Source: Deltaproteobacteria bacterium (GTDB taxonomy: Bacteria > Desulfobacterota > Syntrophia > Syntrophales > UBA2210). From it: a stretch of 63,782 nucleotides of DNA. The notes below the pieces were generated by a model. The model did not search any database and was not told the DNA's origin. It worked only from the letters and a program-made list of their open reading frames with translations. Numbering within the stretch: the stretch's first letter is position 1; each line of letters opens with the position of its first letter. The stretch lies in contig JAFGGB010000112.1 of the NCBI GenBank assembly GCA_016930775.1, positions 1-63,782 of the forward strand, in the 5' to 3' direction. Shown piece after piece: positions 1 to 63,782 of this stretch. Both the position numbers and the translations under genes were made by a program.

Positions 1-526
1 GCTGCATCTCTTGGGGGATGCGGTCCGAGGGTGGGGCTTCATAATGGACCTTTTCATGGCCGATGGGCCCGGAAACGACCTGCATGGGTCTGTCGCCGCG
101 CCACTGGCCCACGGCGATCCGGTATAAACCTGAAAACCCAGTAGGAAACAGGGTGGCATGCCAACCGAAGAGACGCTCCTCCGTGAGCGGTGCGGCATGG
201 TTCGTCGAGGCATCCAGGAGGACCGAGACAAGACCGTCGACATAGCGGTCTACCGGAAGGCCCGCAGCCGGAAGACCCAGTCTGCGGGCAACCGATGACC
301 GCACCGCATCCACATTGAGACGCTCGCCTTCGATGGCAGCGGTCTTCAGAGTTTCTTCCGCGAGGATTTCCATCTGGGCATGATTCTCTAGAGGCAATCC
401 CAGGGAGGCGATCCTGCCCAGGAGTTTTCCCTGCATAAGTCTGCATTGTCCCACCTTCGGGAGGATGCTTTCGTTATCCCACTGGAAACGGGTCCACCCC
501 GGACGCTGCCACAGATACTGTGTCAT
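1..526 (-). CDS. Fic family protein with N-terminal DUF4172 domain (partial, 3' end beyond window)
   Basis: The first 175 residues are visible, starting MTQYLWQRPGWTRFQWDNES, the typical opening of DUF4172 in Fic proteins. Residues about 1-85 match DUF4172 and the start of the Fic fold follows (LFGWHATLFPTGFSGLYRIAVGQWR). The motif TAAIEG near residue 60 fits the (S/T)xxxE(G/N) inhibitory helix of class II Fic enzymes, in which the glutamate blocks the ATP site. The catalytic HPFxDGNGR loop would lie beyond position 1, so activity cannot be judged. Members usually transfer AMP from ATP to target proteins. The ATG at 526 is preceded by an AAAGGA ribosome site and a good promoter. No antitoxin gene lies upstream, as expected when the inhibitory helix is built in. 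Confidence 0.85.
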   Translation of the reverse strand, partial: MTQYLWQRPGWTRFQWDNESILPKVGQCRLMQGKLLGRIASLGLPLENHAQMEILAEETLKTAAIEGERLNVDAVRSSVARRLGLPAAGLPVDRYVDGLVSVLLDASTNHAAPLTEERLFGWHATLFPTGFSGLYRIAVGQWRGDRPMQVVSGPIGHEKVHYEAPPSDRIPQEMQ

Positions 527-541
527 TTGTCGTCCTTTATT

Positions 542-587
542 GCTTCAATATGTGAAGCGATTATACCACCTATTCGCTTCGCGTCAA
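542..587 (-). promoter_or_regulatory. Promoter of the Fic gene with overlapping operator-like repeats
   Basis: Read on the minus strand, a -35 TTGACG (582-587) and a -10 TATAAT (560-565) are separated by 16 bases and lie just upstream of the Fic start at 526. Three copies of a GAAGC/GCTTC half-site overlap the promoter: 542-547, 553-558 and 575-580. The first two form a GCTTCA/TGAAGC palindrome, and the second and third form a GAAGCGA/TCGCTTC inverted repeat. Their centres are 11 and 22 bases apart, so they sit on one face of the helix. That layout suggests a repressor site; the repressor is unknown. Confidence 0.6.
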
Positions 588-940
588 CAGGAATTGAGAG
601 CGCAAGGCGCTGTCATGTAAAGAGAGGATTCAGAGGTTATGGGGTGTATTTATGCAGTGCATTCAGCAATTTCGTTTGCAAATCCTGACATAATCTGTCG
701 GCTTTCGTAAATGAAAGGGATGAAGGGATGCCCTTGAGTTAGATCCAGGAGCCTTCAAATAATCTCCGCAAATTGTGCGGCGAATCTTTGGGTTTTCGTG
801 AGCTGGGCCTGTCACTAAAATGCAACCGTCCTAACCGAAAATTTTTCCAGAGAACCCGACCCGATCCAAGACGTTCTTTCTAACCATCTGAGATACAAGC
901 GATTAATTTATGATGAGGAATCACCTATTTAGGTTTTCAA

Positions 941-1006
941 ACTTCAAATCCAGTGTGGGGGGCTAGTAACCTCCCAGGTGGGTTCGATTCCCATGCACTT
1001 CCGCCA
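941..1006 (+). tRNA. selC: 3' fragment of a selenocysteine tRNA gene (att-site relic)
   Basis: The segment begins inside the anticodon loop (CTTCAAA, anticodon TCA) and continues with the 3' anticodon stem TCCAG. A long variable arm follows, whose GGGGGG pairs with CCTCCC. The T arm is GTGGG-TTCGATT-CCCAT, and an eight-base acceptor strand GCACTTCC, G and CCA close it. An eight-base acceptor with a five-base T stem is specific to bacterial tRNA-Sec. The 5' half (acceptor GGAAGTGC, D arm, 5' anticodon stem) is absent upstream, so this is not a working gene. Integrative elements often use the 3' end of selC as attB, so this is best read as the displaced 3' copy left at one end of an insertion. 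Confidence 0.8.
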
Positions 1007-1105
1007 ATTTATTCGCATATTTCGATTTTTATCAAGGAAATTTCTTTAACCTGTTTAACCTTCATGAAATTAGTGGATTGAATAGGATTGGAAGTACGAG
1101 AAGAG

Positions 1106-1136
1106 AAAAAAGGCGGAGTCTGCAATGAACCCCGCC
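1106..1136 (-). terminator. Intrinsic terminator after the PEP-CTERM gene
   Basis: On the minus strand an eight-pair stem (GGCGGGGT with ACTCCGCC, one G-T pair) is followed directly by six T. It lies about 35 bases past the stop codon of the PEP-CTERM gene. Confidence 0.75.
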
Positions 1137-1169
1137 CTTCAATGGAAGAACAAAATAGTGGGTATATAG

Positions 1170-1775
1170 CTATATCATTCTCCGAAGCCCTGCCAAGCCT
1201 GCTAGACTAAAACCGAGAAGCAACAGGGCGGCGGGTTCTGGAACGGATTCAACCGAAAATCTGCCCCAGTTTGGTACAGGAGTCTGGTGCCAAGCCTCAC
1301 CTTCTATTCCACCGCCAATAGTTCCGTAGTTCTTGGGACTCTCGCCTATGTCATGGACCAATCTCTCCACCAAGAGATCAGTATGAAACCATAGATTGTA
1401 ATGCGGTCCGTTGATTCCTCCCTTCTCTGTAAGATCGTATCCAAACAATTGGATTAAATTGAGAGGAGTAATTAAGGGAACAAAAACCGAGGCATAATAA
1501 AAGTCGTTACTCCAATCTGGAGGCGTTAAATGTACTAGCGACCCACCTAACCCTTCATTTACTAAATTCCATCCTTCGGGAGAAAGCGCAAATAGAGCTG
1601 CCTGCATAGAGATGTCTAATTGATCGTTAATGTCCACAATATCAAATATCTGACTTATAGTAGGAAAAGTTGCCGGAGCATAACATTCAAGAGTTATTTT
1701 TACTGGAGATGCAAACGCAATCGTTGTCACAAAAAATACAGAAATGACGCATAAAACCGAAAAATATCTCTTCAT
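1170..1775 (-). CDS. PEP-CTERM sorting domain protein, secreted
   Basis: This is a 201-residue exported protein. A signal peptide (MKRYFSVLCVISVFFVTTIAFA) precedes a mature region with no family I recognise. The C-terminus has VPEP, a hydrophobic stretch (AALLLLGFSLAGLAGL) and a short basic tail RRMI, the tripartite PEP-CTERM signal that exosortase cleaves when anchoring proteins to the outer surface or matrix. The ATG at 1775 is chosen because GGAGG lies just upstream; an upstream TTG would break into that site. No exosortase or polysaccharide cluster is nearby, so it is an orphan substrate. A sigma-54-like promoter lies upstream and a terminator follows, so it is probably a single-gene unit. 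Confidence 0.85.
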   Translation of the reverse strand: MKRYFSVLCVISVFFVTTIAFASPVKITLECYAPATFPTISQIFDIVDINDQLDISMQAALFALSPEGWNLVNEGLGGSLVHLTPPDWSNDFYYASVFVPLITPLNLIQLFGYDLTEKGGINGPHYNLWFHTDLLVERLVHDIGESPKNYGTIGGGIEGEAWHQTPVPNWGRFSVESVPEPAALLLLGFSLAGLAGLRRMI

Positions 1776-1843
1776 AGCGACCTCCAACTGTCAGGTTATT
1801 GAAAAAGATCTTTTTAAAATATCTATAGATTATGACATTTTAA

Positions 1844-1858
1844 GCATAATTAGTGCCA
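1844..1858 (-). promoter_or_regulatory. Sigma-54-like -24/-12 promoter of the PEP-CTERM gene
   Basis: Minus strand TGGCAC-TAATT-ATGC matches the RpoN consensus TGGCAC-N5-TTGC except for one base, with the invariant GG and GC exactly ten bases apart. Transcription would start near 1832, giving a leader of about 57 bases before the ATG at 1775. PEP-CTERM genes in other bacteria are known to be controlled by PrsK/PrsR with RpoN, which supports the reading. Confidence 0.55.
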
Positions 1859-1864
1859 TGATCG

Positions 1865-1932
1865 TAACTTTATGAGATCATTAAATCTGGCATTGAAACC
1901 CTTATCACTTTTCAAGCATAACTTTAAGAGAT
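1865..1932 (-). repeat. Paired direct repeats upstream of the sigma-54-like promoter
   Basis: TAACTTTATGAGAT (1865-1878) and TAACTTTAAGAGAT (1919-1932) match at 13 of 14 bases and are 54 bases apart, close to five helical turns. They sit about 40 and 94 bases upstream of the expected transcription start, where enhancer-binding activators often bind. The role as activator sites is inferred. Confidence 0.45.
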
Positions 1933-2073
1933 ATCGACAGTTGCACATAATGTTTCAGTAAAAACAAGTAAAATACGTAAGACAGCATTGTAAATCATGA
2001 CAATATCAAGACCGTAAAAAATATTTACAACAACCTACAATGCATCAAGAAGCTTGCGTGTTTTCGAGAAAGC

Positions 2074-2494
2074 TTAATAGCTTATTTCCTCCTTTCCCTC
2101 CAACAACCTTCTCTTTGCATCGAGCTGAACCGATGCATAGCGTTGAACGCTTTCTCGCCTCCGATGATCCGTCAACATCTGCACCTCGTCGAGAGAATAA
2201 TGCTTCTCGTTGATATATTGGGAACAGCTTGAATGCTTCAGGCCGGAGTACATGTCGATCTCCTCTCCGACCTCTCTACATGCTCTATGCCATAAATCAG
2301 CCATGCAGTGATGCGTGCAGTGTTTCCCCTCGATCTTCCCTCTCCTGTTCGCGAAAAAATATGGACTGTCGATATAGACCGGCATCGACTTCGTGATCTT
2401 TCAAAACTCCGAGTGACAGGGAATCAGATGCTGTTTCTTTGTCTTCGTATGCTCAACAAGTTCTTTTAGGGAAAACAGGAGAATCCTAACTCTG
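2074..2494 (-). pseudogene. Decayed tyrosine recombinase (phage-type integrase), C-terminal part
   Basis: The last 103 codons keep the shape of an integrase catalytic domain: GLKHSSCSQYINE (usual LRHT box), SLDEVQMLTDH (usual LGH box) and a following RYA with the likely nucleophile tyrosine. Upstream, in the same frame and across a TGA stop, the reading continues as ELVEHTKTKKQHLIPCHSEF, matching the segment with the conserved beta-strand lysine. The N-terminal arm-binding domain and the first catalytic arginine are not found, and no start codon fits. The gene is therefore truncated and interrupted. It lies 1.1 kb from the selC 3' fragment, which supports a lost integrative element here. Confidence 0.65.
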
Positions 2495-2498
2495 AATG

Positions 2499-2507
2499 TG
2501 GTATAAT
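2499..2507 (+). promoter_or_regulatory. Extended -10 promoter candidate for the tct operon
   Basis: TG-G-TATAAT at 2499-2507 is a perfect -10 hexamer with the extended TG motif. No clear -35 lies 17 bases upstream. It would give a leader of about 140 bases before tctC, and nothing recognisable is seen in that leader. Confidence 0.4.
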
Positions 2508-2654
2508 ATTCAGCGGCAGGTCAGCTATAGTCTGCCCTCCAGCGCTTTATCGGAGGAATTGCTCATATTGTTTCCTACCAGATCTGCAGAGCCTATCCGA
2601 GTACGCCACCGTAAATGGGAGGTTTATATCAAAAACTTGTTGAGGGAGGTATTT

Positions 2655-3617
2655 ATGAAACGAATGGGAGCTGTTATTGCAGTATTGTTAACCGTCGGCA
2701 TAATTTTTAATGCAGGATTGGCCAAGGCGGACAACTATCCTACGAAATCTATTAAAGTCGTGGTGCCCTATTCGGCTGGCGGCGGCACCGACACCATTGC
2801 GCGAGCAATAGGCAAATTCGTAGAATTAAATAAACCCTTTGTTGTTACAAACATAACGGGAGGAGGGGCCAAAATCGGGACTATGGAAGTCGCCGGTTCA
2901 AAACCCGACGGCTATACGCTGCTGATGCATTCCGTGACAGCCGTCGCCTCTGGCTATCATGCGGGACTGTATGATACCAAGATCTGGAAAGATCTCAAGC
3001 CCGTAGCAAGCATGACCTCTATGGTGGGCTGCATTGCCGTAAAGGCGGATTCGCCCTATAAAACCATCGGCGATTTAATTGCCTTTGCAAAAGCCAACCC
3101 TGGAAAGGTGTCGGCAGGCGTATCCGGCATCGGCGGAGGCGCCCATATCATTGTAGCTGTTTTCGCCGATGTTGCGGGGGTTAAATTGAATTATGTGCCC
3201 TTTGCCGGAGCTTCCAACACAAGGGCGGCCCTTATGGGCGGACATGTGGATATGGCGGCGGCTTTTATATCCGAGGTCTATGATTTTGTTAAATCGGGCA
3301 ATCTCAGAGTGCTGGCCACAACCGGTTCCGCAAGATCATCCGACCTGCCTGATGTTCCGACATTTCAAGAATCAGGGATAGACTTCGTATTGCATCACAG
3401 AAACGGAATTTTCGCACCCAAAGGAACCTCGGACGACGTTATTAAAGTTTTGGATGACGCCTTACAGCTTGTGGCTGACAACAAGGAATTCCAAAATGTC
3501 TTGAAAGGCATGCTGATAGATTCAGCTTATCTTTCTTCCGATGATTTTACGGTTGAACTGGAAAAACTCGATAAAATGATAGAACCGATTGCTCCTCTCA
3601 TTAGGGCCAAAAAATAA
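2655..3617 (+). CDS. tctC: Tripartite tricarboxylate transporter substrate-binding protein (TctC/Bug family)
   Basis: This is a 320-residue periplasmic binding protein for a secondary, ion-driven TTT transporter that takes up carboxylates. A signal peptide ends at about residue 25 (GLAKA-DNYPTK). The mature protein opens with the family pattern YPTKSIKVVVPYSAGGGTDTIAR, continues with VTNITGGGAKIGTMEV and KPDGYTLLM, and ends normally. The ATG at 2655 is preceded by GGGAGG, and upstream in-frame starts would add a sequence with no signal peptide. The membrane partners tctB and tctA follow on the same strand after 302 bases. The substrate cannot be told from sequence; Bug proteins bind citrate, tartrate, aromatic acids and amino acids among others. 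Confidence 0.88.
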   Translation: MKRMGAVIAVLLTVGIIFNAGLAKADNYPTKSIKVVVPYSAGGGTDTIARAIGKFVELNKPFVVTNITGGGAKIGTMEVAGSKPDGYTLLMHSVTAVASGYHAGLYDTKIWKDLKPVASMTSMVGCIAVKADSPYKTIGDLIAFAKANPGKVSAGVSGIGGGAHIIVAVFADVAGVKLNYVPFAGASNTRAALMGGHVDMAAAFISEVYDFVKSGNLRVLATTGSARSSDLPDVPTFQESGIDFVLHHRNGIFAPKGTSDDVIKVLDDALQLVADNKEFQNVLKGMLIDSAYLSSDDFTVELEKLDKMIEPIAPLIRAKK

Positions 3618-3775
3618 CCATTACTTTAAAGGGCTTCTTCATCTATTCTACATGCACCGAGGGAGTCAGTTAACGGAAAAGGGGAATACAGGCGACGGAG
3701 CGCTTGTCTTCAGCGAAAAGAACGAAGAATTGCCCCTATGCTGCAATCTATAAAAATGCCAGCGTTCATAAGAAA

Positions 3776-3815
3776 CTCAAGGATTCCCTGCAGTCTGCTG
3801 CAGGGAATCCTTGAG
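3776..3815 (+). repeat. Perfect 18-bp inverted repeat between tctC and tctB
   Basis: Arms 3776-3793 and 3798-3815 are perfectly complementary around a four-base TCTG loop, and CTGCAG lies in each arm. The following bases are TGTTGGGAA, so there is no T tract and a standard intrinsic terminator is unlikely. Position after the binding-protein gene suggests an mRNA-stabilising or read-through-limiting hairpin that keeps tctC more abundant than tctBA. Confidence 0.7.
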
Positions 3816-3919
3816 TGTTGGGAATATGCTTGATATTGCGGTTGCTGTATCGAAAAACAGGGCGAGAATAAAATATCGCTTCGTCAATATTTTACTATAC
3901 ACAGTGCAGTGAGGCAGCA

Positions 3920-4399
3920 ATGTTAAAGTCCAATAAAGCTGTTGCGATTTGTTTTTTTGTCCTCAGCATTTTCACCTATTATGGGAGCACGTTAATACCC
4001 GAGGCGATTTACAGCGAGGGCGCTGCGGGGCCGAGGCTGTTTCCTCAGTTATGGTCGATTTTCATCGCCTTCTTGAGCATCATGCTCTATGGGCAAAGTT
4101 ATCTCAAGGAAAAGAAAAACAAAGACGACGCATCGAAAAAAGAAAAATCGACGCGGCGGGAAGAAAAAAATGTTTTTTTTATGCTGATCGCCGCCATTGG
4201 CTATATCGTCCTCATGAAACCTCTTGGATTTGTCATTTCTACCTTTCTTTTCTCTCTTGCGACCATTGGGCTTCTCGGCGGCGAGAACATCAAGAATAAA
4301 TATTCTGTGGTGCTCATATCAGCCATCGCCACAATCGTGACATATGTCTTGTTCGCTCAAGTATTGGATGTCTTTTTACCTACCGGCATATTCATGTAA
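3920..4399 (+). CDS. tctB: Tripartite tricarboxylate transporter TctB, small membrane subunit
   Basis: This 159-residue protein has about four hydrophobic segments: residues 7-23, 38-55, about 88-108 and 125-150. A highly charged cytoplasmic loop (KEKKNKDDASKKEKSTRREEK) lies between the second and third, as is typical of TctB. It forms the inner-membrane complex with TctA, encoded 25 bases downstream. TctB is poorly conserved, so assignment rests on topology, length and order in the operon. The ATG at 3920 has GTGAGG just upstream. Confidence 0.8.
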   Translation: MLKSNKAVAICFFVLSIFTYYGSTLIPEAIYSEGAAGPRLFPQLWSIFIAFLSIMLYGQSYLKEKKNKDDASKKEKSTRREEKNVFFMLIAAIGYIVLMKPLGFVISTFLFSLATIGLLGGENIKNKYSVVLISAIATIVTYVLFAQVLDVFLPTGIFM

Positions 4400-4424
4400 A
4401 GGGCCACGATAAGGAGGAACATCC

Positions 4425-5924
4425 GTGGAATATCTATCATACGGCTTGCATAACATTGTTCATGTCAATTCATTGTTGCTTATCGCGGCGAGTGTTCTTT
4501 TCGGCGTTATTTTCGGGGCCATACCCGGCCTAACGGCTACGCTTGGCATAGCGCTCCTGCTTCCTTTTACATATGAAATGGGGCCTTACAACGGCCTTGC
4601 CTGTTTGCTGGGCATCTACGTGGGCGCTACGTCGGGAGGATTAATTTCTGCCACTTTAATCGGCATTCCCGGAACAGGAGCCTCGATCGTCACGACATTT
4701 GACGGATACCCCATGGCGCAGCAGGGAAAGGCCAATCAAGCTCTTTCGCTGGGGTGCTTTTCCTCCTTTGTGGGAGGTGTGATCAGCATGATTATGTTGA
4801 TGCTAATTTCCCCCCTGTTGGCGCGATTGGCACTTAAGTTCGGACCGTGGGAGTATTTTTCATTGGGCATTTTTGGTTTGACTATCGTCGTTTCCATATC
4901 GAGCAAGAACTTGATCAAGGGCCTTTTAGCCGGCAGTCTCGGCGTCGCCATAACCTTGCCCGGGCAGGATCCCCTGGTAGCCATACCGCGGTACGCCTTT
5001 GGTTTTACTCAGATGGAAGGCGGCTTCGCTCTTCTTCCCACTCTTCTTGGCTTCTTTGCAATTACCCAGTTGTTTGGCGACGTCGAATCCGTGGCGGAAC
5101 AATTCAGCGTGATTCGGTTCGATCCAAAGTACAGAATCTTTCCTCCTCTTGCGATTGTACGAACGTCTATAGGAAATTTCATACGGTCGTCCTTGCTTGG
5201 AACGTGGATCGGCATACTGCCGGGCGCCGGCGGCAGCATCGCCTCTTTTTTAGCCTATGATCAGGCAAAGAAGGCTTCAAAAACGCCGGAAGCATTTGGA
5301 ACGGGACATTATGAAGGAGTCATTGCATCGGAAACGGCCAACAACGCCGTAACGGGAGGAGCGCTCATTCCTTTGATGACTCTGGGAATACCCGGAGACA
5401 TGGTTACGGCGGTGATTCTAGGAGGGCTTCTTATTCACGGTTTGCGGCCGGGTCCCATGCTCTTTCAAGATAACGCTGATGTCGTAGGTTCCATATTCGT
5501 TGCATTATTCATCGCCAATGTGATGATGTTTATACTGCAAAGCGGCCTTATGAGATTTTTTGCGAAAATTATTTTGGTTCCCAAACATATACTGCTGCCG
5601 ATAGTCGGCATCATGTGCGTCGTGGGAACCTATTCGGTTAACAATAGAATTTTTGATCTCTGGGTGCTCATAATCTTTGGATTCGTCGGCTACATTTTGA
5701 TAAAAAACAAATTCAACCTGGGTCCCATAGTGTTGGGGTACATATTGGGACCGCTGATTGAAACGAATTGGCGACTGGGCCTGATGGCGGCACGAGGCGA
5801 TTACTTGCCCTTTCTTACCCGCCCTTTGTCGGCGTTGCTGCTTGTGATGGCCCTGGGTTCGATTTTATTTCCCGTCATAATGTCGAAATTCGGAAACAAG
5901 AAGAATCATGCGCAGCGAGCTTGA
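4425..5924 (+). CDS. tctA: Tripartite tricarboxylate transporter permease TctA
   Basis: This 499-residue large permease has about twelve membrane segments. Family signatures are visible: the N-terminal GAIPGLTATLGIALLLPFTY, GATSGGLISATLIGIPGTGAS, a second inverted-half loop WIGILPGAGGSIASFLAYDQ, and ALIPLMTLGIPGD. The GIPG loops are thought to line the substrate path. The start is GTG at 4425, six bases after AAGGAGG. It completes the tctC-tctB-tctA operon and should drive carboxylate uptake with Na+ or H+. The next gene is convergent. Confidence 0.92.
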   Translation: MEYLSYGLHNIVHVNSLLLIAASVLFGVIFGAIPGLTATLGIALLLPFTYEMGPYNGLACLLGIYVGATSGGLISATLIGIPGTGASIVTTFDGYPMAQQGKANQALSLGCFSSFVGGVISMIMLMLISPLLARLALKFGPWEYFSLGIFGLTIVVSISSKNLIKGLLAGSLGVAITLPGQDPLVAIPRYAFGFTQMEGGFALLPTLLGFFAITQLFGDVESVAEQFSVIRFDPKYRIFPPLAIVRTSIGNFIRSSLLGTWIGILPGAGGSIASFLAYDQAKKASKTPEAFGTGHYEGVIASETANNAVTGGALIPLMTLGIPGDMVTAVILGGLLIHGLRPGPMLFQDNADVVGSIFVALFIANVMMFILQSGLMRFFAKIILVPKHILLPIVGIMCVVGTYSVNNRIFDLWVLIIFGFVGYILIKNKFNLGPIVLGYILGPLIETNWRLGLMAARGDYLPFLTRPLSALLLVMALGSILFPVIMSKFGNKKNHAQRA

Positions 5925-6235
5925 CAGCATCGTAGGTCGACTTTTATGAGAACACTGCACAGTCTTTATCAATGTGCAGTCGCTTGCGGTCATTGATGCG
6001 GGCTGCAGTTCTGGGTCTTGAATCGTAGATTTGGGTTCGCCGCTCGTATAAGAATGGTTCGTTTCCATCTCAGTTTGGGAAGAAAATGGAAGGCGCTTCT
6101 GGCCGTCATTCGTAATGATCTGCGTTTTTTAAATCTATAACGTTTTGAATAGCCTTCTTGCCGAAAATGCAAAGAACTGCCGTCACTCCTTTTAAGACTG
6201 TGCCGACGACTACGCCATCTCAATGAACAGTGCCC
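5925..6235. other. Convergent intergenic region, no gene seen
   Basis: This is 311 bases between the 3' ends of tctA and the ThDP-enzyme gene. It holds an 8-bp inverted repeat (ACTGCACA 5954-5961, TGTGCAGT 5973-5980) with no T tract. Open frames on both strands give no recognisable protein. Confidence 0.5.
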
Positions 6236-7918
6236 CTATTTGGCTGGGGGCGACCATGGAATCGGCGGTCTTGCAGAACCATCCGTTTTGACGTCGACGA
6301 CCACTGGAATATCGGCCTTCAAAGCCTCTCTCAACGTTTCAGCAAGCATATCCGGCGATTCTATGCGATACCCCATACATCCCATATCTGTCGCAACTTT
6401 CGCAAAATCAATCGTATTGAATTTATAGAGTTCGCCCCTTTTGCCGGATCTTGCCCCATAAGCGGCATCAACGCCGATGACGCTTTGCGCTAAACGGCTA
6501 TTATTGTTAATCACAGTAATCGTTTTGATTCCATATCGTTTGGCGGTCTCGAGTTCGGAAAGATGATACCAAAATGCTCCATCCCCAGTAAAACATATAA
6601 CCGGCCTATCGGGAGCGGCGCATTTAACGCCCAAAGATGCCGGGAATGCCCAGCCCAATGAACCAGCTGCCCGAACAAAGCGTTGATTTGGATGGGAAAA
6701 GAAGACGAAATTGCTTGCCCATACGGCAGAGTAACCCGTATCGGCAACAAGCACCGCGTTTGTCGGAAGCATATTCGAAATATCACTGCAAAGGCGTTCG
6801 GGTCTTATAGGAACAGCCTGAGAACGGCAAAGGCATTCTATGGACTTTGTCCAGTCTTTCACTTCGGACAAAGCATGCTTTGCCCAATCATTTTTTTTGT
6901 CAATGTCTTTAATCAACTTCAGGAGACCCTGAAGAGATGTTTTCGCATCCCCTAACAAACAGAGTTTGTTTCGAAAATTTCTTCCCAATTCCGACGGGTT
7001 GATGTCTATTTGAATGATGTTCGTTTGTGATCTAGGCAGAGTCCAGTCGTTGGTGACCTGATCCCCGGCACTGCACCCAATGAAAATGACGAGGTCCGCT
7101 TTCGAAACTAATTCATTTGAAACTCCGCAAGAATAAGAACCGACAACTCCTATGCTCAGAGAATGGTTGTCGGGGATAACGCCCTTCCCATCATTGGAGG
7201 TTGCAACAGGAATTGAAAGCGCTTCCGCTAGCTGAAGAATTTCGGATTCGGCCGAAGAAGCTATTGCGCCTCCTCCTGCTATAATGACAGGACGTTTGGC
7301 CTCTTCTAAATGCATAACAGCCTTGTTAAAATATTCGTTTTCCGGCGAAAATCGATAAGCAGGATAACGTGCGAATTGTTCTTCGATAACTGGAGCGCAA
7401 TTGATTTCAGCAGTTTCAATGACTTCGCCGGCAAATCCCAAAAGATCGAGATGAACCGGTCTTGGAGCTCCTGTTGTCGCTTCACGAAATGCTTGGGACA
7501 AGATGAATGGCAGTTGCTCAATCGCATCTACATTTACGTTATATTTGGTAACTGCGTCATACATAGGTCCGTGAATTATTTCCTGGTAAGCATTACGATA
7601 TTGGGCAATCGGTTTCTTTCTTCCGGTTATTGCAATCACCGGGGAATGCGCAAGAAATGGGTCCTGCAATCCAGCGCACAGGTTTGCCGCGCCAACCGAT
7701 TGGGCCATGCAAATACCCGGTTTTCTGCTCACCCTTGCATATCCGTCGGCCATATAAGCTGCAGCTTTTTCTGAATGCGTCAAGATTCGCTTAATATTCA
7801 ACTCTTCAAGTTCAACCAGCGTCTTTCTCAAAATCGCCATAACTAGAAAAACGTGCGTAACTCCATAACCATTGAGCGTTTCAGCAATAAATCTGGCTCC
7901 AGACATCATAGTTTCCAT
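6236..7918 (-). CDS. Thiamine diphosphate-dependent enzyme, acetolactate synthase large-subunit-like
   Basis: This 560-residue enzyme has the three-domain layout of the acetolactate synthase/benzoylformate decarboxylase family. The N-terminal pyrimidine-binding domain carries the catalytic glutamate (HSEKAAAYMADGYAR, Glu50). The central domain has RPVIIAGGGAI. The C-terminal domain has the GDG...NN metal-diphosphate motif (GDGAFWYHLSELE ... VINNN). The usual G-x-P-G after GVxHVF is replaced by VFLVMAILRK, so it is not a standard IlvB, and no small regulatory subunit (ilvN) is nearby. It could be a 2-oxo acid decarboxylase or carboligase with an unknown substrate. The ATG at 7918 has AAAGG nine bases upstream. 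The next upstream gene on this strand is an aminotransferase. Confidence 0.8.
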   Translation of the reverse strand: METMMSGARFIAETLNGYGVTHVFLVMAILRKTLVELEELNIKRILTHSEKAAAYMADGYARVSRKPGICMAQSVGAANLCAGLQDPFLAHSPVIAITGRKKPIAQYRNAYQEIIHGPMYDAVTKYNVNVDAIEQLPFILSQAFREATTGAPRPVHLDLLGFAGEVIETAEINCAPVIEEQFARYPAYRFSPENEYFNKAVMHLEEAKRPVIIAGGGAIASSAESEILQLAEALSIPVATSNDGKGVIPDNHSLSIGVVGSYSCGVSNELVSKADLVIFIGCSAGDQVTNDWTLPRSQTNIIQIDINPSELGRNFRNKLCLLGDAKTSLQGLLKLIKDIDKKNDWAKHALSEVKDWTKSIECLCRSQAVPIRPERLCSDISNMLPTNAVLVADTGYSAVWASNFVFFSHPNQRFVRAAGSLGWAFPASLGVKCAAPDRPVICFTGDGAFWYHLSELETAKRYGIKTITVINNNSRLAQSVIGVDAAYGARSGKRGELYKFNTIDFAKVATDMGCMGYRIESPDMLAETLREALKADIPVVVDVKTDGSARPPIPWSPPAK

Positions 7919-8446
7919 TTACAGGCGCCTTTCATAGTTGTTCATATCCATTAATCTCGTTTAACTCGTACAGCTTTCACGACGTCGGCACCAATTCAGG
8001 CTCGGCAGACAGCCTCCAATCACCAAGCGCGCTTTGCGTCGTCCGTTTATGAAAAGCATACAATCTCTTCCCCTGGATAGGCGAGATTTCATGAAGGATC
8101 CTTTCGTTCCGTTCATAGGAAAAAGGCTATAGAACATATAGTAAAAATTCCTAATTTCCTCTCCACAAGGCATAAAAGGGATCGAAAAAAATAATCCAAG
8201 GCGCGCAAATAGCGGGGCCAATCGAGGCCGGTCTTGAGCCTTTCACCCTTTCTTGCATTCTCAAATCCCGAGCAGCATTTCCATTAAAAATGAAGCAAAG
8301 GCAAAGGTAAATCGACGCCTTCTTAAAAATCAGCATCGTTTTCGAGCCGCCGCCTTGGTCCGTTCTCTAAGCTTGCCAATCAATAAAGTCTGCCTTCTGA
8401 GCATCGGGAACTCAGCGTAATAGAGGCATAAGTGCGCCGCGTCTTG
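7919..8446. other. Intergenic region of 528 bases, no gene seen
   Basis: It lies between the aminotransferase and the ThDP-enzyme gene. Short minus-strand frames at 7961-8221 and 8151-8336 have no ribosome site, no family resemblance and overlap each other. I see no tRNA, no repeat and no convincing terminator. Confidence 0.5.
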
Positions 8447-9331
8447 TCAATAGATTGGAGCGCCCTCTCGATTCACTATCTCCATAAAAGCCCGCTTGAT
8501 TTGGGAAGTAACCGGACCCATGGTCCCATCTCCAATGCGTCTGCCGTCAATTGACGAAACGGCTAAAATCTCGATGCGGCTCGCCGTGGCAAAGCATTCG
8601 TCGCTCGTATACAGATCATGAAGAGTAAGAGGTTCTTCCGTTATCTCCAAGTTCTGCTCCCGAGCAAGGCGAATAATTGCCCTGCGAGTAATGCCGTCGA
8701 GCAAACCAACCCAAAGTGGAGGGGTAATCACGCGGGAATTTTTCACGATGAAAAGGTTGTCGGCCGTGAGCTCGCAGACCAACCCTTGGGCGTTTAAAAA
8801 TAATGCTTCTTGAGCTCCGGCAGCGTGGGCTTGGAGCTTCGCTAGGATATTATTCAGGTAATTTGTTGATTTTATACGGGGACTTAGAATATCGTGACCG
8901 TTTCGTCTAAAGGTTGTGGTTATTACATTGATGCCTTTTGCCCCCATTGCTGTCTGGTCAAGATTCTCTGGGTGACGAACCTCTGGATCCACAATAATGA
9001 CCAGCGTAGGCTTGGGACACTTAGTCGGATCAAGGCCCAGGGGACCTTTGCCTCGACTGGCAACTGGTCGGATATAAGCGTCGCGCAATTTATTGCGGCG
9101 CACGGTTTCCAAAATTGCCTCTCTGAAATCGCTGGGAGCGAGGGGCAATTCGAGCATGATGGATTTTGCCGATTCATAAAAACGATCCACATGCTCGTCA
9201 AGGGCGAAGATTCGTCCATTGTAAGCGCGTATTCCTTCGAAAACACCGTCCCCATATAAGAATCCGTGGTCAAAAACCGAAATCCTCGCATCTTCTTCTG
9301 TAACAAAATTACCATTCAAGTAAATATACAT
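8447..9331 (-). CDS. ilvE: Branched-chain amino acid aminotransferase-like protein (fold type IV)
   Basis: This 294-residue pyridoxal-phosphate enzyme moves amino groups between branched-chain amino acids and 2-oxoglutarate. Fold-type-IV marks are present: FDHGFLYGDGVFEGIRAYNG at residues 20-39, the Schiff-base lysine in PRIKSTNYLNN (Lys154), EALFLNAQGLVCELTADNLF, and LLDGITRRAIIRLA binding the phosphate. Length and motifs fit bacterial IlvE, but D-alanine aminotransferase and aminodeoxychorismate lyase share this fold. The strong site AAAGGAGGG precedes the ATG at 9331. The downstream neighbour is the ThDP enzyme, so a joint role in branched 2-oxo acid metabolism is possible but unproved. 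Confidence 0.85.
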   Translation of the reverse strand: MYIYLNGNFVTEEDARISVFDHGFLYGDGVFEGIRAYNGRIFALDEHVDRFYESAKSIMLELPLAPSDFREAILETVRRNKLRDAYIRPVASRGKGPLGLDPTKCPKPTLVIIVDPEVRHPENLDQTAMGAKGINVITTTFRRNGHDILSPRIKSTNYLNNILAKLQAHAAGAQEALFLNAQGLVCELTADNLFIVKNSRVITPPLWVGLLDGITRRAIIRLAREQNLEITEEPLTLHDLYTSDECFATASRIEILAVSSIDGRRIGDGTMGPVTSQIKRAFMEIVNREGAPIY

Positions 9332-9697
9332 CGGTAAATCCCTCCTTTCATCAAAGATCTCCCTGCCCGATCCAAACCTTCAGATCATAGCACGGAGAAG
9401 GCCGTCAAAACCGTTAAGAACTCGTTGAGAACCAACAATCTCGAAACAAAGCATTAACAAGCAAATCCTTCCTTCTCCCTTTCTTCCAAACACAATCCGA
9501 AATTATTATATTAATCAAGAACATCACCGCATATAGCGAAAGATTTTTCCATTCTATTTCAGGGAAGCATAGGGTGATGAGTTCTGGTTTGAAACCTGAC
9601 TGCGGACGGCCGTGATCTCGATCCTGCCAGTGCATATTCTGTTGGAAGAAAGAACCATTACGACCAAAAGCCGACAATCGCATTAACGTTCTTTCAG
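9332..9697. other. Intergenic region of 366 bases, no gene seen
   Basis: It lies between the phosphotriesterase-family gene and ilvE. A TATGAT hexamer (9384-9389, minus strand) lies near a TTGACG at 9403-9408, but only 13 bases separate them, too close for a normal promoter. The 89-codon frame at 9414-9683 resembles nothing known. Confidence 0.45.
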
Positions 9698-10759
9698 CTA
9701 AACGAACGCAAGGACCCGTTTTGGATTTTCAACCATCATAAGGCGTATCTGCTCTTTTGTGACCCCTCGGGCAAGCATTTGGGGCACAATATTCCGCAGT
9801 ATGTGTCCATAGCCTTGCCCGCCATAGCAAACGAGTTTTGATTTAAGACAAGTATCTTGAGACATAAGAATTTGCTCTATGTACCCTTCATGCATAAGAA
9901 TTTGAATTTGTTCGATTCGCTCTCGGTCGCACGGTCTGTTAAATAGTCCAAAATGGAGAGGGTAGAATGGGTTGCCTCCAAAAATATCGTACTGAAGATA
10001 ACACCCTGTTTTCGCCAATTTTCGTATCGTCTCAAGTAAAAATCCCGTGCGGTCGATGTGTCCCATAATGACGCGACTGACATCCGCCCCGGCTTCACTC
10101 AGAACGCTGATAATTTCCATGGGCGAATCCTCATGACGCCCAGGATGAATCGTTATGGCTGCTCCGGTGACATTCTGAGCGCGGGCGCAAGCCCGCAGGA
10201 TCTTTTTCTCTCCGCCTTGGAGAGGCCAAGAACATCCGATCTCGCCAATAATCCCGGCTTTGACGCCTGTGCCATCCACTCCATCCTGTATATCTTTGGC
10301 TATCTCTTCGCCAATCTCCTCTTCACTCTTCCGATCAATGTCTTGATCCTGCGCAGCACCCACGTAATATCCCGATCCCATGACCACATGGAGGTCTGTT
10401 GTCCGAGATAGACGGGCTAATGCAAGGGGATCCCTGCCTAAATTTGCAGTCGTGACATCGACAATCGTCTTTCCGCCTTCCTTTTTGAAAAGCATCAGCT
10501 CTCTGGCAGCCATATCCGCATCCAACAGTTTCAGATTGTCCAGATTGTTGTATTGGTTATACATGATCCAGCTGATGTTTTCGAGACTGACAGGCGCATA
10601 GGCCAACTTCACCAGCTCAGCTTCCTTTGGTTCCATAAACCAGACGGCCATGTCGATAAGAAGATGTTCATGGGGCAATGTTATTCCAAGATCACCGCCA
10701 TCAACTAATCCCAGAACAGTCTGAGCCTTTTTATTACATTTTTCTCTTGCTCCAGGCAT
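9698..10759 (-). CDS. Phosphotriesterase-family metal-dependent hydrolase
   Basis: This 353-residue TIM-barrel amidohydrolase belongs to the phosphotriesterase-related family. Predicted two-metal ligands are visible: HxH on strand 1 (LPHEHLL, His30 and His32), a bridging carboxylate in IIGEIGCSWPL where glutamate stands in place of the carbamylated lysine, histidines in TIHPGRH and MGHIDRTG, and an aspartate in LMSQDTC. Relatives include lactonases and organophosphate hydrolases, and most lack known natural substrates. The N-terminus (VLGLVDGGDLGITLPHEHLL) fits the family start. It is transcribed toward ilvE but separated by 366 bases, so an operon is doubtful. Confidence 0.85.
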   Translation of the reverse strand: MPGAREKCNKKAQTVLGLVDGGDLGITLPHEHLLIDMAVWFMEPKEAELVKLAYAPVSLENISWIMYNQYNNLDNLKLLDADMAARELMLFKKEGGKTIVDVTTANLGRDPLALARLSRTTDLHVVMGSGYYVGAAQDQDIDRKSEEEIGEEIAKDIQDGVDGTGVKAGIIGEIGCSWPLQGGEKKILRACARAQNVTGAAITIHPGRHEDSPMEIISVLSEAGADVSRVIMGHIDRTGFLLETIRKLAKTGCYLQYDIFGGNPFYPLHFGLFNRPCDRERIEQIQILMHEGYIEQILMSQDTCLKSKLVCYGGQGYGHILRNIVPQMLARGVTKEQIRLMMVENPKRVLAFV

Positions 10760-11047
10760 TTCTTCTCTCCAGTCATAGAGGGTAGTTCAAATCCATCGGG
10801 TGATCAAGCGAGGTTGTGATAAGAACCCGTTTTTTTGACATAAAGACGGTAACGACTTTCGAATTGCGAGTCAAGAGAAAACCGCATCGCGACTGCGACG
10901 CGGAAATGATTTGAGATGACTCAGGATGAAGGGATCAAGACGCTTTTGACCCCGAATCCGGGAGAAGGGTGATCTTAATGAGAGGGGGGACGCCCCATGC
11001 CGCCCTCCGTGCTGCAAAACGCCGCCCGGAGGCCCGTTGAAGCCCAT

Positions 11048-12253
11048 TTACATCATACTCATGAGTCTCCAGGATACGGCATCGATGAAACCTTCCGTCG
11101 TCTCATAACCTGCCGGTTTTGGATCCATGAGGGTAACAAGGTCCTTGGTGACAATGCCCGATTCGATGCATTGAATGACGGCCTGTTCGATTTTCTCGCC
11201 GAAGGAAGTCACGTCCGGAGCGTTGTCCAATTCGCCTCGCTTCCTGATGCCGCCGGTCCAGGCAAAGATGGAAGCGACAGAGTTCGTGCTGGTGGGATTT
11301 CCCTTGAGGTGCTCGTAGTAGTGACGCCGCACTGTTCCGTGGGCCGCCTCATATTCGTATTTGCCGTCCGGGGACACCAGCACTGACGTCATCATTCCCA
11401 GGCTGCCGAATCCTGCGGCGATTACATCGGAAAAAACGTCTCCGTCGTAGTTGCTGACCGCCCAGAGAATGTTGCCTTCCTGCTTCATGATCTGGGCGGC
11501 GGCGTCATCGATGAGCATATAGCGGTACTGGATGCCGGCATTTTCGAAGTCCGATTGCCGGGCAGTCACTTCCTCAGCGAATATGTTTTTGAAGCTTCCA
11601 TGATAGATTTTGCTGATGGTATCCTTCATGGAGAACCAGAGTTCATACTTCTCGCCAAGGGCGCAATTGATGCAGGACTGTGCAAACGAACGAATGGAAT
11701 TCTCCAGGTTATGGAATCCCATTGCAACGCCCGGTCCCGTGAATTCGTGGACAAGAAGCCTGTCCTCAAGACCGTCGGCCGATCGATAGACAAGCTCGAC
11801 CGTGCCCGGTTTATCCACGGCCATCTCCACGCACTGGTAAAGGTCGCCGTAGGCATGCCTGCCTATTATGATGGGTTTCTTCCAGCTGCGCACAGCCGGA
11901 GAAATGTTCTTCACCAGTATGGGCTTTCGAAAAACGGCGCCGTCGAGGATGGACCGTATCGTCCCGTTCGGCGACAGCCATGCCTTCTTGAGCCCAAATT
12001 CCCCGACCCTCTCGTCGTCAGGGGTGATCGTCGCACACTTTACGCCCACGCCGTACGCTTGTATCGCTTTCGCTGCATCGATGGTGACTGCATCGTCCGT
12101 TTCATCGCGCTTCTGCACGCCCAGGTCGTAATACTTTAGATCAACATCCAAATACGGAACAATGAGCTTCTCTTTGATCATGGCCCAAATGATTCGCGTC
12201 ATCTCGTCGCCGTCTATTTCCACAATCGGGGTTCTGACTTTCAGCTTGGCCAT
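11048..12253 (-). CDS. icd: NADP-dependent isocitrate dehydrogenase, eukaryotic-type (dimeric)
   Basis: This 401-residue TCA enzyme oxidatively decarboxylates isocitrate to 2-oxoglutarate. It follows the eukaryote-like type II branch rather than the E. coli type: [13 protein letters not shown] at the N-terminus, the substrate loop [12 protein letters not shown], the metal-binding YDGDVFSDV, and the NADP-binding HGTVRRHY. The start at 12253 is chosen over upstream codons because AAGGAG lies nine bases before it. The enzyme supplies 2-oxoglutarate and NADPH. It appears to be a single-gene unit; the upstream neighbour ltaE ends 187 bases away with a possible promoter between. Confidence 0.93.
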
Positions 12254-12346
12254 AGAGATCATCTCCTTCAGCAACCTTTATAATTTTCGGGGAATAGGCC
12301 CATACGGGGCTAGAAAAAAAGACTGGTTCTGCACCCGGAATCTCTG

Positions 12347-12376
12347 CTTATCTGATAACTTGCACAATCCTGTCAA
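12347..12376 (-). promoter_or_regulatory. Candidate promoter of icd
   Basis: Minus strand TTGACA (12371-12376), 18-base spacer, GATAAG (12347-12352). The -35 is perfect and the -10 keeps four of six bases. It lies about 95 bases upstream of the icd start. Confidence 0.35.
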
Positions 12377-12440
12377 GTGAATTATTGAAGCTTATGCCAT
12401 TGTCGCCGCAATGCGCCCGCCGGTGCATCCTCTCAAATTC

Positions 12441-13478
12441 CTATAAGCATGCACCGGATCTCTGTACGGCAAAAAATTCCTCGAAAACGCGAACAACAAT
12501 CGCAATATCCGCCATAGCCACGTCCATGTGGACAACAAGGCGAATCTTCCTGCCCTGAACGATCATAACGCCCCTGTCTTTCAGGTGGGCTGCGAGAGAT
12601 TTAATCACGGAGCTGTCTACTCTTATAAAAACCATGTTCGTTTGGGCGGACATGGATTCAACTGTCAATCCTTTGATTTCCTGAAGCCCCCGAGAGAGAA
12701 GCCGGGCCTTCTCGTGGTCTTCTGCGAGCCTTTCAACGTGATCCCGCAACGCAATTACTCCCGCAGCTGCCAGTACGCCGGCCTGGCGCATGCCCCCGCC
12801 GACCACTTTGCGCCACCGGCGGGCTTCCTGGATAAAATCAATTCCGCCGCAGAGCATCGAACCTACCGGAGCGCCGAGCCCTTTTGAAAGACACAGGGAA
12901 ACAGAATCGAAATGCCGGGATATTTCTGTGACCGGTCGCTTCAGTTTTACCGAAGCGTTGAAAATCCGCGCACCGTCGAGATGAAGCCTGAGATTTTTCT
13001 CTTTGGCAAATGCCGCCGCCTTTCGCAGGTATTCCAGGGGCAGGACCTTCCCTCCCTGCGTGTTTTCAAGGCAGATAAGGCGAGTCCGGGCGAAATGAAC
13101 ATCATCTGGTTTGATGGCGCCGGCAATCCTGCCGAGATCAAGTGTTCCGTCTTCTTCAAAATCCAGAGGCTGCGGCTGGATGCCGCCGAGGACTGCGGCG
13201 CCGCCGCCCTCAAACCTGTAGGTATGGGACTCCTGCCCGGCGATGTATTCGTCCCCCCGCCCGCAATGAGTGAGCAGGGCTAGCAGGTTGCTCTGCGTGC
13301 CGCTTGAAACAAAGAGAGCCGCGTCTTTCTCCAACATCCCGGCTGCCATCGCTTCCAGACGATTGACCGTTGGATCTTCGCCGTAAACATCATCGCCGAC
13401 TTCGGCGGCGGCCATGGCCGCCCTCATTGCGGCTGTCGGTTTTGTTACAGTGTCGCTTCTAAGATCAATTATTTTCAC
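12441..13478 (-). CDS. ltaE: Low-specificity L-threonine aldolase
   Basis: This 345-residue fold-type-I pyridoxal-phosphate enzyme splits L-threonine or L-allo-threonine to glycine and acetaldehyde. Typical marks are the opening IDLRSDTVTKPTAAMRAAM, GDDVYGEDPTVNRLE, the cofactor-contacting LHLDGARIFNA with its aspartate, and the Schiff-base lysine in SLCLSKGLGAPVGS (Lys199). Length is normal. It stands alone between the prepilin gene (180 bases upstream) and icd. The stereospecificity cannot be read from sequence. Confidence 0.92.
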   Translation of the reverse strand: MKIIDLRSDTVTKPTAAMRAAMAAAEVGDDVYGEDPTVNRLEAMAAGMLEKDAALFVSSGTQSNLLALLTHCGRGDEYIAGQESHTYRFEGGGAAVLGGIQPQPLDFEEDGTLDLGRIAGAIKPDDVHFARTRLICLENTQGGKVLPLEYLRKAAAFAKEKNLRLHLDGARIFNASVKLKRPVTEISRHFDSVSLCLSKGLGAPVGSMLCGGIDFIQEARRWRKVVGGGMRQAGVLAAAGVIALRDHVERLAEDHEKARLLSRGLQEIKGLTVESMSAQTNMVFIRVDSSVIKSLAAHLKDRGVMIVQGRKIRLVVHMDVAMADIAIVVRVFEEFFAVQRSGACL

Positions 13479-13658
13479 TCGCGCCTCCCAGACAAGAACT
13501 GCCGATATTGCAATTGATCATAGGGGCAAAACACGGCTTCGATCAAGGCATTTCATGCCCTCCCCGACAACGTGCGCTCATCATCGAAGCCTGGCAGAGC
13601 AATCTCGCTTATTTTTGATGAATTTGCCGGGCCTTGAGCTGCCGAAGCAAACCGATTT

Positions 13659-14030
13659 TCAGTTGGAAGATGTGTACGACCCGTCGACGAGCATAGTGAC
13701 TGACTGGCCTCCCGAGACATGCGTGCATTGTATGGTAAAATTGGCGAGGCTGCCATCGATAATCGCAGCAACGACGTTCGGGGACGAGGCAAAGCCGAAG
13801 CTCCTCAGATCATTGAGCGTCGGAGAAGAGGCCGTATCGCTATTGGCGGTATACCAGTTCATTCCGGCCGTAATGGCGTTCTTGCAGTCATTGATGCAGG
13901 CCGCCCGGTAACCCCTGTTTCGGTATTTCGTCAGTTGTGGAACCATTATCGCCATAATCACGGCGATGATTCCCATGACGACCACAAGCTCTGTCAGGGT
14001 GAAACCCTTTGATGACCGTTTGTTCCGCAC
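13659..14030 (-). CDS. Type IV prepilin / type II secretion pseudopilin-like protein
   Basis: This 123-residue prepilin has a short basic leader RNKRSSKG, a cleavage site G-F, glutamate at mature position 5 (FTLTEL), and a hydrophobic helix VVVMGIIAVIMAIMVP. The globular part has two cysteines (CINDC) and YTANSDTASSPTLNDLRSFG, with no subtype I can name. I choose the GTG at 14030, giving a nine-residue leader; longer in-frame readings to 14318 give unusually long leaders and run into the divergent radical SAM gene. No other pilus genes are nearby, so it relies on a prepilin peptidase and assembly machine elsewhere. Major pilin, minor pilin and pseudopilin are all possible. Confidence 0.8.
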   Translation of the reverse strand: MRNKRSSKGFTLTELVVVMGIIAVIMAIMVPQLTKYRNRGYRAACINDCKNAITAGMNWYTANSDTASSPTLNDLRSFGFASSPNVVAAIIDGSLANFTIQCTHVSGGQSVTMLVDGSYTSSN

Positions 14031-14097
14031 GCCCTTGTCCCGCGATATCCCCTTGATGACCTTTTTCCGACAATCCGACGACAGCATTTGTTGAACA

Positions 14098-14113
14098 TAC
14101 AATAAGTATGCCA
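14098..14113 (-). promoter_or_regulatory. Weak sigma-54-like element upstream of the prepilin gene
   Basis: Minus strand TGGCAT-ACTTA-TTGTA resembles TGGCAC-N5-TTGCA with correct spacing, but the usually invariant -12 GC is GT. It lies about 70 bases upstream of the chosen GTG start. PilA genes are commonly RpoN-dependent, which makes it worth noting, but the mismatch lowers confidence. Confidence 0.3.
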
Positions 14114-14316
14114 CTGATAGCAACCGCTCCCTTACGGCCGAACAGTTCTTCTGCATAGAGCCGCCGAGAGAATTGTGCGCAGGGCGCCGCCGCCAACCGG
14201 TGATTTTCACCTTCTTTGCATATTTTAAACAGGATTGCCGTGAAGTGTTTTCCACCGCCCTTCTTTTCCGATTGACATGTCTCTTCTTACTCCCTATAGT
14301 GCCGGCCTGCGAACCC

Positions 14317-15735
14317 ATGGTGCAATTATCGCAGTGGACAGACGTTCCTATGATAGGCGATCGCGCCCGTCAACAATTCATTCTACGCCTCGAAAAAGAA
14401 TACGCCGATATCTATGGCGAACTCCCCTGGATAACCCCGGAACAGGCTGATCGGGCTGAAAAAAAACGGGCTGCTCTGCTCTCCCGTCTGGCGCCGCTCG
14501 CCGAATGGGGTTTTCACGGCACAAAGCTCGATTGTCGTGATCTTTCTCCGGGATGCAGGCTCTGCGGCGAAGGGCTTTGGTCTTGTCTCTTCATAAACAA
14601 CCTCTGCACCGGAGGCTGCTTCTTCTGTCCTTCCGAGCAGAATTCTGTCGATAATCCCACGACAACCACCCTTGTCTTCAATCGACCTGCCGATTACGTG
14701 GCATACCTTGAAACCTTCGGATTCAGGGGCGCCAGTCTCAGCGGAGGAGAACCTTTCCTTACCCTGGACCGGAGCATTCGGTTTGCCGATGCGGTGAAGC
14801 GCCGTTTCGGAAGCGACATCCATCTCTGGCTCTATACGAACGGACTGGCCGTAACAGAAGATTCGCTCAAACGATTTGCCTATGCCGGAGTCGACGAGAT
14901 ACGTTTCAACATCGCCGCCACACAGTACGACCTTGGAAAAGTCCGTCTTGCAATAGAGACGATCCCTCGAGTTACCGTTGAGATCCCTGCCATTCCTGAG
15001 AACAGAAATGTTGTAATGACTAAAATCCACGAGATGGCCGAAATCGGCGTCGATCACCTGAACCTTCACCAAATACGGGGAACGGCCTATAACTGCTCAA
15101 AGCTCGCATCGAGAGGCTACTCCTTTCTTCACGGCCCGCGAATCGGGACATTGGAGACGGAGCTGACAGCCCTCAGCCTAGCGACAGAAACACTGGAATC
15201 GGGCATCGACCTGCCCATCAATTACTGTTCTCTTATCTTCAGAAACCGTTTTCAGGGTCGCGGAAACCGACTCCGTTTCGCATCAATCATGAAAAAGGAG
15301 TGGGAGGATGTTACGCAGGCGGGATACATCAGAACCATCACGATGGAGGACGGCACGACGGGCCGCATCTTCAGGAACGAAAGAAATGCCGATCATGCAA
15401 ACCTCTCCTCATCCACCATCTCCCTTTCTTACTTTGCCGCAACCGTTCACCCTCGAGTGACATACAGAAATCCCTATAAAGAAGTCGATCTCGCCGAAGG
15501 CGCCCGGGTGGTTGTAGAACGGCAGCGCGTCGCCGGGGATATCAAGCTTCCGCCTGAAGAGGCAGCTCTCTTTCAAAAACTGTTCATTCTCGAAGAAACG
15601 AATCGATTAACCAGAGAAGACATCCTCGACCGGTTACAAACACTGCCCAATTCCGGCGACAGCGTCCTCATGGACCGTTGGGACCGCATCGTAGAATGCG
15701 AGACCATTCCCTGGGGCCTCCTTGAGTATTTCTGA
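14317..15735 (+). CDS. Radical SAM protein related to pyruvate formate-lyase activating enzymes, with an extra cysteine cluster
   Basis: This protein of about 472 residues has the radical SAM triad CTGGCFFC (Cys97, Cys101, Cys104), which binds a 4Fe-4S cluster and S-adenosylmethionine. The following GASLSGGEPFLTLD matches the SAM-contacting GGEP motif, and LWLYTNG fits the next barrel strand. Just before the triad is a second ordered set, C-x6-C-x2-C-x6-C (Cys73, Cys80, Cys83, Cys90), in DLSPGCRLCGEGLWSCLF. It resembles the uncharacterised COG2108-like group. The start is uncertain: ATG at 14317 or 14350 (MIGDRA). Longer readings overlap the opposite-strand prepilin gene. No substrate or maturation partner is obvious next door. 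Confidence 0.75.
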   Translation: MVQLSQWTDVPMIGDRARQQFILRLEKEYADIYGELPWITPEQADRAEKKRAALLSRLAPLAEWGFHGTKLDCRDLSPGCRLCGEGLWSCLFINNLCTGGCFFCPSEQNSVDNPTTTTLVFNRPADYVAYLETFGFRGASLSGGEPFLTLDRSIRFADAVKRRFGSDIHLWLYTNGLAVTEDSLKRFAYAGVDEIRFNIAATQYDLGKVRLAIETIPRVTVEIPAIPENRNVVMTKIHEMAEIGVDHLNLHQIRGTAYNCSKLASRGYSFLHGPRIGTLETELTALSLATETLESGIDLPINYCSLIFRNRFQGRGNRLRFASIMKKEWEDVTQAGYIRTITMEDGTTGRIFRNERNADHANLSSSTISLSYFAATVHPRVTYRNPYKEVDLAEGARVVVERQRVAGDIKLPPEEAALFQKLFILEETNRLTREDILDRLQTLPNSGDSVLMDRWDRIVECETIPWGLLEYF

Positions 15736-16007
15736 ACAAAGCGCCTCCAAAGGAAATGATGCGATTTCCTTTGCCATTAGCAACGTCCTTGGCTACATTG
15801 AGGTGGCTGGTCGGTTATATGCCGCCCGAGACATTCTCGCTATGGAGGAGTTGCGCCACGAACCCCAATAAACATATGCTGGATGCCCTCGTCCCGGAAG
15901 GCGCGGCACAGCCCGTTTGCATCATTGAAACGCTTTTTCTGTGATGTTGCCCGAAGAAATAGAAATTTCCTGCCGGCAGAGCGCAATAACGCAGTGAGGA
16001 GGCGATT

Positions 16008-16766
16008 GTGGATCAGGAACTGAAGAAGAATTTTTTACAACTGTGGAAAAAGTATTTTGACGGCGCGGAACTCCCCCTTGCCATGTATTACAGCGATGAT
16101 GAAACCAGGGCCCCCCTGGCGCCTTCACCTTCCGGGCACAGCTGCTTCATTGGTCAACTGCAATCGGTAAGAAAGGGCGGGCGTCTCTCCTTCAAGGCCG
16201 AATCCCTGGGATGCGGCGGGGCGCAGCGCTACATTGGCTTCACGGCCGATCTTCGACCGAATTTCGAGTACTTCCTCTCCTGTGGAATACCGGGGACGAT
16301 GGAGGGAGAGCGGTACAAGAAGTCTCCCGATTTGGTGAAATCTCTCATGAAGAAACTGCCTGCCTTCGAGGCGCCCGGAAAGTTTCTCGTCGCTTCCCGC
16401 TGGGACTTCCTGGAAGAAGCCGACAATCCCGATGTGGCAATCTTCTTTGCGACTCCCGACACTCTTTCTGGGCTTTTCACTCTCTCCGGTTTTGACGAAG
16501 CCGATGCCAATGCCGTCATTGCTCCATTTTCCGCAGGATGCGGTTCTATCGTCCAGTATCCTTTTTTGGAAGCACGTAAGGGACAGCGGCGGGCCGTTCT
16601 GGGTCTTTTTGACGTCTCCGCCCGGCCCTATGTGGCGCCGGAATTGCTCACTTTCGCCGTGCCGATGGTAAAATTTATCACTATGATCAACGATATGAAG
16701 GAAAGTTTCCTGACAACTCCGTCCTGGCGGGCCGTAAGGAAGCGGATCGTCAGCCGGAACAGTTAA
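16008..16766 (+). CDS. DUF169 family protein
   Basis: This 252-residue protein of the DUF169 family has unknown biochemical function and is common in anaerobic bacteria and archaea. Visible family traits are the N-terminal LPLAMYYSDD, cysteines in GHSCFIGQL and SLGCGGAQRYIGF, FLSCGIPG, and the later PFSAGCGSIVQYPFLEA. The conserved cysteines hint at a metal or cluster, but none has been shown here. The GTG start at 16008 follows GAGGAGG. It lies 272 bases after the radical SAM gene on the same strand, and no open frame is convincing between them. The 3' neighbour is convergent. Confidence 0.8.
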   Translation: MDQELKKNFLQLWKKYFDGAELPLAMYYSDDETRAPLAPSPSGHSCFIGQLQSVRKGGRLSFKAESLGCGGAQRYIGFTADLRPNFEYFLSCGIPGTMEGERYKKSPDLVKSLMKKLPAFEAPGKFLVASRWDFLEEADNPDVAIFFATPDTLSGLFTLSGFDEADANAVIAPFSAGCGSIVQYPFLEARKGQRRAVLGLFDVSARPYVAPELLTFAVPMVKFITMINDMKESFLTTPSWRAVRKRIVSRNS

Positions 16767-16836
16767 CGGAACGGAAGATCAGCATGACTGAACGAGTGAG
16801 ACATTTTTGAGATTTCTCGCCTCTTAGCCGCCCTCC

Positions 16837-18870
16837 CTATCGCGGATCATCCGCCAGGATATCGCGCACTTTCCTGGAGAGGTTCTGGTACGTGTAAGGT
16901 TTCTGGATAAAACCGCCGCAACCTCTGTGGAAGAGCTCCCGCGCCTCTCCATCGATGCTGTAGCCGCTCGAGAGAAGCACCTTAATCAACGGATTCACTT
17001 TCCTCAAGCGATCGAAGAGTTCGGCGCCGCTCATACCCGGCATTATCATGTCGAGAATCACAAGATCCACAGCCTTCACGTTTTCTTCGAAAAACGCCAG
17101 GGCTTCCTTTCCTCCGCAAAAGGCGTGGACTCGATAACCGAGAGCGGAGAGCATACGGGCGGCAACATCCAGAATGAGCTCTTCGTCATCGACGATGAGC
17201 ACCGTTTCAGTCCCCCGGAGAAGTTCGGACTTTTCTTTGACGCCGGCCGATGCCTCCCTGCAAGAAGCCGGAAGATAGATAGTGAAGGCCGAACCCTTCC
17301 CCTCCTCGCTGTAGACGGTAATGACTCCGCCGTGTTTTTTGACGATGCCGTATACCGATGCAAGACCCAATCCCTGTCCCTTCGATTTCGTCGTGAAAAA
17401 CGGCTCGAAAATTCTATTCTGCGTCGCTTTATCCATGCCGATGCCCGTATCTCTAACGCCGATTTTCACATATTTCCCCGACGGCAATTCAAAATGCCGG
17501 TTCGAATCATCGTCGCCGAATTCCTCATTCTCCGTTGATATAAAAAGCTCTCCGCCCCGGGGCATGGCTTCCCAGGCATTGATATAAAGATTCAAGAGCA
17601 CCTGCTCCATTTGATATCGATCCGCCTCAACGGTCCAGAGAGGCTTCTCCAAGTCCTTGTGAATTATTACTTCCTTTTTGGTTCGTCCAAACATATCGGA
17701 CGATCGTTCCACAAGCTCGTTCAGATTCGTAGAATTGACTTCGAACATGCCGCCCTTGGCGAAGCCGATGAGCTGTCGCGTCAATCGGGCGCCGCTCATT
17801 ACCTGGCTCTCGATGCCGTCCAGTTTTTCCCGGTGTGGATGGTCAGGATCAAGATCGAGGCGCATCAGGGAAGCTAAGCCCTGTATGCCCATAAGAAGAT
17901 TATTGAAATCGTGGGCGATGCCGCCTGCCAGCCCCCCCAGGGCCTCCATTTTTTGACTCTGGTAGATCTGTTCCTCCATGCGCTTAAGTTTCGTTGTGTC
18001 CCGAGCGACGCCGCATATTCCAAAAACCTTTCCGTCGCCGCCGACAAGAGGCGTTTTTATCACGTGAAAAGTTCTCTTATCGTTTATATCCAACCGAACA
18101 TCATCCGATTCGAAAATCGCGCCTGTTAGAACCTTCTGATCGGCTTCACGGATCTGGTCTCCATCCTTCTCTCCAAAGAGTCCTACATAGGACCTCCCTA
18201 TAACCTGATTCATGGGTTTCCCGAACAATTTTTCCATGGCAGGATTTATGAGGACATATCGAAAATCGACGTCTTTAATGAAAATACCGTCCTGTACTGA
18301 CTCAAAGAGCGCCCTGAACCTTGCCTCGCTTCTGCGCACTGATTCCTCCACCTGCCTGCGCTCTGAAATATCGCGGACAAGAGCTATAACCTGATGTTCG
18401 AGAACTGGCGCGAAACGCGCCTCATAATAATGAGCGCCTTTCCAATCATCAATGGAGTATTCCACCGTCAGGACAGATTCCGACATGTCCGCCTCTGCAA
18501 TGGCATCTGTGTATATTCGAGCTATATGGGGAGGAAACACTTCGACAACGGAGCGTCCTTGAATAGGCTGAGGAGGTATATATGAATGGTAGCTCAGCGA
18601 CTTGAAATCAAGGATTATCCCTTCATAATCGAAACGAAAGAACGCGTCGGGAAGAGCCTGGAGAACGGCCCTCATATCTGAATTGGCCTGCATCAGTTCC
18701 TGCGAGCTGAGATCCAGGGCCCTCTCCAGCATGAGCCTGTCTTCGTCGCCCTGCCGGTACGCGTCGTTTACATCGTTAATTAAACTTCGGCATTTCTCCG
18801 GAAGAGCTTCGAGATCGAGGTCGTGCCGTTTCAGCTGTCGCTTCAACAGGCGGTGCAGTTCTTCCTTCAT
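16837..18870 (-). CDS. Hybrid sensor histidine kinase (PAS-PAS-HisKA-HATPase-REC)
   Basis: This 677-residue protein has no clear membrane segment, so it is probably cytoplasmic. Residues 1-65 form a charged helical region, and two PAS domains follow (about 57-170 and 180-300, the second with FESVQDGIFIKDVDFRYVLIN). The phosphoacceptor histidine is in GGIAHDFNNLL. The ATPase has NLYINAWEAM (N box), VRDTGIGMD (G1), FEPFFTTK and GQGLGLASVYG. The C-terminal receiver has VLIVDDEE and the acceptor aspartate in LVILDMIMPG, but no output domain. Its start overlaps the stop of the upstream FIST gene by four bases (ATGA), so the two are translationally coupled. The signal and partner regulator are unknown. 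Confidence 0.9.
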   Translation of the reverse strand: MKEELHRLLKRQLKRHDLDLEALPEKCRSLINDVNDAYRQGDEDRLMLERALDLSSQELMQANSDMRAVLQALPDAFFRFDYEGIILDFKSLSYHSYIPPQPIQGRSVVEVFPPHIARIYTDAIAEADMSESVLTVEYSIDDWKGAHYYEARFAPVLEHQVIALVRDISERRQVEESVRRSEARFRALFESVQDGIFIKDVDFRYVLINPAMEKLFGKPMNQVIGRSYVGLFGEKDGDQIREADQKVLTGAIFESDDVRLDINDKRTFHVIKTPLVGGDGKVFGICGVARDTTKLKRMEEQIYQSQKMEALGGLAGGIAHDFNNLLMGIQGLASLMRLDLDPDHPHREKLDGIESQVMSGARLTRQLIGFAKGGMFEVNSTNLNELVERSSDMFGRTKKEVIIHKDLEKPLWTVEADRYQMEQVLLNLYINAWEAMPRGGELFISTENEEFGDDDSNRHFELPSGKYVKIGVRDTGIGMDKATQNRIFEPFFTTKSKGQGLGLASVYGIVKKHGGVITVYSEEGKGSAFTIYLPASCREASAGVKEKSELLRGTETVLIVDDEELILDVAARMLSALGYRVHAFCGGKEALAFFEENVKAVDLVILDMIMPGMSGAELFDRLRKVNPLIKVLLSSGYSIDGEARELFHRGCGGFIQKPYTYQNLSRKVRDILADDPR

Positions 18871-20009
18871 TCCGACTCCGTAAAAGCCGTTACAGTCATC
18901 GTTTGATTATGGAGTTCACATGTACCGTCTTTCACGAACGGCGAAATTTCCCCGTAGGAGTAAAAGCCTGTCAGTGCTGCCTGTTGGCCAAGAACCTCCT
19001 GGACACTTTCAATTTCTTCCTCGACCCGCTGTTTGAGAATGAGCTTTCTCCCGACGCAACTTATTAGAACGGCGAGCTCGGGGCGATAGGGTCCCAGGGT
19101 TTTGCCCGTTATTTTGGCCGCTTCCATGGCTCCGTCAATCAACCGATCGAAATTGGCCTTCATGAGCCGCGCATAGGAACCCTCGGGCATATCACCAGCA
19201 AAAACCATGCCTTGGTCGTTTTCATTGATGGACAAGAGCGTACGCACCACAGGCGCCGCGCCAGTCGAGGTTCGAACGCTCAACGGAAAAAGAAGTCCCG
19301 AGGCGGGCAGATGAATTGCCTGTGCGCCGAGATAGGTTGTGTAAAGCTTCAGAGCCGATTTTCCGTCCAGTTCATAGAGAATGTTCTCTTTCGAGTGAGT
19401 CACGAGCCGCTCCGGACCAAAGGGATCCCAACCGCCGAAGGACCCGTACCCTACCTTGAGCCTAGTCCCGTAAAAGCCGAGGGCGGCGACAATATGGCGC
19501 TCCGCATATTCCCCGCACAGAACATAGGTTTCTTTGAAGCGATCGCTGTCGCCCGACAGTCCTCCCGTCACGGTCACCCCGGCCGGCAGGCCGCCCGAGA
19601 GACCTCTCACCAATTGGCTCCCGTTGATCTGCAGGCCCTCCGAAAGAACGATCACGTGGCGAAGGTCTTCCGCGGGGAAAAGACCCGCAAGTTCTTTGCC
19701 AACCTCATAACTATTCCCAGCGTCAGCTACAGTGATCTTTGCAGCCTTAACGGTCGTATCCTCAAAAGCAACGGCTGTTGCTGTACAGGCATTGTCATAG
19801 ACGGAAGGGCCGCAGATCTCGCCGGCAGTGGAACAGCCGAAAAGAAGCGCCTTGGGATATAATCGGGCAATCCGTCTGATCGCATCGCCGTTTTGCAGCG
19901 CATCACCGTTGCCAAAGATCATGACAAGCTGGGCGCTGTCGCCGAGTTTTGCTTCCTCTTGAGAATTCCAATCATCCCGCCCGGTCAAGAGATATTGTTC
20001 CGTCTTCAT
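18867..20009 (-). CDS. FIST domain sensory protein
   Basis: This 380-residue protein has a FIST_N domain (about 25-215: QLVMIFGNGDALQ, LFGCSTAGEICG, VTGGLSGDSDRF) and a FIST_C domain (about 225-375: ELDGKSALKLYTTYLG, LAVLISCVGRKLIL, TGFYSYGEISP). FIST domains are predicted to bind small ligands, possibly amino acids, and are often paired with chemotaxis or histidine-kinase proteins. No signal peptide or membrane helix is seen, so it should be cytoplasmic. It is co-transcribed with the hybrid kinase, whose start overlaps its stop, and probably passes a ligand signal to the kinase's PAS or dimerisation region. GAGGAACA precedes the ATG at 20009. Confidence 0.88.
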   Translation of the reverse strand: MKTEQYLLTGRDDWNSQEEAKLGDSAQLVMIFGNGDALQNGDAIRRIARLYPKALLFGCSTAGEICGPSVYDNACTATAVAFEDTTVKAAKITVADAGNSYEVGKELAGLFPAEDLRHVIVLSEGLQINGSQLVRGLSGGLPAGVTVTGGLSGDSDRFKETYVLCGEYAERHIVAALGFYGTRLKVGYGSFGGWDPFGPERLVTHSKENILYELDGKSALKLYTTYLGAQAIHLPASGLLFPLSVRTSTGAAPVVRTLLSINENDQGMVFAGDMPEGSYARLMKANFDRLIDGAMEAAKITGKTLGPYRPELAVLISCVGRKLILKQRVEEEIESVQEVLGQQAALTGFYSYGEISPFVKDGTCELHNQTMTVTAFTESE

Positions 20010-20180
20010 TGTTCCTCTTTTTACGCTATATTCGGCACTATCTGTTCATGACTTAAAGAAACTGCAACCGAAAAAGTCCACTGCCCTCCGCGAACGCTTC
20101 TTCACCGCCGACCAGTGTCGTTGCGCGGGCGCGATTAATCAACAGAGTTCATATTATCCGGAGAACAAAAACAACAGCCT

Positions 20181-21104
20181 CTACGTGCCAAGAGGTTCAA
20201 CATGGATCGTCGCCTCTATATTCAGTCGAGTCTTGAGGGCTTCTTCAACGGAATCTATCTTCTCATGGACACTTTCTATTTTTTCTTCGGGCGGGCAGAA
20301 AAGATGAAAGGTCACTTCCTTATGGTTACGGTAATTATGGATATGGAAGTGGTGGGGCCTGCATTCGTCACCGACAATATCATGAACGATCATCCTTATC
20401 CGGACCTCCAGCGCTCTGTCCATCCTTTCACCCAGAAGCATATCGGAGGTTTCTCTGAAAATGTCGATGGCGGCCTTTATTATGAGGATCGAAACGACAA
20501 GGCCGAGGACGCCGTCTGTCCACCAGAAGTAGGGGCTGAGGAAGGCGCCTGCCACGATAAGGGCCGAGGCTATGGCGTCACTGCGGTGATGCCATCCGTC
20601 TGCCGTCAGCGACGGCGCATCGATCTTTTTTCCCGCCCAGAAGGCAAACTGAGCCAATGCCTCTTTCAGAACAACGGAGGCAAGAAACACGGCTATGGCT
20701 GTCCGGCCGAAGACCGCCGCGTTGTGAACCCTTAACTGTTCAATGGATCTAACGATGAAATGAAGCCCCACCATGCCCAGCATTGTGCTTATCACAATGG
20801 CGCTGATGAACTCGGCCCTGCCGTGGCCGAAGGGATGCTTGCCATCGGCCGGCTTTCTCGCCATCCAAAAACCTATTATCACAACCATAGAGGTAAGAGT
20901 ATCCGAGAGGGTATGCCAGGCATCGGCCACCATGGCCACGGAAGAACTGGCTATTCCCACCCAAAGTTTCAGTGCGAACAGCGCCGTGTTGATTACAATG
21001 GAAATCCATCCCTCGGCAAAGCCGAGACTGCGGTCAGGTATCCCGACCGTCTTCGATGAAGGCGGGTCTTGTAACTCCGGAAGATCAGAAAGGCTCTGTT
21101 TCAT
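20181..21104 (-). CDS. Cation diffusion facilitator family transporter
   Basis: This 307-residue inner-membrane metal exporter exchanges cytoplasmic divalent metal for protons. About six membrane segments lie in residues 25-210. The transport-site motifs are both present: ADAWHTLSD in helix 2 and ADGWHHRSD in helix 5 (D-H-x-x-D / H-x-x-x-D). The C-terminal domain (about 215-307) has the regulatory ferredoxin-like fold with histidines in RPHHFHIHNYRNHKEVTFHLF. Zn, Fe, Mn or Co could be the substrate. It is transcribed in the same direction as the hemolysin III gene upstream, with 93 bases between. Confidence 0.9.
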   Translation of the reverse strand: MKQSLSDLPELQDPPSSKTVGIPDRSLGFAEGWISIVINTALFALKLWVGIASSSVAMVADAWHTLSDTLTSMVVIIGFWMARKPADGKHPFGHGRAEFISAIVISTMLGMVGLHFIVRSIEQLRVHNAAVFGRTAIAVFLASVVLKEALAQFAFWAGKKIDAPSLTADGWHHRSDAIASALIVAGAFLSPYFWWTDGVLGLVVSILIIKAAIDIFRETSDMLLGERMDRALEVRIRMIVHDIVGDECRPHHFHIHNYRNHKEVTFHLFCPPEEKIESVHEKIDSVEEALKTRLNIEATIHVEPLGT

Positions 21105-21197
21105 CGTTCATAATCCCCCGGCAATGGCTTGGCTGTTTCGTCAACGATCGACGCCAGGGCTCCAAAAATAATGATACGTCCCTCCACAATCCTGTTC

Positions 21198-21860
21198 TTA
21201 GAGACGAACCACCTGCAGGCTTACGGCAAAAAAATGAAGCGTGCTTCCCAGCAGCACGAAACCATGCCAGATTGCGTGGCTGAAGGGAATGCGACGCCAG
21301 ACATAAAAAAATGTTCCCACCGTGTAAGCCATGCCTCCGCCAATCAGCAAACTCAATGCCGTTCCTGAAAGGTTGGCAATCAGCGGTCTGATAGCCGCAA
21401 CGACGGCCCAACCCATCGCAAGATAGAGGACCAGAGAGAGATTTCTTACACGGCTCAACCGGGTAAATTGGATAAGAATTCCCAGCAGGGCGAGTCCCCA
21501 GGTCGCCCCGAAGAGGCTCCATCCCCAGGGACCTCTCAATGTTATAAGTGTAAAGGGGGTATAAGTGCCGGCGATAAGGAGATAAATGGCCACATGGTCA
21601 ATGGTCCTGAGAATCTTCTTTGCCCGGGGAAAGGAAATGCTGTGATAGAGCGTTGAGGCTCCGTACAGGATGACAAGGGACGCAGCGAAAACAGCCGACG
21701 CCGCTATACGCCAGACATCGCCATAACGACTGGCCAGCATTATCAACACGACAAGGCCGGCGATGGCCCCCAGAACGCCAATGCCGTGGGTTATGCTGTT
21801 CGCAATCTCTTCACCGACGGTGTACCGTGGCGGGGTTGTCTCTTCTGTCATCGCAACCAT
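21198..21860 (-). CDS. Hemolysin III / TrhA family membrane protein (PAQR superfamily)
   Basis: This 220-residue integral membrane protein has seven predicted helices. Family residues include EEIANSITHGIGVLGA near the N-terminus, LYHSISFPRAKKILRTIDHVAIYLLIAGTYTPF and FSHAIWHGFVLLGS near the end. The histidines in these motifs are the presumed zinc site of PAQR proteins. E. coli TrhA affects membrane energy and lipid balance, and the old hemolysin name comes from heterologous expression. GAGG lies seven bases before the ATG at 21860. The 281 bases before cysS hold no clear gene. Confidence 0.9.
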   Translation of the reverse strand: MVAMTEETTPPRYTVGEEIANSITHGIGVLGAIAGLVVLIMLASRYGDVWRIAASAVFAASLVILYGASTLYHSISFPRAKKILRTIDHVAIYLLIAGTYTPFTLITLRGPWGWSLFGATWGLALLGILIQFTRLSRVRNLSLVLYLAMGWAVVAAIRPLIANLSGTALSLLIGGGMAYTVGTFFYVWRRIPFSHAIWHGFVLLGSTLHFFAVSLQVVRL

Positions 21861-22141
21861 CCGAAACCTCTTTCTGGACCCGACAGATTTTCATTCGGCG
21901 GGCATGTCAAGGCGAATCTCTCGATACCGCGCCTTCGGAAATTTGTCAACCCTGATTACAGAAAACAAGAGGGCAGGATCATCAATCCCGCGGCAGGGAA
22001 ATCGTCGACTCAGACCTGCGGATTGTTCATGGTTGGCGGCATAGGAATGTCAATGGAAATCGGCCCATCATGCCCCCTGTTTGACTGAGATTAAAAAATA
22101 GCCAAACTGGAGGATAAGTTTAAAAATATTTCTTTCGAGGG

Positions 22142-23623
22142 CTATGCGACGGACCACAGAGTTTCCGTGGGCGAATCCTTCAGGATAACGCCACGCTCTG
22201 CGAGACTCTTCCTGATCTCATCGGCTCGACCCCAGTTTTTCTGAGTTCGCGCTTCCGATCGTTCAGCAATGAGGCTCTCTATCGCTGCAACATCAAGGCC
22301 ACGTTTCAGCACCTCCCGGTTTCTGTCGGCAATGAAATAATCGTCCGGATCGTCCGCCAAGAGACCGAGAACCTTGCCAAGCTCCTTGAGAGTTGAACGG
22401 CCGGCGGCGAGTACGAAGAGCGATTCGGGACTGCAGGCGCTCTTCAGTTCGGCGAAATAGCCATTAATAAGCCGGACAACGTCGAAGAGACATCCCAGGG
22501 CGCGGGCTGTATTGAAATCGTCGTCCATGGAATCTACGAAGCGTTCAGGAAGGGTTTCTATTTTCTCGTAGATTTCATGATCGAGACCCGAGAGGTTCCG
22601 AGGCATGATCTGAGAGCAATCAACATCAACGGACAGGGCGTCCTTGATCCCCTTCATGACGGCGTAGAATCGCTCAAGACCGGCACGTGCTTCCTGCAAG
22701 GATGTCTCGGTAAAGTCGATATAGCTCCGGTAATGACTCTGAAGGATGAAGAGCCGGAGGACCTCGGGATGGTATTTTTCCAGGATTTCCTCGATGGAAC
22801 ATACGTTGCCCAGAGATTTGGACATCTTCTCATTGTCAACCTTTATGAAGCCGTTATGAATCCAGTAACGGGCAAAGGGCTTCCCCGTTGCGGCTTCGGA
22901 CTGAGCAATCTCGTTTTCATGATGCGGAAATATCAGATCCTCGCCGCCGCCATGAATATCGAAGGTATCGCCCAGATAGCGCTGACTCATGACGGAACAT
23001 TCTATATGCCACCCCGGACGGCCCCTTCCCCAGGGGCTGTCCCACCAGGGCTCCCCTTCCTTGCTCGATTTCCAGAGGGCAAAATCGTAAGGATTCCTTT
23101 TTCTCTCATCGATCTCGACGCGGGCGCCCGCTTCCATGTCCTCAAGACGGCGACCGGAGAGTCTGCCGTAGTTCGGAAAAGACTCAACAGAAAAGTAGAC
23201 GTCGCCCTCTACGCTATATGCAAAGCCCTTTTCCAGCAGGGTAGATATGAGTCTGATCATACCCTTGATGTTTTCCGTGGCCTTTGGCGTAACCGTAGGT
23301 CTGCTCACACCGAGACGATCCATGTCATCGTTGTGCTTCTTGATGAATCTGTCGGAGACTTGGAAAATGTCCAATCCTTGCGATGCAGCCCTTGCGATTA
23401 TCTTATCATCCACGTCGGTGAAGTTTTTCACGAAGTTCACATTATAACCGCGATACTTCAGATACCGGTAAATTACATCGAAAACAACCGCCGACCGGGC
23501 ATGACCAACATGACAGACATCGTATGCAGTTATTCCACAGACATACATGCCCACGGCCCCAGGGTCACGTGGCATGAAATCTTCCTTTTGCCGAGTCAAT
23601 GTGTTGTAAAAACGCAAGGACAT
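22142..23623 (-). CDS. cysS: Cysteinyl-tRNA synthetase
   Basis: This 493-residue class I synthetase charges tRNA-Cys. The nucleotide-binding HIGH box appears as HVGHARS and the KMSKS loop as KMSKSLGN. The tight zinc site that selects cysteine is provided by YVCGITAYD, the central ECSVMSQ and the later HHENE region. The anticodon-binding C-terminus is complete. The ATG at 23623 is chosen because AGGAG lies nine bases upstream; an in-frame TTG at 23629 is less likely. It stands alone between trhA-like and argC genes. Confidence 0.95.
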   Translation of the reverse strand: MSLRFYNTLTRQKEDFMPRDPGAVGMYVCGITAYDVCHVGHARSAVVFDVIYRYLKYRGYNVNFVKNFTDVDDKIIARAASQGLDIFQVSDRFIKKHNDDMDRLGVSRPTVTPKATENIKGMIRLISTLLEKGFAYSVEGDVYFSVESFPNYGRLSGRRLEDMEAGARVEIDERKRNPYDFALWKSSKEGEPWWDSPWGRGRPGWHIECSVMSQRYLGDTFDIHGGGEDLIFPHHENEIAQSEAATGKPFARYWIHNGFIKVDNEKMSKSLGNVCSIEEILEKYHPEVLRLFILQSHYRSYIDFTETSLQEARAGLERFYAVMKGIKDALSVDVDCSQIMPRNLSGLDHEIYEKIETLPERFVDSMDDDFNTARALGCLFDVVRLINGYFAELKSACSPESLFVLAAGRSTLKELGKVLGLLADDPDDYFIADRNREVLKRGLDVAAIESLIAERSEARTQKNWGRADEIRKSLAERGVILKDSPTETLWSVA

Positions 23624-23737
23624 ACACAATTTCTCCTGATCAATACTGCCTGCTCAGTGGTATCTGCCTCCGAACAGCTTCATGCGGCGGCACGCAACGC
23701 GGGGGACCGGGTGCTTTGATGGCGCCCCTTATCCGTC

Positions 23738-24775
23738 CTAGGGGTTAAGCGATATGCCGCCGAGACCCGCTCGTTCGTCGAACCCACAGAGAATATTCAT
23801 ATTTTGAACCGCTTGGCCGGCAGCTCCCTTAACCAGATTATCGATGGCAGATAGTATTACCACTCTCCCCGTCCGTTCGTCAACGGTGCAACCGATGTGG
23901 CAGTTGTTCGACCCCCTGACGGAGGAGATGTTTGGGAAGCATCCCGCGGGACAGAGGCGAACAAAGGGCTCGTTTCTGTAGAAATCATCGAAGAAAGACC
24001 GGATTTCCTCTGTCGACCGGGGAGATGAAAGCGTTGCGTATATAGTTGTCAATATACCCCTGTTGACGGGAAGGAGATGGGGAGTGAAGATCACCCGTAT
24101 CTCGCTGCCTGCAAGCATGCTCAACTCCTGCTCGATTTCCGGCCTGTGACGATGAGTTCCTATTTTATAAGCCTTAAATCCCTCGTTCACCTCGCAGAAG
24201 AGGGAATCGAGTTTGATGTCTCTTCCGGCGCCGCTTGTTCCCGACTTTGAATCAATGATGATCGATGCCTTGTCTATTGCGTCCTGTCGCAGAAGAGGCG
24301 CCAGTCCAAGGATGGCGCTTGTGGGGTAGCATCCTGGATTCGCCACGAGGCGCGCCTGCGCTATCGCCTTCCTGTGAAGCTCGGGGAGACCGTAGACAGC
24401 CTCGGCAAGCAGATCGGGGCTGCTGTGCGGGCAGTACCATTCCTCGAAAAGAGCCCGATCCCGGATACGGTAGTCGGCACTGAGATCGATAACCTTCTTA
24501 CCCGCAGAGAGAAACTGCGGCACAGCCTCCATGGCTTTGCCGTGTGGAACGGCAAGGAAAATCAAGTCGCAGGTTTCGGCAAGCGCCGCAGGCTCGGCAT
24601 CGATGAAAGCAAGATCCGTTTCTCCAAGAAAAACAGGATAAATTTTTGAGAGGTGCATGCCTTTGTATTGCCGTGACGTTACCGCCACTGGTTCCACCCC
24701 GGGATGACGGATAAGCAACCTGAGCAGTTCTTGACCCGTGTAGCCGCTCCCACCGAAGATGCCGATTCTGACCAT
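23738..24775 (-). CDS. argC: N-acetyl-gamma-glutamyl-phosphate reductase
   Basis: This 345-residue enzyme reduces N-acetyl-glutamyl phosphate to the semialdehyde with NADPH, the third step of arginine synthesis. The dinucleotide-binding start is GIFGGSGYTGQELLRLL and the catalytic cysteine lies in LVANPGCYPTSAI. SGAGR and HRHRPEIEQELS fit the substrate site. The ATG at 24775 follows GGGAGGAG by six bases. The rest of the arginine pathway is not in the window. It lies right after the rpsI terminator, so it must have its own promoter or depend on read-through. Confidence 0.95.
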   Translation of the reverse strand: MVRIGIFGGSGYTGQELLRLLIRHPGVEPVAVTSRQYKGMHLSKIYPVFLGETDLAFIDAEPAALAETCDLIFLAVPHGKAMEAVPQFLSAGKKVIDLSADYRIRDRALFEEWYCPHSSPDLLAEAVYGLPELHRKAIAQARLVANPGCYPTSAILGLAPLLRQDAIDKASIIIDSKSGTSGAGRDIKLDSLFCEVNEGFKAYKIGTHRHRPEIEQELSMLAGSEIRVIFTPHLLPVNRGILTTIYATLSSPRSTEEIRSFFDDFYRNEPFVRLCPAGCFPNISSVRGSNNCHIGCTVDERTGRVVILSAIDNLVKGAAGQAVQNMNILCGFDERAGLGGISLNP

Positions 24776-24789
24776 CGCTCTCCTCCCGC

Positions 24790-24818
24790 AAAAAAAAAGA
24801 GGAGGCCGTAGCCTCCTC
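24790..24818 (-). terminator. Intrinsic terminator after rpsI
   Basis: On the minus strand a perfect eight-pair stem GAGGAGGC/GCCTCCTC with a TACG tetraloop is followed by nine T. It lies 13 bases past the rpsI stop and ends the rplM-rpsI unit. Confidence 0.93.
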
Positions 24819-24831
24819 ACTGTATCGCGCT

Positions 24832-25224
24832 TTACCGCTTTGAATACTGGAAGCGCTTACGCGCCCCTGGCTGGCCGTATTTCTTCCGTTCCTTAATCCG
24901 TGAATCCCGGGTCAGGAGACCGGCCTTCTTCAATGAAGGCTTAAATTCAACGTCCAATTCCACAAGCGCCTTGGAGATTCCATGTTTAACCGCGTCCGCC
25001 TGGCCTGACATGCCTCCGCCGCGCACACTCACCAGCACATCGATGCTGTTCTTTTTACCCGCAAGTTCCAGGGGCTGCCTGATGAGACGGCGGAGCACGT
25101 CGCGCGTGAAGTAATCGTCAAAATTCCGCTCGTTTACCATGATCACGCCGGTCCCTTCCTTGATGCGGACCCGTGCAATGGCCGTTTTTCTCTTTCCAGT
25201 GGCGTAAAAGACTTTCTCTGCCAT
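24832..25224 (-). CDS. rpsI: Ribosomal protein S9
   Basis: A 130-residue protein of the small subunit; its C-terminal tail (GARKRFQYSKR) reaches the P-site tRNA and ends in the family's usual KR. ATGKRKTAIARVRI near the start and GGGMSGQADAVKHGISKAL are diagnostic. It lies nine bases after rplM, the standard rplM-rpsI pair, and is followed by a strong terminator. Confidence 0.97.
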   Translation of the reverse strand: MAEKVFYATGKRKTAIARVRIKEGTGVIMVNERNFDDYFTRDVLRRLIRQPLELAGKKNSIDVLVSVRGGGMSGQADAVKHGISKALVELDVEFKPSLKKAGLLTRDSRIKERKKYGQPGARKRFQYSKR

Positions 25225-25233
25225 CCCAATCTC

Positions 25234-25662
25234 CTAGATTTCCAAAGACTGAGGCATCTGGGCCTCGTGCCGGTGCTTATTCCCCCGGTAGACTTTCAGT
25301 TTCTTCAACATTCGACGGCCGAGAGAGTTTTTCGGGAGCATTCCCTTAACAGCTTTCATGATGAGTTTCTCGGGACTCTCGTCCAAGAGTTTCCCGGCAG
25401 AAATTTGCTTCAATCCTCCGGGGTATCCGCTGTGTCGATAATAGATCTTATCGGTCTCTTTCTTGCCGGTGAGAATCGTTTTCTCGGCATTAATCACAAC
25501 GATGAAATCGCCTGTATCTGCATGGGGCGTATAGATCGCCTTATGTTTTCCCTTGAGACGCCGCGCCACTTCAACTGCGAGGTGGCCCAGAACTTTGCTG
25601 TCAGCGTCAATGAGGTACCACTCCCGTGTCACATCTTGTTCTTTCGCAAAAAACGTCTTCAT
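25234..25662 (-). CDS. rplM: Ribosomal protein L13
   Basis: A 142-residue early-assembly protein of the large subunit. Diagnostic segments are [29 protein letters not shown], the family motif [11 protein letters not shown] and [18 protein letters not shown]. It is the first gene of the rplM-rpsI unit, and a consensus-like promoter lies 40 bases upstream of its ATG. Confidence 0.97.
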
Positions 25663-25701
25663 AATTCACCAGAGCTGATTCATTGAAAATCCGAAAGGCG
25701 T

Positions 25702-25730
25702 CTAATAGTCAATTTATCAATCTTTGTCAA
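25702..25730 (-). promoter_or_regulatory. Promoter of rplM-rpsI
   Basis: Minus strand TTGACA (25725-25730), a 17-base spacer, and TATTAG (25702-25707). The -35 is perfect and the -10 keeps four of six bases. It lies in the short gap between lptD and rplM, directly upstream of the rplM ATG. Confidence 0.6.
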
Positions 25731-25755
25731 GATAAATATCGGCTATGGCACGAAG

Positions 25756-27939
25756 CTAAAAGGATGGCGCCCGCGCCGAGGCTTCGCCTATTGTGCCGAG
25801 ACCCAAGAGGTTCAGCATAAGCATGTAGCGGCGGTCGCCGGGTTGATCGGAGTAGATCAATGAGAGCGACCAGCATTGTCGACGGATTTCAAGCCCATAG
25901 CTCTGATCGAGGGTTCTGTCCTCCAAGAGACTTCGTCTGTAAATGTAACTCGCATCGAGAGCATCGACTATTCTTACTCTGGCCGAAAGGTTGACTTCCT
26001 CTATGGAAGAACGGGAATATCGGTACTCGGCGGAAAGAACGTCGCCTCTCGCGTCGCTGACCGCCAGGTAACAGTTCGTAGCATTCCAGTCGCCGCTGTA
26101 GGCATCGATCTGAAAATCGGCGTTGACCACAGCATAACGGCAAGGATCGATGGTGAGATCGACGAAGATGTCGCCGAGGGGTCTGCGTTCATCGCCGGCG
26201 CTCCTGAGAGACCTGGTGGATTCAAGGCAGTTATAAGTCTGGCTTATTTTGAGTCTCAGCAATTCCCTGTACGATGTAACGCCCGCCGAAAGATTTCGTC
26301 CGATAAGCGTTGTGAGCAGGGAATATATGATATCGCTTGACGAACCGATCTCATCGACGAAGTCCGGCCGGTCGTCCTGGCCCACAAGGGGCGTGTACCG
26401 GTATTCCACTTCCGGTTTCACGGAGTGCTTTAACCGTTCATAGCCGCCAAATCCTGCATCGAAAATACGGAAAATTTCCGTCGATGCGCGAACCCCTGCG
26501 GTAAAAAGCCCCCTGCTGCCGCCCATGTCTTCGGAGATCCCATCGGAATGACTGCTGTCCCAGGCTGTCCCGATGATCGTAACGTACGGCATCAGCTGCA
26601 CGGGAACATCCGGGCCAAGGGTGGCTGAAAAAGTGGGTCGAACATCGACTGTCTGTCCGCGGTATCCCTCCGTTCGGTAGAAATTATTATAGAGGGAATC
26701 GACTGCAAAGAGAACAGATGGACCGAAGAGAGATCTTGTCGGTACGGTCACGGCTATTTCGGGATAGCGCTGGAGCGTCCCGTCGTTGGAGTCGCTTTGA
26801 AGATTGTCCGCATACTGGGCGAAAACCGTGAGGTTAGCCGCCGGCCAATCCTTGACGAGCCGTGCCGACGAATCCAGAAAAGGCAGAGACTCGTCGGCCA
26901 AAAAGGAAACCCTGCCAAAGCGTTTCTCCTCGCCTTGAAGGTAGTGATCAAGATAGTAATTATAGGATTCGAAATCTCTGAAATACCAGGGATCGGAAAC
27001 CTTGCGGAGATCCGTCCTGAAGAACCATCCCGACGGCAAAGACGTCTCGTGGTTGACATACCATGACCAGCGGTCCTCGCCGTCTGTCCATGACCGTTCA
27101 AGGCCTGTGGGATTAACTTCGATCACTTTTTTATTATCGCGAAGCCAGTCGCCATAGACTGTGCCGAACGAGCGATCTCCGACGACATACCGAACCTCCA
27201 CTCCCTCCTGAAAACCCCGTTTGTCCATATATCTCTGGTAGAATGTGGCATCGGCGCTATCCGAAAACGCCCAGTAGAAGGGAAGAACGATGTCCCAGCC
27301 ATGTTTGTCCTGAGAATAGGTGATCCGAGGGAAGAGCAGTCCCGACTGCCGCGTCGTTTTCGCCGGAAAGATGAGGTAGGGAAGGTAGAGTACGGGAACG
27401 TTCTTCACCTGGAAGGTCATGTCTTTGACGAACCCGTAACCGTCGACGGTAACGTCAACCTCCTTGCCGCTGAAACGCCAGTCGGGGCGCGCTCCGTCAC
27501 AGGAGCTCACCGTTGCGTCAGTGGCGTAGTACGACTGATCAGCCGTCCTGGCAATCGTTGATCCTGTGATGTAAAGATGATTCTCATGGAAAAAAAGCTG
27601 ACCGTTCGTCAGCAGGGCTCTTTCTGTAAGGACGTTATATGTGGCGCGGCCGGCGCTGAGCACATCGCCGTCTTTTGTAAGTTCGACGGACCCCTCGGCA
27701 TCGATTGACCCGGACGATTCCTCGTAAATGATTTTATCGGCCGTAAGACGTCCGCCATCATAGGATACTTCCACGTTGCCTTCGGCTCTATACCGTTTAT
27801 TGTCGCTTTCATAGCTTAAAGAGTCGGCTTGGATCGTTACCGGGGTCTGAAGGGCCGCCGGGTCTGCACCGTAAACCCCCTCGGAAATACCGACGGCGAT
27901 GAAAGCAAAAATAAGAAGGATGGCTGCAGGTCCTCTCAC
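25756..27939 (-). CDS. lptD: LPS-assembly protein LptD (OstA)
   Basis: This 727-residue outer-membrane protein inserts lipopolysaccharide at the cell surface with LptE. A signal peptide (LLIFAFIAVGISEGVYGA) precedes an N-terminal OstA jellyroll (about 35-150: VTIQADSLSYESDNKRYRAE, GRATYNVLTERALLTN), and the remainder is the LptD beta-barrel, with VLYLPYLIFPAKTTRQSGLL at the join. The start is GTG at 27939 after GGAG. Cysteines are scattered, and I cannot confirm the paired disulphides known in E. coli. Its presence shows a Gram-negative, LPS-bearing envelope. Transcribed toward rplM, 73 bases after folC begins its neighbouring unit. Confidence 0.92.
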   Translation of the reverse strand: MRGPAAILLIFAFIAVGISEGVYGADPAALQTPVTIQADSLSYESDNKRYRAEGNVEVSYDGGRLTADKIIYEESSGSIDAEGSVELTKDGDVLSAGRATYNVLTERALLTNGQLFFHENHLYITGSTIARTADQSYYATDATVSSCDGARPDWRFSGKEVDVTVDGYGFVKDMTFQVKNVPVLYLPYLIFPAKTTRQSGLLFPRITYSQDKHGWDIVLPFYWAFSDSADATFYQRYMDKRGFQEGVEVRYVVGDRSFGTVYGDWLRDNKKVIEVNPTGLERSWTDGEDRWSWYVNHETSLPSGWFFRTDLRKVSDPWYFRDFESYNYYLDHYLQGEEKRFGRVSFLADESLPFLDSSARLVKDWPAANLTVFAQYADNLQSDSNDGTLQRYPEIAVTVPTRSLFGPSVLFAVDSLYNNFYRTEGYRGQTVDVRPTFSATLGPDVPVQLMPYVTIIGTAWDSSHSDGISEDMGGSRGLFTAGVRASTEIFRIFDAGFGGYERLKHSVKPEVEYRYTPLVGQDDRPDFVDEIGSSSDIIYSLLTTLIGRNLSAGVTSYRELLRLKISQTYNCLESTRSLRSAGDERRPLGDIFVDLTIDPCRYAVVNADFQIDAYSGDWNATNCYLAVSDARGDVLSAEYRYSRSSIEEVNLSARVRIVDALDASYIYRRSLLEDRTLDQSYGLEIRRQCWSLSLIYSDQPGDRRYMLMLNLLGLGTIGEASARAPSF

Positions 27940-28012
27940 GGGGAATCTCCTTCAGATTCAATCAAGATTTCAACAACAAGGAGGTTGCGGTTGTGTACAT
28001 ATCATAATCCGA

Positions 28013-29281
28013 TCAGTTGCAAAAGAATAAAGGAAATGAAGCCCGCAGCGCGCCCACGAGGTAGAGCGATCCTGTAATGCAGATGAGATCGCCGTCGGCG
28101 GCTTCTTTACAGGCGAGTCGGAGTGCGTCCTGGCAGTCGTATTCAACGTCGATCCATCGATGACGCTCTGCGGCAACGGATGCAAGCACAGCAGGATCGA
28201 GACCGCGAGGTTCCGGGGGCCTTGTAAAAATAAGCCTCGCAGCCGTTCGGCAGAGACGCCTGACCATTGTCCGATAACCCTTGTCCCGGAGAACGCCGGC
28301 GATGAAGATAATGCGTTTGCCCGGATAATACTCGATGAGCGAGCGACACAGCGCTTCAATGCCGGCCGGATTGTGAGCTCCATCGGCAATTATAAGAGGT
28401 CTATCGGACAGCACTTCGAACCGGCCGGGCCAACAGACCTTCGACAACCCTTCTCTGAGGGATTTTTCAGAGACAGGAAAACCTGTGCGCTTCAGCGCTT
28501 CAATTGCCGTTATGGCAAGTCCTGCGTTGTCGACCTGGTGGAGGCCGCGCAAACCTGAAACAATTCTGCCATAGCAGGAAGTCGACCCTCTATACGTGAA
28601 ACTGCCATCCTCGTGACGGCCGACACGAAAATCACGACCTCTCTGGTACAGCCGGGCATGTCGTTCAAGGGCCGTATTTTCGATGATGCCGCGGGCGGGA
28701 TTCCGCCGCACTCCTGAAATAACGACGGCGCCTCCTTTTATTATGCCTGCCTTTTCGGCGGCAATTGCGGCAAGGGTCCTGCCTAGATAATCCTGATGAT
28801 CAAGACCTATTGTCGTTATGACGGAAAGCTTTGCAGGGGCTACATTCGTTGCGTCATACCGACCGCCCATCCCCACCTCAAGAACGGCGACATCGACGGG
28901 CCTTCTGGAGAAATAGATAAAGGCGAGCGCCGTGGCGAATTCAAAATAGGTAATGTCTTCTCCAACAAAGGAACGGAAAGCGCTCACAAGCGCAGAGAGG
29001 TCGTCGGCGGAAATCGGCTCGCCGTTAATACATATTCGTTCGCGGAAATCAGAGAGATGTGGAGAAGTATAGAGACCAACGGCATATCCTGCACTATGGA
29101 GGACCGAGGCGATCATTGCCGATACCGATCCTTTGCCATTGGTGCCGCCGATCAACACCGATGGAACTTTCAGTTGCGGATCTCCGATTGAGGCAAGAAA
29201 ACGCGAAACAGCCTCGAGGCCAGGACGTATGCCACGGACAGAGAGTGTGTGAAGAAAATCCACGGCATCGTTTTTGATCAT
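28013..29281 (-). CDS. folC: Folylpolyglutamate synthase / dihydrofolate synthase
   Basis: This 422-residue Mur-ligase-family enzyme adds glutamate to folates and, in many bacteria, to dihydropteroate. The ATP-binding loop GGTNGKGSVSAMI sits at about residues 44-56. SPHLSDFRERI binds folate, and VLEVGMGGRYDATN and TTIGLDHQDYLGRTLAAIAAEKAGI are family signatures. The C-terminal domain has DGAHNPAGIEAL. The protein is full length. It starts right after the terminator of the small EF-Tu-like gene and is followed 73 bases later by lptD. Confidence 0.93.
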   Translation of the reverse strand: MIKNDAVDFLHTLSVRGIRPGLEAVSRFLASIGDPQLKVPSVLIGGTNGKGSVSAMIASVLHSAGYAVGLYTSPHLSDFRERICINGEPISADDLSALVSAFRSFVGEDITYFEFATALAFIYFSRRPVDVAVLEVGMGGRYDATNVAPAKLSVITTIGLDHQDYLGRTLAAIAAEKAGIIKGGAVVISGVRRNPARGIIENTALERHARLYQRGRDFRVGRHEDGSFTYRGSTSCYGRIVSGLRGLHQVDNAGLAITAIEALKRTGFPVSEKSLREGLSKVCWPGRFEVLSDRPLIIADGAHNPAGIEALCRSLIEYYPGKRIIFIAGVLRDKGYRTMVRRLCRTAARLIFTRPPEPRGLDPAVLASVAAERHRWIDVEYDCQDALRLACKEAADGDLICITGSLYLVGALRASFPLFFCN

Positions 29282-29295
29282 CGGGATGTCCGATT

Positions 29296-29328
29296 AAAAA
29301 CCATGGAAGTTCCCGGGAACTTCCATGG
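29296..29328 (-). terminator. Terminator after the EF-Tu domain-2-like gene
   Basis: A perfect 28-base palindrome (29301-29328, ends CCATGG, centre CCCGGG) is followed on the minus strand by five T (29296-29300). It lies 26 bases past the stop of the small gene and just before folC. Confidence 0.85.
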
Positions 29329-29354
29329 CCGAGACTCGAAGGGTTAAATATCAA

Positions 29355-29615
29355 TTATCCAGGGGTTGCCTTGAACATCTCGTCTCCTGGACGAACCCTG
29401 TCGCTGACCTTGATGCCGATAAAATCACCGGGAACCGCCCTGGCGACCTGCTGATTGTTAACCTCCATGGAATCGACGGTCTGCTCAAAATCAGTCGTGT
29501 GCCCCATGAATTTTATTGTATCGCCGACAGCAAGCTCTCCTGCGGTTATCTTAACGGCGGCGACGCTCGGTTTAGTAAAAAATTTGACTACCTCTCCGAC
29601 TTTTTCCTCTGCCAT
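29355..29615 (-). CDS. Free-standing EF-Tu domain-2-like small protein
   Basis: The 86 residues resemble only the second, beta-barrel domain of translational GTPases: KVGEVVKFFTKPSVAAVKIT, GELAVGDTIKFMG, then DSMEVNNQQV and AVPGDFIGIKVSD, the last like the GDNVGVLLRG segment of EF-Tu. There is no G domain and no nucleotide motif, and the frame is complete with AAGGAGG before the ATG, so it is not a relic of tuf. Similar orphan proteins are annotated in other anaerobes as translation elongation factor-like, without known function. It lies between the end of the ribosomal-protein run and folC and has its own terminator. Confidence 0.75.
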   Translation of the reverse strand: MAEEKVGEVVKFFTKPSVAAVKITAGELAVGDTIKFMGHTTDFEQTVDSMEVNNQQVARAVPGDFIGIKVSDRVRPGDEMFKATPG

Positions 29616-29731
29616 GATTCACCCTCCTTGCGAAGCTGATCAGTGCGCGACGTTGGCAACAGTCGTTGCGGCTTTCTGAAACTATTCTTTACAGTATCGG
29701 TGTATATCGGAGGTGAGGAAAAATCAAGATG

Positions 29732-29762
29732 AAAAAGGGGTAAGGATCGGATCCCTTACCCC
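29732..29762 (-). terminator. Terminator of the S10-spc-alpha gene run
   Basis: Minus strand nine-pair stem GGGGTAAGG/CCTTACCCC with an eight-base loop, followed by five T. It lies 28 bases past rplQ and closes the ribosomal-protein transcript. Confidence 0.9.
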
Positions 29763-29790
29763 TCATTGCGGCGAGTTGCTGCTGAACAAA

Positions 29791-30294
29791 TTATTTTGCT
29801 TCTGGAGCTGCCTGCTGGCTTTCCTCTTTCGTCTTTGTTTCTGGAGCCTTCGTTTTCTTCTTGCCCTGGGATCGTCTTACGGGTTTTTGAGTGGCTTTCT
29901 TCTCTTTTTTAACTCCCGCTTTCTCGGCAGTCTTTCCTTCTGCGGGAATCAGTTCAATAACGGAGAGCAGAGCATTGTCGCCAGGCCGCTCGGCTTTTTT
30001 CATGATCCTGGTATAACCGCCTGCACGCTCACGATAGCGGTCCGAAAGTTCGTCAAACACTTTTGCTGCCACGGCCGTATCGCGAATGAATGCCAAGGCT
30101 TTTCGCCTGGCATGCAGACTGCCCTTCTTGCCGAGTGTTATCATTTTCTCGGCGACGCTCCGCAGAACTTTTGCTTTGGCGTCGGTAGTCGTTATCTTCT
30201 CATGCCTGAAGAGAGACGTCACCATATTTCTGAGCATAGCTCTCCGGTGACTTGATGTCCGTCCCAGTTTTTTAGTTGCATTCCTGTGACGCAT
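29791..30294 (-). CDS. rplQ: Ribosomal protein L17 with a long basic C-terminal tail
   Basis: The first 115 residues are standard L17 ([48 protein letters not shown]). About 50 more residues form a low-complexity tail rich in Lys, Ala, Glu and Gln with [10 protein letters not shown] and [10 protein letters not shown]. Total length of 167 exceeds the usual 115-130. L17 sits by the peptide exit tunnel, and the tail is probably disordered. It is the last gene of the alpha operon, after rpoA, and is followed by a terminator. Confidence 0.95.
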
Positions 30295-30321
30295 GATCCC
30301 CTATTCCTTTCAACAATATCA

Positions 30322-31317
30322 CTATTCTTCGTCGTTCTGAATCGATTCGGGAGAAAAATCTATTTTCATTCCCAGGGATAGTCCCATTTCGCCAAGCATG
30401 TCTTTTATTTCGTTCAGGGACTTTCTTCCAAAGTTCTTCGTCTTCAACATCTCCAACTCAGTCTTCTGAACCAATTCTCCTATGAACTGAATGCCTGCAT
30501 TTTTCAAGCAGTTAGCAGAGCGAACCGAAAGTTCCAGCTCGTCAACGCTCTTGAAAAGGTTCTCATTCAGTTCATCCAGATTGTCTATTCTCTCCGAGTC
30601 TCCGAATTCATCGGATTCATCAAAGTTGATGAATGCGTCGAGCTGATCCTTCAGTATTTTTGCTGCATAGGCTACCGCATCCTCGGGATAAACACTGCCG
30701 TCCGTCCATACTTCCATTGAAAGACGGTCGTAGTCAGTCATCTGACCCACTCGCGCATTTGTTACGGTATGGGTTACCTTCCTGATCGGTGAAAAGGATG
30801 CGTCGATATTGATTGTTCCCTCAGGTTGATCAACCTCGGGATCCCGGTTCGCCGGCACATATCCCTTACCCAATTTTACAACCATTTCTGCCTTCAAATG
30901 GCCCTTTTCTGAAAGGGTTGCAATATAGTGATCTGGATTGAGAACCTCGACATTTCCGTCTGTCTTGATGTCTCGAGCCCTTATCTCGCCCGGTTTCGTG
31001 ACATCGAAATAAATCTTCCGCTTCTCCTCGCCATGAAGTTTAAGGCGCACTTCCTTCAAGTTCATGATTATGTTGATCACGTCTTCTTTGACGCCCGGAA
31101 TAGTTGAAAACTCATGGTGCACGCCGTCAAACCGCACCGACACGATTGCTGCTCCGTGAATCGACGAGAGGAGAACTCGCCTTATTGAATTTCCAAGGGT
31201 TGTACCGAACCCCTTTTCCAGCGGTTGACAGTCGAATTCACCGTAAAAGGGCGTGTGCGTCTTCTCGTCGACTTCGATACGCTTCGGTTTTATAAGGCTC
31301 CGCCAATTTCTCTGCAT
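30322..31317 (-). CDS. rpoA: RNA polymerase alpha subunit
   Basis: This 331-residue assembly platform of RNA polymerase has an N-terminal dimerisation domain (about 1-230, with [25 protein letters not shown]), a flexible acidic linker ([15 protein letters not shown]) and a C-terminal domain (about 255-325, [37 protein letters not shown]) that binds UP-element DNA and activators. Length is normal. It lies between rpsD and rplQ in the usual alpha order. Confidence 0.97.
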
Positions 31318-31371
31318 CGTCTACATTCCTCGTTTGCTTTCGGTGCTCTTTCTTGGAGTAAAATTCCACCA

Positions 31372-31998
31372 CTACTTGGAGTAAAATTCCACCACCAATT
31401 GTTCCTGGATCGGCATAGTCAATTCTTCACGGGTCGGCAGTACCTTAACTTTTCCCAGGAAGTTGGTTTTGTCGAGTTCGAGCCACTGGGGCACGCCCCG
31501 ACGGGCTACCGTTTCCATAGCTTCAATAATCCGGGTCATAGAACGGCTTTTCTCCTTCACCTGAATGGCATCTCCCACCCTGACCAGATAGGAGGGGATA
31601 TTCACCTTCCTGCCATTGACAGTGAAGTGGTTGTGCAGGACGAGTTGCCTCGCTTCGTTCCTCGAATTCGCAAAACCCAGGCGATATACCATATTGTCAA
31701 GCCGCTGCTCCAGAAGGAGAAGGAGGTGGGTGCCCGTCACGCCTTTTCGGCGTTCGGCTTCCTCGAAGTATCTCCGGAAGGTGTTTTCCACCAGACCAAA
31801 GATCCTTTTCAATCTCTGCTTCTCCCGGAGCTGGATTCCATAGTCAGATTTTTTTCTCCGAAGTTGGCCATGCTCACCCGGTGCATAGTTCCTGCGCTCA
31901 AAGGCGCATTTCTCTGTATAGCAACGATCCCCCTTCAAAAAGAGCTTGGAACCCTCGCCTCTACAGAGCCGGCATAATGATTCATTATAACGTGCCAA
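31372..31998 (-). CDS. rpsD: Ribosomal protein S4, zinc-binding form
   Basis: A 208-residue primary 16S rRNA binder and, in many bacteria, translational repressor of the alpha operon. The N-terminus keeps a four-cysteine zinc knuckle (CRLCRGEG ... [11 protein letters not shown]), the ancestral C+ form. The S4 RNA-binding domain ([28 protein letters not shown]) is intact. It follows rpsK by 45 bases and precedes rpoA. Confidence 0.97.
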
Positions 31999-32043
31999 AG
32001 CAGTCCTCCCTGTTAACCAGAGTCATTGAATGTAAGATTCTCC

Positions 32044-32436
32044 TCAGACGCGGCGGCGTTTCGGCGGCCGACAGCCATTATGAGGGATTGGGGTCACATC
32101 CTTTATCATTGTAACTGTCACTCCGGCGGCTTGAATGGCTCTCAAGGCCGCTTCTCTTCCGGCGCCGGGACCTGTAAGGTATACCTTTACTGTCCTGAGA
32201 CCAAAAACCCTTGCTTTCTTCACTGCATCGGCAGCCGTCATTTGGGCGGCGAAAGGAGTGCTCTTTCGTGACCCTTTGAAATTATTCACACCCGCCGATG
32301 ACCACGAAATAACATTCCCGGAAAGGTCGGTAATCGTCACGACCGTATTGTTAAAGGTCGATTGTATATGAGCGATACCCTCGGTAATATTTTTCTTTTC
32401 TTTTCTCTTAGCCGTTCTCTGAGTGGGCCGGGCCAT
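32044..32436 (-). CDS. rpsK: Ribosomal protein S11
   Basis: A 130-residue platform protein of the small subunit. Diagnostic parts are [56 protein letters not shown] and the conserved end [18 protein letters not shown]. Nine bases separate it from rpsM upstream. Confidence 0.97.
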
Positions 32437-32445
32437 GTTTCCTCC

Positions 32446-32814
32446 TTACTTCTTGCGTCCGCCTATGGCGCGTCGTGGTCCTTTTCTCGTACGGGCGTTC
32501 GTCTTTGTTCGCTGACCCCGTGCCGGAAGACCCCTGCGATGCCTGAGTCCTCGATATGCGCCGATGTCCATGAGTCTTTTTATCGACATCGCAATTTCTC
32601 TGCGGAGGTCGCCTTCGACCTTATGACTCTTATCTATTTCCCGCCGGACCGCGGAGACTTCATCGTCCAGGAGATCTTCCGTCTTCTTCCCCGGATTGAC
32701 CCCTGCGTTCCTCAATATCTCCAGGGCCGTAGTGCGCCCTATCCCATAGATATAGGTTAGGGCTATTTCTAAACGCTTGTTCTTTGGCAAATCAACGCCA
32801 GCTATTCGAGCCAC
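32446..32814 (-). CDS. rpsM: Ribosomal protein S13
   Basis: A 122-residue head protein of the small subunit that touches P-site tRNA and bridges to the large subunit. [25 protein letters not shown] and the basic tail [27 protein letters not shown] are diagnostic. It lies 19 bases after rpmJ and leads rpsK and rpsD in the alpha set. Confidence 0.97.
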
Positions 32815-32833
32815 GTGGTAAACCTCCTGTTGA

Positions 32834-32947
32834 TCAACCTTGCCGCTGCTTGTGCTTCGGGTTCTCGCAGATCACCCTGACTACACCGCACCGCCTGATG
32901 ATTTTACACTTCTCGCACATCTTTTTTACTGATGAACGCACTTTCAC
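32834..32947 (-). CDS. rpmJ: Ribosomal protein L36, zinc-binding form
   Basis: A 37-residue protein, [20 protein letters not shown] at the start, with the zinc ligands Cys11, Cys14, Cys27 and His32 and the ending NPKHKQRQG. The start is GTG at 32947 and the stop TGA at 32834-32836. It occupies its standard place between infA and rpsM, 25 bases after infA. Confidence 0.95.
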
Positions 32948-32972
32948 TGTTTTGACTCCGTTTCGTCACCTG

Positions 32973-33191
32973 TTATTTGGCGCGATAGACGATTCTGCCA
33001 CGCGTCAGATCATAGGGGGAAAGTTCCACCGTCACCCGGTCTCCGGGCAGGATCTTAATATAGTGCATCCTCATCTTTCCCGATATATGCGCAAGGACGC
33101 GGTGCCCATTATCTAACTCAACGCGAAACATGGCGTTAGGGAGGGGTTCAAGTACTTTTCCTTCAACAACAATTGAGTCCTCTTTAGCCAT
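32973..33191 (-). CDS. infA: Translation initiation factor IF-1
   Basis: A 72-residue OB-fold factor that blocks the A site during initiation. [29 protein letters not shown] and [31 protein letters not shown] are near-consensus. It lies 37 bases after map and precedes rpmJ. Confidence 0.97.
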
Positions 33192-33228
33192 ATACTGTTA
33201 CTGTTCCTCTCGCTCTCTTGCGGGCATT

Positions 33229-33984
33229 TCAGTTGCCATCCACGGCGCTCAAAACTATTGCACCCCTGCTCGTTACGGCAACGGTGTGCTCAAAATGAGC
33301 GGAGAGCTTGCCATCCCGTGTCACCACTGTCCATTCATCCTCTTTTACCTTCACCTCGTAAGATCCCTCATTTACCATCGGCTCGATCGCAAGAACCATC
33401 CCTTCCTTCAGTTCGATGCCCCGTCCTTTCCGCCCGTAATTTGGAACTGGCGGTTCCTCGTGGAGCTCTCTGCCTATGCCGTGACCGACGAAGTCTCTCA
33501 CGACAGAATATCCGGCCGTTTCTACGCATCGCTGAACGGCTGATGACACATCGCCGATTCTGTTGCCCGGCCGCACGTTCTTAATAGCCGCGGCAAGAGA
33601 CTCCCTCGTCACTGCAATGAGCCTTGCGGCATTAGCCGATATCTGTCCCACGGCTGCCGTAAGGGCCGCATCGCCGTAGAAACCTTTATAAAAGATCCCG
33701 AAGTCAAGACTTATAATATCCCCCTCTTTAAGTTCCCGATCCGAGGGCATTCCGTGCACAACTTCCTCGTTCATCGAGGTGCATAAAGAAAAGGGGTAGC
33801 CTCTGTAGCCCTTGAAGGCCGGGACTGCGCCTTTTCGACGGGCGCCTTCCTCCGCATACGCGTCAAGATCAATGGTTCTGACGCCCGGCTTGACCAACTC
33901 CGCAAGTCCGGCAAGAATTTCCGCAACAATCATGTTGCTCTGCCGAATCTGCTCAATCTCCTCCTCGGACTTCAGTATTACCAT
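33229..33984 (-). CDS. map: Methionine aminopeptidase type I
   Basis: A 251-residue metalloenzyme that removes the initiator methionine. The metal ligands fall in the expected blocks: SLDFGIFYKGFYGDAALT (two aspartates), VGHGIGRELHEEP (histidine), IEPMVNEGSY and HFEHTVAVT (glutamates). Residue HGMPSDRELKEGD holds the substrate histidine. It follows secY by 30 bases. The adk gene that often lies between them is absent here. Confidence 0.96.
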   Translation of the reverse strand: MVILKSEEEIEQIRQSNMIVAEILAGLAELVKPGVRTIDLDAYAEEGARRKGAVPAFKGYRGYPFSLCTSMNEEVVHGMPSDRELKEGDIISLDFGIFYKGFYGDAALTAAVGQISANAARLIAVTRESLAAAIKNVRPGNRIGDVSSAVQRCVETAGYSVVRDFVGHGIGRELHEEPPVPNYGRKGRGIELKEGMVLAIEPMVNEGSYEVKVKEDEWTVVTRDGKLSAHFEHTVAVTSRGAIVLSAVDGN

Positions 33985-34014
33985 TGACGGCCTTCCGGCG
34001 GCAGCATCTTCACC

Positions 34015-35322
34015 TTACCGTCTTTTCCCTACACGGCCCTTTTTCATAAACCCCTCGTACTGCCGCGTCAGAAGGTGCGTCTCGATCTGTCCCGCTGTAT
34101 CGAGCGCCACGCCAACGACAATCAAGAGAGCCGTGCCTCCGAAATAGAATGGCACGTTGAACCTGCTTATGAGAATGCTCGGCAGGACGCAAACGGCAGA
34201 CACATAGAGGGCGCCGCTGAAGGTCAGGCGCGACAAGATCCTGTCAATATATTCCGCCGTTCTCTTTCCCGGCCGGATTCCCGGCACATAGCCGCCGTAT
34301 TTTTTCATGTTATCAGCTACGTCGACGGGATTAAAGACTACAGCCGTGTAGAAATAACAGAAAAAAATGATAAAAACCACAAACAGCAGTTCATAGGCCG
34401 CCTGACCCGGCTGTAGAAAACCGGAAACGGCCTTCATCCAAGGATGAGGAACAAAGTTTGCGATGGTCGCCGGGAACATAATAATCGACGATGCAAAAAT
34501 CGGAGGAATGACTCCCGAAGTATTCAGTTTAAGTGGCAAATGCGTCGTCTGCCCTCCATACATTTTACGGCCTACGACACGTTTTGCATATTGAACTGGA
34601 ATGCGCCGCTGGCCGCTTTCCACATATACAATAAAACCCACGACGGCTACCATGAAAACAATCAGGAATACGGCAAAGAATATGCTCATTTCCCCGGTGG
34701 AAACAAGCCTCATGGTATTGACGATTCCCTCGGGACCTCGAGCAACGATTCCGGCAAAAATTATAAGAGATATGCCGTTTCCGATGCCTCGCTCAGTTAT
34801 CTGTTCTCCCAGCCACATGATGAAGGCTGTTCCCGCTGTCAGCGTAATAACCGTCATGAGACGGAACGCCCATCCGGGACTGATTACAACTGAAAGGCCC
34901 GATGGTCCTGCCATGTTCTCCAGACCGACGGCAATGCCGAACCCCTGAATGATGCTCAGCACGACGGTGCCATAGCGCGTGTACTGGGTTATCTTCCGCC
35001 GCCCCGCATCTCCTTCCTTCGACAATCGTTCGAGGTGAGGAATGACGATTGTGAGGAGCTGCAGGATAATCGACGCGCTTATGTAGGGCATGATGCCGAG
35101 AGCGAAGACTGACAAATTTCTTAAGGCGCCCCCGGCGAACATATCGAAAAGACCGAGAAGCGATCCCCGAGCCTGTTCGAAAAAGGCTGCCAGCGCCTGT
35201 GTATCGATGCCCGGCGTCGGTACGTGCGCGCCCACCCGGTAAACTGCCAGCAACAGGAACGTTAAAAGAATTCGCTTCTGCAGCTCCGGTATTTTTCCGA
35301 TATTACGAAGACCGCTTATCAC
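34015..35322 (-). CDS. secY: Preprotein translocase subunit SecY
   Basis: The 435-residue central channel protein of the Sec translocon, with ten membrane helices. The N-terminal [35 protein letters not shown], the plug region [23 protein letters not shown] and the cytoplasmic loop [21 protein letters not shown] with its ribosome/SecA contact are normal. Its ATG is two bases beyond the rplO stop, so the two are tightly coupled. SecE and SecG are also encoded in this window. Confidence 0.97.
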
Positions 35323-35324
35323 CT

Positions 35325-35765
35325 TCAGATCACCTCAATTGTTCCGCCTGAAGCCTCTATTTTCTCACGCGCACTTTTGCTAAGGGCATGAACCTTCAGG
35401 GTTAGGGGGTAATCGATAGTGCCGTTTCCGAGTATTTTGAGAATATCGCCCCGCTTTTTGATAAGGCCGTTGCTCATCAGGGCGGCCATGTCAACCACGG
35501 AACCTTGAGGGAACCGATTAAGATCGCCGACGTTTACGGTTACGACATCCTTGCTGAAGTTGTTGTGGAACCCTCGCTTGGGAAGCCGCCTCGTCAGGGG
35601 CATTTGACCGCCTTCGAAAGAGGGAGACACACCGCCCCCCGAACGGGCATTTTGACCCTTAGCTCCCTTGCCGGACGTCCCGCCATGGCCGGAGCCGTCG
35701 CCTCGCCCAACTCTTTTTCTTTTATGCACCGCGCCCTTGGGCGGCTTCAGTTCGCTCAACTTCAT
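35325..35765 (-). CDS. rplO: Ribosomal protein L15
   Basis: A 146-residue late-assembly protein. The Gly/Arg-rich extension [20 protein letters not shown] and [23 protein letters not shown] penetrate 23S rRNA. The C-terminus ([22 protein letters not shown]) is standard. It lies 12 bases after rpmD and abuts secY. Confidence 0.97.
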
Positions 35766-35777
35766 TGTGTCACACCC

Positions 35778-35960
35778 TTAAAGTTCTTCAACGGAAACCA
35801 AATGAGCCACCTTTGTAGCCATACCGCGGATCTCTCGAGCATCCTTGAGAATGACGCTTCCATTCATTTTTCTAAGTCCCAGGCCGCGAAGGACTTCACG
35901 CTGATTCTGCGGCATGCCGATAGGGCTCTTGACCAGAGTAATCTTGAGCTGTTTCTCCAC
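35778..35960 (-). CDS. rpmD: Ribosomal protein L30
   Basis: A 60-residue protein with the family core LKITLVKSPIGMPQNQREVLRGLGLRKMN and a conserved hydrophobic end. It lies 20 bases after rpsE and before rplO, its usual place in the spc operon. Confidence 0.95.
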   Translation of the reverse strand: MEKQLKITLVKSPIGMPQNQREVLRGLGLRKMNGSVILKDAREIRGMATKVAHLVSVEEL

Positions 35961-35980
35961 GATTCTATCCTCGCCTCTAT

Positions 35981-36460
35981 CTAAAGTTCCTGTAGGGTTT
36001 TGCCCCTGACGATCGCTATCGTGTCTGGATTTTTCAGACGCTGCAACCCTTCCATGGTCGCCTTCACCAGGTTGTGGGGATTATGGGAACCAAGACACTT
36101 GGTAAGAATATTGCTCACCCCAACCACCTCGAGTATCGCCCGAACAGCGCCGCCTGCGATAAGTCCCGTTCCCGGGACTGCCGGCTTTAGAAGAACCTTC
36201 CCGGCGCCGAAATGGCCGATTACTTCGTGAGGCACCGTACCGCTCTGGAGCTCAATTTTCACCATGTTCTTCTTGGCCTGCTCCGTGCCCTTACGGATTG
36301 CCTCGGGAACCTCCTGGGCCTTGCCCAGACCGATGCCGACGGAACCCTGTCCGTCTCCGACAGTTACGAGGGCGCTGAATCTGAATCGCCGGCCGCCTTT
36401 GACGACTTTCGCCGTTCTCTTGATTTTGATTACCTTGTCGAGCAATTCCTTATCTTCCAT
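35981..36460 (-). CDS. rpsE: Ribosomal protein S5
   Basis: A 159-residue protein of the decoding region that affects accuracy. The double-stranded RNA-binding segment ([25 protein letters not shown]), [23 protein letters not shown] and the conserved block from [20 protein letters not shown] are intact. It lies 31 bases after rplR. Confidence 0.97.
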
Positions 36461-36491
36461 AACTCCTGTTCCATCGCGTGCCTGTTATGAT

Positions 36492-36860
36492 CTACATTTT
36501 GATTCCGGCTTCCCGCACCGCTTCCGCAAGGGCTTTCACCCTGCCATGATACAAAAACCGTCCCCTGTCGAACACGGCTGCGGTTATATTACGCTCGATC
36601 AACCGCTTTCCCATGAGTGCGCCCACCTTCTTAGCTGCATCGACCTTGTTCAATCCTCCCAGGGCGCCCTTAAACTCGCTGCTCAATGAGGATGCCTCGG
36701 CCAAGGTTTGTCCTTTGCTATCATCGATGGCCTGCACGTAAATGTATCGGGACGTCCTGAAAACCGAGAGCCGGGGCCGTTCCACGGTACCCTGTATGCG
36801 GCTGCGAACTCGATTCACTCGCCGCATTCTCACCTTCTTCAATTTCTTAACCGATGCCAC
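36492..36860 (-). CDS. rplR: Ribosomal protein L18
   Basis: A 122-residue 5S rRNA-binding protein. [31 protein letters not shown] and the end [26 protein letters not shown] are diagnostic. It lies 23 bases after rplF in the spc order. Confidence 0.97.
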
Positions 36861-36883
36861 AGCGTTATAACTCCTCTATAATA

Positions 36884-37423
36884 TTAGGCTCCCGCTGACT
36901 TTCCAACTTTCCGACGCACCAGCTCACCGGCATACCTGATGCCTTTGCCCTTGTACGGTTCCGGTCTTTTGAGGGACCTGATCTCCGCTGCCGTCTTTCC
37001 CACCAGTTCCTTGTCGATGCCGGAAACTACGATATTGACCTGTTTCTCCACCTTCAGGGCGATTCCTTCAGGAACCTTGTATTCCACGGGACGCGAATAA
37101 CCCAGGTAAAGCCTGAGCATGGATCCATCAACTTCACCGCGATAGCCTACTCCTACCACTTCCAGTCCCTTTTGAAAACCGGCGCTTACGCCAGTTATCG
37201 CGTTCGCTAGCAGCGTGCGGGTAAGGCCGTGCAGCGATCTGGCATCTTGATCGTCGGCTAAGGACTTCACCGTGACGTTCTTGGCATCCACTTCGATGCC
37301 CAGCACGGTCGGAACATTCACCGACAGGATGCCCCTTGGTCCCTTAGCATCTACTTTGCCGTCAACCACGGTAACGGTGACCCCGTCAGGAATCATTATC
37401 GTTTTCTTGCCAATCCTCGACAT
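36884..37423 (-). CDS. rplF: Ribosomal protein L6
   Basis: A 179-residue two-domain protein near the factor-binding site. MSRIGKKTIMIPDGVTVTV, GVSAGFQKGLEVVGVGYR and the C-terminal SLKRPEPYKGKGIRYAGELVRRKVGKSAG are near-consensus. It lies 31 bases after rpsH. Confidence 0.97.
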   Translation of the reverse strand: MSRIGKKTIMIPDGVTVTVVDGKVDAKGPRGILSVNVPTVLGIEVDAKNVTVKSLADDQDARSLHGLTRTLLANAITGVSAGFQKGLEVVGVGYRGEVDGSMLRLYLGYSRPVEYKVPEGIALKVEKQVNIVVSGIDKELVGKTAAEIRSLKRPEPYKGKGIRYAGELVRRKVGKSAGA

Positions 37424-37454
37424 TCCTCACACTCCCGGTCGTAACAACTTAATA

Positions 37455-37859
37455 TTACCAAACGTTGCAGAGGATTTCGCCGCCCACTTTTAGAGCCATA
37501 GCCTGTTTATCCGTCATTATTCCCTTGGACGTTGACAGAATAGCTACACCGAAACCGTTAAGCACCTTGGGAATACTGGAGCTGCCCCCATATATTCGCC
37601 TGCCCAGCTTGCTTACCCTCTGCACATCGCACACAACTCGCTCTCTTGTCTCAGTGTACTTCAAGTAGATTCGAAGTATATGATGCTTTTTCTGGCTGTC
37701 CCGCTTGACTTCATAACCCTTGATATACCCTGATTCCTTCAGAACCCGGCAGATCTCCTTGTTGATCTTGGACAACAGAACATCAACCTCTTTGTCCTTG
37801 TTCCGATTTGCGTTCCTGATGCGCGTCAGCATATCGGCAATAGGATCATTCACTCCCAT
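37455..37859 (-). CDS. rpsH: Ribosomal protein S8
   Basis: A 134-residue central-domain rRNA binder that in E. coli represses the spc operon. DPIADMLTRIRNANRNKDKEVDV at the start and the C-terminal VLNGFGVAILSTSKGIMTDKQA with its conserved STSKG are present. It lies 14 bases after rpsN. Confidence 0.97.
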   Translation of the reverse strand: MGVNDPIADMLTRIRNANRNKDKEVDVLLSKINKEICRVLKESGYIKGYEVKRDSQKKHHILRIYLKYTETRERVVCDVQRVSKLGRRIYGGSSSIPKVLNGFGVAILSTSKGIMTDKQAMALKVGGEILCNVW

Positions 37860-37873
37860 GCTGTCTCTCCTTC

Positions 37874-38059
37874 TTACCAGCTCGACTTGATCATGCCCGG
37901 GATTTCACCGTTCAACGCCCTTGCCCGGAGACATATCCGGCACATATCGTATATCCTGTAATAGGCGCGCGGTCTCCCGCAGATCGGGCATCTATTGTAC
38001 TGCCGAACCGAGAATTTCGCTGTTCGTTTCGCCTTTATGATCAATGATTTTTTTGCCAC
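37874..38059 (-). CDS. rpsN: Ribosomal protein S14, short zinc type
   Basis: A 61-residue zinc-type S14 with [20 protein letters not shown] giving the C-x2-C-x12-C-x2-C site and the conserved ending GMIKSSW. It lies 11 bases after rplE. Many proteobacteria carry a longer zinc-free paralogue instead; here the ancestral short form is in the operon. Confidence 0.96.
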
Positions 38060-38070
38060 ACCGATCCTCC

Positions 38071-38610
38071 CTAATTTCTGAACGGAACACCCATCAGCCG
38101 TAGAAGCTCCCGCGCCTCGTCATCCGTCTTCGCCGTAGTGACGATGGCGATGTTCATGCCGAGAACGTGCTCGACTTTATCGTAGTCGATTTCGGGGAAA
38201 ATATATTGTTCCTTAATGCCCATGGAAAAGTTGCCCATGCCGTCAAAGGATTTTTGCGAAATCCCCCTAAAGTCCCTGATCCGCGGAATAGCCACATTGA
38301 CAAGACGATCGAAGAACTCGTACATTCTCTGTTTTCTGAGTGTAACGGCACAGCCTATGGACATGCCTTCACGCAGCTTGAACGTGGCGATGGACTTCCT
38401 GGCCTTCTTAATGACAGGCCGCTGTCCGACGATCTTTGACAAATCTTCCACGGCGCTGTCAAGAATCTTAATGTTTTGGATAGCCTTGCCAAGTCCCATG
38501 TTGACGACAATCTTCTCCAGTTTTGGCACTTCCATCACGTTCCTGTAATTGAACTGCTTAGTCAAAGCAGGAATGACTTCCTTTAGATATAAATCTCGTA
38601 AACGCTCCAT
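38071..38610 (-). CDS. rplE: Ribosomal protein L5
   Basis: A 179-residue 5S rRNA-binding protein of the central protuberance that contacts P-site t[44 protein letters not shown] and [29 protein letters not shown] are diagnostic. It lies 15 bases after rplX. Confidence 0.97.
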
Positions 38611-38625
38611 TGACGTAACTCCGGC

Positions 38626-38937
38626 TTATTGGTCAATCGTCTCTTTGCACTTGCTGCATATCCGTGATTGCTTACCGTCCTCCAGTCGCTTGTAGCCGAC
38701 CCTGATGCCGGTGTCGCACTTGGAGCAGAGGGGCACTACATTTGAAAGATGAATAGAACCTTCTTTCTCCATGATTCCGCCCTTCCCGGTTTTATCGGGT
38801 CGCTTGTGCTTCTTCACCAGGTTCACCTTCTCAACGACGACCCTGTTCGTCTTCGTCAGGATAGAAAGGACCTTTCCGGTCTTTCCCTTTTCCTTGCCGG
38901 CGATAACCTTGACTTGATCACCCTTTTTGATGCGCAT
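38626..38937 (-). CDS. rplX: Ribosomal protein L24
   Basis: A 103-residue assembly initiator with a KOW motif at the start (KKGDQVKVIAGKEKGKTGKVL), VNLVKKHKRPDKTGKGGI and a C-terminal CSKCDTG ... CSKCKE pair that could form a zinc knuckle, an extension seen in some bacteria. It lies 32 bases after rplN. Confidence 0.96.
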   Translation of the reverse strand: MRIKKGDQVKVIAGKEKGKTGKVLSILTKTNRVVVEKVNLVKKHKRPDKTGKGGIMEKEGSIHLSNVVPLCSKCDTGIRVGYKRLEDGKQSRICSKCKETIDQ

Positions 38938-38969
38938 TGGTCTATATTCCCGTTCAATTTTGTCGTTAA

Positions 38970-39338
38970 TTAAATTACCTCGGGCGCAAGGGAAACAATT
39001 TTCATAAACTGCTTTGCGCGCAACTCCCGTGCAACCGGTCCAAATATTCTGGTTCCGATGGGATCAAGGGCGTTATTGATGAGCACTGCCGAATTCTCGT
39101 CAAAACGGAGATACGAACCGTCTTCGCGTCCTATTTCTTTTACAGTCCTTACGACAACCGCCTTGTGCACGTCGCCTTTTTTGACCTTGGAGTTCGGAAT
39201 AGCTTCCTTTACGGAAACGACTATTATGTCCCCCACGCTGGCGTACCGTCTCTTCGATCCGCCAAGAACCTTTATACAGAACACTTTTTTGGCGCCAGAA
39301 TTATCGGCCACGTTCAATATTGTCTGCATCTGAATCAT
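38970..39338 (-). CDS. rplN: Ribosomal protein L14
   Basis: A 122-residue protein forming bridges to 16S r[40 protein letters not shown] and the ending [23 protein letters not shown] are near-consensus. It lies 40 bases after rpsQ and begins the spc-type gene order. Confidence 0.97.
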
Positions 39339-39378
39339 AGGAATAACTCCATGAGAGCAAAACTACCAGGGCAGTCCG

Positions 39379-39636
39379 CTACTTTGCCTTTTCGACGATC
39401 GTTCTTACCCGCCATCGCTTCATGCGACTCAGCGGCCGCGACTCCGCGATGAGCACCCTGTCGCCCACGCCGCAGGTGTTGTTTTCGTCGTGGGCATGAT
39501 ACTTCTTGCGACGCCGAATGAATTTCTGGAACTTCGGATGCTTAACAAGTCGTTCCGTCATTACAACGACTGTCTTATTCATACTGTTGCTGACAACGAC
39601 GCCCTGCATTGTTCTTCGAATACCGTGGCTATCCAT
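39379..39636 (-). CDS. rpsQ: Ribosomal protein S17
   Basis: An 85-residue OB-fold 16S rRNA binder. TMQGVVVSNSMNKTVVVMTERLVKHPKFQKFIRR and CGVGDRVLIAESRPLSRMKRWRV are diagnostic. It lies three bases after rpmC, so translation is probably coupled. Confidence 0.96.
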   Translation of the reverse strand: MDSHGIRRTMQGVVVSNSMNKTVVVMTERLVKHPKFQKFIRRRKKYHAHDENNTCGVGDRVLIAESRPLSRMKRWRVRTIVEKAK

Positions 39637-39639
39637 TTC

Positions 39640-39834
39640 CTACTTCAGCCCTCCTTTATGCCTCAACACCGTCTTCATGCGGGCCACATCCCGTCTCAGG
39701 TTCCGCAAGGATGCCGGCGAATCGAGCTGACCTGTGGCATGTCGGAACTGGAGCTTGAAATACTCCTCGACCAGCTTCTTTTCCTTTTCTACGAGCTCGT
39801 CGAGATTGAGATCTCTAACTTCTCGAATCTTCAT
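39640..39834 (-). CDS. rpmC: Ribosomal protein L29
   Basis: A 64-residue two-helix protein near the exit tunnel, where it helps dock trigger factor and [49 protein letters not shown] is the family core in the usual order. Its ATG lies 20 bases inside the end of rplP, a clear overlap that suggests coupled translation. Confidence 0.96.
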
Positions 39835-40246
39835 TAAATATCTCCCTAGCTAGAAATTCTGTCGCTACGGGTAATTTGTATGCGGCTAGACGCATGGCTT
39901 CACGGGCCACATCTTCGGCAACGCCCTCGATTTCGTAGAGAACCGTGCCTCTTTTCACAATGGCGACCCACTCCTCCGGCGTTCCTTTACCCTTGCCCAT
40001 TCTTGTCTCAGCCGGTTTCTTTGTGATGGAGCTGTGGGGGAAGATCCTGATCCAAACCTTGGCGCCACGCTTGACATGCCGGGTGATGGCAATACGGGCC
40101 GATTCGATTTGACGGGCAGAGATACGACCCGCCTCTGCGGCCTGAAGACCATACTCGCCGAAATCTATTGTACAGGCCTTTGTTGCATTTCCATGGGCCT
40201 GAACCTTCTGCAGCTTCCTGTACTTAACTTTCTTTGGCGCTAACAC
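39815..40246 (-). CDS. rplP: Ribosomal protein L16
   Basis: A 143-residue protein at the A-site side of the large subunit. [44 protein letters not shown] and [22 protein letters not shown] are diagnostic. The usual MRG step near residue 20 reads AHGNA, a mild variation. Its 3' end overlaps rpmC by 20 bases. Confidence 0.97.
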
Positions 40247-40301
40247 GATTCACATTCCTCATGATTCTCTTCGGTCTATTGACGCTCTTCGGAAGAACAG
40301 G

Positions 40302-40958
40302 TCATGCCGTCTGAAGCTCTTCCTTTTTCCCCGGCAACACCTCGCCATGGAAAACCCAAACCTTTATGCCTATGGCGCCGTATGCAGTCCTTGCAATGGC
40401 ATATCCGTAGTCTATATCGGCTCTCAGAGTATGCAACGGGACGCGGCCTTCACGGTACCATTCGCGGCGCGACATTTCCGCGCCGCCGAGACGGCCCGCA
40501 CAGGCGATGCGCACACCTTTTGCGCCGAATTTCAGCGCCGAGGTTACGCTTCTCTTCATGGCGCGTCGAAATCCGACTCGTCGCTCCAGTTGCAATGCCA
40601 CATTCTCTGCAACGAGCTGCGCATCTACTTCGGGTTTTCGTATCTCGACAATATTGATGATCACTTCGCCCGTTACCATTTTTTCGAGATCCTGCTTTGC
40701 CTTCTCTATCTCGGCGCCCTTTCTGCCGATGACGATGCCGGGGCGGGCAGTATGAATATTGATCTTCAGCTTGTCGACGGCTCGCTCTATTTCTATTTTC
40801 GCTATGCCGGCGTGGTAGAACTTCTTCTTCACGTAGCCCCGAATCTTGATATCTTCGTGAAGATACTTCCGGAAGTTCTTCTTATCGGCAAACCAGAGCG
40901 AACTCCAGGTCTTATTGATCCCTAACCGAAAACCGATTGGATTAACCTTCTGCCCCAA
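40302..40958 (-). CDS. rpsC: Ribosomal protein S3
   Basis: A 218-residue protein at the mRNA entry, with a KH domain ([39 protein letters not shown]) and a C-terminal domain ending in [39 protein letters not shown] is the standard opening. It lies 17 bases after rplV. Confidence 0.97.
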
Positions 40959-40975
40959 ACTTCACCTCCCTGCAA

Positions 40976-41308
40976 TCACTTCTCGTCGAGAACGATTGAT
41001 ATGTGGCTGGTTCTCTTTTTAATGCCCGCAGCTCGCCCCTGGGCTCTCGCCCTCCAGCGCTTCAGCGTGGGACCCTGATCCGCGTATGCCTTTTTGACGA
41101 AGAGAACCTTCTCGTCTATGTTCGGATTCTGGGTTGCATTAGCCAGAGCCGACATCAGCACTTTTTTTATCAGACCCGACGCCTTCTTGGGAGTCTGGTC
41201 CAAAATGCGCTTCGCCTCTGCCGTGGCCTTGCCGCGTATCATGTCTATTACTAGCCGGACTTTCTGAGGCGATATCCGGACATATTTGCCTGTTGCTCGT
41301 GCTTCCAT
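40976..41308 (-). CDS. rplV: Ribosomal protein L22
   Basis: A 110-residue exit-tunnel protein. EARATGKYVRISPQKVRLVIDMIRGK and the hairpin that lines the tunnel (GPTLKRWRARAQGRAAGIKKRTSHI) are standard. I place the start at the ATG at 41308, which gives the usual N-terminus; an in-frame TTG six codons upstream would overlap the GAGG ribosome site. It lies 50 bases after rpsS. Confidence 0.96.
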   Translation of the reverse strand: MEARATGKYVRISPQKVRLVIDMIRGKATAEAKRILDQTPKKASGLIKKVLMSALANATQNPNIDEKVLFVKKAYADQGPTLKRWRARAQGRAAGIKKRTSHISIVLDEK

Positions 41309-41358
41309 GATGTGTTGCTTCCTCAATTCATTTGTTTCATCACCGGCTCGGCGACTTC

Positions 41359-41643
41359 TTAACGTTGCTTCAGCTTCGACTTCCTGTCGCCTGCATGGCT
41401 GTAAAACGTCCGGGTCGGCGCAAATTCACCAAATTTGTGTCCTATCATGTTCTCCGTGACGAAAACGGGAATGAACTTCTTTCCGTTATGCACCGCAAAG
41501 GTATATCCGATCAACTCGGGAATGATCGTGGACCGGCGGGACCAAGTCTTAATGACGGTCCTGCTGCCGGCCTCTTCGGCCTTGCGTACCTTATTAATGA
41601 GCTTTTCGTCGATGTATGGACCCTTTTTGATTGATCGTCCCAC
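41359..41643 (-). CDS. rpsS: Ribosomal protein S19
   Basis: A 94-residue head protein. [65 protein letters not shown] and the tail DRKSKLKQR are near-consensus. Three bases separate it from rplB upstream. Confidence 0.97.
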
Positions 41644-41646
41644 GCC

Positions 41647-42468
41647 CTAACCTCTTCTCTTCACGATATATTTGTCAGAATATCGGTTGCGCCTTGTCTT
41701 GAAGCCCTTCGTAGGAACCCCCCAGGGAGTGCAGGGATGTCGGCCGCCCGAGGACTTGCCCTCACCGCCTCCCATGGGATGATCAACGGGATTCATGGCC
41801 ACTCCCCGGACTTTGGGTCGACGTCCGAGCCACCGAGTTCGGCCTGCCTTCCCTAAGGTAATATTTTCGTGTTCGATATTGCCAACTTGTCCTATTGTAG
41901 CCTTGCATTCGATGCGAATCTTGCGCACCTCGCCGGAGGGAAGCCTGACTTGAGCGTACTCGCCTTCCTTGGCCATGAGCTGGCCCGCCGTTCCGGCGCT
42001 CCTGATCATCTGGCCTCCCTTGCCTATCCGGAGCTCAATATTGTGAATCTGCGTTCCCAAGGGTATGTTTTTCAAGGGAAGCGTATTGCCCGGCTTAATA
42101 TCGGCGCTGTCGCTTGCGATAACCGTGTCGCCTACGGAAAGGCCCGTTGGCGCCAGTATATATCGTCTCTCGCCGTCAACATAGTTCACAAGAGCTATTC
42201 TGGCCGATCGGTTGGGATCGTACTCAATAGTGGCCACTGTAGCCGGTATCTCCGTCTTGTCGCGACGGAAATCGACAATGCGATATTTTCTCTTGTGACC
42301 GCCGCCAATATGACGGCTGGTTATCCGGCCATAGTTGTTCCGGCCGCCGGTCTTCTTCATGGACTTCACAAGGCCCTTAACGGGCGCCTCTGATGTGATC
42401 TCCTCAAATGAAGATCCGGTGATGAACCGTCGACTTGGTGATGTCGGCTTATAGGTCTTTACAGCCAT
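41647..42468 (-). CDS. rplB: Ribosomal protein L2
   Basis: A 273-residue protein beside the peptidyl-transferase centre. [44 protein letters not shown] and the functional histidine in [18 protein letters not shown] are present. Length is full. It lies five bases after rplW. Confidence 0.97.
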
Positions 42469-42473
42469 GGACC

Positions 42474-42761
42474 TTATACTCCTTGGAATATCTCGATGGA
42501 GCCGCCGGGCGCCACGGTGACGACAGCCTTTTTCCAGTCGTTTCGTCTGCCCATCGTCCGTCCCAGGCGCTTCTTTTTCCCCATCATGTTCATGGTACGC
42601 ACGTCCAGGACCTTGACCTTGAAGATCTTCTCGACAGCGCTTCTGATTTCGATCTTCGTTGCCCGCCTGTCCACTTCAAAGGCGTACGTGTTTGCGTCTT
42701 CCCGATCGCGGGTGCTCTTCTCCGTTACCAGAGGCTTCTTGATGATACTGTATAGTTCCAT
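42474..42761 (-). CDS. rplW: Ribosomal protein L23
   Basis: A 95-residue exit-tunnel protein that is the main docking site for trigger factor and [54 protein letters not shown] is diagnostic. Its ATG shares one base with the rplD stop (TAATG), so the pair is translationally coupled. Confidence 0.97.
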
Positions 42762-43384
42762 TATGACGACAACGCCCCCTCTATCATTTTCACCGAGGGT
42801 TCCAAAAGAAGGAGGTGATCGTATTTCATGAGATCATAAACATTGAGGCCCTCGGCACGCATCATCTTCACATCGGGCAGGTTTTTCGACGAACGCTCAA
42901 GGATCTCGTTCTTGCCATCTATAACGACAAGCGTCTTCTTCAAACCGAACCGGTCAAGAACCTGCTTAAAGATCTTCGTCTTTATTTCTTCCATGGGAAA
43001 TTCACGCAGAACGAGCAACTTCTGTTCCACGATTTTCATGGAGAGAGCCGATCGAAGAGCCGCCTTTCGAACCTTTTTCGGAACCTGATATGAATAATCC
43101 CGAGGCTTAGGCCCGAAGACTATTCCCCCTCCTCGCCACACAGGCGATCGCGTCGTGCCGGAACGGGCGCGACCCGTCCCCTTCTGCCTCCAGGGCTTCC
43201 GGCCTCCGCCGGATATTTCGCCCCTCGTCTTCGTCGAGGATGTGCCCTGGCGCCTGTTCGCCATCTGCATTTTCACTACTTCATACATTATATCCCTGTT
43301 GACGGCAGCGGCAAAGACAGCATCGCTCAGTTCAAGATCTCCGACCTTATTCTTCTCAATGTCGTATACATCTACATGCGGCAT
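42761..43384 (-). CDS. rplD: Ribosomal protein L4
   Basis: A 207-residue exit-tunnel protein that in E. coli also represses the S10 operon. [48 protein letters not shown] is the tunnel-lining loop. The ATG at 43384 gives the usual start [15 protein letters not shown]; longer in-frame readings would run into rplC. AAGGA lies about 13 bases upstream. Confidence 0.97.
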
Positions 43385-43394
43385 GATACACACA

Positions 43395-44033
43395 TTATCC
43401 TTGCAGTTTTTTTGCATCCTGAACGAGAACCATTCCATTGACGCTTCCGGGAACCGGTCCGCTTACAAAAAGGAGGTTCCGTTCCGGGCGCATACCCACG
43501 ACCATGAGATTCTGCACAGTCTGCCGGACAGCTCCCATATGGCCGGGAAGCTTCTTCCCCTTGAATACGCGGGACGGAAAGGCGCTCGCACCTATAGATC
43601 CCGGCGCCCTGTGAAACATCGAACCATGGCTCGCGCGTCCGCCCCGAAATCCGTGGCGCTTTACGGCGCCCGTAAATCCGCGACCCTTGGTCGTTCCGAT
43701 GACATCAACATAATCACCTATCGTGAAAATATCGGTCCCCATCTGCTGCCCCACCTCGTAATCATCGGGCGATTCGATGCGGATCTCCTTGAAAAATCGG
43801 AAACACCCCTTGCCTGACTTCGCGCAGTGCCCTGCGATCGGTTTAGTGACCCTTTTTTCATCGACCCGTCCGAATCCGATCTGGATCGCATTGTATCCGT
43901 CGGTTTCCTCGGTCTTCTTCTGTACAACGACGCAGGGACCCATCTCGATCACTGTTACCGGCATGACAGATCCATCATCCCAAAACAACTGCGTCATCCC
44001 CAGTTTTTTTCCTATCAGTCCTCGTTTCATCAC
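43395..44033 (-). CDS. rplC: Ribosomal protein L3
   Basis: A 212-residue early-assembly protein reaching the peptidyl-transferase centre. GLIGKKLGMTQLFWDDGSVMPVTVIEMGPCVV and the long loop GRGFTGAVKRHGFRGGRASHGSMFHRAPGSIG are diagnostic; GSIGAS is followed by RVFKGKKLPGHMG. It lies 84 bases after rpsJ, the widest gap inside the S10 set, with no gene in it. Confidence 0.97.
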   Translation of the reverse strand: MMKRGLIGKKLGMTQLFWDDGSVMPVTVIEMGPCVVVQKKTEETDGYNAIQIGFGRVDEKRVTKPIAGHCAKSGKGCFRFFKEIRIESPDDYEVGQQMGTDIFTIGDYVDVIGTTKGRGFTGAVKRHGFRGGRASHGSMFHRAPGSIGASAFPSRVFKGKKLPGHMGAVRQTVQNLMVVGMRPERNLLFVSGPVPGSVNGMVLVQDAKKLQG

Positions 44034-44117
44034 ACACTACTTCCCATATAGTCGGCATCGACGAAAAGGAGGGGATGGCCAGAAAAAGGATTGATCCATC
44101 TCCTCTTGTATCGGTTG

Positions 44118-44426
44118 TTACAGTTTTATCTCGACATCCACGCCCGCTGACAGATCCAGCTTCATCAGCGTATCAACGGTTGCCTGGGTCGGCTCGATGA
44201 TGTCGATGAGCCTCTTATGCGTTCTGATCTCAAACTGCTCTCTGGACTTCTTATCCACATGAGGCGACCTGTTAACGCACACTTTGCTGATTTTCGTAGG
44301 CAACGGGATGGGACCCCCAACCCGCGCTCCGGTCCGCCGAGCCGTTTCCACAATATCCGCCGCAGAACGGTCCAGCAGTTTGTAATCGTACGCCTTGAGA
44401 CGAATCCTTATTTTCTGACTATCCAT
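44118..44426 (-). CDS. rpsJ: Ribosomal protein S10
   Basis: A 102-residue head protein that also acts with NusB in antitermination. [42 protein letters not shown] and [26 protein letters not shown] are near-consensus. It lies 28 bases after tuf, with no terminator between, so the S10 set is probably read from the tuf side. Confidence 0.97.
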
Positions 44427-44454
44427 GGTTCCTCAAATCCGCATAGTGCCTTCG

Positions 44455-45648
44455 TTATTCAATAATGGAGCTGATGACGCCGGCGCCGACGGTCCTGCCG
44501 CCCTCGCGAATCGCAAACCGGAGCTGCTCTTCCATAGCGATAGGAGTAATAAGCTCGGCCGTCATTTCCACGTTGTCGCCGGGCATTATCATTTCGACTC
44601 CCTCGGGCAATTGAATCGAACCCGTCACATCGGTGGTCCTGAAGTAGAACTGGGGACGGTAACCGTTAAAAAATGGCGTGTGGCGGCCCCCTTCTTCCTT
44701 CGTCAGAACATAGACTTGGGCTTTGAATTTGGTGTGGGGCGTAATGGAGCCCGGTTTAGCAACAACCTGGCCACGTTCCACTTCCTCGCGCTTTGTGCCC
44801 CTGAGGAGCACGCCCACGTCGTCGCCGGCGCGGCCTTCGTCGAGGGTTTTCCGAAACATTTCAACCCCGGTGCAAACCGTTTTAAAGGTAGGACGGATTC
44901 CAATGATTTCAACCTCATCTCCCGTTCTGACAATGCCGCGGTCCACCCTGCCCGTAACAACGGTGCCACGACCCGAGATCGTGAATACATCACCGATGGG
45001 CATCAAAAAGGGCTTGTCAAGATCGCGTACCGGCTCGGGAATAAAAGCGTCAACAGCATCCATGAGCTCGAAGACACACTTGGCATCCGGAGAGTTAACG
45101 TCGTCGGTTTCGAGGGCCTTCAGTGCGGAGCCCCTGATGATCGGAGTGTCGTCGCCCGGAAAGTTGTAGCTTGAGAGAAGTTCCCTGAGTTCCAGTTCAA
45201 CGAGATCGAGAAGCTCTGGATCATCAACCAGATCGACCTTGTTCATGAAAACGACAACGGAAGGAACCTGCACCTGACGGGCGAGCAGGATGTGCTCCCG
45301 CGTCTGAGGCATAGGACCGTCTGATGCGGCAACGACAAGCACTGCCCCATCCATATGGGCGGCGCCGGAGATCATATTCTTGATGTAGTCGGCGTGACCC
45401 GGACAATCAACGTGAGCGTAATGACGCTTCACCGTTTGATACTCTACGTGAGCTATATTAATAGTAACACCCCGTTCCTTCTCCTCGGGGGCATTGTCGA
45501 TCTGATCGAATGCCTTGTATTCGGCAAGACCCTTCTTTGCAAGGTGCTTGGTAATCGCCGCCGTAAGCGTTGTCTTTCCGTGATCAACGTGACCGATGGT
45601 GCCTATATTAACATGCGGTTTAGTTCTCTCAAATTTTTTCTTGGCCAT
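44455..45648 (-). CDS. tuf: Elongation factor Tu
   Basis: The 397-residue GTPase that delivers aminoacyl-tRNA. G-domain motifs are intact: [10 protein letters not shown] (G1), [12 protein letters not shown] (G3), [10 protein letters not shown] (G4) and GSALKALE (G5). Domains 2 and 3 are complete, ending [23 protein letters not shown] precedes the ATG. It is the only tuf in the window; a second copy often found after tRNA-Thr near rpmG is absent. Directly upstream, where fusA should be, only a relic remains. Confidence 0.98.
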
Positions 45649-45903
45649 ATCAATTACCTCCTTCGGTTAAAATGGATAATCGCTCTCGCTATAATTTCTT
45701 GCACGCTGCTCGTCCGAAGCGTCTCCTCTCAACAATCTTTCGGGCCAAGTTTTAAAGAGGGCGCTGTCACGTAAAAAAGCATTTCCTTTTCTTCCTCGAC
45801 TTCGGTCCAACAGCGATGGCGTCGACGGCTTCCTGAAATCCAGGGGCTCACATCGAATCTGACGCCTGCCGTCACAGCGCCTGCGACTAGCAGAGCTTCC
45901 ACA
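45649..45903. other. Region between the fusA relic and tuf, no intact gene
   Basis: It holds the tuf leader with AAGGAGG at its end. Open frames such as minus 45729-45995 are not recognisable, and further EF-G decay is possible but not demonstrable by eye. I see no convincing promoter for tuf. Confidence 0.5.
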
Positions 45904-46320
45904 CTATCCTGTCGAGACTGCTGCGACCGTCGCCGGCAGAAAATCTGCGATACCGTTAATGAAAGTTTCCCCCTTTGACGACATCTGCGAGACACCCGTC
46001 GTCCGCGGACCTGCTTTTCAATTTCCGTTACGAACCCTGAGCGCTCAGGCCGTCTCTATGGAAACTTCACTATGACCGGTCGCATCAATCAGATTGACGA
46101 GACGGTCCGCCCAGGAACAAACAATGGCGGCCGTCGCACTCGTTCTGCCGCTTTTCTGTTCCTGCTCCATCCAGTCCTCGACGGTGGAACCGTCTCGGAC
46201 TTCAACCCTCTTGCTGGAAACCTTCGTACAGTAGAGTATCCGCCCCGTCGTCGTTCCGGCATCTAAATGGTCCATAATGCCGATATTGCGGACCCTATGT
46301 AAAGGAACAGATCGTGCCGC
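45904..46320 (-). pseudogene. fusA: Decayed fusA (elongation factor G) relic between rpsG and tuf
   Basis: One reading frame keeps the EF-G opening without a start codon: ARSVPLHRVRNIGIMDHLDAG, where GCG stands at the expected Met. It continues with GRILYCTKVSSKRVEVRDG, DWMEQEQKSGRTSATAA and NLIDATGHSEVSIETA. Normal EF-G has [37 protein letters not shown] and NIIDTPGHVDFTIE. The P-loop lysine is gone (AGTTT for AGKTT) and the G3 motif DTPGH reads DATGH. Beyond a TGA at 46045-46047 the frame still reads ALRVRNGN (EF-G SLRVLDGAV). After a second TGA at 46018-46020 a block resembling EF-G residues near 255-280 follows (MSSKGETFINGIADFLPA for FKNKGVQxLLDAVxDYLPS), ending at a TAG at 45904-45906. 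About 1.7 kb of the gene is missing. Confidence 0.88.
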
Positions 46321-46364
46321 GACGCACCATCGATCACCACAAGCTGACCAATAGATTGCGCCTA

Positions 46365-46850
<486 letters not shown>

Positions 46851-47222
46851 TTACTTCGGCCTCTTTGCGCCGTATTTCGATCTTGACTGCTTCCGGTCCT
46901 GAACACCATGAGCGTCGAGCGTTCCTCGAACGATGTGGTAGCGGACGCCCGGAAGGTCCTTAACGCGCCCCCCCCTTACAAGTACAACGGAGTGCTCCTG
47001 AAGATTGTGCCCTACTCCTGGTATATAGGACGTGACCTCATAGCCGCTCGTAAGACGAACGCGGGCCACTTTACGTAAGGCCGAGTTTGGCTTCTTCGGT
47101 GTCGTTGTATAGACGCGGATGCAGACGCCGCGGCGTTGGGGACATCCGGCAAGGGCCGGCGCCTTTTCCTTTTTCCGAACCTTCTGTCTACCCTTGCGAA
47201 CCAGTTGGTTAATAGTCGGCAT
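46851..47222 (-). CDS. rpsL: Ribosomal protein S12
   Basis: A 123-residue decoding-centre protein. [21 protein letters not shown] has the lysine whose change gives streptomycin resistance (wild type here), and [33 protein letters not shown] is standard. It opens the str-type set, 72 bases after rpoC with no terminator between. Confidence 0.97.
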
Positions 47223-47294
47223 TCGTCCTCCAAACCTAACAATCTATACCTTGCCTTCGACAGCGCAATCCGCTACAAAAAGAAAGGCTTTGTA

Positions 47295-50200
47295 TCAATT
47301 CGCGGCTTCACTGTCAAGTACTTTCTCACCATTTTCAGCGGATTCGATGAGAATCTCCGGACCATCGTCGATAATCGACTCCGGCGCCGTCCTTACATTG
47401 ATTCCCAGCGTTCTGTATAGCGGAAGTCCCGTTCCTGCAGGGATAAGCCGCCCCATGATAACATTCTCCTTGAGCCCTTGGAGCCGGTCGATTTTACCGG
47501 CCAATGCTGCCTCAGTGAGAACGCGTGTCGTCTCTTGAAAGGATGCGGCAGCTATGAAGCTTTCCGTCGTAAGAGATGCTTTCGTAATGCCTAACAGGAC
47601 CGGCTCGCCGATAGCAGGCTTGCCGTCTCTGGCAAGAACCTTTTCATTCTCCTCATCGAAGAGGACTCGATCAACCTGTTCGTCCGACAGGAAATCCGTA
47701 TCGCCTGGATCGGCGATTCGGATTTTCCTGAGCATTTGCCGAACGATGATCTCGATGTGCTTATCGTTGATCTTTACACCCTGCAACCGGTAGACCTCCT
47801 GAACCTCGTCAACGAGATACCGGGCCAGTTCTTTAACTCCTTTGATTGTAAGAATGTCATGTGGATTGCTCGCGCCACCCATAAGCGGCTCGCCGGCGAT
47901 GATACGGTCTCCCTCCTGGACATTCACGTGCTTTCCCTTGGGAACAAGATATTCCTTGGGCTCTCCAACCTCAGGCGTCACAATGATTTGTCTTTTTCCT
48001 TTAATGTCATCGGAGAAGGAAACCACGCCGTCTATCTCGGCGATCATCGCGTACTCCTTCGGCTTTCGGGCTTCGAAAAGTTCCGCGACTCGAGGAAGTC
48101 CTCCCGTTATGTCCTTTGTCTTCGTCGTCTCCCGGGGAATCTTGGCAATAACGTCGCCTGCCTTGATCTCTCTTCCTTCCGCAACGAGGATGTTTGCACC
48201 TACGGGCAGAAGATGGCGCGCCATCGCCTGAGTCCCTGGGATCCTTGCAGTTTTTCCTTCCGGGTTCTTAATTGAAACCCGGGGACGAAGATCCAGGTTT
48301 CTGTATTCCACTATGACCTTGCGAGAGAGGCCCGTTACTTCATCGAGCTGCTCTTGCATTGTTTTACCCTCGATGATGTCGCCGTATTTAATGATGCCCC
48401 CAACTTCGCTAAGAATAGGGATGGAGAAGGGATCCCACTCGGCCAGGAGTGTTCCCCGGGTTACAGTTTCTCCTTCGTTTGCTCGAAGGTACGCGCCGTA
48501 CGGAACGGGATATTTGCCGCGGCTCCGCCCCGCGTTATCGATGATATGAAGCTCTCCATTCCGGCTCATGACAATCGACTCATTGTTTCGGTTCACAGCC
48601 GTGTGCAGATTGACAAACCGCATGATTCCTTCATGGCGGGATTCAAGAGTGGAACGTTCCTCGAATTTAGCCGTACCGCCGATATGGAACGTTCTCATTG
48701 TCAGCTGAGTGCCGGGCTCGCCGATCGACTGGGCTGCAACTATTCCGACAGCTTCGCCAATGTTGACAAGATGACCGTGAGCAAGATCTCTTCCATAGCA
48801 TTTTGCGCAGACTCCAGGGGCAGCCTTGCAAGTTAGAACCGACCGAATAAGAACCCGTTCGAGACCGGCGCGATCGATTTTATCGGCCAAAGCCTCATCG
48901 ATTTCCTGGCCTGACCGGACGATAACCTCGTTTGTGAAAGGATCGCTTATATCCTCGAGAGCCACTCGACCAAGGACGCGGTCGCCGGCCGTCTCTATGA
49001 TTTCACCGCCCTCCGTAAGGGCCGAAACGAAGATGCCGTCAAGGGTTCCGCAATCATATTCTAGAATAATGCAATCCTGCGCAACATCCACGAGCCGTCT
49101 CGTCAGATATCCAGAATTGGCCGTCTTAAGGGCCGTATCGGCGAGGCCTTTCCGGGCGCCGTGAGTAGAAATGAAGTATTGAAGAACCGTCAGTCCCTCA
49201 CGAAAGTTGGCTGTAATCGGCGTCTCAATGATCTCGCCCGAGGGTTTAGCCATGAGACCGCGCATGCCGGCCAGCTGACGAATCTGCGCGGCGCTGCCGC
49301 GAGCTCCCGAGTCAGCCATCATGTAAATAGGATTGAAGCTCGGTGTTTTTTTCGTTTCACCAGAGGCGCCTACAACATCTTCAGTGCTGATATCTCTGAG
49401 CATATCGTCGGCCACTTTCTCCGTAGCGTGAGCCCAGATGTCAATGACCTTGTTGTAGCGTTCGCCGTCCGTGATGAGACCGTCCATATACTGCCGCTGG
49501 ATTTCCAGAACATCGTTCTTTGCCTCATCGACTATGCCTTCTTTCGACTTGGGAATCGCCATGTTATCAAGAGCGAAAGAAAGGCCGGACTGTGTAGCGA
49601 ACTTGAATCCCAGGTCCTTCAAACGATCCGCGAGTATCACGGTCGTTTTCGCCCCGCAGGTTCTGTATGTATAGTCGATCAGTGTTGCCAGTTCCTTTTT
49701 GTTCATTACTTTATTTACAGCGGCGAAGGGGATCTCATTGGGCACAATTTCATACAGCACAATGCGCCCGACGGTAGTATCCACAAAATCTCCATTCATT
49801 CGAACTTTGATCTTGCTGTGGAGTTCAACGGCGCCTCCGTCATAGGCCCGCCGCACTTCCTCGGGGCTTGCAAAGGCCATCCCCTCGCCCTGTCCGAACT
49901 CCTTCGCTCTCGTCACGTAATAGATGCCGAGAACTATGTCCTGGTTCGGTATGATGATGGGCTTCCCATGAGCTGGAGACAGGATGTTATTTGTCGACAT
50001 CATGAGGCACCTGGCCTCCACCTGAGCCTCGACGGAGAGGGGCACATGAACTGCCATTTGATCGCCGTCAAAGTCGGCGTTAAAGGCCATGCAGACCAGC
50101 GGATGAAGCTGAATCGCTTTGCCCTCAATGAGTATCGGTTCGAAGGCCTGAATGCCCAGCCTGTGAAGAGTGGGCGCACGGTTCAGTAGAATGGGATATT

Positions 50201-51455
50201 CCCGGACAACCTCGTCCAAGGCATCCCACACTTCTGGCTCTTCCCGTTCCACCATTTTCTTCGCACTCTTGACGGTGGTTACAAAACCCTTCTGTGCAAG
50301 ACGGTTGTAAATGAACGGCTTAAAGAGCTCGAGGGCCATCTTCTTGGGAAGACCGCACTGATGCAGCCGGAGATCGGGCCCGACAGTGATGACCGAGCGA
50401 CCCGAGTAGTCCACACGCTTGCCCAGGAGGTTCTGACGGAACCGGCCCTGCTTGCCCTTCAGCATGTCCGAGAGAGACCGAAGGGGACGTTTGTTTGTGC
50501 CTGTTACAGCTCGCCCCCGGCGACCGTTGTCAAAAAGCACGTCAACAGCCTCCTGGAGCATTCTCTTCTCGTTACGAATGATGATTTCCGGAGCGTTCAG
50601 TTCCAGGAGCCGTTTCAGCCTGTTGTTCCGGTTGATCACTCGGCGGTACAGATCATTGAGGTCGGAGGTGGCGAACCGTCCGCCGTCAAGGGGAACGAGC
50701 GGACGGAGATCCGGCGGTATCACCGGGAGAACCTTGAGAATCATCCATTCGGGACGGTTGCCCGACTTTTTGATCGTCTCGATGACCTTAAGACGTTTTA
50801 TGATTTTTTTACGCTTCGTCTCCGAGGCAGTGGCGCTGAGTTCCGCACGGAGTTCCACATCAAGTTTGTCCGAATCCGTCTGTTCCAGCAGCTTCCTGAT
50901 CGCCTCTGCTCCGATGCCTGCCTCAAAACCGTCGGGACCGTATTCCTCTCGAAGCTCTATGAACTTTTCTTCCGTGAGAAGCTCCATCCGGCGAAGGGTC
51001 GTATTTTTAGGATCCAGGACGATCCAGGACTCGAAATACAGAACCCTTTCCAGTTCCTTCAACGTAAGATCGAGTACGTTGCCGATCCTGCTGGGCAGGC
51101 TTTTAAGGAACCAGATATGGGCAACGGGCGAAGCGAGCACGATGTGTCCCATACGATCGCGGCGCACCTTGGACTGGATCACCTCGACGCCGCATTTCTC
51201 GCAGACCATGCCCCGATGCTTCATCCGCTTGTAGCGGCCGCAAAGGCATTCATAATCCTTCACGGGACCAAATATTTTCGCGCAAAAGAGGCCATCCCTC
51301 TCCGGCTTAAAGGTTCGATAATTGATCGTCTCAGGCTTCTTAACTTCACCATGCGACCAGGACAGTATTTTTTCCGGCGAAGCCAGGGATATTTTAATGG
51401 CGTTGAACCTGACTGGATCTTTCGGTTTTTCGAAGAACCCAAATATATCTTCCAC
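47295..51455 (-). CDS. rpoC: RNA polymerase beta' subunit
   Basis: The 1386-residue catalytic subunit. The N-terminal zinc finger ([23 protein letters not shown]), the lid and rudder region, the magnesium triad [12 protein letters not shown], the bridge-helix and trigger-loop region ([25 protein letters not shown]) and the second zinc site ([17 protein letters not shown]) are intact. The start is GTG at 51455, 49 bases after rpoB. No large lineage insertion is apparent. Confidence 0.98.
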
Positions 51456-51504
51456 TTATGTTGACTCCCTTACGGTTGAATATTCATCACGGGATACCCC
51501 AGGA

Positions 51505-55593
<4,089 letters not shown>

Positions 55594-55652
55594 ACTCTCC
55601 CTTGAGTCGGTACTGGTTTTTTACGCCGTCAGACGTATGCACCGACGGTTCA

Positions 55653-56045
55653 TTACTTAATCTCGACCGTACCGCCAACCTTTTCCAGCTTAGCTTTAAT
55701 GTCAGCGGCTTCATCCTTCGAGACGCCTTCCTTCACGGACTTCGGAACACCTTCGACCAGATCTTTCGCTTCCTTCAGGCCCAGACCGGTAATGGCCCGG
55801 ACTTCTTTAATAACCTGGATCTTCTGGTCCCCGAAACTGGTAAGGACAACGTTGAACTCCGTCTGTTCTTCCACTGCTTCGGCAGCACTGCCGGGAGCGG
55901 CAATAGATCCAAAAGCCGCCATAGGCGCGGCGGCAGTTACGCCGAACTTTTCCTCAAGCTCCTTTACGAGCTGCGACAGTTCGATAACCGTCATCTGTTC
56001 AATAAATGCAATCACATCTTCTTTCGTAATCTTTGTCTCTGCCAT
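55653..56045 (-). CDS. rplL: Ribosomal protein L7/L12
   Basis: A 130-residue stalk protein present in several copies that recruits the translational GTPases. The N-terminal dimer domain ([26 protein letters not shown]), Ala-rich hinge and C-terminal domain ([39 protein letters not shown]) are standard. It lies 35 bases after rplJ. Confidence 0.97.
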
Positions 56046-56080
56046 GTTCTTCGTTCCTTCCTGTTATTGGTTTGGTCAGA

Positions 56081-56626
56081 TTAGTTTGCCTGTTCTTTCT
56101 TCACCCGGTACGCCTCGATCACTTGGACGAACTGCCTCGGCACGCCAGCGAGAACGTTGACGAAGCGCGATTGCACGCCCACCATCACCGAGAGCAGGTT
56201 CGCCATGAGAACATCTCTCCCGGGGAGGTCCGCCAGGACCTTGATCTGCGCCGTGTCCAGCAATGTGCCGTCGAGTACGCCAACCTTGATCTCGAATTTT
56301 TCGTTCTTCTTGGCGAATTCAGTGATGGCTTTCGTCGCTGTCACGACGTCTCCGCTACTCACGATAAGGGCCATTGGGCCTCTCAAGTGATCGTTCAACG
56401 GCGAGAAATCAGTGTTTTCAGAAGCAATCCCCAGGAGATTGTTCTTAACCACTCTCATCTCGCCGTGGCTCTTGCGAAGCTGGTTCCTCAGATCCGTGAT
56501 TTGCGCCACGGTCATGCCGCTATAATCGGCCAGGATCGCTAGATTAACGGTCTTGAGTTTCTCATGAAGTTCGGAGACAACCTGTTCTTTCGTTACCCGA
56601 TCCAAATCATTTGCCCCCTTTCGCAT
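56081..56626 (-). CDS. rplJ: Ribosomal protein L10
   Basis: A 181-residue stalk base protein (ATG start at 56626) that with L7/L12 controls its own operon through the leader RNA. LKTVNLAILADYSGMTVAQITDLRNQLRKSHGEMRVVKNNL and the flexible C-terminal helix for L12 dimers are visible. A TTG at 56605 with AGGGGG eight bases upstream gives MDRVTKEQVVSELHE and the more typical length of 174; either start is possible. Confidence 0.96.
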   Translation of the reverse strand: MRKGANDLDRVTKEQVVSELHEKLKTVNLAILADYSGMTVAQITDLRNQLRKSHGEMRVVKNNLLGIASENTDFSPLNDHLRGPMALIVSSGDVVTATKAITEFAKKNEKFEIKVGVLDGTLLDTAQIKVLADLPGRDVLMANLLSVMVGVQSRFVNVLAGVPRQFVQVIEAYRVKKEQAN

Positions 56627-56639
56627 CAAATAGGAGCAT

Positions 56640-56799
56640 CTCCATCATGATTGCACCCGCATGATAGAGACTGCTCATTGAATCGGACTGCCAATAACAG
56701 GAAGAACTGTGTAACCCCTCGCTGTCTCGGCAGGCCGATTTGCATCGATTAAACCTAACGTACCTGCTGTCTTCGACACTATGTCGGAAAACCGCTGTG
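56640..56799 (-). promoter_or_regulatory. L10 leader (ribosomal protein autoregulatory RNA)
   Basis: The 160-base leader before rplJ contains the paired conserved blocks AGACAGCAGG and, 30 bases later, CCTGCCGAG, the hallmark of L10 leader RNAs where L10-L12 binds a kink-turn structure to repress rplJL(BC) translation. CAGCAGG pairs with CCTGCCG across the leader. The structure was judged by eye. Confidence 0.75.
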
Positions 56800-57510
56800 C
56801 TAACCTGTTCGTAAAATGCTCCTGATATCGACTGGATCGACTTTCACACCAGGACCTATCGTGCTGGAAAGGGAAAGAGCCTTCAGGTATGTTCCTTTAC
56901 TGGAAGCAGGTTTCAGCTTTATTATCGTTTCAAGCAATGCGTTGATGTTGCCAATAAGCTTCTCTTCTCCGAAGGACACTTTTCCCACGGGACTGTGAAC
57001 AATGCCCGCCTTTTCGACCCGGAATTCAACCTTGCCCGCTTTCGATTCCTCAACAGCCTGTTGAATGTCGAAAGTTACGGTGCCGACCTTGGGATTCGGC
57101 ATCAGTCCGCGGGGACCGAGAATCTTCCCGAGTTTGCCGACGGCGCCCATCATGTCGGGCGTGGCGATAACTCGATCAAACTCCAGCCAGCCTTCCTTGA
57201 TTTTTTCAATGAAATCGTCGGACCCCACATAGTCTGCTCCTGCCTGACGAGCTTCCTTCTCCTTCTCGCCCTTGGCGAAGACCAGCACCCTAATGGTCTT
57301 GCCGAGGCCGTGGGGAAGGACGACGCTTCCTCGGACCATCTGATCGGCGTGCTTGGGATTAACACCAAGCCTGATCGCCGTATCGACTGTTTCGTCGAAT
57401 TTCGCCCGGGCAGTGGAAATTACCAGAGCAACAGCCTCCTGAAGAGAGTACCGCTTGCCTGGATCTACTTTTGCTCTCGCAGCTGTGTATAACTTACCCC
57501 GATTGGCCAT
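56800..57510 (-). CDS. rplA: Ribosomal protein L1
   Basis: A 236-residue stalk protein that moves deacylated tRNA out of the E site and represses rplKA translation in E. coli. [63 protein letters not shown] and [14 protein letters not shown] are diagnostic. It lies 29 bases after rplK. Confidence 0.97.
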
Positions 57511-57539
57511 GAATCAACAACTCCGTGCTACTTTTAATA

Positions 57540-57962
57540 TTAAACAACATCGATGCCCATGGAGCGCGCCGTCCCTTCAAGGATACGCATGGCGCTGTCA
57601 ACATCATAGGCGTTCAGATCCTTAATTTTCAGCTCGGCAATCTCCTTGAGCTGTTTCACCGTGACCGTTCCCACCTTTTGGCGTTTCGGGTCTCCTGACC
57701 CCTTGGCTATTTTCGCCGCCTGCTTTAGAAGGACCGACGCCGGAGGCGTCTTCGTGACAAAGGTAAAGGACTTGTCAGCATAAACAGTGATGAGAACGGG
57801 AATTACTATTCCTTCCTGATTAGACGTCTGGGCATTGTAGGCCTTGCAGAATTCCATAATATTGACGCCGTGCTGGCCCAAAGCAGGTCCAATCGGCGGC
57901 GACGGCGTGGCCTTGCCCGCCTGTATCTGAAGCTTGATTATCGCGATTACCTTCTTTGCCAT
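57540..57962 (-). CDS. rplK: Ribosomal protein L11
   Basis: A 140-residue protein of the GTPase-associated centre, needed for stringent-response activation by Rel[38 protein letters not shown] with its proline-rich linker and [19 protein letters not shown] are near-consensus. It lies 57 bases after nusG. Confidence 0.97.
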
Positions 57963-58019
57963 TGCTTACCCCTTGCCATGCTGCCACGTAATAGGTCTGG
58001 AGGCACACTCCAGAGCAAA

Positions 58020-58550
58020 CTAAGTATTCACCACCTGGATGTAATCCAGTTCCACAGGCGTTGATCTGCCAAAAATACTGACTATGACTCTCAGCTTACC
58101 CTTGTCGGGCTTTACTTCATCCACCACACCATCGAAGTTTGTGAAGGGACCGTCAATAATCCGTACGTGATCGCCTTCCTCAAACTTGAATTTGGGCTTT
58201 GGCTTCAGCGTCCCTTCGTCAATACGGGCCTTCAAATGTTCCACGTCGGCGTCTGCAATAGGCGAAGGCTTGTCTCTGCTGCCGACGAAACCCGTCACCT
58301 TGGGAGTGTTTCGAACAATATGCCAGGTGTCGTCGTTCAGTTCCATCCTCACGAGGATATAACCGGGAAAGAATTTACGCTTGGACGTCTTCTTCTCACC
58401 CTTCCTGAGTTCGACAACGTCTTCCTCGGGCACCAGGACATTCTCGAAATAACTCTCCATCCCGGCATTTGCAATCGCCTCAGTGAGGGATTGCTTCACC
58501 CGATTCTCGAAGCCCGAATAGGTATGCACAACATACCATCTGAATGCCAT
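58020..58550 (-). CDS. nusG: Transcription antitermination factor NusG
   Basis: A 176-residue NusG with the NGN domain that clamps RNA polymerase ([52 protein letters not shown]) and a C-terminal KOW domain ([22 protein letters not shown]) that binds S10 or Rho. It lies four bases after secE. Length is typical, with no extra domain. Confidence 0.97.
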
Positions 58551-58554
58551 GATT

Positions 58555-58758
58555 CTACCCCAGGAGAGCTCGAACGATCCTGGTCAGACCCATGTCCACC
58601 AAGCCGAGGAAGAGCGAGACGATGACAACGACGACGAGGACTACGGATGTGGAACCGAGGGCTTGCTTCGGCGTTGGCCACGCTACCTTTTTCAGTTCGA
58701 CCCTCGCTTCCCTGAGAAACTGGACGACCGCGTTTAAGATGGTTCTTAATTTCTCCAT
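58555..58758 (-). CDS. secE: Preprotein translocase subunit SecE
   Basis: A 67-residue single-span SecE: an amphipathic N-terminal helix (VQFLREARVELKKVAWPTPKQALGSTSVVLVV, with the conserved W-P-T-P-K) and one membrane helix. This is the short form. It lies between tRNA-Trp and nusG, the classic order. Confidence 0.95.
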   Translation of the reverse strand: MEKLRTILNAVVQFLREARVELKKVAWPTPKQALGSTSVVLVVVVIVSLFLGLVDMGLTRIVRALLG

Positions 58759-58784
58759 TTTTTACCATACCCATGTAATAATAA

Positions 58785-58862
58785 TGGCAGGCCAGGAGGG
58801 ATTCGAACCCCCAGCATCCGGATTTGGAGTCCGGCGCTCTATCCAATTAGAGCTACTGGCCC
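58785..58862 (-). tRNA. trpT: tRNA-Trp (CCA)
   Basis: Acceptor GGGCCAG pairs with CTGGCCT, the D arm is GCTC-GAGC, the anticodon loop contains CCA between GGACT and AATCC, and the T arm has GGTTCGAATCC. The CCA end is encoded. It lies between rpmG and secE. Confidence 0.95.
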
Positions 58863-58870
58863 GTGCCGTG

Positions 58871-59020
58871 TTACTTCGTCTCCCTGTGAACCGTGTGAAT
58901 CCGGCAGAAGCGGCAATATTTCTTGAATTCGAGACGATCTTTCGTCGTCCGCTTGTTCTTCGTCGTCGAGTAATTTCTACGTTTACATTCGCTGCACGCG
59001 AGGGTTATCTTGTCTCTCAT
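58871..59020 (-). CDS. rpmG: Ribosomal protein L33, zinc-binding form
   Basis: A 49-residue L33 starting [20 protein letters not shown] with CxxC pairs in CSECKRR and KYCRFCRIH, the zinc (C+) form. The ATG at 59020 matches the family's normal start; longer readings would enter tRNA-Thr. It lies between tRNA-Thr and tRNA-Trp. Confidence 0.95.
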
Positions 59021-59042
59021 GATTATACCTGCTCTGTAATAA

Positions 59043-59118
59043 CTGGAGCCCACGACCAGGATTGAACTGGTGACCTCATCCTTACCAAGGATGTGCTCTA
59101 CCGACTGAGCTACGTGGG
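59043..59118 (-). tRNA. thrT: tRNA-Thr (GGT)
   Basis: 76 bases with CCA. Acceptor GCCCACG, D arm GCTC-GAGC, anticodon GGT in CTTGGTAA, and T loop TTCAATC. It is the fourth of four tRNAs in the leader of the operon. Confidence 0.95.
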
Positions 59119-59175
59119 CATGTCGCCTCTGTTCGGCACCGCCTCACCCAACGTCCTTCTCCGCAGTCAAATTTA

Positions 59176-59251
59176 TGGAGCGGGAAACGGGATTCGAACC
59201 CGCGACCCTCAGCTTGGAAGGCTGATGCTCTAGCCACTGAGCTACTCCCGC
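59176..59251 (-). tRNA. glyT: tRNA-Gly (TCC)
   Basis: 76 bases with CCA. Acceptor GCGGGAG, anticodon TCC in CTTCCAA, T loop TTCGAAT. Third in the tRNA cluster. Confidence 0.95.
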
Positions 59252-59274
59252 TTACTGACGGAGAAACCAAAAAA

Positions 59275-59359
<85 letters not shown>

Positions 59360-59377
59360 TCAACATTCGCTTCCAAA

Positions 59378-59453
59378 TGGAGCTGGCGATGGGACTCGAA
59401 CCCGCAACCTGCTGATTACAAATCAGCTGCTCTACCGCTTGAGCTACGCCAGC
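59378..59453 (-). tRNA. thrU: tRNA-Thr (TGT)
   Basis: 76 bases with CCA. Acceptor GCTGGCG, anticodon TGT in TTTGTAA, T loop TTCGAGT. First of the cluster, 75 bases downstream of the promoter's -10. Confidence 0.95.
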
Positions 59454-59528
59454 TTGACAGCGATTAAAAAAACAAGCGATTTCGTACGCTGCTCAATATG
59501 CAATATCGTGCGAAAACGCGAATTAGGG

Positions 59529-59557
59529 ACATTAAATACATTGCCCCTTTTTGTCAA
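59529..59557 (-). promoter_or_regulatory. Promoter of the tRNA-rpmG-secE-nusG-rpl-rpo operon
   Basis: Minus strand TTGACA (59552-59557), 17-base spacer and TAATGT (59529-59534). It is the only consensus-like promoter upstream of the four tRNA genes. The short intergenic gaps downstream suggest that it feeds the whole secE-nusG-rplK cluster. Confidence 0.6.
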
Positions 59558-59582
59558 GTAGTTTTTCGCGCTCACCGTCAAA

Positions 59583-61076
59583 TTATATCTCGTCTCCGAA
59601 TACCTGCGCTGAAAATCGATAGAGCGTCGCCTCCGGCGATTTCCACGCATCGGAGGATAATCCGGCCTTGCGGCAGGTCTCTTCCACAAAAGTGAGGCCG
59701 TCCCATTCATATTCTGCAGCTACTTGAGGCAACAAAAGCCCCGATCGATAACCTTTTACGATATAGAGGCCGTCGCGGCCGATTTCGATTTCCTTTGGGC
59801 CTCGAATTTTTTCAAAAGGAGTAAGGACAGATATCTCTATTGCAAGATCCTTCAGCTCCGATTCTTTGAGCGGGGAAAATCTCGGATCCTCGAAGGCGGC
59901 TGCGCGAGCCATTTCGAAAACCGTCCTGTCAAGAGGTTTTTTGGCCTCTATGAAGCCTATGCAGCCCCGCAGATGCCCTCTCTTTTTCAGTGTTACGAAG
60001 GCGCCTCGCTTCTCCCGGAGCGCACCGCTCTCATTGTCAAAAGAAGGCTCTTCCTTCCCCGCGAGCGACGAAACGATGCTTGCTCTTGCTATCGCCAGGA
60101 GACGCTTCTGTTCGGCAACCGTAAGACCCATATCAACACCAACCTTTCCCTGGGTCTCGACATCCCTGATTTCTCCCTCCTTATAGAATACGGCAGCGGC
60201 ATATCCGACTACACTGCCTCTATCGCCTGTTACATCGCCGGAATTCGCATACCGCAGCATCTTTGAACCATGAGCTCCAATCTTCTGCGCCGCAAGAATA
60301 GCAACCGCCATGGGACCTCCTCCGCACGCCTCGCAATCACCGCTGTCGAGATCGGACAGAAGACTGCGGTAATCCATTTTTTCAAGGTGCCTGAGAACGC
60401 GAGCGTCAAGCCGCACGGCTTCCTCATAGCCGTGAAAGTGAGACAGATCGGAACTTCCCACAACGAGAATATTGCTGCCGCTTGTTGCATTTGATATTGC
60501 CTCGGCCAGTATCCGGCAGGTCTCATCGTCCTGACTTCCCATGACAATGGGAACAAAGGAGAACGAACCAAGCGCAATCTGCAGGAATGGAAGCTGTATC
60601 TCCACCGAGTGCTCCTGACTGTGAGCAGGGGGGAATTCTCTGATAAGCGGATTTGCAGCCATGATTTTTCGAGCAAGCGCTTCATCGACGGGTACAACCC
60701 CGAGAGGCGTTTCGAAGCCGCCTGCGGCGTAGACGGAAGCTCCCTGAAAAGGAAGCCGATGGCTGGGACCGACGACGACAACCGAATCGAAAACCCTTCC
60801 CTTGAGAAGCTTGTAGGCATGGGCGGCAATGGCGCCTGAATACATGTATCCTGCATGGGGTACGACGATGCTTGTTATCGCACCTTGCACCGGCTCAATC
60901 GTCGCCTTGTCAAGATAGCGCTCAATATCCGCCCTTAGAACGTCTGGCCGGCCGGGATACCAGCTTCCGGCAATCGCAGATTTTCGAATTTCGTTCATAT
61001 TTGCAGCCTCCGGGGCGCCGCACGGACAGAGCAAGCAAGCCGACATTAGAACATATATTATTCCGATGCGTCTCAT
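59583..61076 (-). CDS. AmmeMemoRadiSam system protein B (MEMO1) fused to protein A (AMMECR1), with N-terminal export signal
   Basis: This 497-residue protein joins two families in one chain. Residues about 28-300 are MEMO1-like: SAIAGSWYPG, IVVPHAGYMYSG, VVGPSHRLPF, HSQEHSVEIQLPFLQ and a cysteine in DSGDCEACGGGP, matching the His/His/Cys site proposed to bind metal in human MEMO1. Residues about 325-497 are AMMECR1-like with the hallmark HLRGCIGFIEAKKPL and EDPRFSPLKESEL. The first 25 residues (IGIIYVLMSACLLCPCGAPEA) look like a signal peptide, possibly a lipobox at MSAC, whereas the usual MEMO1 start would be near Met27. The third partner of the system, a radical SAM enzyme, is not adjacent. 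Function is unknown. Confidence 0.85.
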   Translation of the reverse strand: MRRIGIIYVLMSACLLCPCGAPEAANMNEIRKSAIAGSWYPGRPDVLRADIERYLDKATIEPVQGAITSIVVPHAGYMYSGAIAAHAYKLLKGRVFDSVVVVGPSHRLPFQGASVYAAGGFETPLGVVPVDEALARKIMAANPLIREFPPAHSQEHSVEIQLPFLQIALGSFSFVPIVMGSQDDETCRILAEAISNATSGSNILVVGSSDLSHFHGYEEAVRLDARVLRHLEKMDYRSLLSDLDSGDCEACGGGPMAVAILAAQKIGAHGSKMLRYANSGDVTGDRGSVVGYAAAVFYKEGEIRDVETQGKVGVDMGLTVAEQKRLLAIARASIVSSLAGKEEPSFDNESGALREKRGAFVTLKKRGHLRGCIGFIEAKKPLDRTVFEMARAAAFEDPRFSPLKESELKDLAIEISVLTPFEKIRGPKEIEIGRDGLYIVKGYRSGLLLPQVAAEYEWDGLTFVEETCRKAGLSSDAWKSPEATLYRFSAQVFGDEI

Positions 61077-61122
61077 TGCAATCAGGCAATCACTCAGATG
61101 CCAGCAGTGTTTACAATGTGTG

Positions 61123-61151
61123 AATGTAGAAAAATATCAAAATGTTGTCAA
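61123..61151 (-). promoter_or_regulatory. Promoter of the MEMO1-AMMECR1 gene
   Basis: Minus strand TTGACA (61146-61151), 17-base spacer, TACATT (61123-61128), about 50 bases upstream of the start at 61076. Confidence 0.5.
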
Positions 61152-61209
61152 GTCCTATCTCCAAAATTGTCTCTATCAATATCAGTTAACTCTCATGTCA
61201 AAAAAATTG

Positions 61210-61238
61210 TTGACTAATAAGAGGCCGATGGATACTAT
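61210..61238 (+). promoter_or_regulatory. Promoter of gap-tpiA-secG
   Basis: TTGACT (61210-61215), 17-base spacer, TACTAT (61233-61238), leaving a leader of about 85 bases before gap. It is divergent from the neighbouring promoter on the other strand, with 58 bases between the two -35 boxes. Confidence 0.45.
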
Positions 61239-61329
61239 CGTGAATCCTAAACAGCGTGTATCCTTTGGAATATTCTGGACATGACAAAACGTTAGCATCC
61301 TTATATATATTATATTACGGAGGTTTGTG

Positions 61330-62337
61330 ATGGGGATTCGCGTCGCAATTAATGGATTCGGGAGAATTGGTCGGTACCTTGTCAGGACATGCGAGGGACG
61401 TAAGGACATTGAAATAATTGCAGTAAACACCAGAGCGAAAGCTGAAACGCTATGCCATCTATTGAAATACGATTCAGTCCATGGAAGGTTCAGAGCGGAC
61501 ATCGGCAGCGATGAAAAGCATCTGATAGTAAACGGCAAGAAAATCATTGTGACAAACGATACGGATAATCTGACCGCCCTTCCCTGGAAGGAGCTGGGAG
61601 TCGATATCGTCTTGGAATCAACCGGAAAATTCAGGAAACGCGATCAGTGCACCGGCCATCTGACGGCAGGCGCCAAAAAGGTCATTATCGCCGCCCCCGG
61701 CAAGAATGTCGACGGCACCTTTGTTATGGGCGTCAACGAAAAGTCCTATGATCCCAAGGTTCAACATATCGTCTCGAATGCCTCTTGCACGACCAACTGC
61801 CTTGCACCGGTCGCCAAAGTGATCCACGAAAGCTTTCGAATACGTCGCGGCCTCATGACGACAATTCATTCCTATACAATGGATCAGCGACTGCTCGACG
61901 GCTCACACAAAGACCTTCGACGGGGACGAGCCGCTGCCATGTCAATAGTTCCCACAACCACCGGCGCCGCCGCCGCTGTGGGAGAGGTGATCCCCGATCT
62001 GAAGGGCAAACTCGACGGCATTGCCCTCAGGGTTCCTACGCCGAACGTATCTCTGGTCGACTTGGCCGCCGAACTGGAACAGAAAACAACCGCATACGAC
62101 ATAAACACCGTCCTGAAAAATGCCGCCACGGGTCCCTTGAAAGGAATCATGGCCGTCTGCGATGAGGAACTCGTCTCTGTCGACTTCACCAGCGATGAGC
62201 ACTCCTCCATTGTCGATGCACCCCTTACGATGGTTATCGAAGGAAACATGGTCAAGATTTTCGCATGGTACGACAACGAGAGCGGATATGCCTGCAGGAT
62301 GAGGGATCTTGCCGTCTACATGGGATCTTTCTTCTAA
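61330..62337 (+). CDS. gap: Glyceraldehyde-3-phosphate dehydrogenase, type I
   Basis: This 335-residue enzyme interconverts glyceraldehyde 3-phosphate and 1,3-bisphosphoglycerate. GFGRIGRYLVR is the dinucleotide fold and SNASCTTNCLAPV holds the catalytic Cys153. The conserved Asp that makes most GAPDHs NAD-specific (IND motif) is replaced: the segment reads VNTRAKAETLCHLLKYDS, with Thr34 where Asp is expected. The later THSYTNDQ block reads IHSYTMDQ. GGAGG precedes the ATG at 61330 by six bases. It starts the gap-tpiA-secG unit; pgk is not between gap and tpiA. Confidence 0.94.
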   Translation: MGIRVAINGFGRIGRYLVRTCEGRKDIEIIAVNTRAKAETLCHLLKYDSVHGRFRADIGSDEKHLIVNGKKIIVTNDTDNLTALPWKELGVDIVLESTGKFRKRDQCTGHLTAGAKKVIIAAPGKNVDGTFVMGVNEKSYDPKVQHIVSNASCTTNCLAPVAKVIHESFRIRRGLMTTIHSYTMDQRLLDGSHKDLRRGRAAAMSIVPTTTGAAAAVGEVIPDLKGKLDGIALRVPTPNVSLVDLAAELEQKTTAYDINTVLKNAATGPLKGIMAVCDEELVSVDFTSDEHSSIVDAPLTMVIEGNMVKIFAWYDNESGYACRMRDLAVYMGSFF

Positions 62338-62347
62338 GGAGCACGCA

Positions 62348-63094
62348 GTGATAAAGCCTCTCATAGCGGCAAACTGGAAAATGAACAAGACCGTCAGAGA
62401 ATCGGTCGAATTTTCCCGGAAACTGAAAGAAGACTTCGCAGAATATCGAGAACGCGACATCGTCGTGGCGCCTGCCTTCACCGCTCTGTATCCTGTTTCG
62501 GAGATCCTGAAAACAACGCCGATCAATGTGGCTGCCCAAAACATTCACCAGGCGGAAAAGGGGGCGTTTACCGGCGAAATATCGGCTGCCATGATCGCCG
62601 ATGTGGGTTGCAGCAACGTGATCGTGGGTCATTCGGAACGGAGAACCCTCTTTTCAGAAACGAATAATACAATTAACCGGAAGCTAATAGCTGCCATCGA
62701 AGCAGGTCTTGCGCCCATCTTCTGCATAGGAGAGACTCTGAACGAAAGGAACGACGGGCGTACCTTTGAGGTAATAAAAAATCAGATCGAAGAGGGATTG
62801 AATATTATTGAAACAGATGATATAGGGGGCATCGTTGTCGCCTATGAACCCGTGTGGGCCATTGGAACGGGCAGAACCGCATCGGCGGAGCAGGCCGAGG
62901 AAGCTCATCTGTATATACGGTCGATTCTCAGAGAGATTGTTGGCGCGGCGGCGGAAAAAATGAGAATCATCTATGGCGGCAGCGTCAATGAAAAAAACAT
63001 TGCCGGGCTCATGAGGCAGCCGAACATAAACGGAGCTCTCGTAGGCGGTGCGAGCCTTGATTATATTTCATTCAAGAAAATAGTACGGCACTAG
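62348..63094 (+). CDS. tpiA: Triosephosphate isomerase
   Basis: A 248-residue TIM barrel that interconverts dihydroxyacetone phosphate and glyceraldehyde 3-phosphate. Catalytic residues are present: Lys11 in ANWKMN, the histidine in VGHSERR and the glutamate in AYEPVWAIGTG, and YGGSV binds phosphate. I choose the GTG at 62348, ten bases after the gap stop and after AAGGAG, which yields MIKPLIAANWKMN; longer readings overlap gap. Confidence 0.95.
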   Translation: MIKPLIAANWKMNKTVRESVEFSRKLKEDFAEYRERDIVVAPAFTALYPVSEILKTTPINVAAQNIHQAEKGAFTGEISAAMIADVGCSNVIVGHSERRTLFSETNNTINRKLIAAIEAGLAPIFCIGETLNERNDGRTFEVIKNQIEEGLNIIETDDIGGIVVAYEPVWAIGTGRTASAEQAEEAHLYIRSILREIVGAAAEKMRIIYGGSVNEKNIAGLMRQPNINGALVGGASLDYISFKKIVRH

Positions 63095-63114
63095 GAAAAG
63101 GAGAAGAAAAAACC

Positions 63115-63480
63115 GTGTACATACTTATTGTTGCTTTGCACGTCATCATATGCATCATCTTGATCATGGTCGTGCTTTTGCAGACCGGCAAGGGAGCTGA
63201 AATGGGCGCCGCCTTCGGAGGTTCGAGCCAGACAGTCTTCGGCAGCTCCGGACCAGGCACCTTCCTCAGCAAAATGACAACCATTGTGGCAATCGTTTTC
63301 ATGCTCACGTCATTGTGGCTCGCTTACTTCGCATATCATAAAAAATCGAGCCTTATGGAGGATGCGGTAAAGGCGCCTGTCGAACAGACCGTTCCCGCAA
63401 CAACCGAGAAGGCTGCGGTTCCTGCAGTTCCGGCGACTCCGGCGCAGCCTGTCGCACCCGGAGCCACTCAAAAGCAATGA
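63115..63480 (+). CDS. secG: Preprotein translocase subunit SecG
   Basis: A 121-residue protein with two membrane helices (LIVALHVIICIILIMVVLLQ and MTTIVAIVFMLTSLWLAYFA) around the conserved QTGKGAEMGAAFGG and FGSSGPGTFLSK. A C-terminal tail of about 40 residues rich in Pro, Ala, Val and Thr (PAVPATPAQPVAPG) is an unstructured extension. GTG start at 63115, 20 bases after tpiA; AAAAGGAG lies upstream. Confidence 0.93.
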   Translation: MYILIVALHVIICIILIMVVLLQTGKGAEMGAAFGGSSQTVFGSSGPGTFLSKMTTIVAIVFMLTSLWLAYFAYHKKSSLMEDAVKAPVEQTVPATTEKAAVPAVPATPAQPVAPGATQKQ

Positions 63481-63563
63481 TTTCGTTGTTTATTATTCCA
63501 TCGAAACGAAAGTATTTTTCGATTGACAAAGGAAAGGAAACAACGTAGGTCATAACCGTCTTC

Positions 63564-63650
63564 GCCGAAGTGGTGGAATTTGGTAGACACGCTATCTTGA
63601 GGGGGTAGTGGGCAAAACCCGTCCGGGTTCAAATCCCGGCTTCGGCACCA
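63564..63650 (+). tRNA. tRNA-Leu (GAG)
   Basis: 87 bases with CCA. Acceptor GCCGAAG pairs with CTTCGGC, the anticodon stem is CTATC/GGTAG with loop TTGAGGG, giving anticodon GAG, and a long variable arm follows. It lies 83 bases after secG and may be cotranscribed with it. Confidence 0.95.
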
Positions 63651-63664
63651 TGAGACTGATAAAG

Positions 63665-63693
63665 GGCGTAATCTTTGCGGGTTGCGCCTTTTT
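63665..63693 (+). terminator. Terminator after tRNA-Leu
   Basis: Stem GGCGTAA/TTGCGCC (one G-T pair) with a ten-base loop, followed by five T. Confidence 0.6.
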
Positions 63694-63716
63694 CATTTGA
63701 GAAGGGAAATTCCATT

Positions 63717-63749
63717 AAAAAAAGCACTCAGGAAAAATCCCAAGTGCTT
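63717..63749 (-). terminator. Terminator of the tmRNA-like gene
   Basis: Minus strand stem AAGCACT/AGTGCTT with a 14-base loop followed by a run of T. It lies nine bases past the 3' end of the RNA gene at the window edge. Confidence 0.65.
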
Positions 63750-63757
63750 GATTTTTC

Positions 63758-63782
63758 TGGTGGAGCTGAGGGGAGTCGAACC
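63758..63782 (-). ncRNA. ssrA: 3' end of probable tmRNA (partial)
   Basis: The last 25 bases, read on the minus strand, are a T-arm half GGTTCGACTCCCCT followed by CAGCTCCACCA. That ending matches ssrA tmRNA of many bacteria, whose 5' end GGGGCTG pairs with CAGCTCC. The rest lies outside the window, so a tRNA with the same acceptor cannot be excluded. Confidence 0.6.

What the first reader, a model, noticed from the sequence alone, without database searches (positions are those of the whole stretch)
941..1006. selC 3' fragment: end of an integrative element at the tRNA-Sec gene
A clean 66-base 3' part of tRNA-Sec, starting in the anticodon loop, is present without its 5' half. Elements that integrate at selC leave exactly such a displaced 3' copy. 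By its orientation the element, and the intact selC, should lie to the left, so the Fic gene would be island cargo. It also implies the host makes selenoproteins.
Basis: partly seen in the sequence, partly recalled or inferred. Interest (0 to 1): 0.62.

Follow-up and report, generated by a model that had tools for sequence, protein, structure and literature searches.

The report
Junction of two selC integrative elements
The 66-base piece is a real displaced tail of the selenocysteine tRNA gene, left where a mobile DNA element (with a Fic gene inside it) ends, and directly beside it lies the decayed start of a second, unrelated family of elements that also inserts into this tRNA gene, so the locus is a stack of mobile elements rather than one island next to ordinary host DNA.

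Summary
Confirmed: window 941-1006 is a clean 3' part of tRNA-Sec (65/66 identical to an intact relative), joined at the anticodon loop to unrelated DNA. That DNA (810-940) is itself conserved: in three other genomes of the order a homologous right end (74-82% over aligned stretches) is joined at the same point to a displaced selC tail, and in two of them intact selC is followed by a convergent tyrosine integrase. The contig starts at base 1 and intact selC lies in an assembly gap. selA and selB are present.

997-1095 is the left end of a second family ("F-type", arm repeats TTTAACCT), followed by a PEP-CTERM gene and an integrase remnant. F-type ends sit at tRNA-Sec and tRNA-Ser genes in at least 27 of 155 genomes, mostly without integrase, sometimes in arrays with T-loop tRNA fragments. 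Many carry an inverted copy of the selC anticodon arm ("iCore", degenerate here); my best guess is a recombinase site. New member of a known kind.

The parts
2..526 (-). DUF4172-Fic gene, 3' part cut off by the contig start; cargo next to the right end of element X
   Evidence: Pfam PF13776 E 1e-27; 53% identical to a Fic protein beside a selC fragment in G130; the 5' end of a Fic gene of the same family lies beside the X right end and selC fragment in G066
810..940 (+). conserved non-coding right end of element family X
   Evidence: 74-82% identical over the aligned stretch to G130, G066 and G090, each joined to a displaced selC 3' part at the same point
941..1006 (+). displaced 66-bp 3' part of selC (attR of X, anticodon-loop crossover)
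997..1095 (+). F-type module: tRNA 3' end plus left end of a T-loop-type element
   Evidence: nhmmer 75 bits with a model whose seed alignment included this copy; independently 89% identical to the end of contig C214
1045..1063 (+). two tandem TTTAACCT repeats, putative integrase arm-type sites (usually three copies, 10-11 bp apart, in relatives)
   Evidence: sequence; alignment of 37 modules
1068..1095 (-). degenerate iCore: position where relatives carry an inverted copy of the selC anticodon arm
   Evidence: 10 of 26 mismatches here, against 0-4 in 18 of 47 modules
1170..1787 (-). PEP-CTERM protein gene, recurrent cargo of F-type elements
   Evidence: Pfam PF07589 above cut-off; PEP-CTERM genes also in G020, G067, G068, G077 F-type loci
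2074..2496 (-). remnant of the F-type tyrosine integrase (C-terminal third, one internal stop)
   Evidence: 66% identical to the G068 integrase over 138 aa with 1 TGA; PF00589 E 3e-5, just below cut-off; groups with G082, G068, G077 integrases, support 1.000

Best explanation
The window starts inside a tandem stack of integrative elements at the tRNA-Sec gene. An older F-type element entered selC at the T loop (F arms, PEP-CTERM cargo and an integrase, now decayed, right of 1006). Later an X-family element entered selC at the anticodon loop: the integrase joined its attP to selC, the element supplied a new 3' part so that selC stayed functional, and the old 66-bp 3' part, with the F-type end still attached, was pushed to the far end of X, where it lies at 941-1006. 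X carries the Fic gene. Shown: the fragment, the conserved X right end, the F-type end and integrase remnant, and the same architecture in relatives. Inferred: the order of the two insertions, that X is complete, that selC is intact in the assembly gap, and the integrase action itself.
For: Fragment sharp at 941 and present in relatives' selC. X right end conserved with the fragment in three other genomes of two other families. In G130 and G090 the intact selC is followed directly by a convergent integrase, 70% identical to each other. Fic next to the X right end in G066 too. The F module at window 997-1095 recurs at selC, at tRNA-Ser and at T-loop fragments. A complete F-type element is seen in G082: selC, F, cargo, HU, integrase, right end, T-loop fragment, 12.4 kb. 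The window integrase remnant belongs to that clade.
Against: No intact selC, X left end or X integrase is in the assembly of this genome. C214, whose end starts one base after a selC CCA by homology, carries another F-type left end, so which element now follows intact selC is unresolved. No T-loop fragment marks the far end of the window's F-type element within 14 kb.
Confidence: 0.87

Rival explanations
1. A single island: X to the left, and the DNA right of 1006 is simply the native host flank of selC.
For: The fragment by itself looks exactly like this; F follows intact selC in several relatives.
Against: F also follows tRNA-Ser genes and T-loop fragments, in several copies per genome; family f5 genomes have selC with no F at all (L015, L016, L022); an integrase remnant of the matching clade lies 1 kb away.
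Confidence: 0.07
2. Assembly chimera or random duplication of selC DNA, not a recombination product.
For: The genome is a 231-contig draft and selC itself is missing from it.
Against: The same left flank plus fragment occurs in three independent genomes.
Confidence: 0.03
3. An invertible selC: recombination between the selC anticodon core and the inverted iCore flips the 3' half of the gene, switching selenocysteine decoding off, and the window shows such a product.
For: iCore is an inverted 20-26 bp copy of the selC anticodon arm about 65-75 bp past the CCA in several genomes.
Against: None of 63 selC 5' halves in the fetched loci is joined to anything but its own 3' half; iCore also sits at tRNA-Ser genes, where inversion would do nothing; the window fragment is not followed by a selC 5' half.
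Confidence: 0.02
4. A split or trans-spliced tRNA-Sec gene whose 3' half is the working copy.
For: No intact selC in the assembly.
Against: moeA, next to selC in relatives, is cut by a contig end, which explains the absence; relatives have one-piece selC.
Confidence: 0.01

Closest known systems
Genomic islands in tRNA genes with displaced 3' fragment (Islander, PMC4383910)
   Same: tDNA fragment in the right orientation, tyrosine integrase in relatives; anticodon (A) and T-loop/junction (J) sites are both known subsites
   Different: Two families using two subsites of one tRNA-Sec gene are stacked here; the intact gene is not in this assembly
Tandem ssrA islands of Dehalococcoides (PMC3146451)
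   Same: Arrays of islands downstream of one RNA gene, separated by short direct repeats of its 3' end, about half without an integration module, with proposed accretion or helper mobilisation
   Different: There a serine recombinase and tmRNA; here tyrosine integrases, tRNA-Sec and tRNA-Ser, and an extra inverted selC copy
Tycheposons (named in PMC11389934, PMC10872708)
   Same: tRNA-anchored, tyrosine recombinase, cargo-carrying
   Different: Different tRNAs, hosts and gene content; no sequence relation was tested
selC islands of enterobacteria (LEE, SHI-2; own knowledge)
   Same: Integration at selC
   Different: Host order and cargo differ; not compared here
Integrons and CALINs
   Same: Integrase-less cassette-like units in arrays with repeated sites
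   Different: No IntI or attC shown; units are bounded by tRNA fragments and arm repeats, often hold several genes, in mixed orientation

Membership tests
tRNA-gene integrative element (tyrosine integrase) | 3' tDNA fragment in the orientation of the gene, ending at CCA | tested here: met
tRNA-gene integrative element (tyrosine integrase) | intact copy of the tRNA gene at the other end | not testable with these tools
   contig ends at base 1; selC lies in an assembly gap. Intact selC is present in relatives G130, G066, G090
tRNA-gene integrative element (tyrosine integrase) | integrase next to the intact tRNA | tested here: inconclusive
   met in G130 and G090; not found in this assembly
tRNA-gene integrative element (tyrosine integrase) | conserved element end joined to the fragment | tested here: met
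   window 810-940 in four genomes
F-type T-loop elements (defined here) | arm repeats directly after the tRNA CCA | tested here: met
   window 997-1095
F-type T-loop elements (defined here) | integrase of the G082/G068/G077 clade pointing at the tRNA | tested here: met
   remnant at 2074-2496
F-type T-loop elements (defined here) | right end with T-loop fragment | tested here: not met
   none in the first 14 kb, so the window holds at most a decayed left part
F-type T-loop elements (defined here) | inverted selC-like iCore | tested here: inconclusive
   10 of 26 mismatches, no better than the best of 200 shuffles
Integron / CALIN | IntI integrase and attC sites | not tested
   no attC or IntI model was run

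The most novel reading that the evidence does not exclude
The iCore, an inverted copy of the selC anticodon arm kept inside F-type ends at both tRNA-Sec and tRNA-Ser genes, is a working second recombination site. The resident integrase, with a co-encoded HU protein, uses it and the T loop to build and shuffle arrays of mostly integrase-less gene cassettes, so that a tRNA gene plays the part that attI plays in integrons.
Probability: 0.1. Interest if true: 0.72.

Novelty: new member of a known kind. Interest (0 to 1): 0.4.

Why it matters
It shows the tRNA-Sec gene of one bacterial order (named carriers are Syntrophaceae and deltaproteobacterial MAGs) as a layered landing site where two unrelated integrase families use two different subsites of one gene. 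The F-type ends, with a conserved inverted piece of the same tRNA gene and a spread to tRNA-Ser, give a testable case of how integrases change tRNA target and how integrase-less cargo persists. For annotation, it warns that DNA beyond such a fragment need not be host DNA.

Tried and rejected
selC 5' half searched by pattern with up to 3 mismatches: none. OFF-state or inverted selC: none in 63. Stronger decay of iCore at tRNA-Ser than at selC: no difference (Mann-Whitney p 0.93). RNA pairing of iCore with the anticodon arm in a read-through transcript is predicted to be strong but cannot explain the tRNA-Ser copies. Integron reading: at least one short arm+iCore unit looks like a decayed full unit (G066 L110 against G067 L099), so attC-like status was not claimed. 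Module on viral contigs: no exact match. Rfam Xoo2 match at 1104-1200 is below its threshold and taken as chance. Fold of the fragment not informative. Literature searches found no description of these elements; the library holds open-access papers only.

Full report
Observation. Window 941-1006 reads ACTTCAAATCC...CACTTCCGCCA: the anticodon loop (TCA), variable arm, T arm, 3' acceptor strand and CCA of tRNA-Sec, without its 5' half. It differs at one base in 66 from the intact selC of relative G015. Alignments to intact relatives stop at 941. No tRNA is called there and no second copy beyond 19 bp exists in the assembly.

The left side. The contig is the whole window, so the element body cannot be followed beyond base 1. 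But about 130 bases left of the break are conserved. G130 aligns over window 810-1014 at 82%, G066 over 821-997 at 77.5%, G090 over 810-1006 at 74%, and G044 shares the motif GGAATCRCCT just before its fragment. In G130 and G090 the intact selC is followed at once by a convergent integrase, 70% identical between the two. This is what attL and attR of one mobile family, here called X, should look like, with crossover at the anticodon loop, one of the two tRNA subsites tabulated for thousands of islands (PMC4383910). The truncated Fic gene at 2-526 has the DUF4172 domain; the 5' end of a related Fic gene lies beside the same right end in G066, and a full one lies between two selC fragments in G130.

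Where is selC? selA (598 bits) and selB (383 bits) are present; selD only as weak or contig-end matches. In the relatives read, selC follows moeA. Here moeA is cut after about 67 residues by the end of contig C230, and the selC 5' half is nowhere in the assembly. The end of contig C214, read backwards, starts at the second base after a selC CCA by homology and carries a second F-type end with a good iCore. The likeliest reading is an assembly break at the repeated selC 3' part.

The right side. 997-1095 belongs to a module found right after selC in several families and also right after tRNA-Ser genes (GCT, GGA) and after 23-30 bp T-loop fragments of both tRNAs. The search model was seeded with seven copies including the window's own; the independent evidence is BLAST: an 89% match to C214 and matches in at least 27 of 155 genomes at E 1e-5 or better. 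The module consists of two to three TTTAACCT repeats 10-11 bp apart, which look like integrase arm sites, and iCore. Right ends of such elements carry CTTTAACCTTAAC before the T-loop fragment. G082 has a complete one: selC, F, cargo, HU, full-length integrase, right end with T-loop fragment, 12.4 kb. In the window the F end is followed by a PEP-CTERM gene (1170-1787) and the last third of an integrase with one stop (2074-2496), whose nearest relatives are the F-type integrases of G082, G068 and G077. Most F-type copies have no integrase of that clade: it was found in four genomes plus a remnant in G020. Several integrase-less units keep a broken HU gene, so they look like decayed descendants, perhaps moved by helpers; mobility was not shown. 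Cargo includes PEP-CTERM proteins repeatedly, and CsgG-like, LysM and outer-membrane-barrel proteins.

The iCore. In 18 of 47 modules the end of F carries a copy, in inverse orientation, of the selC anticodon arm with at most four mismatches in 26, against seven or more for 200 shuffles of each sequence. GGATTTGAAG is the best-kept part, also at tRNA-Ser genes. CTTCAAATCC resembles the T-loop core TTCAAATCC, so a third core-type site for the same integrase is my best guess; it is a guess. The window's own iCore is degenerate. The inversion-switch idea found no support.

Comparison. The finding is a standard attR at a tRNA gene, with an unusual neighbour. Tandem islands with tRNA or tmRNA 3' repeats, many without integrase, are known, best from Dehalococcoides (PMC3146451). 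I found no description of these two families. Named carriers of the module are Syntrophaceae or deltaproteobacterial MAGs.

Verdict. Observation confirmed; interpretation right about the left side, incomplete about the right. Interest is moderate; the open point worth following is the iCore.

Noticed in passing
L134 10453-11625, L106 5332-6132, L051 6322-7497, L052 5676-6764, L136-L141: All 12 relatives of the T-loop-type integrase family that cover box II, and the window remnant, have Lys where tyrosine recombinases have the second catalytic Arg (SGLK/AGLK instead of HxxR).
   Followed up: partly
L104 7555-7824, L106 7446-7715, L134 11651-11917: An HU-family gene lies directly downstream of the F-type integrase (in L106 of an integrase stub), and 3' parts of it persist in integrase-less units.
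   Followed up: partly
L055 7566-8202 (G044): A 0.7 kb stretch between intact selC and an anticodon-type fragment carries what looks like a DUF433/DUF5615 toxin-antitoxin pair (recognised by eye, no domain search).
   Followed up: no
L099 about 6822-6890 and 11160-11226 (G067): A 45-bp hairpin-like repeat (GGGTATAATACC...GCATACCC) precedes two F modules.
   Followed up: no
selC-adjacent modules in several genomes: iCore shares the host selC allele at the variable anticodon-stem base (A with A, G with G) in the copies compared by eye, and a rare T allele in G149.
   Followed up: partly
window 2643-5924: Three genes that look like a tripartite tricarboxylate transporter (TctC, TctB, TctA), read from sequence only.
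   Followed up: no
L053 and L054 (G010): Two different intact selC copies in one draft genome; may be two strains.
   Followed up: no
L147 7686-7751 (G152): A selC 3' part plus F lies right behind a second moeA-like gene, with a selC copy on another contig.
   Followed up: no

Follow-up and report, generated by a model that had tools for sequence, protein, structure and literature searches.

A decaying str-operon fusA pseudogene in a deltaproteobacterial genome and the very likely transfer of EF-G function to a mitochondria-like EF-G encoded elsewhere

Gene content of the str operon

The window, that is, the whole 63,782-nucleotide stretch of DNA analysed here, corresponds to contig C146 of draft genome G000 (231 contigs totalling 3.12 Mb; completeness 96.9%, contamination 4.2%) and carries, in minus-strand order, rpoC, rpsL, rpsG, an interval of 716 bp, tuf and rpsJ. 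The genome most probably belongs to a Syntrophales-like order of Desulfobacterota, as its top rpsG match with a name comes from a Syntrophaceae bacterium (UBA6078; 77% identity). The features from rpsL to tuf, with the evidence for each in parentheses, are as follows.

46851..47222, minus strand: rpsL, intact (ORF of 123 aa)
46365..46835, minus strand: rpsG, intact (ORF of 156 aa; 60-79% identity to relatives)
46318..46320, minus strand: site at which the fusA start codon has been lost, reads GCG (sequence)
46030..46318, minus strand: fusA relic piece 1, EFG I codons 1-99, from the G domain to past G3 (nhmmer 158.7 bits, E 3e-49; protein profile 108.8 bits; residue comparison)
46252..46257, minus strand: junction of a 6-bp deletion (46255/46254) that removed the P-loop lysine (alignments)
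46045..46047, minus strand: internal stop TGA (sequence)
46018..46020, minus strand: internal stop TGA (sequence)
45904..45906, minus strand: stop TAG, end of the interval delimited in an earlier sequence-only reading (sequence)
45877..46029, minus strand: stretch between the two relic pieces without a clear fusA match, fusA codons 100-388 having shrunk to ~150 bp (alignments, nhmmer)
45744..45876, minus strand: fusA relic piece 2, a frameshifted remnant of domain III matching fusA nucleotides 1165-1291, codons ~389-431 (E 3e-4 by nhmmer across the window)
45657..45663, minus strand: ribosome-binding-site-like AAGGAGG of tuf, after the relic (sequence)
44455..45648, minus strand: tuf, intact (ORF of 397 aa; EF-Tu NCBIfam models above cut-off)

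Identity and decay of the fusA relic

The sequence-only reading had interpreted the minus-strand frame from 46320 as EF-G over about 100 residues and as a pseudogene of the str-operon EF-G that had lost its start codon, the P-loop lysine and the G3 proline and had acquired two internal stops, with rpsG, rpsL and tuf left intact. All of these observations hold. About 99 codons match EF-G (GTP_EFTU, E 1.8e-16 in the genome search), and the score of piece 1 against a profile of 16 str-operon fusA genes of the order identifies it as an EFG I-type sequence. Across the whole window, every position other than the relic matched with E 0.028 or worse by nhmmer, the best among them being the P-loop of tuf. 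Nucleotide identity of piece 1 to the 16 intact genes is 60.8-68.8% (288 sites). The start codon, which is TTG or GTG in the five relatives inspected, has been replaced by GCG, the DTPGH of G3 has become DATGH, and the G2 motif is altered as well, from RGITI to SGRTS. Apart from the 6-bp deletion, which is itself in frame, piece 1 has kept its reading frame, and the two internal stops are located at or near its end. The extent of the loss had been overestimated: rather than ~1.7 kb, approximately 1.45 kb are missing, given that the 716-bp interval corresponds to 2,139-2,244 bp in the 15 relatives with a whole fusA and tuf on the contig.

A further stretch of similarity, piece 2, is collinear with piece 1 and lies outside the interval delimited in the sequence-only reading. 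The family profile recovers it with E 2.8e-4, close to the value obtained by nhmmer in the window, the two profiles having three sequences in common. Because the frameshift-aware alignment of the 3' part (score 27.9) did not clear all of 30 shuffled sequences (mean 19.4, maximum 28.1), piece 2 is less certain than piece 1, its assignment drawing on the nhmmer match and on collinearity.

The relic has also escaped the constraint that acts on EF-G. It differs at 23 of the 61 residues that are invariant in the 16 intact fusA genes, and its divergence from each of these genes is 0.281-0.344 at first and 0.219-0.271 at second codon positions, whereas the corresponding maxima between any two of the intact genes are 0.25 and 0.135. 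The position between rpsG and tuf, the EFG I-type sequence, the disabled frame and the lost constraint together define an EFG I pseudogene. Thus, the core of the sequence-only reading, namely, a relic among intact neighbours with intact EF-G genes elsewhere in the genome (see below), is upheld, and the 716-bp interval is a decaying pseudogene of the ancestral str-operon EFG I gene, fusA.

Repeated loss of str-operon fusA in the order

For comparison, we used an order set of 60 genomes consisting of the window genome and 59 relatives, with no congener of the window genome among the latter. The rpsG-tuf locus was fetched from 55 relatives, leaving out G032, G055 and G057 (no rpsG match) and G041 (rpsG over two contigs), and its state could be determined in 54, G038 being uncounted due to a contig end inside rpsG. 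In G025 and G049, a contig end falls inside fusA; these two were counted as fusA keepers and left out of the gap lengths. On this basis, fusA is absent from the str operon at 37 of the 54 loci and kept at 17. Hence, the loss of fusA, which had been deemed rare from the sequence of the window, is not rare in this order. Where there is no detectable fusA, the gap between rpsG and tuf is 22-308 bp (37 loci), and no fusA remnants were found in these loci at E 1 or better using nucleotide profiles and three-frame protein profiles of the coding strand; the window served as the positive control for the nucleotide search, which detected the relic. The window is the sole intermediate among the loci examined.

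On a protein tree of rpoB, rpoC and the str genes (56 rows, many with at most one third of the columns filled), the state of fusA changes at least seven times, with five changes forced by well-supported branches. G002, G007 and G010 form the sister group of the window genome (support 96 and 99 in two trees). The 16 fusA genes share 134 invariant sites at first and second codon positions, of which 26 have changed in the relic, amounting to ~0.22 changes per site after correction. By comparison, the divergence between the window genome and the sister clade (here G002, G007, G010, G013 and G015) at fourfold sites in rpoB, rpoC, rpsL, rpsG and tuf is 0.66-0.69, which is near saturation. As a rough estimate, made on the assumption that the relic evolves at a neutral rate, the inactivation of fusA in the window genome is therefore younger than the split from the sister clade and separate from the loss of the gene in that clade.

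Intact EF-G genes elsewhere in the genome

Twelve matches in the genome exceed the Pfam GTP_EFTU cut-off. Three of these are intact EF-Gs, on contigs C116, C106 and C73, where the sequence-only reading had anticipated a second EF-G, and the others are EF-Tu, TypA, LepA, SelB, RF3, the relic itself and, on C218, three weak matches. At E 1e-255, a fusA query detected no EFG I in the window genome.

The C116 EF-G (G000:C116:2647-4731) contains a three-residue KDG insertion in switch I, the feature that, in the part of the study covered here, defines spdEFG1 (PMC3150367). Its best solved structure is mitochondrial EF-G1, with 787 bits versus 697 for the best bacterial EF-G, whereas the order is reversed for the str-operon fusA product of G001 (629 bits for mitochondrial EF-G1 versus 936 for bacterial EF-G). 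In a quick EF-G tree, which contains no named spdEFG1 from the literature, the protein belongs to a clade of 39 KDG-bearing rows set apart from EFG I and EFG II by a long stem with support of 100. Judging from these features, the C116 EF-G is an spdEFG1 of the mitochondrial EF-G1 type. The G1, G2 and G3 motifs are intact in both this protein and the C106 EF-G, and G4 of spdEFG1 reads NKCD.

The C106 EF-G is most similar to bacterial EF-Gs among solved structures (771 bits, compared to 523 for mtEFG1 and 496 for mtEFG2) and is sister to one of the two Spirochaetota EF-Gs (support 97, quick tree). Given these scores, the name spdEFG2 was considered and withheld. According to the portion of PMC3150367 that was available, some delta-proteobacterial EFGs are indistinguishable between EFG I and spdEFG2. 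We refer to the C106 protein as a putative spdEFG2/EFG I-like paralogue, which we cannot place firmly. The C73 EF-G, with RKISI instead of RGITI in G2, groups with long-branch EFG II-like rows at 100 and is accordingly of the EFG II type.

Distribution and ancestry of spdEFG1

Counting the window genome, the str-operon state is known for 55 rows of the order set. Of these, 34 of the 38 genomes without fusA and 5 of the 17 with it have spdEFG1, the remaining 12 keepers being devoid of spdEFG1. The association between fusA loss and spdEFG1 is significant when relatedness is ignored (Fisher p 1.6e-5) and not significant when relatedness is taken into account (five independent pairs, median p 0.5): none of the five pairs changed in the same direction, on average 2.3 changed in opposite directions and 2.7 showed no difference. 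In a phylum sample of 198 Desulfobacterota-like genomes, where spdEFG1 was called at E 1e-215 and EFG I from matches to a str-operon fusA at E 1e-255, 13 genomes have both, 42 only spdEFG1, 127 only EFG I and 16 neither. Some of the 13 may not carry a str-operon fusA, since the identity of their EFG I-type match is only 56-58%.

Four genomes of the order, G028, G044, G034 and G050, have neither str-operon fusA nor KDG-bearing spdEFG1, suggesting that spdEFG1 is not the sole way to lose fusA or that these genomes are incomplete (91-96%). The first two belong to one family and encode an extra EF-G (L190:95-2155 in G028; L191 in G044) that groups with Spirochaetota sequences (support 99), possibly representing a second route of replacement. 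The other two (G034, loci L129 and L204; G050, loci L143 and L207) belong to one genus and have only two EF-G-like matches each at E 1e-100, one resembling the C106 protein and one of EFG II type.

In the window genome, as in G002, G007 and G010 of the sister clade, spdEFG1 is followed by the ATPase gene and then by a TerB/DnaJ gene. spdEFG1 therefore predates the loss of fusA, and the shared order speaks for descent of the window genome's spdEFG1 within the clade that also includes these three genomes. The placement of this spdEFG1 differs between trees: it groups with G059 in the quick tree (88) and with the family group in the more careful one (83/98, not starred). The quick-tree grouping would be expected of a recently acquired foreign gene, an origin that neither the careful tree nor the gene order of the sister clade upholds. 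In our reading, spdEFG1 and fusA coexisted and were then differentially lost; spdEFG1 may also have been transferred several times within the order, with 8 changes on the tree.

An ATPase gene linked to spdEFG1

The gene directly following spdEFG1 in the window genome encodes a 260-aa P-loop ATPase (L014:4742-5521, on G000:C116). In the order set, 40 of the 41 genomes with spdEFG1 also have this ATPase, none of the 19 others does, and all 40 genes adjoin spdEFG1 on the same strand, with match-to-match gaps of 4-238 bp (median 48), except for G039, where the gap is 646 bp and the spdEFG1 match is partial. In G013, the lone spdEFG1 genome without the ATPase in this set, the locus is cut by a contig end. 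The pattern extends to the phylum sample, in which the ATPase occurs in 53 of the 55 spdEFG1 genomes and none of the 143 others; 52 of the genes adjoin spdEFG1 with gaps of 4-300 bp, and the copy of G243 is on another contig. In a sample of 80 Spirochaetota genomes, 11 have an spdEFG1 (63-65% identity); a profile search recovered the ATPase in 6 of these 11 and in none of the other 69, and all six genes are next to spdEFG1 (gaps of 11-221 bp). Within the order, all four independent pairs agree on co-occurrence, too few for significance (p 0.125).

No Pfam model reached its cut-off with the ATPase of the window genome, which weakly resembles DnaB, RadA and KaiC types. One lysine and one aspartate (in a DG motif) are invariant in 18 aligned sequences; we take the former to be that of Walker A and the latter, presumably, that of Walker B. 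On the strength of linkage and co-occurrence, we lean slightly towards the view that spdEFG1 and the RecA/KaiC/DnaB-like ATPase form a two-gene unit, in which the ATPase would act on spdEFG1 or on ribosomes carrying it, and that the genomes that have lost fusA depend on the pair. The same evidence leads us to propose that the ATPase assists the mitochondria-type EF-G or regulates it, for instance through its release. A strict need of spdEFG1 for the ATPase is argued against by G155 and G247, the two spdEFG1 genomes of the phylum sample in which the ATPase was not detected, and by 5 of the 11 Spirochaetota genomes.

A scenario for the replacement of fusA

Taken together, the relic, the intact paralogues and the distribution of spdEFG1 make it very likely that EF-G function has passed from fusA to a mitochondria-like EF-G encoded elsewhere in the genome. 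Specifically, we hold with considerable confidence that fusA is decaying because spdEFG1 and the spdEFG2/EFG I-like paralogue, already present outside the operon, made it dispensable. Under this scenario, the lineage would first have carried a second set of EF-Gs, spdEFG1 (C116) and the C106 paralogue, performing translocation and, probably, recycling. With fusA thus dispensable, its start codon and active-site residues would then have been lost, and deletions would be removing the gene while rpsG and tuf stay. The relic and the way it has decayed, the intact paralogues and the repeated losses among relatives are observed; the division of the steps between the two paralogues and the order of events are what we infer.

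An unlikely, although not negligible, alternative is that the C106-type paralogue alone assumed both EF-G functions, with spdEFG1 being accessory. This would fit G034 and G050, where the str-operon fusA is lost and only EF-Gs of the C106 and EFG II types are seen, as well as the affinity of the C106 protein to ordinary bacterial EF-Gs (~771 bits) rather than to mitochondrial EF-G2 and the difficulty of separating EFG I from spdEFG2 in some delta-proteobacteria noted in the accessible text of PMC3150367. However, the C106 type coexists with a kept fusA in G001, G003, G005 and others without having displaced it, and it is spdEFG1 that is common where fusA is gone (34/38) and uncommon where fusA is kept (5/17). 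Very improbable is a remnant with a new function, be it a short protein, a regulatory RNA or an operon spacer: piece 1 does stay in frame for ~98 codons and includes an ATG-started ORF of 76 aa (46275-46045), but the changes affect invariant residues of G1, G2 and G3 and second codon positions, as if unconstrained, and there is no counterpart in the 37 other loci without fusA. An assembly or binning artefact, conceivable for a draft metagenome-type assembly of 231 contigs, is the least credible explanation of all, because the combination of changes at 23 of 61 invariant residues with three stops, one in-frame deletion and two large ones does not look like error, the flanking rpoC, rpsL, rpsG, tuf and rpsJ on this 63.8-kb contig are all intact, and the loss of fusA is complete in 37 of the 54 relatives' loci.

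Relationship to known EF-G replacements

Replacement of EFG I by spdEFG proteins has been published (Margus, Remm and Tenson, 2011; PMC3150367), so the swap, as far as the available part of that report goes, is of a known kind; Spirochaetes, Planctomycetes and various delta-proteobacteria are named there as having lost EFG I with take-over by spdEFG. New here are the transitional fossil stage and the repeated loss of str-operon fusA inside one order. In the portions of the open-access literature covered, including PMC4342817 and PMC1780047, we found no report of a str-operon fusA relic in these bacteria; Figure 2 of PMC3150367 marks pseudogenes. Nor did the open-access literature, to the same extent, yield a report of the spdEFG1-ATPase pairing, and within that scope the linkage is new.

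EF-G, often seen as a fixed part of a conserved operon, has been repeatedly lost in this order, and one genome has been caught in the midst of the loss, so that the sequences reveal the steps by which an essential translation factor is replaced, from coexistence (5 genomes) through a relic (the window) to a short spacer (37 loci). The order also offers a natural comparison in which to ask what allows spdEFG1 to take the place of EFG I. The matter is relevant to mitochondria as well, their EF-G1 being of this type. Should the ATPase prove to be a genuine partner, a translational GTPase would have an accessory factor that has so far gone unrecognised.

The window genome resembles the system described in the accessible part of PMC3150367 in that EFG I is absent, a KDG-bearing spdEFG1 is encoded outside the str operon and a second EF-G is of ambiguous EFG I/spdEFG2 class. 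It differs from that system in the visible relic, the several losses within one order, the presence of both genes in 5 of the 17 fusA keepers and the linked ATPase. As in Borrelia burgdorferi and mitochondria, where, per the same text (PMC3150367), EF-G functions are split, there is a protein of the spdEFG1/mtEFG1 type plus a second EF-G; unlike in those systems, the second EF-G encoded by the window genome cannot be clearly assigned to the mtEFG2 type. A more distant parallel is offered by the eukaryotic eEF1A/EFL pair, for which the sections covered of PMC3938643 and PMC2652445 describe two paralogues of nearly exclusive distribution that have repeatedly undergone differential loss, one of them accompanied by an accessory protein. 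That case involves the EF-Tu/EF1A family and another domain of life, and the accessory factor there goes with the lost form, whereas the ATPase described here goes with the replacement.
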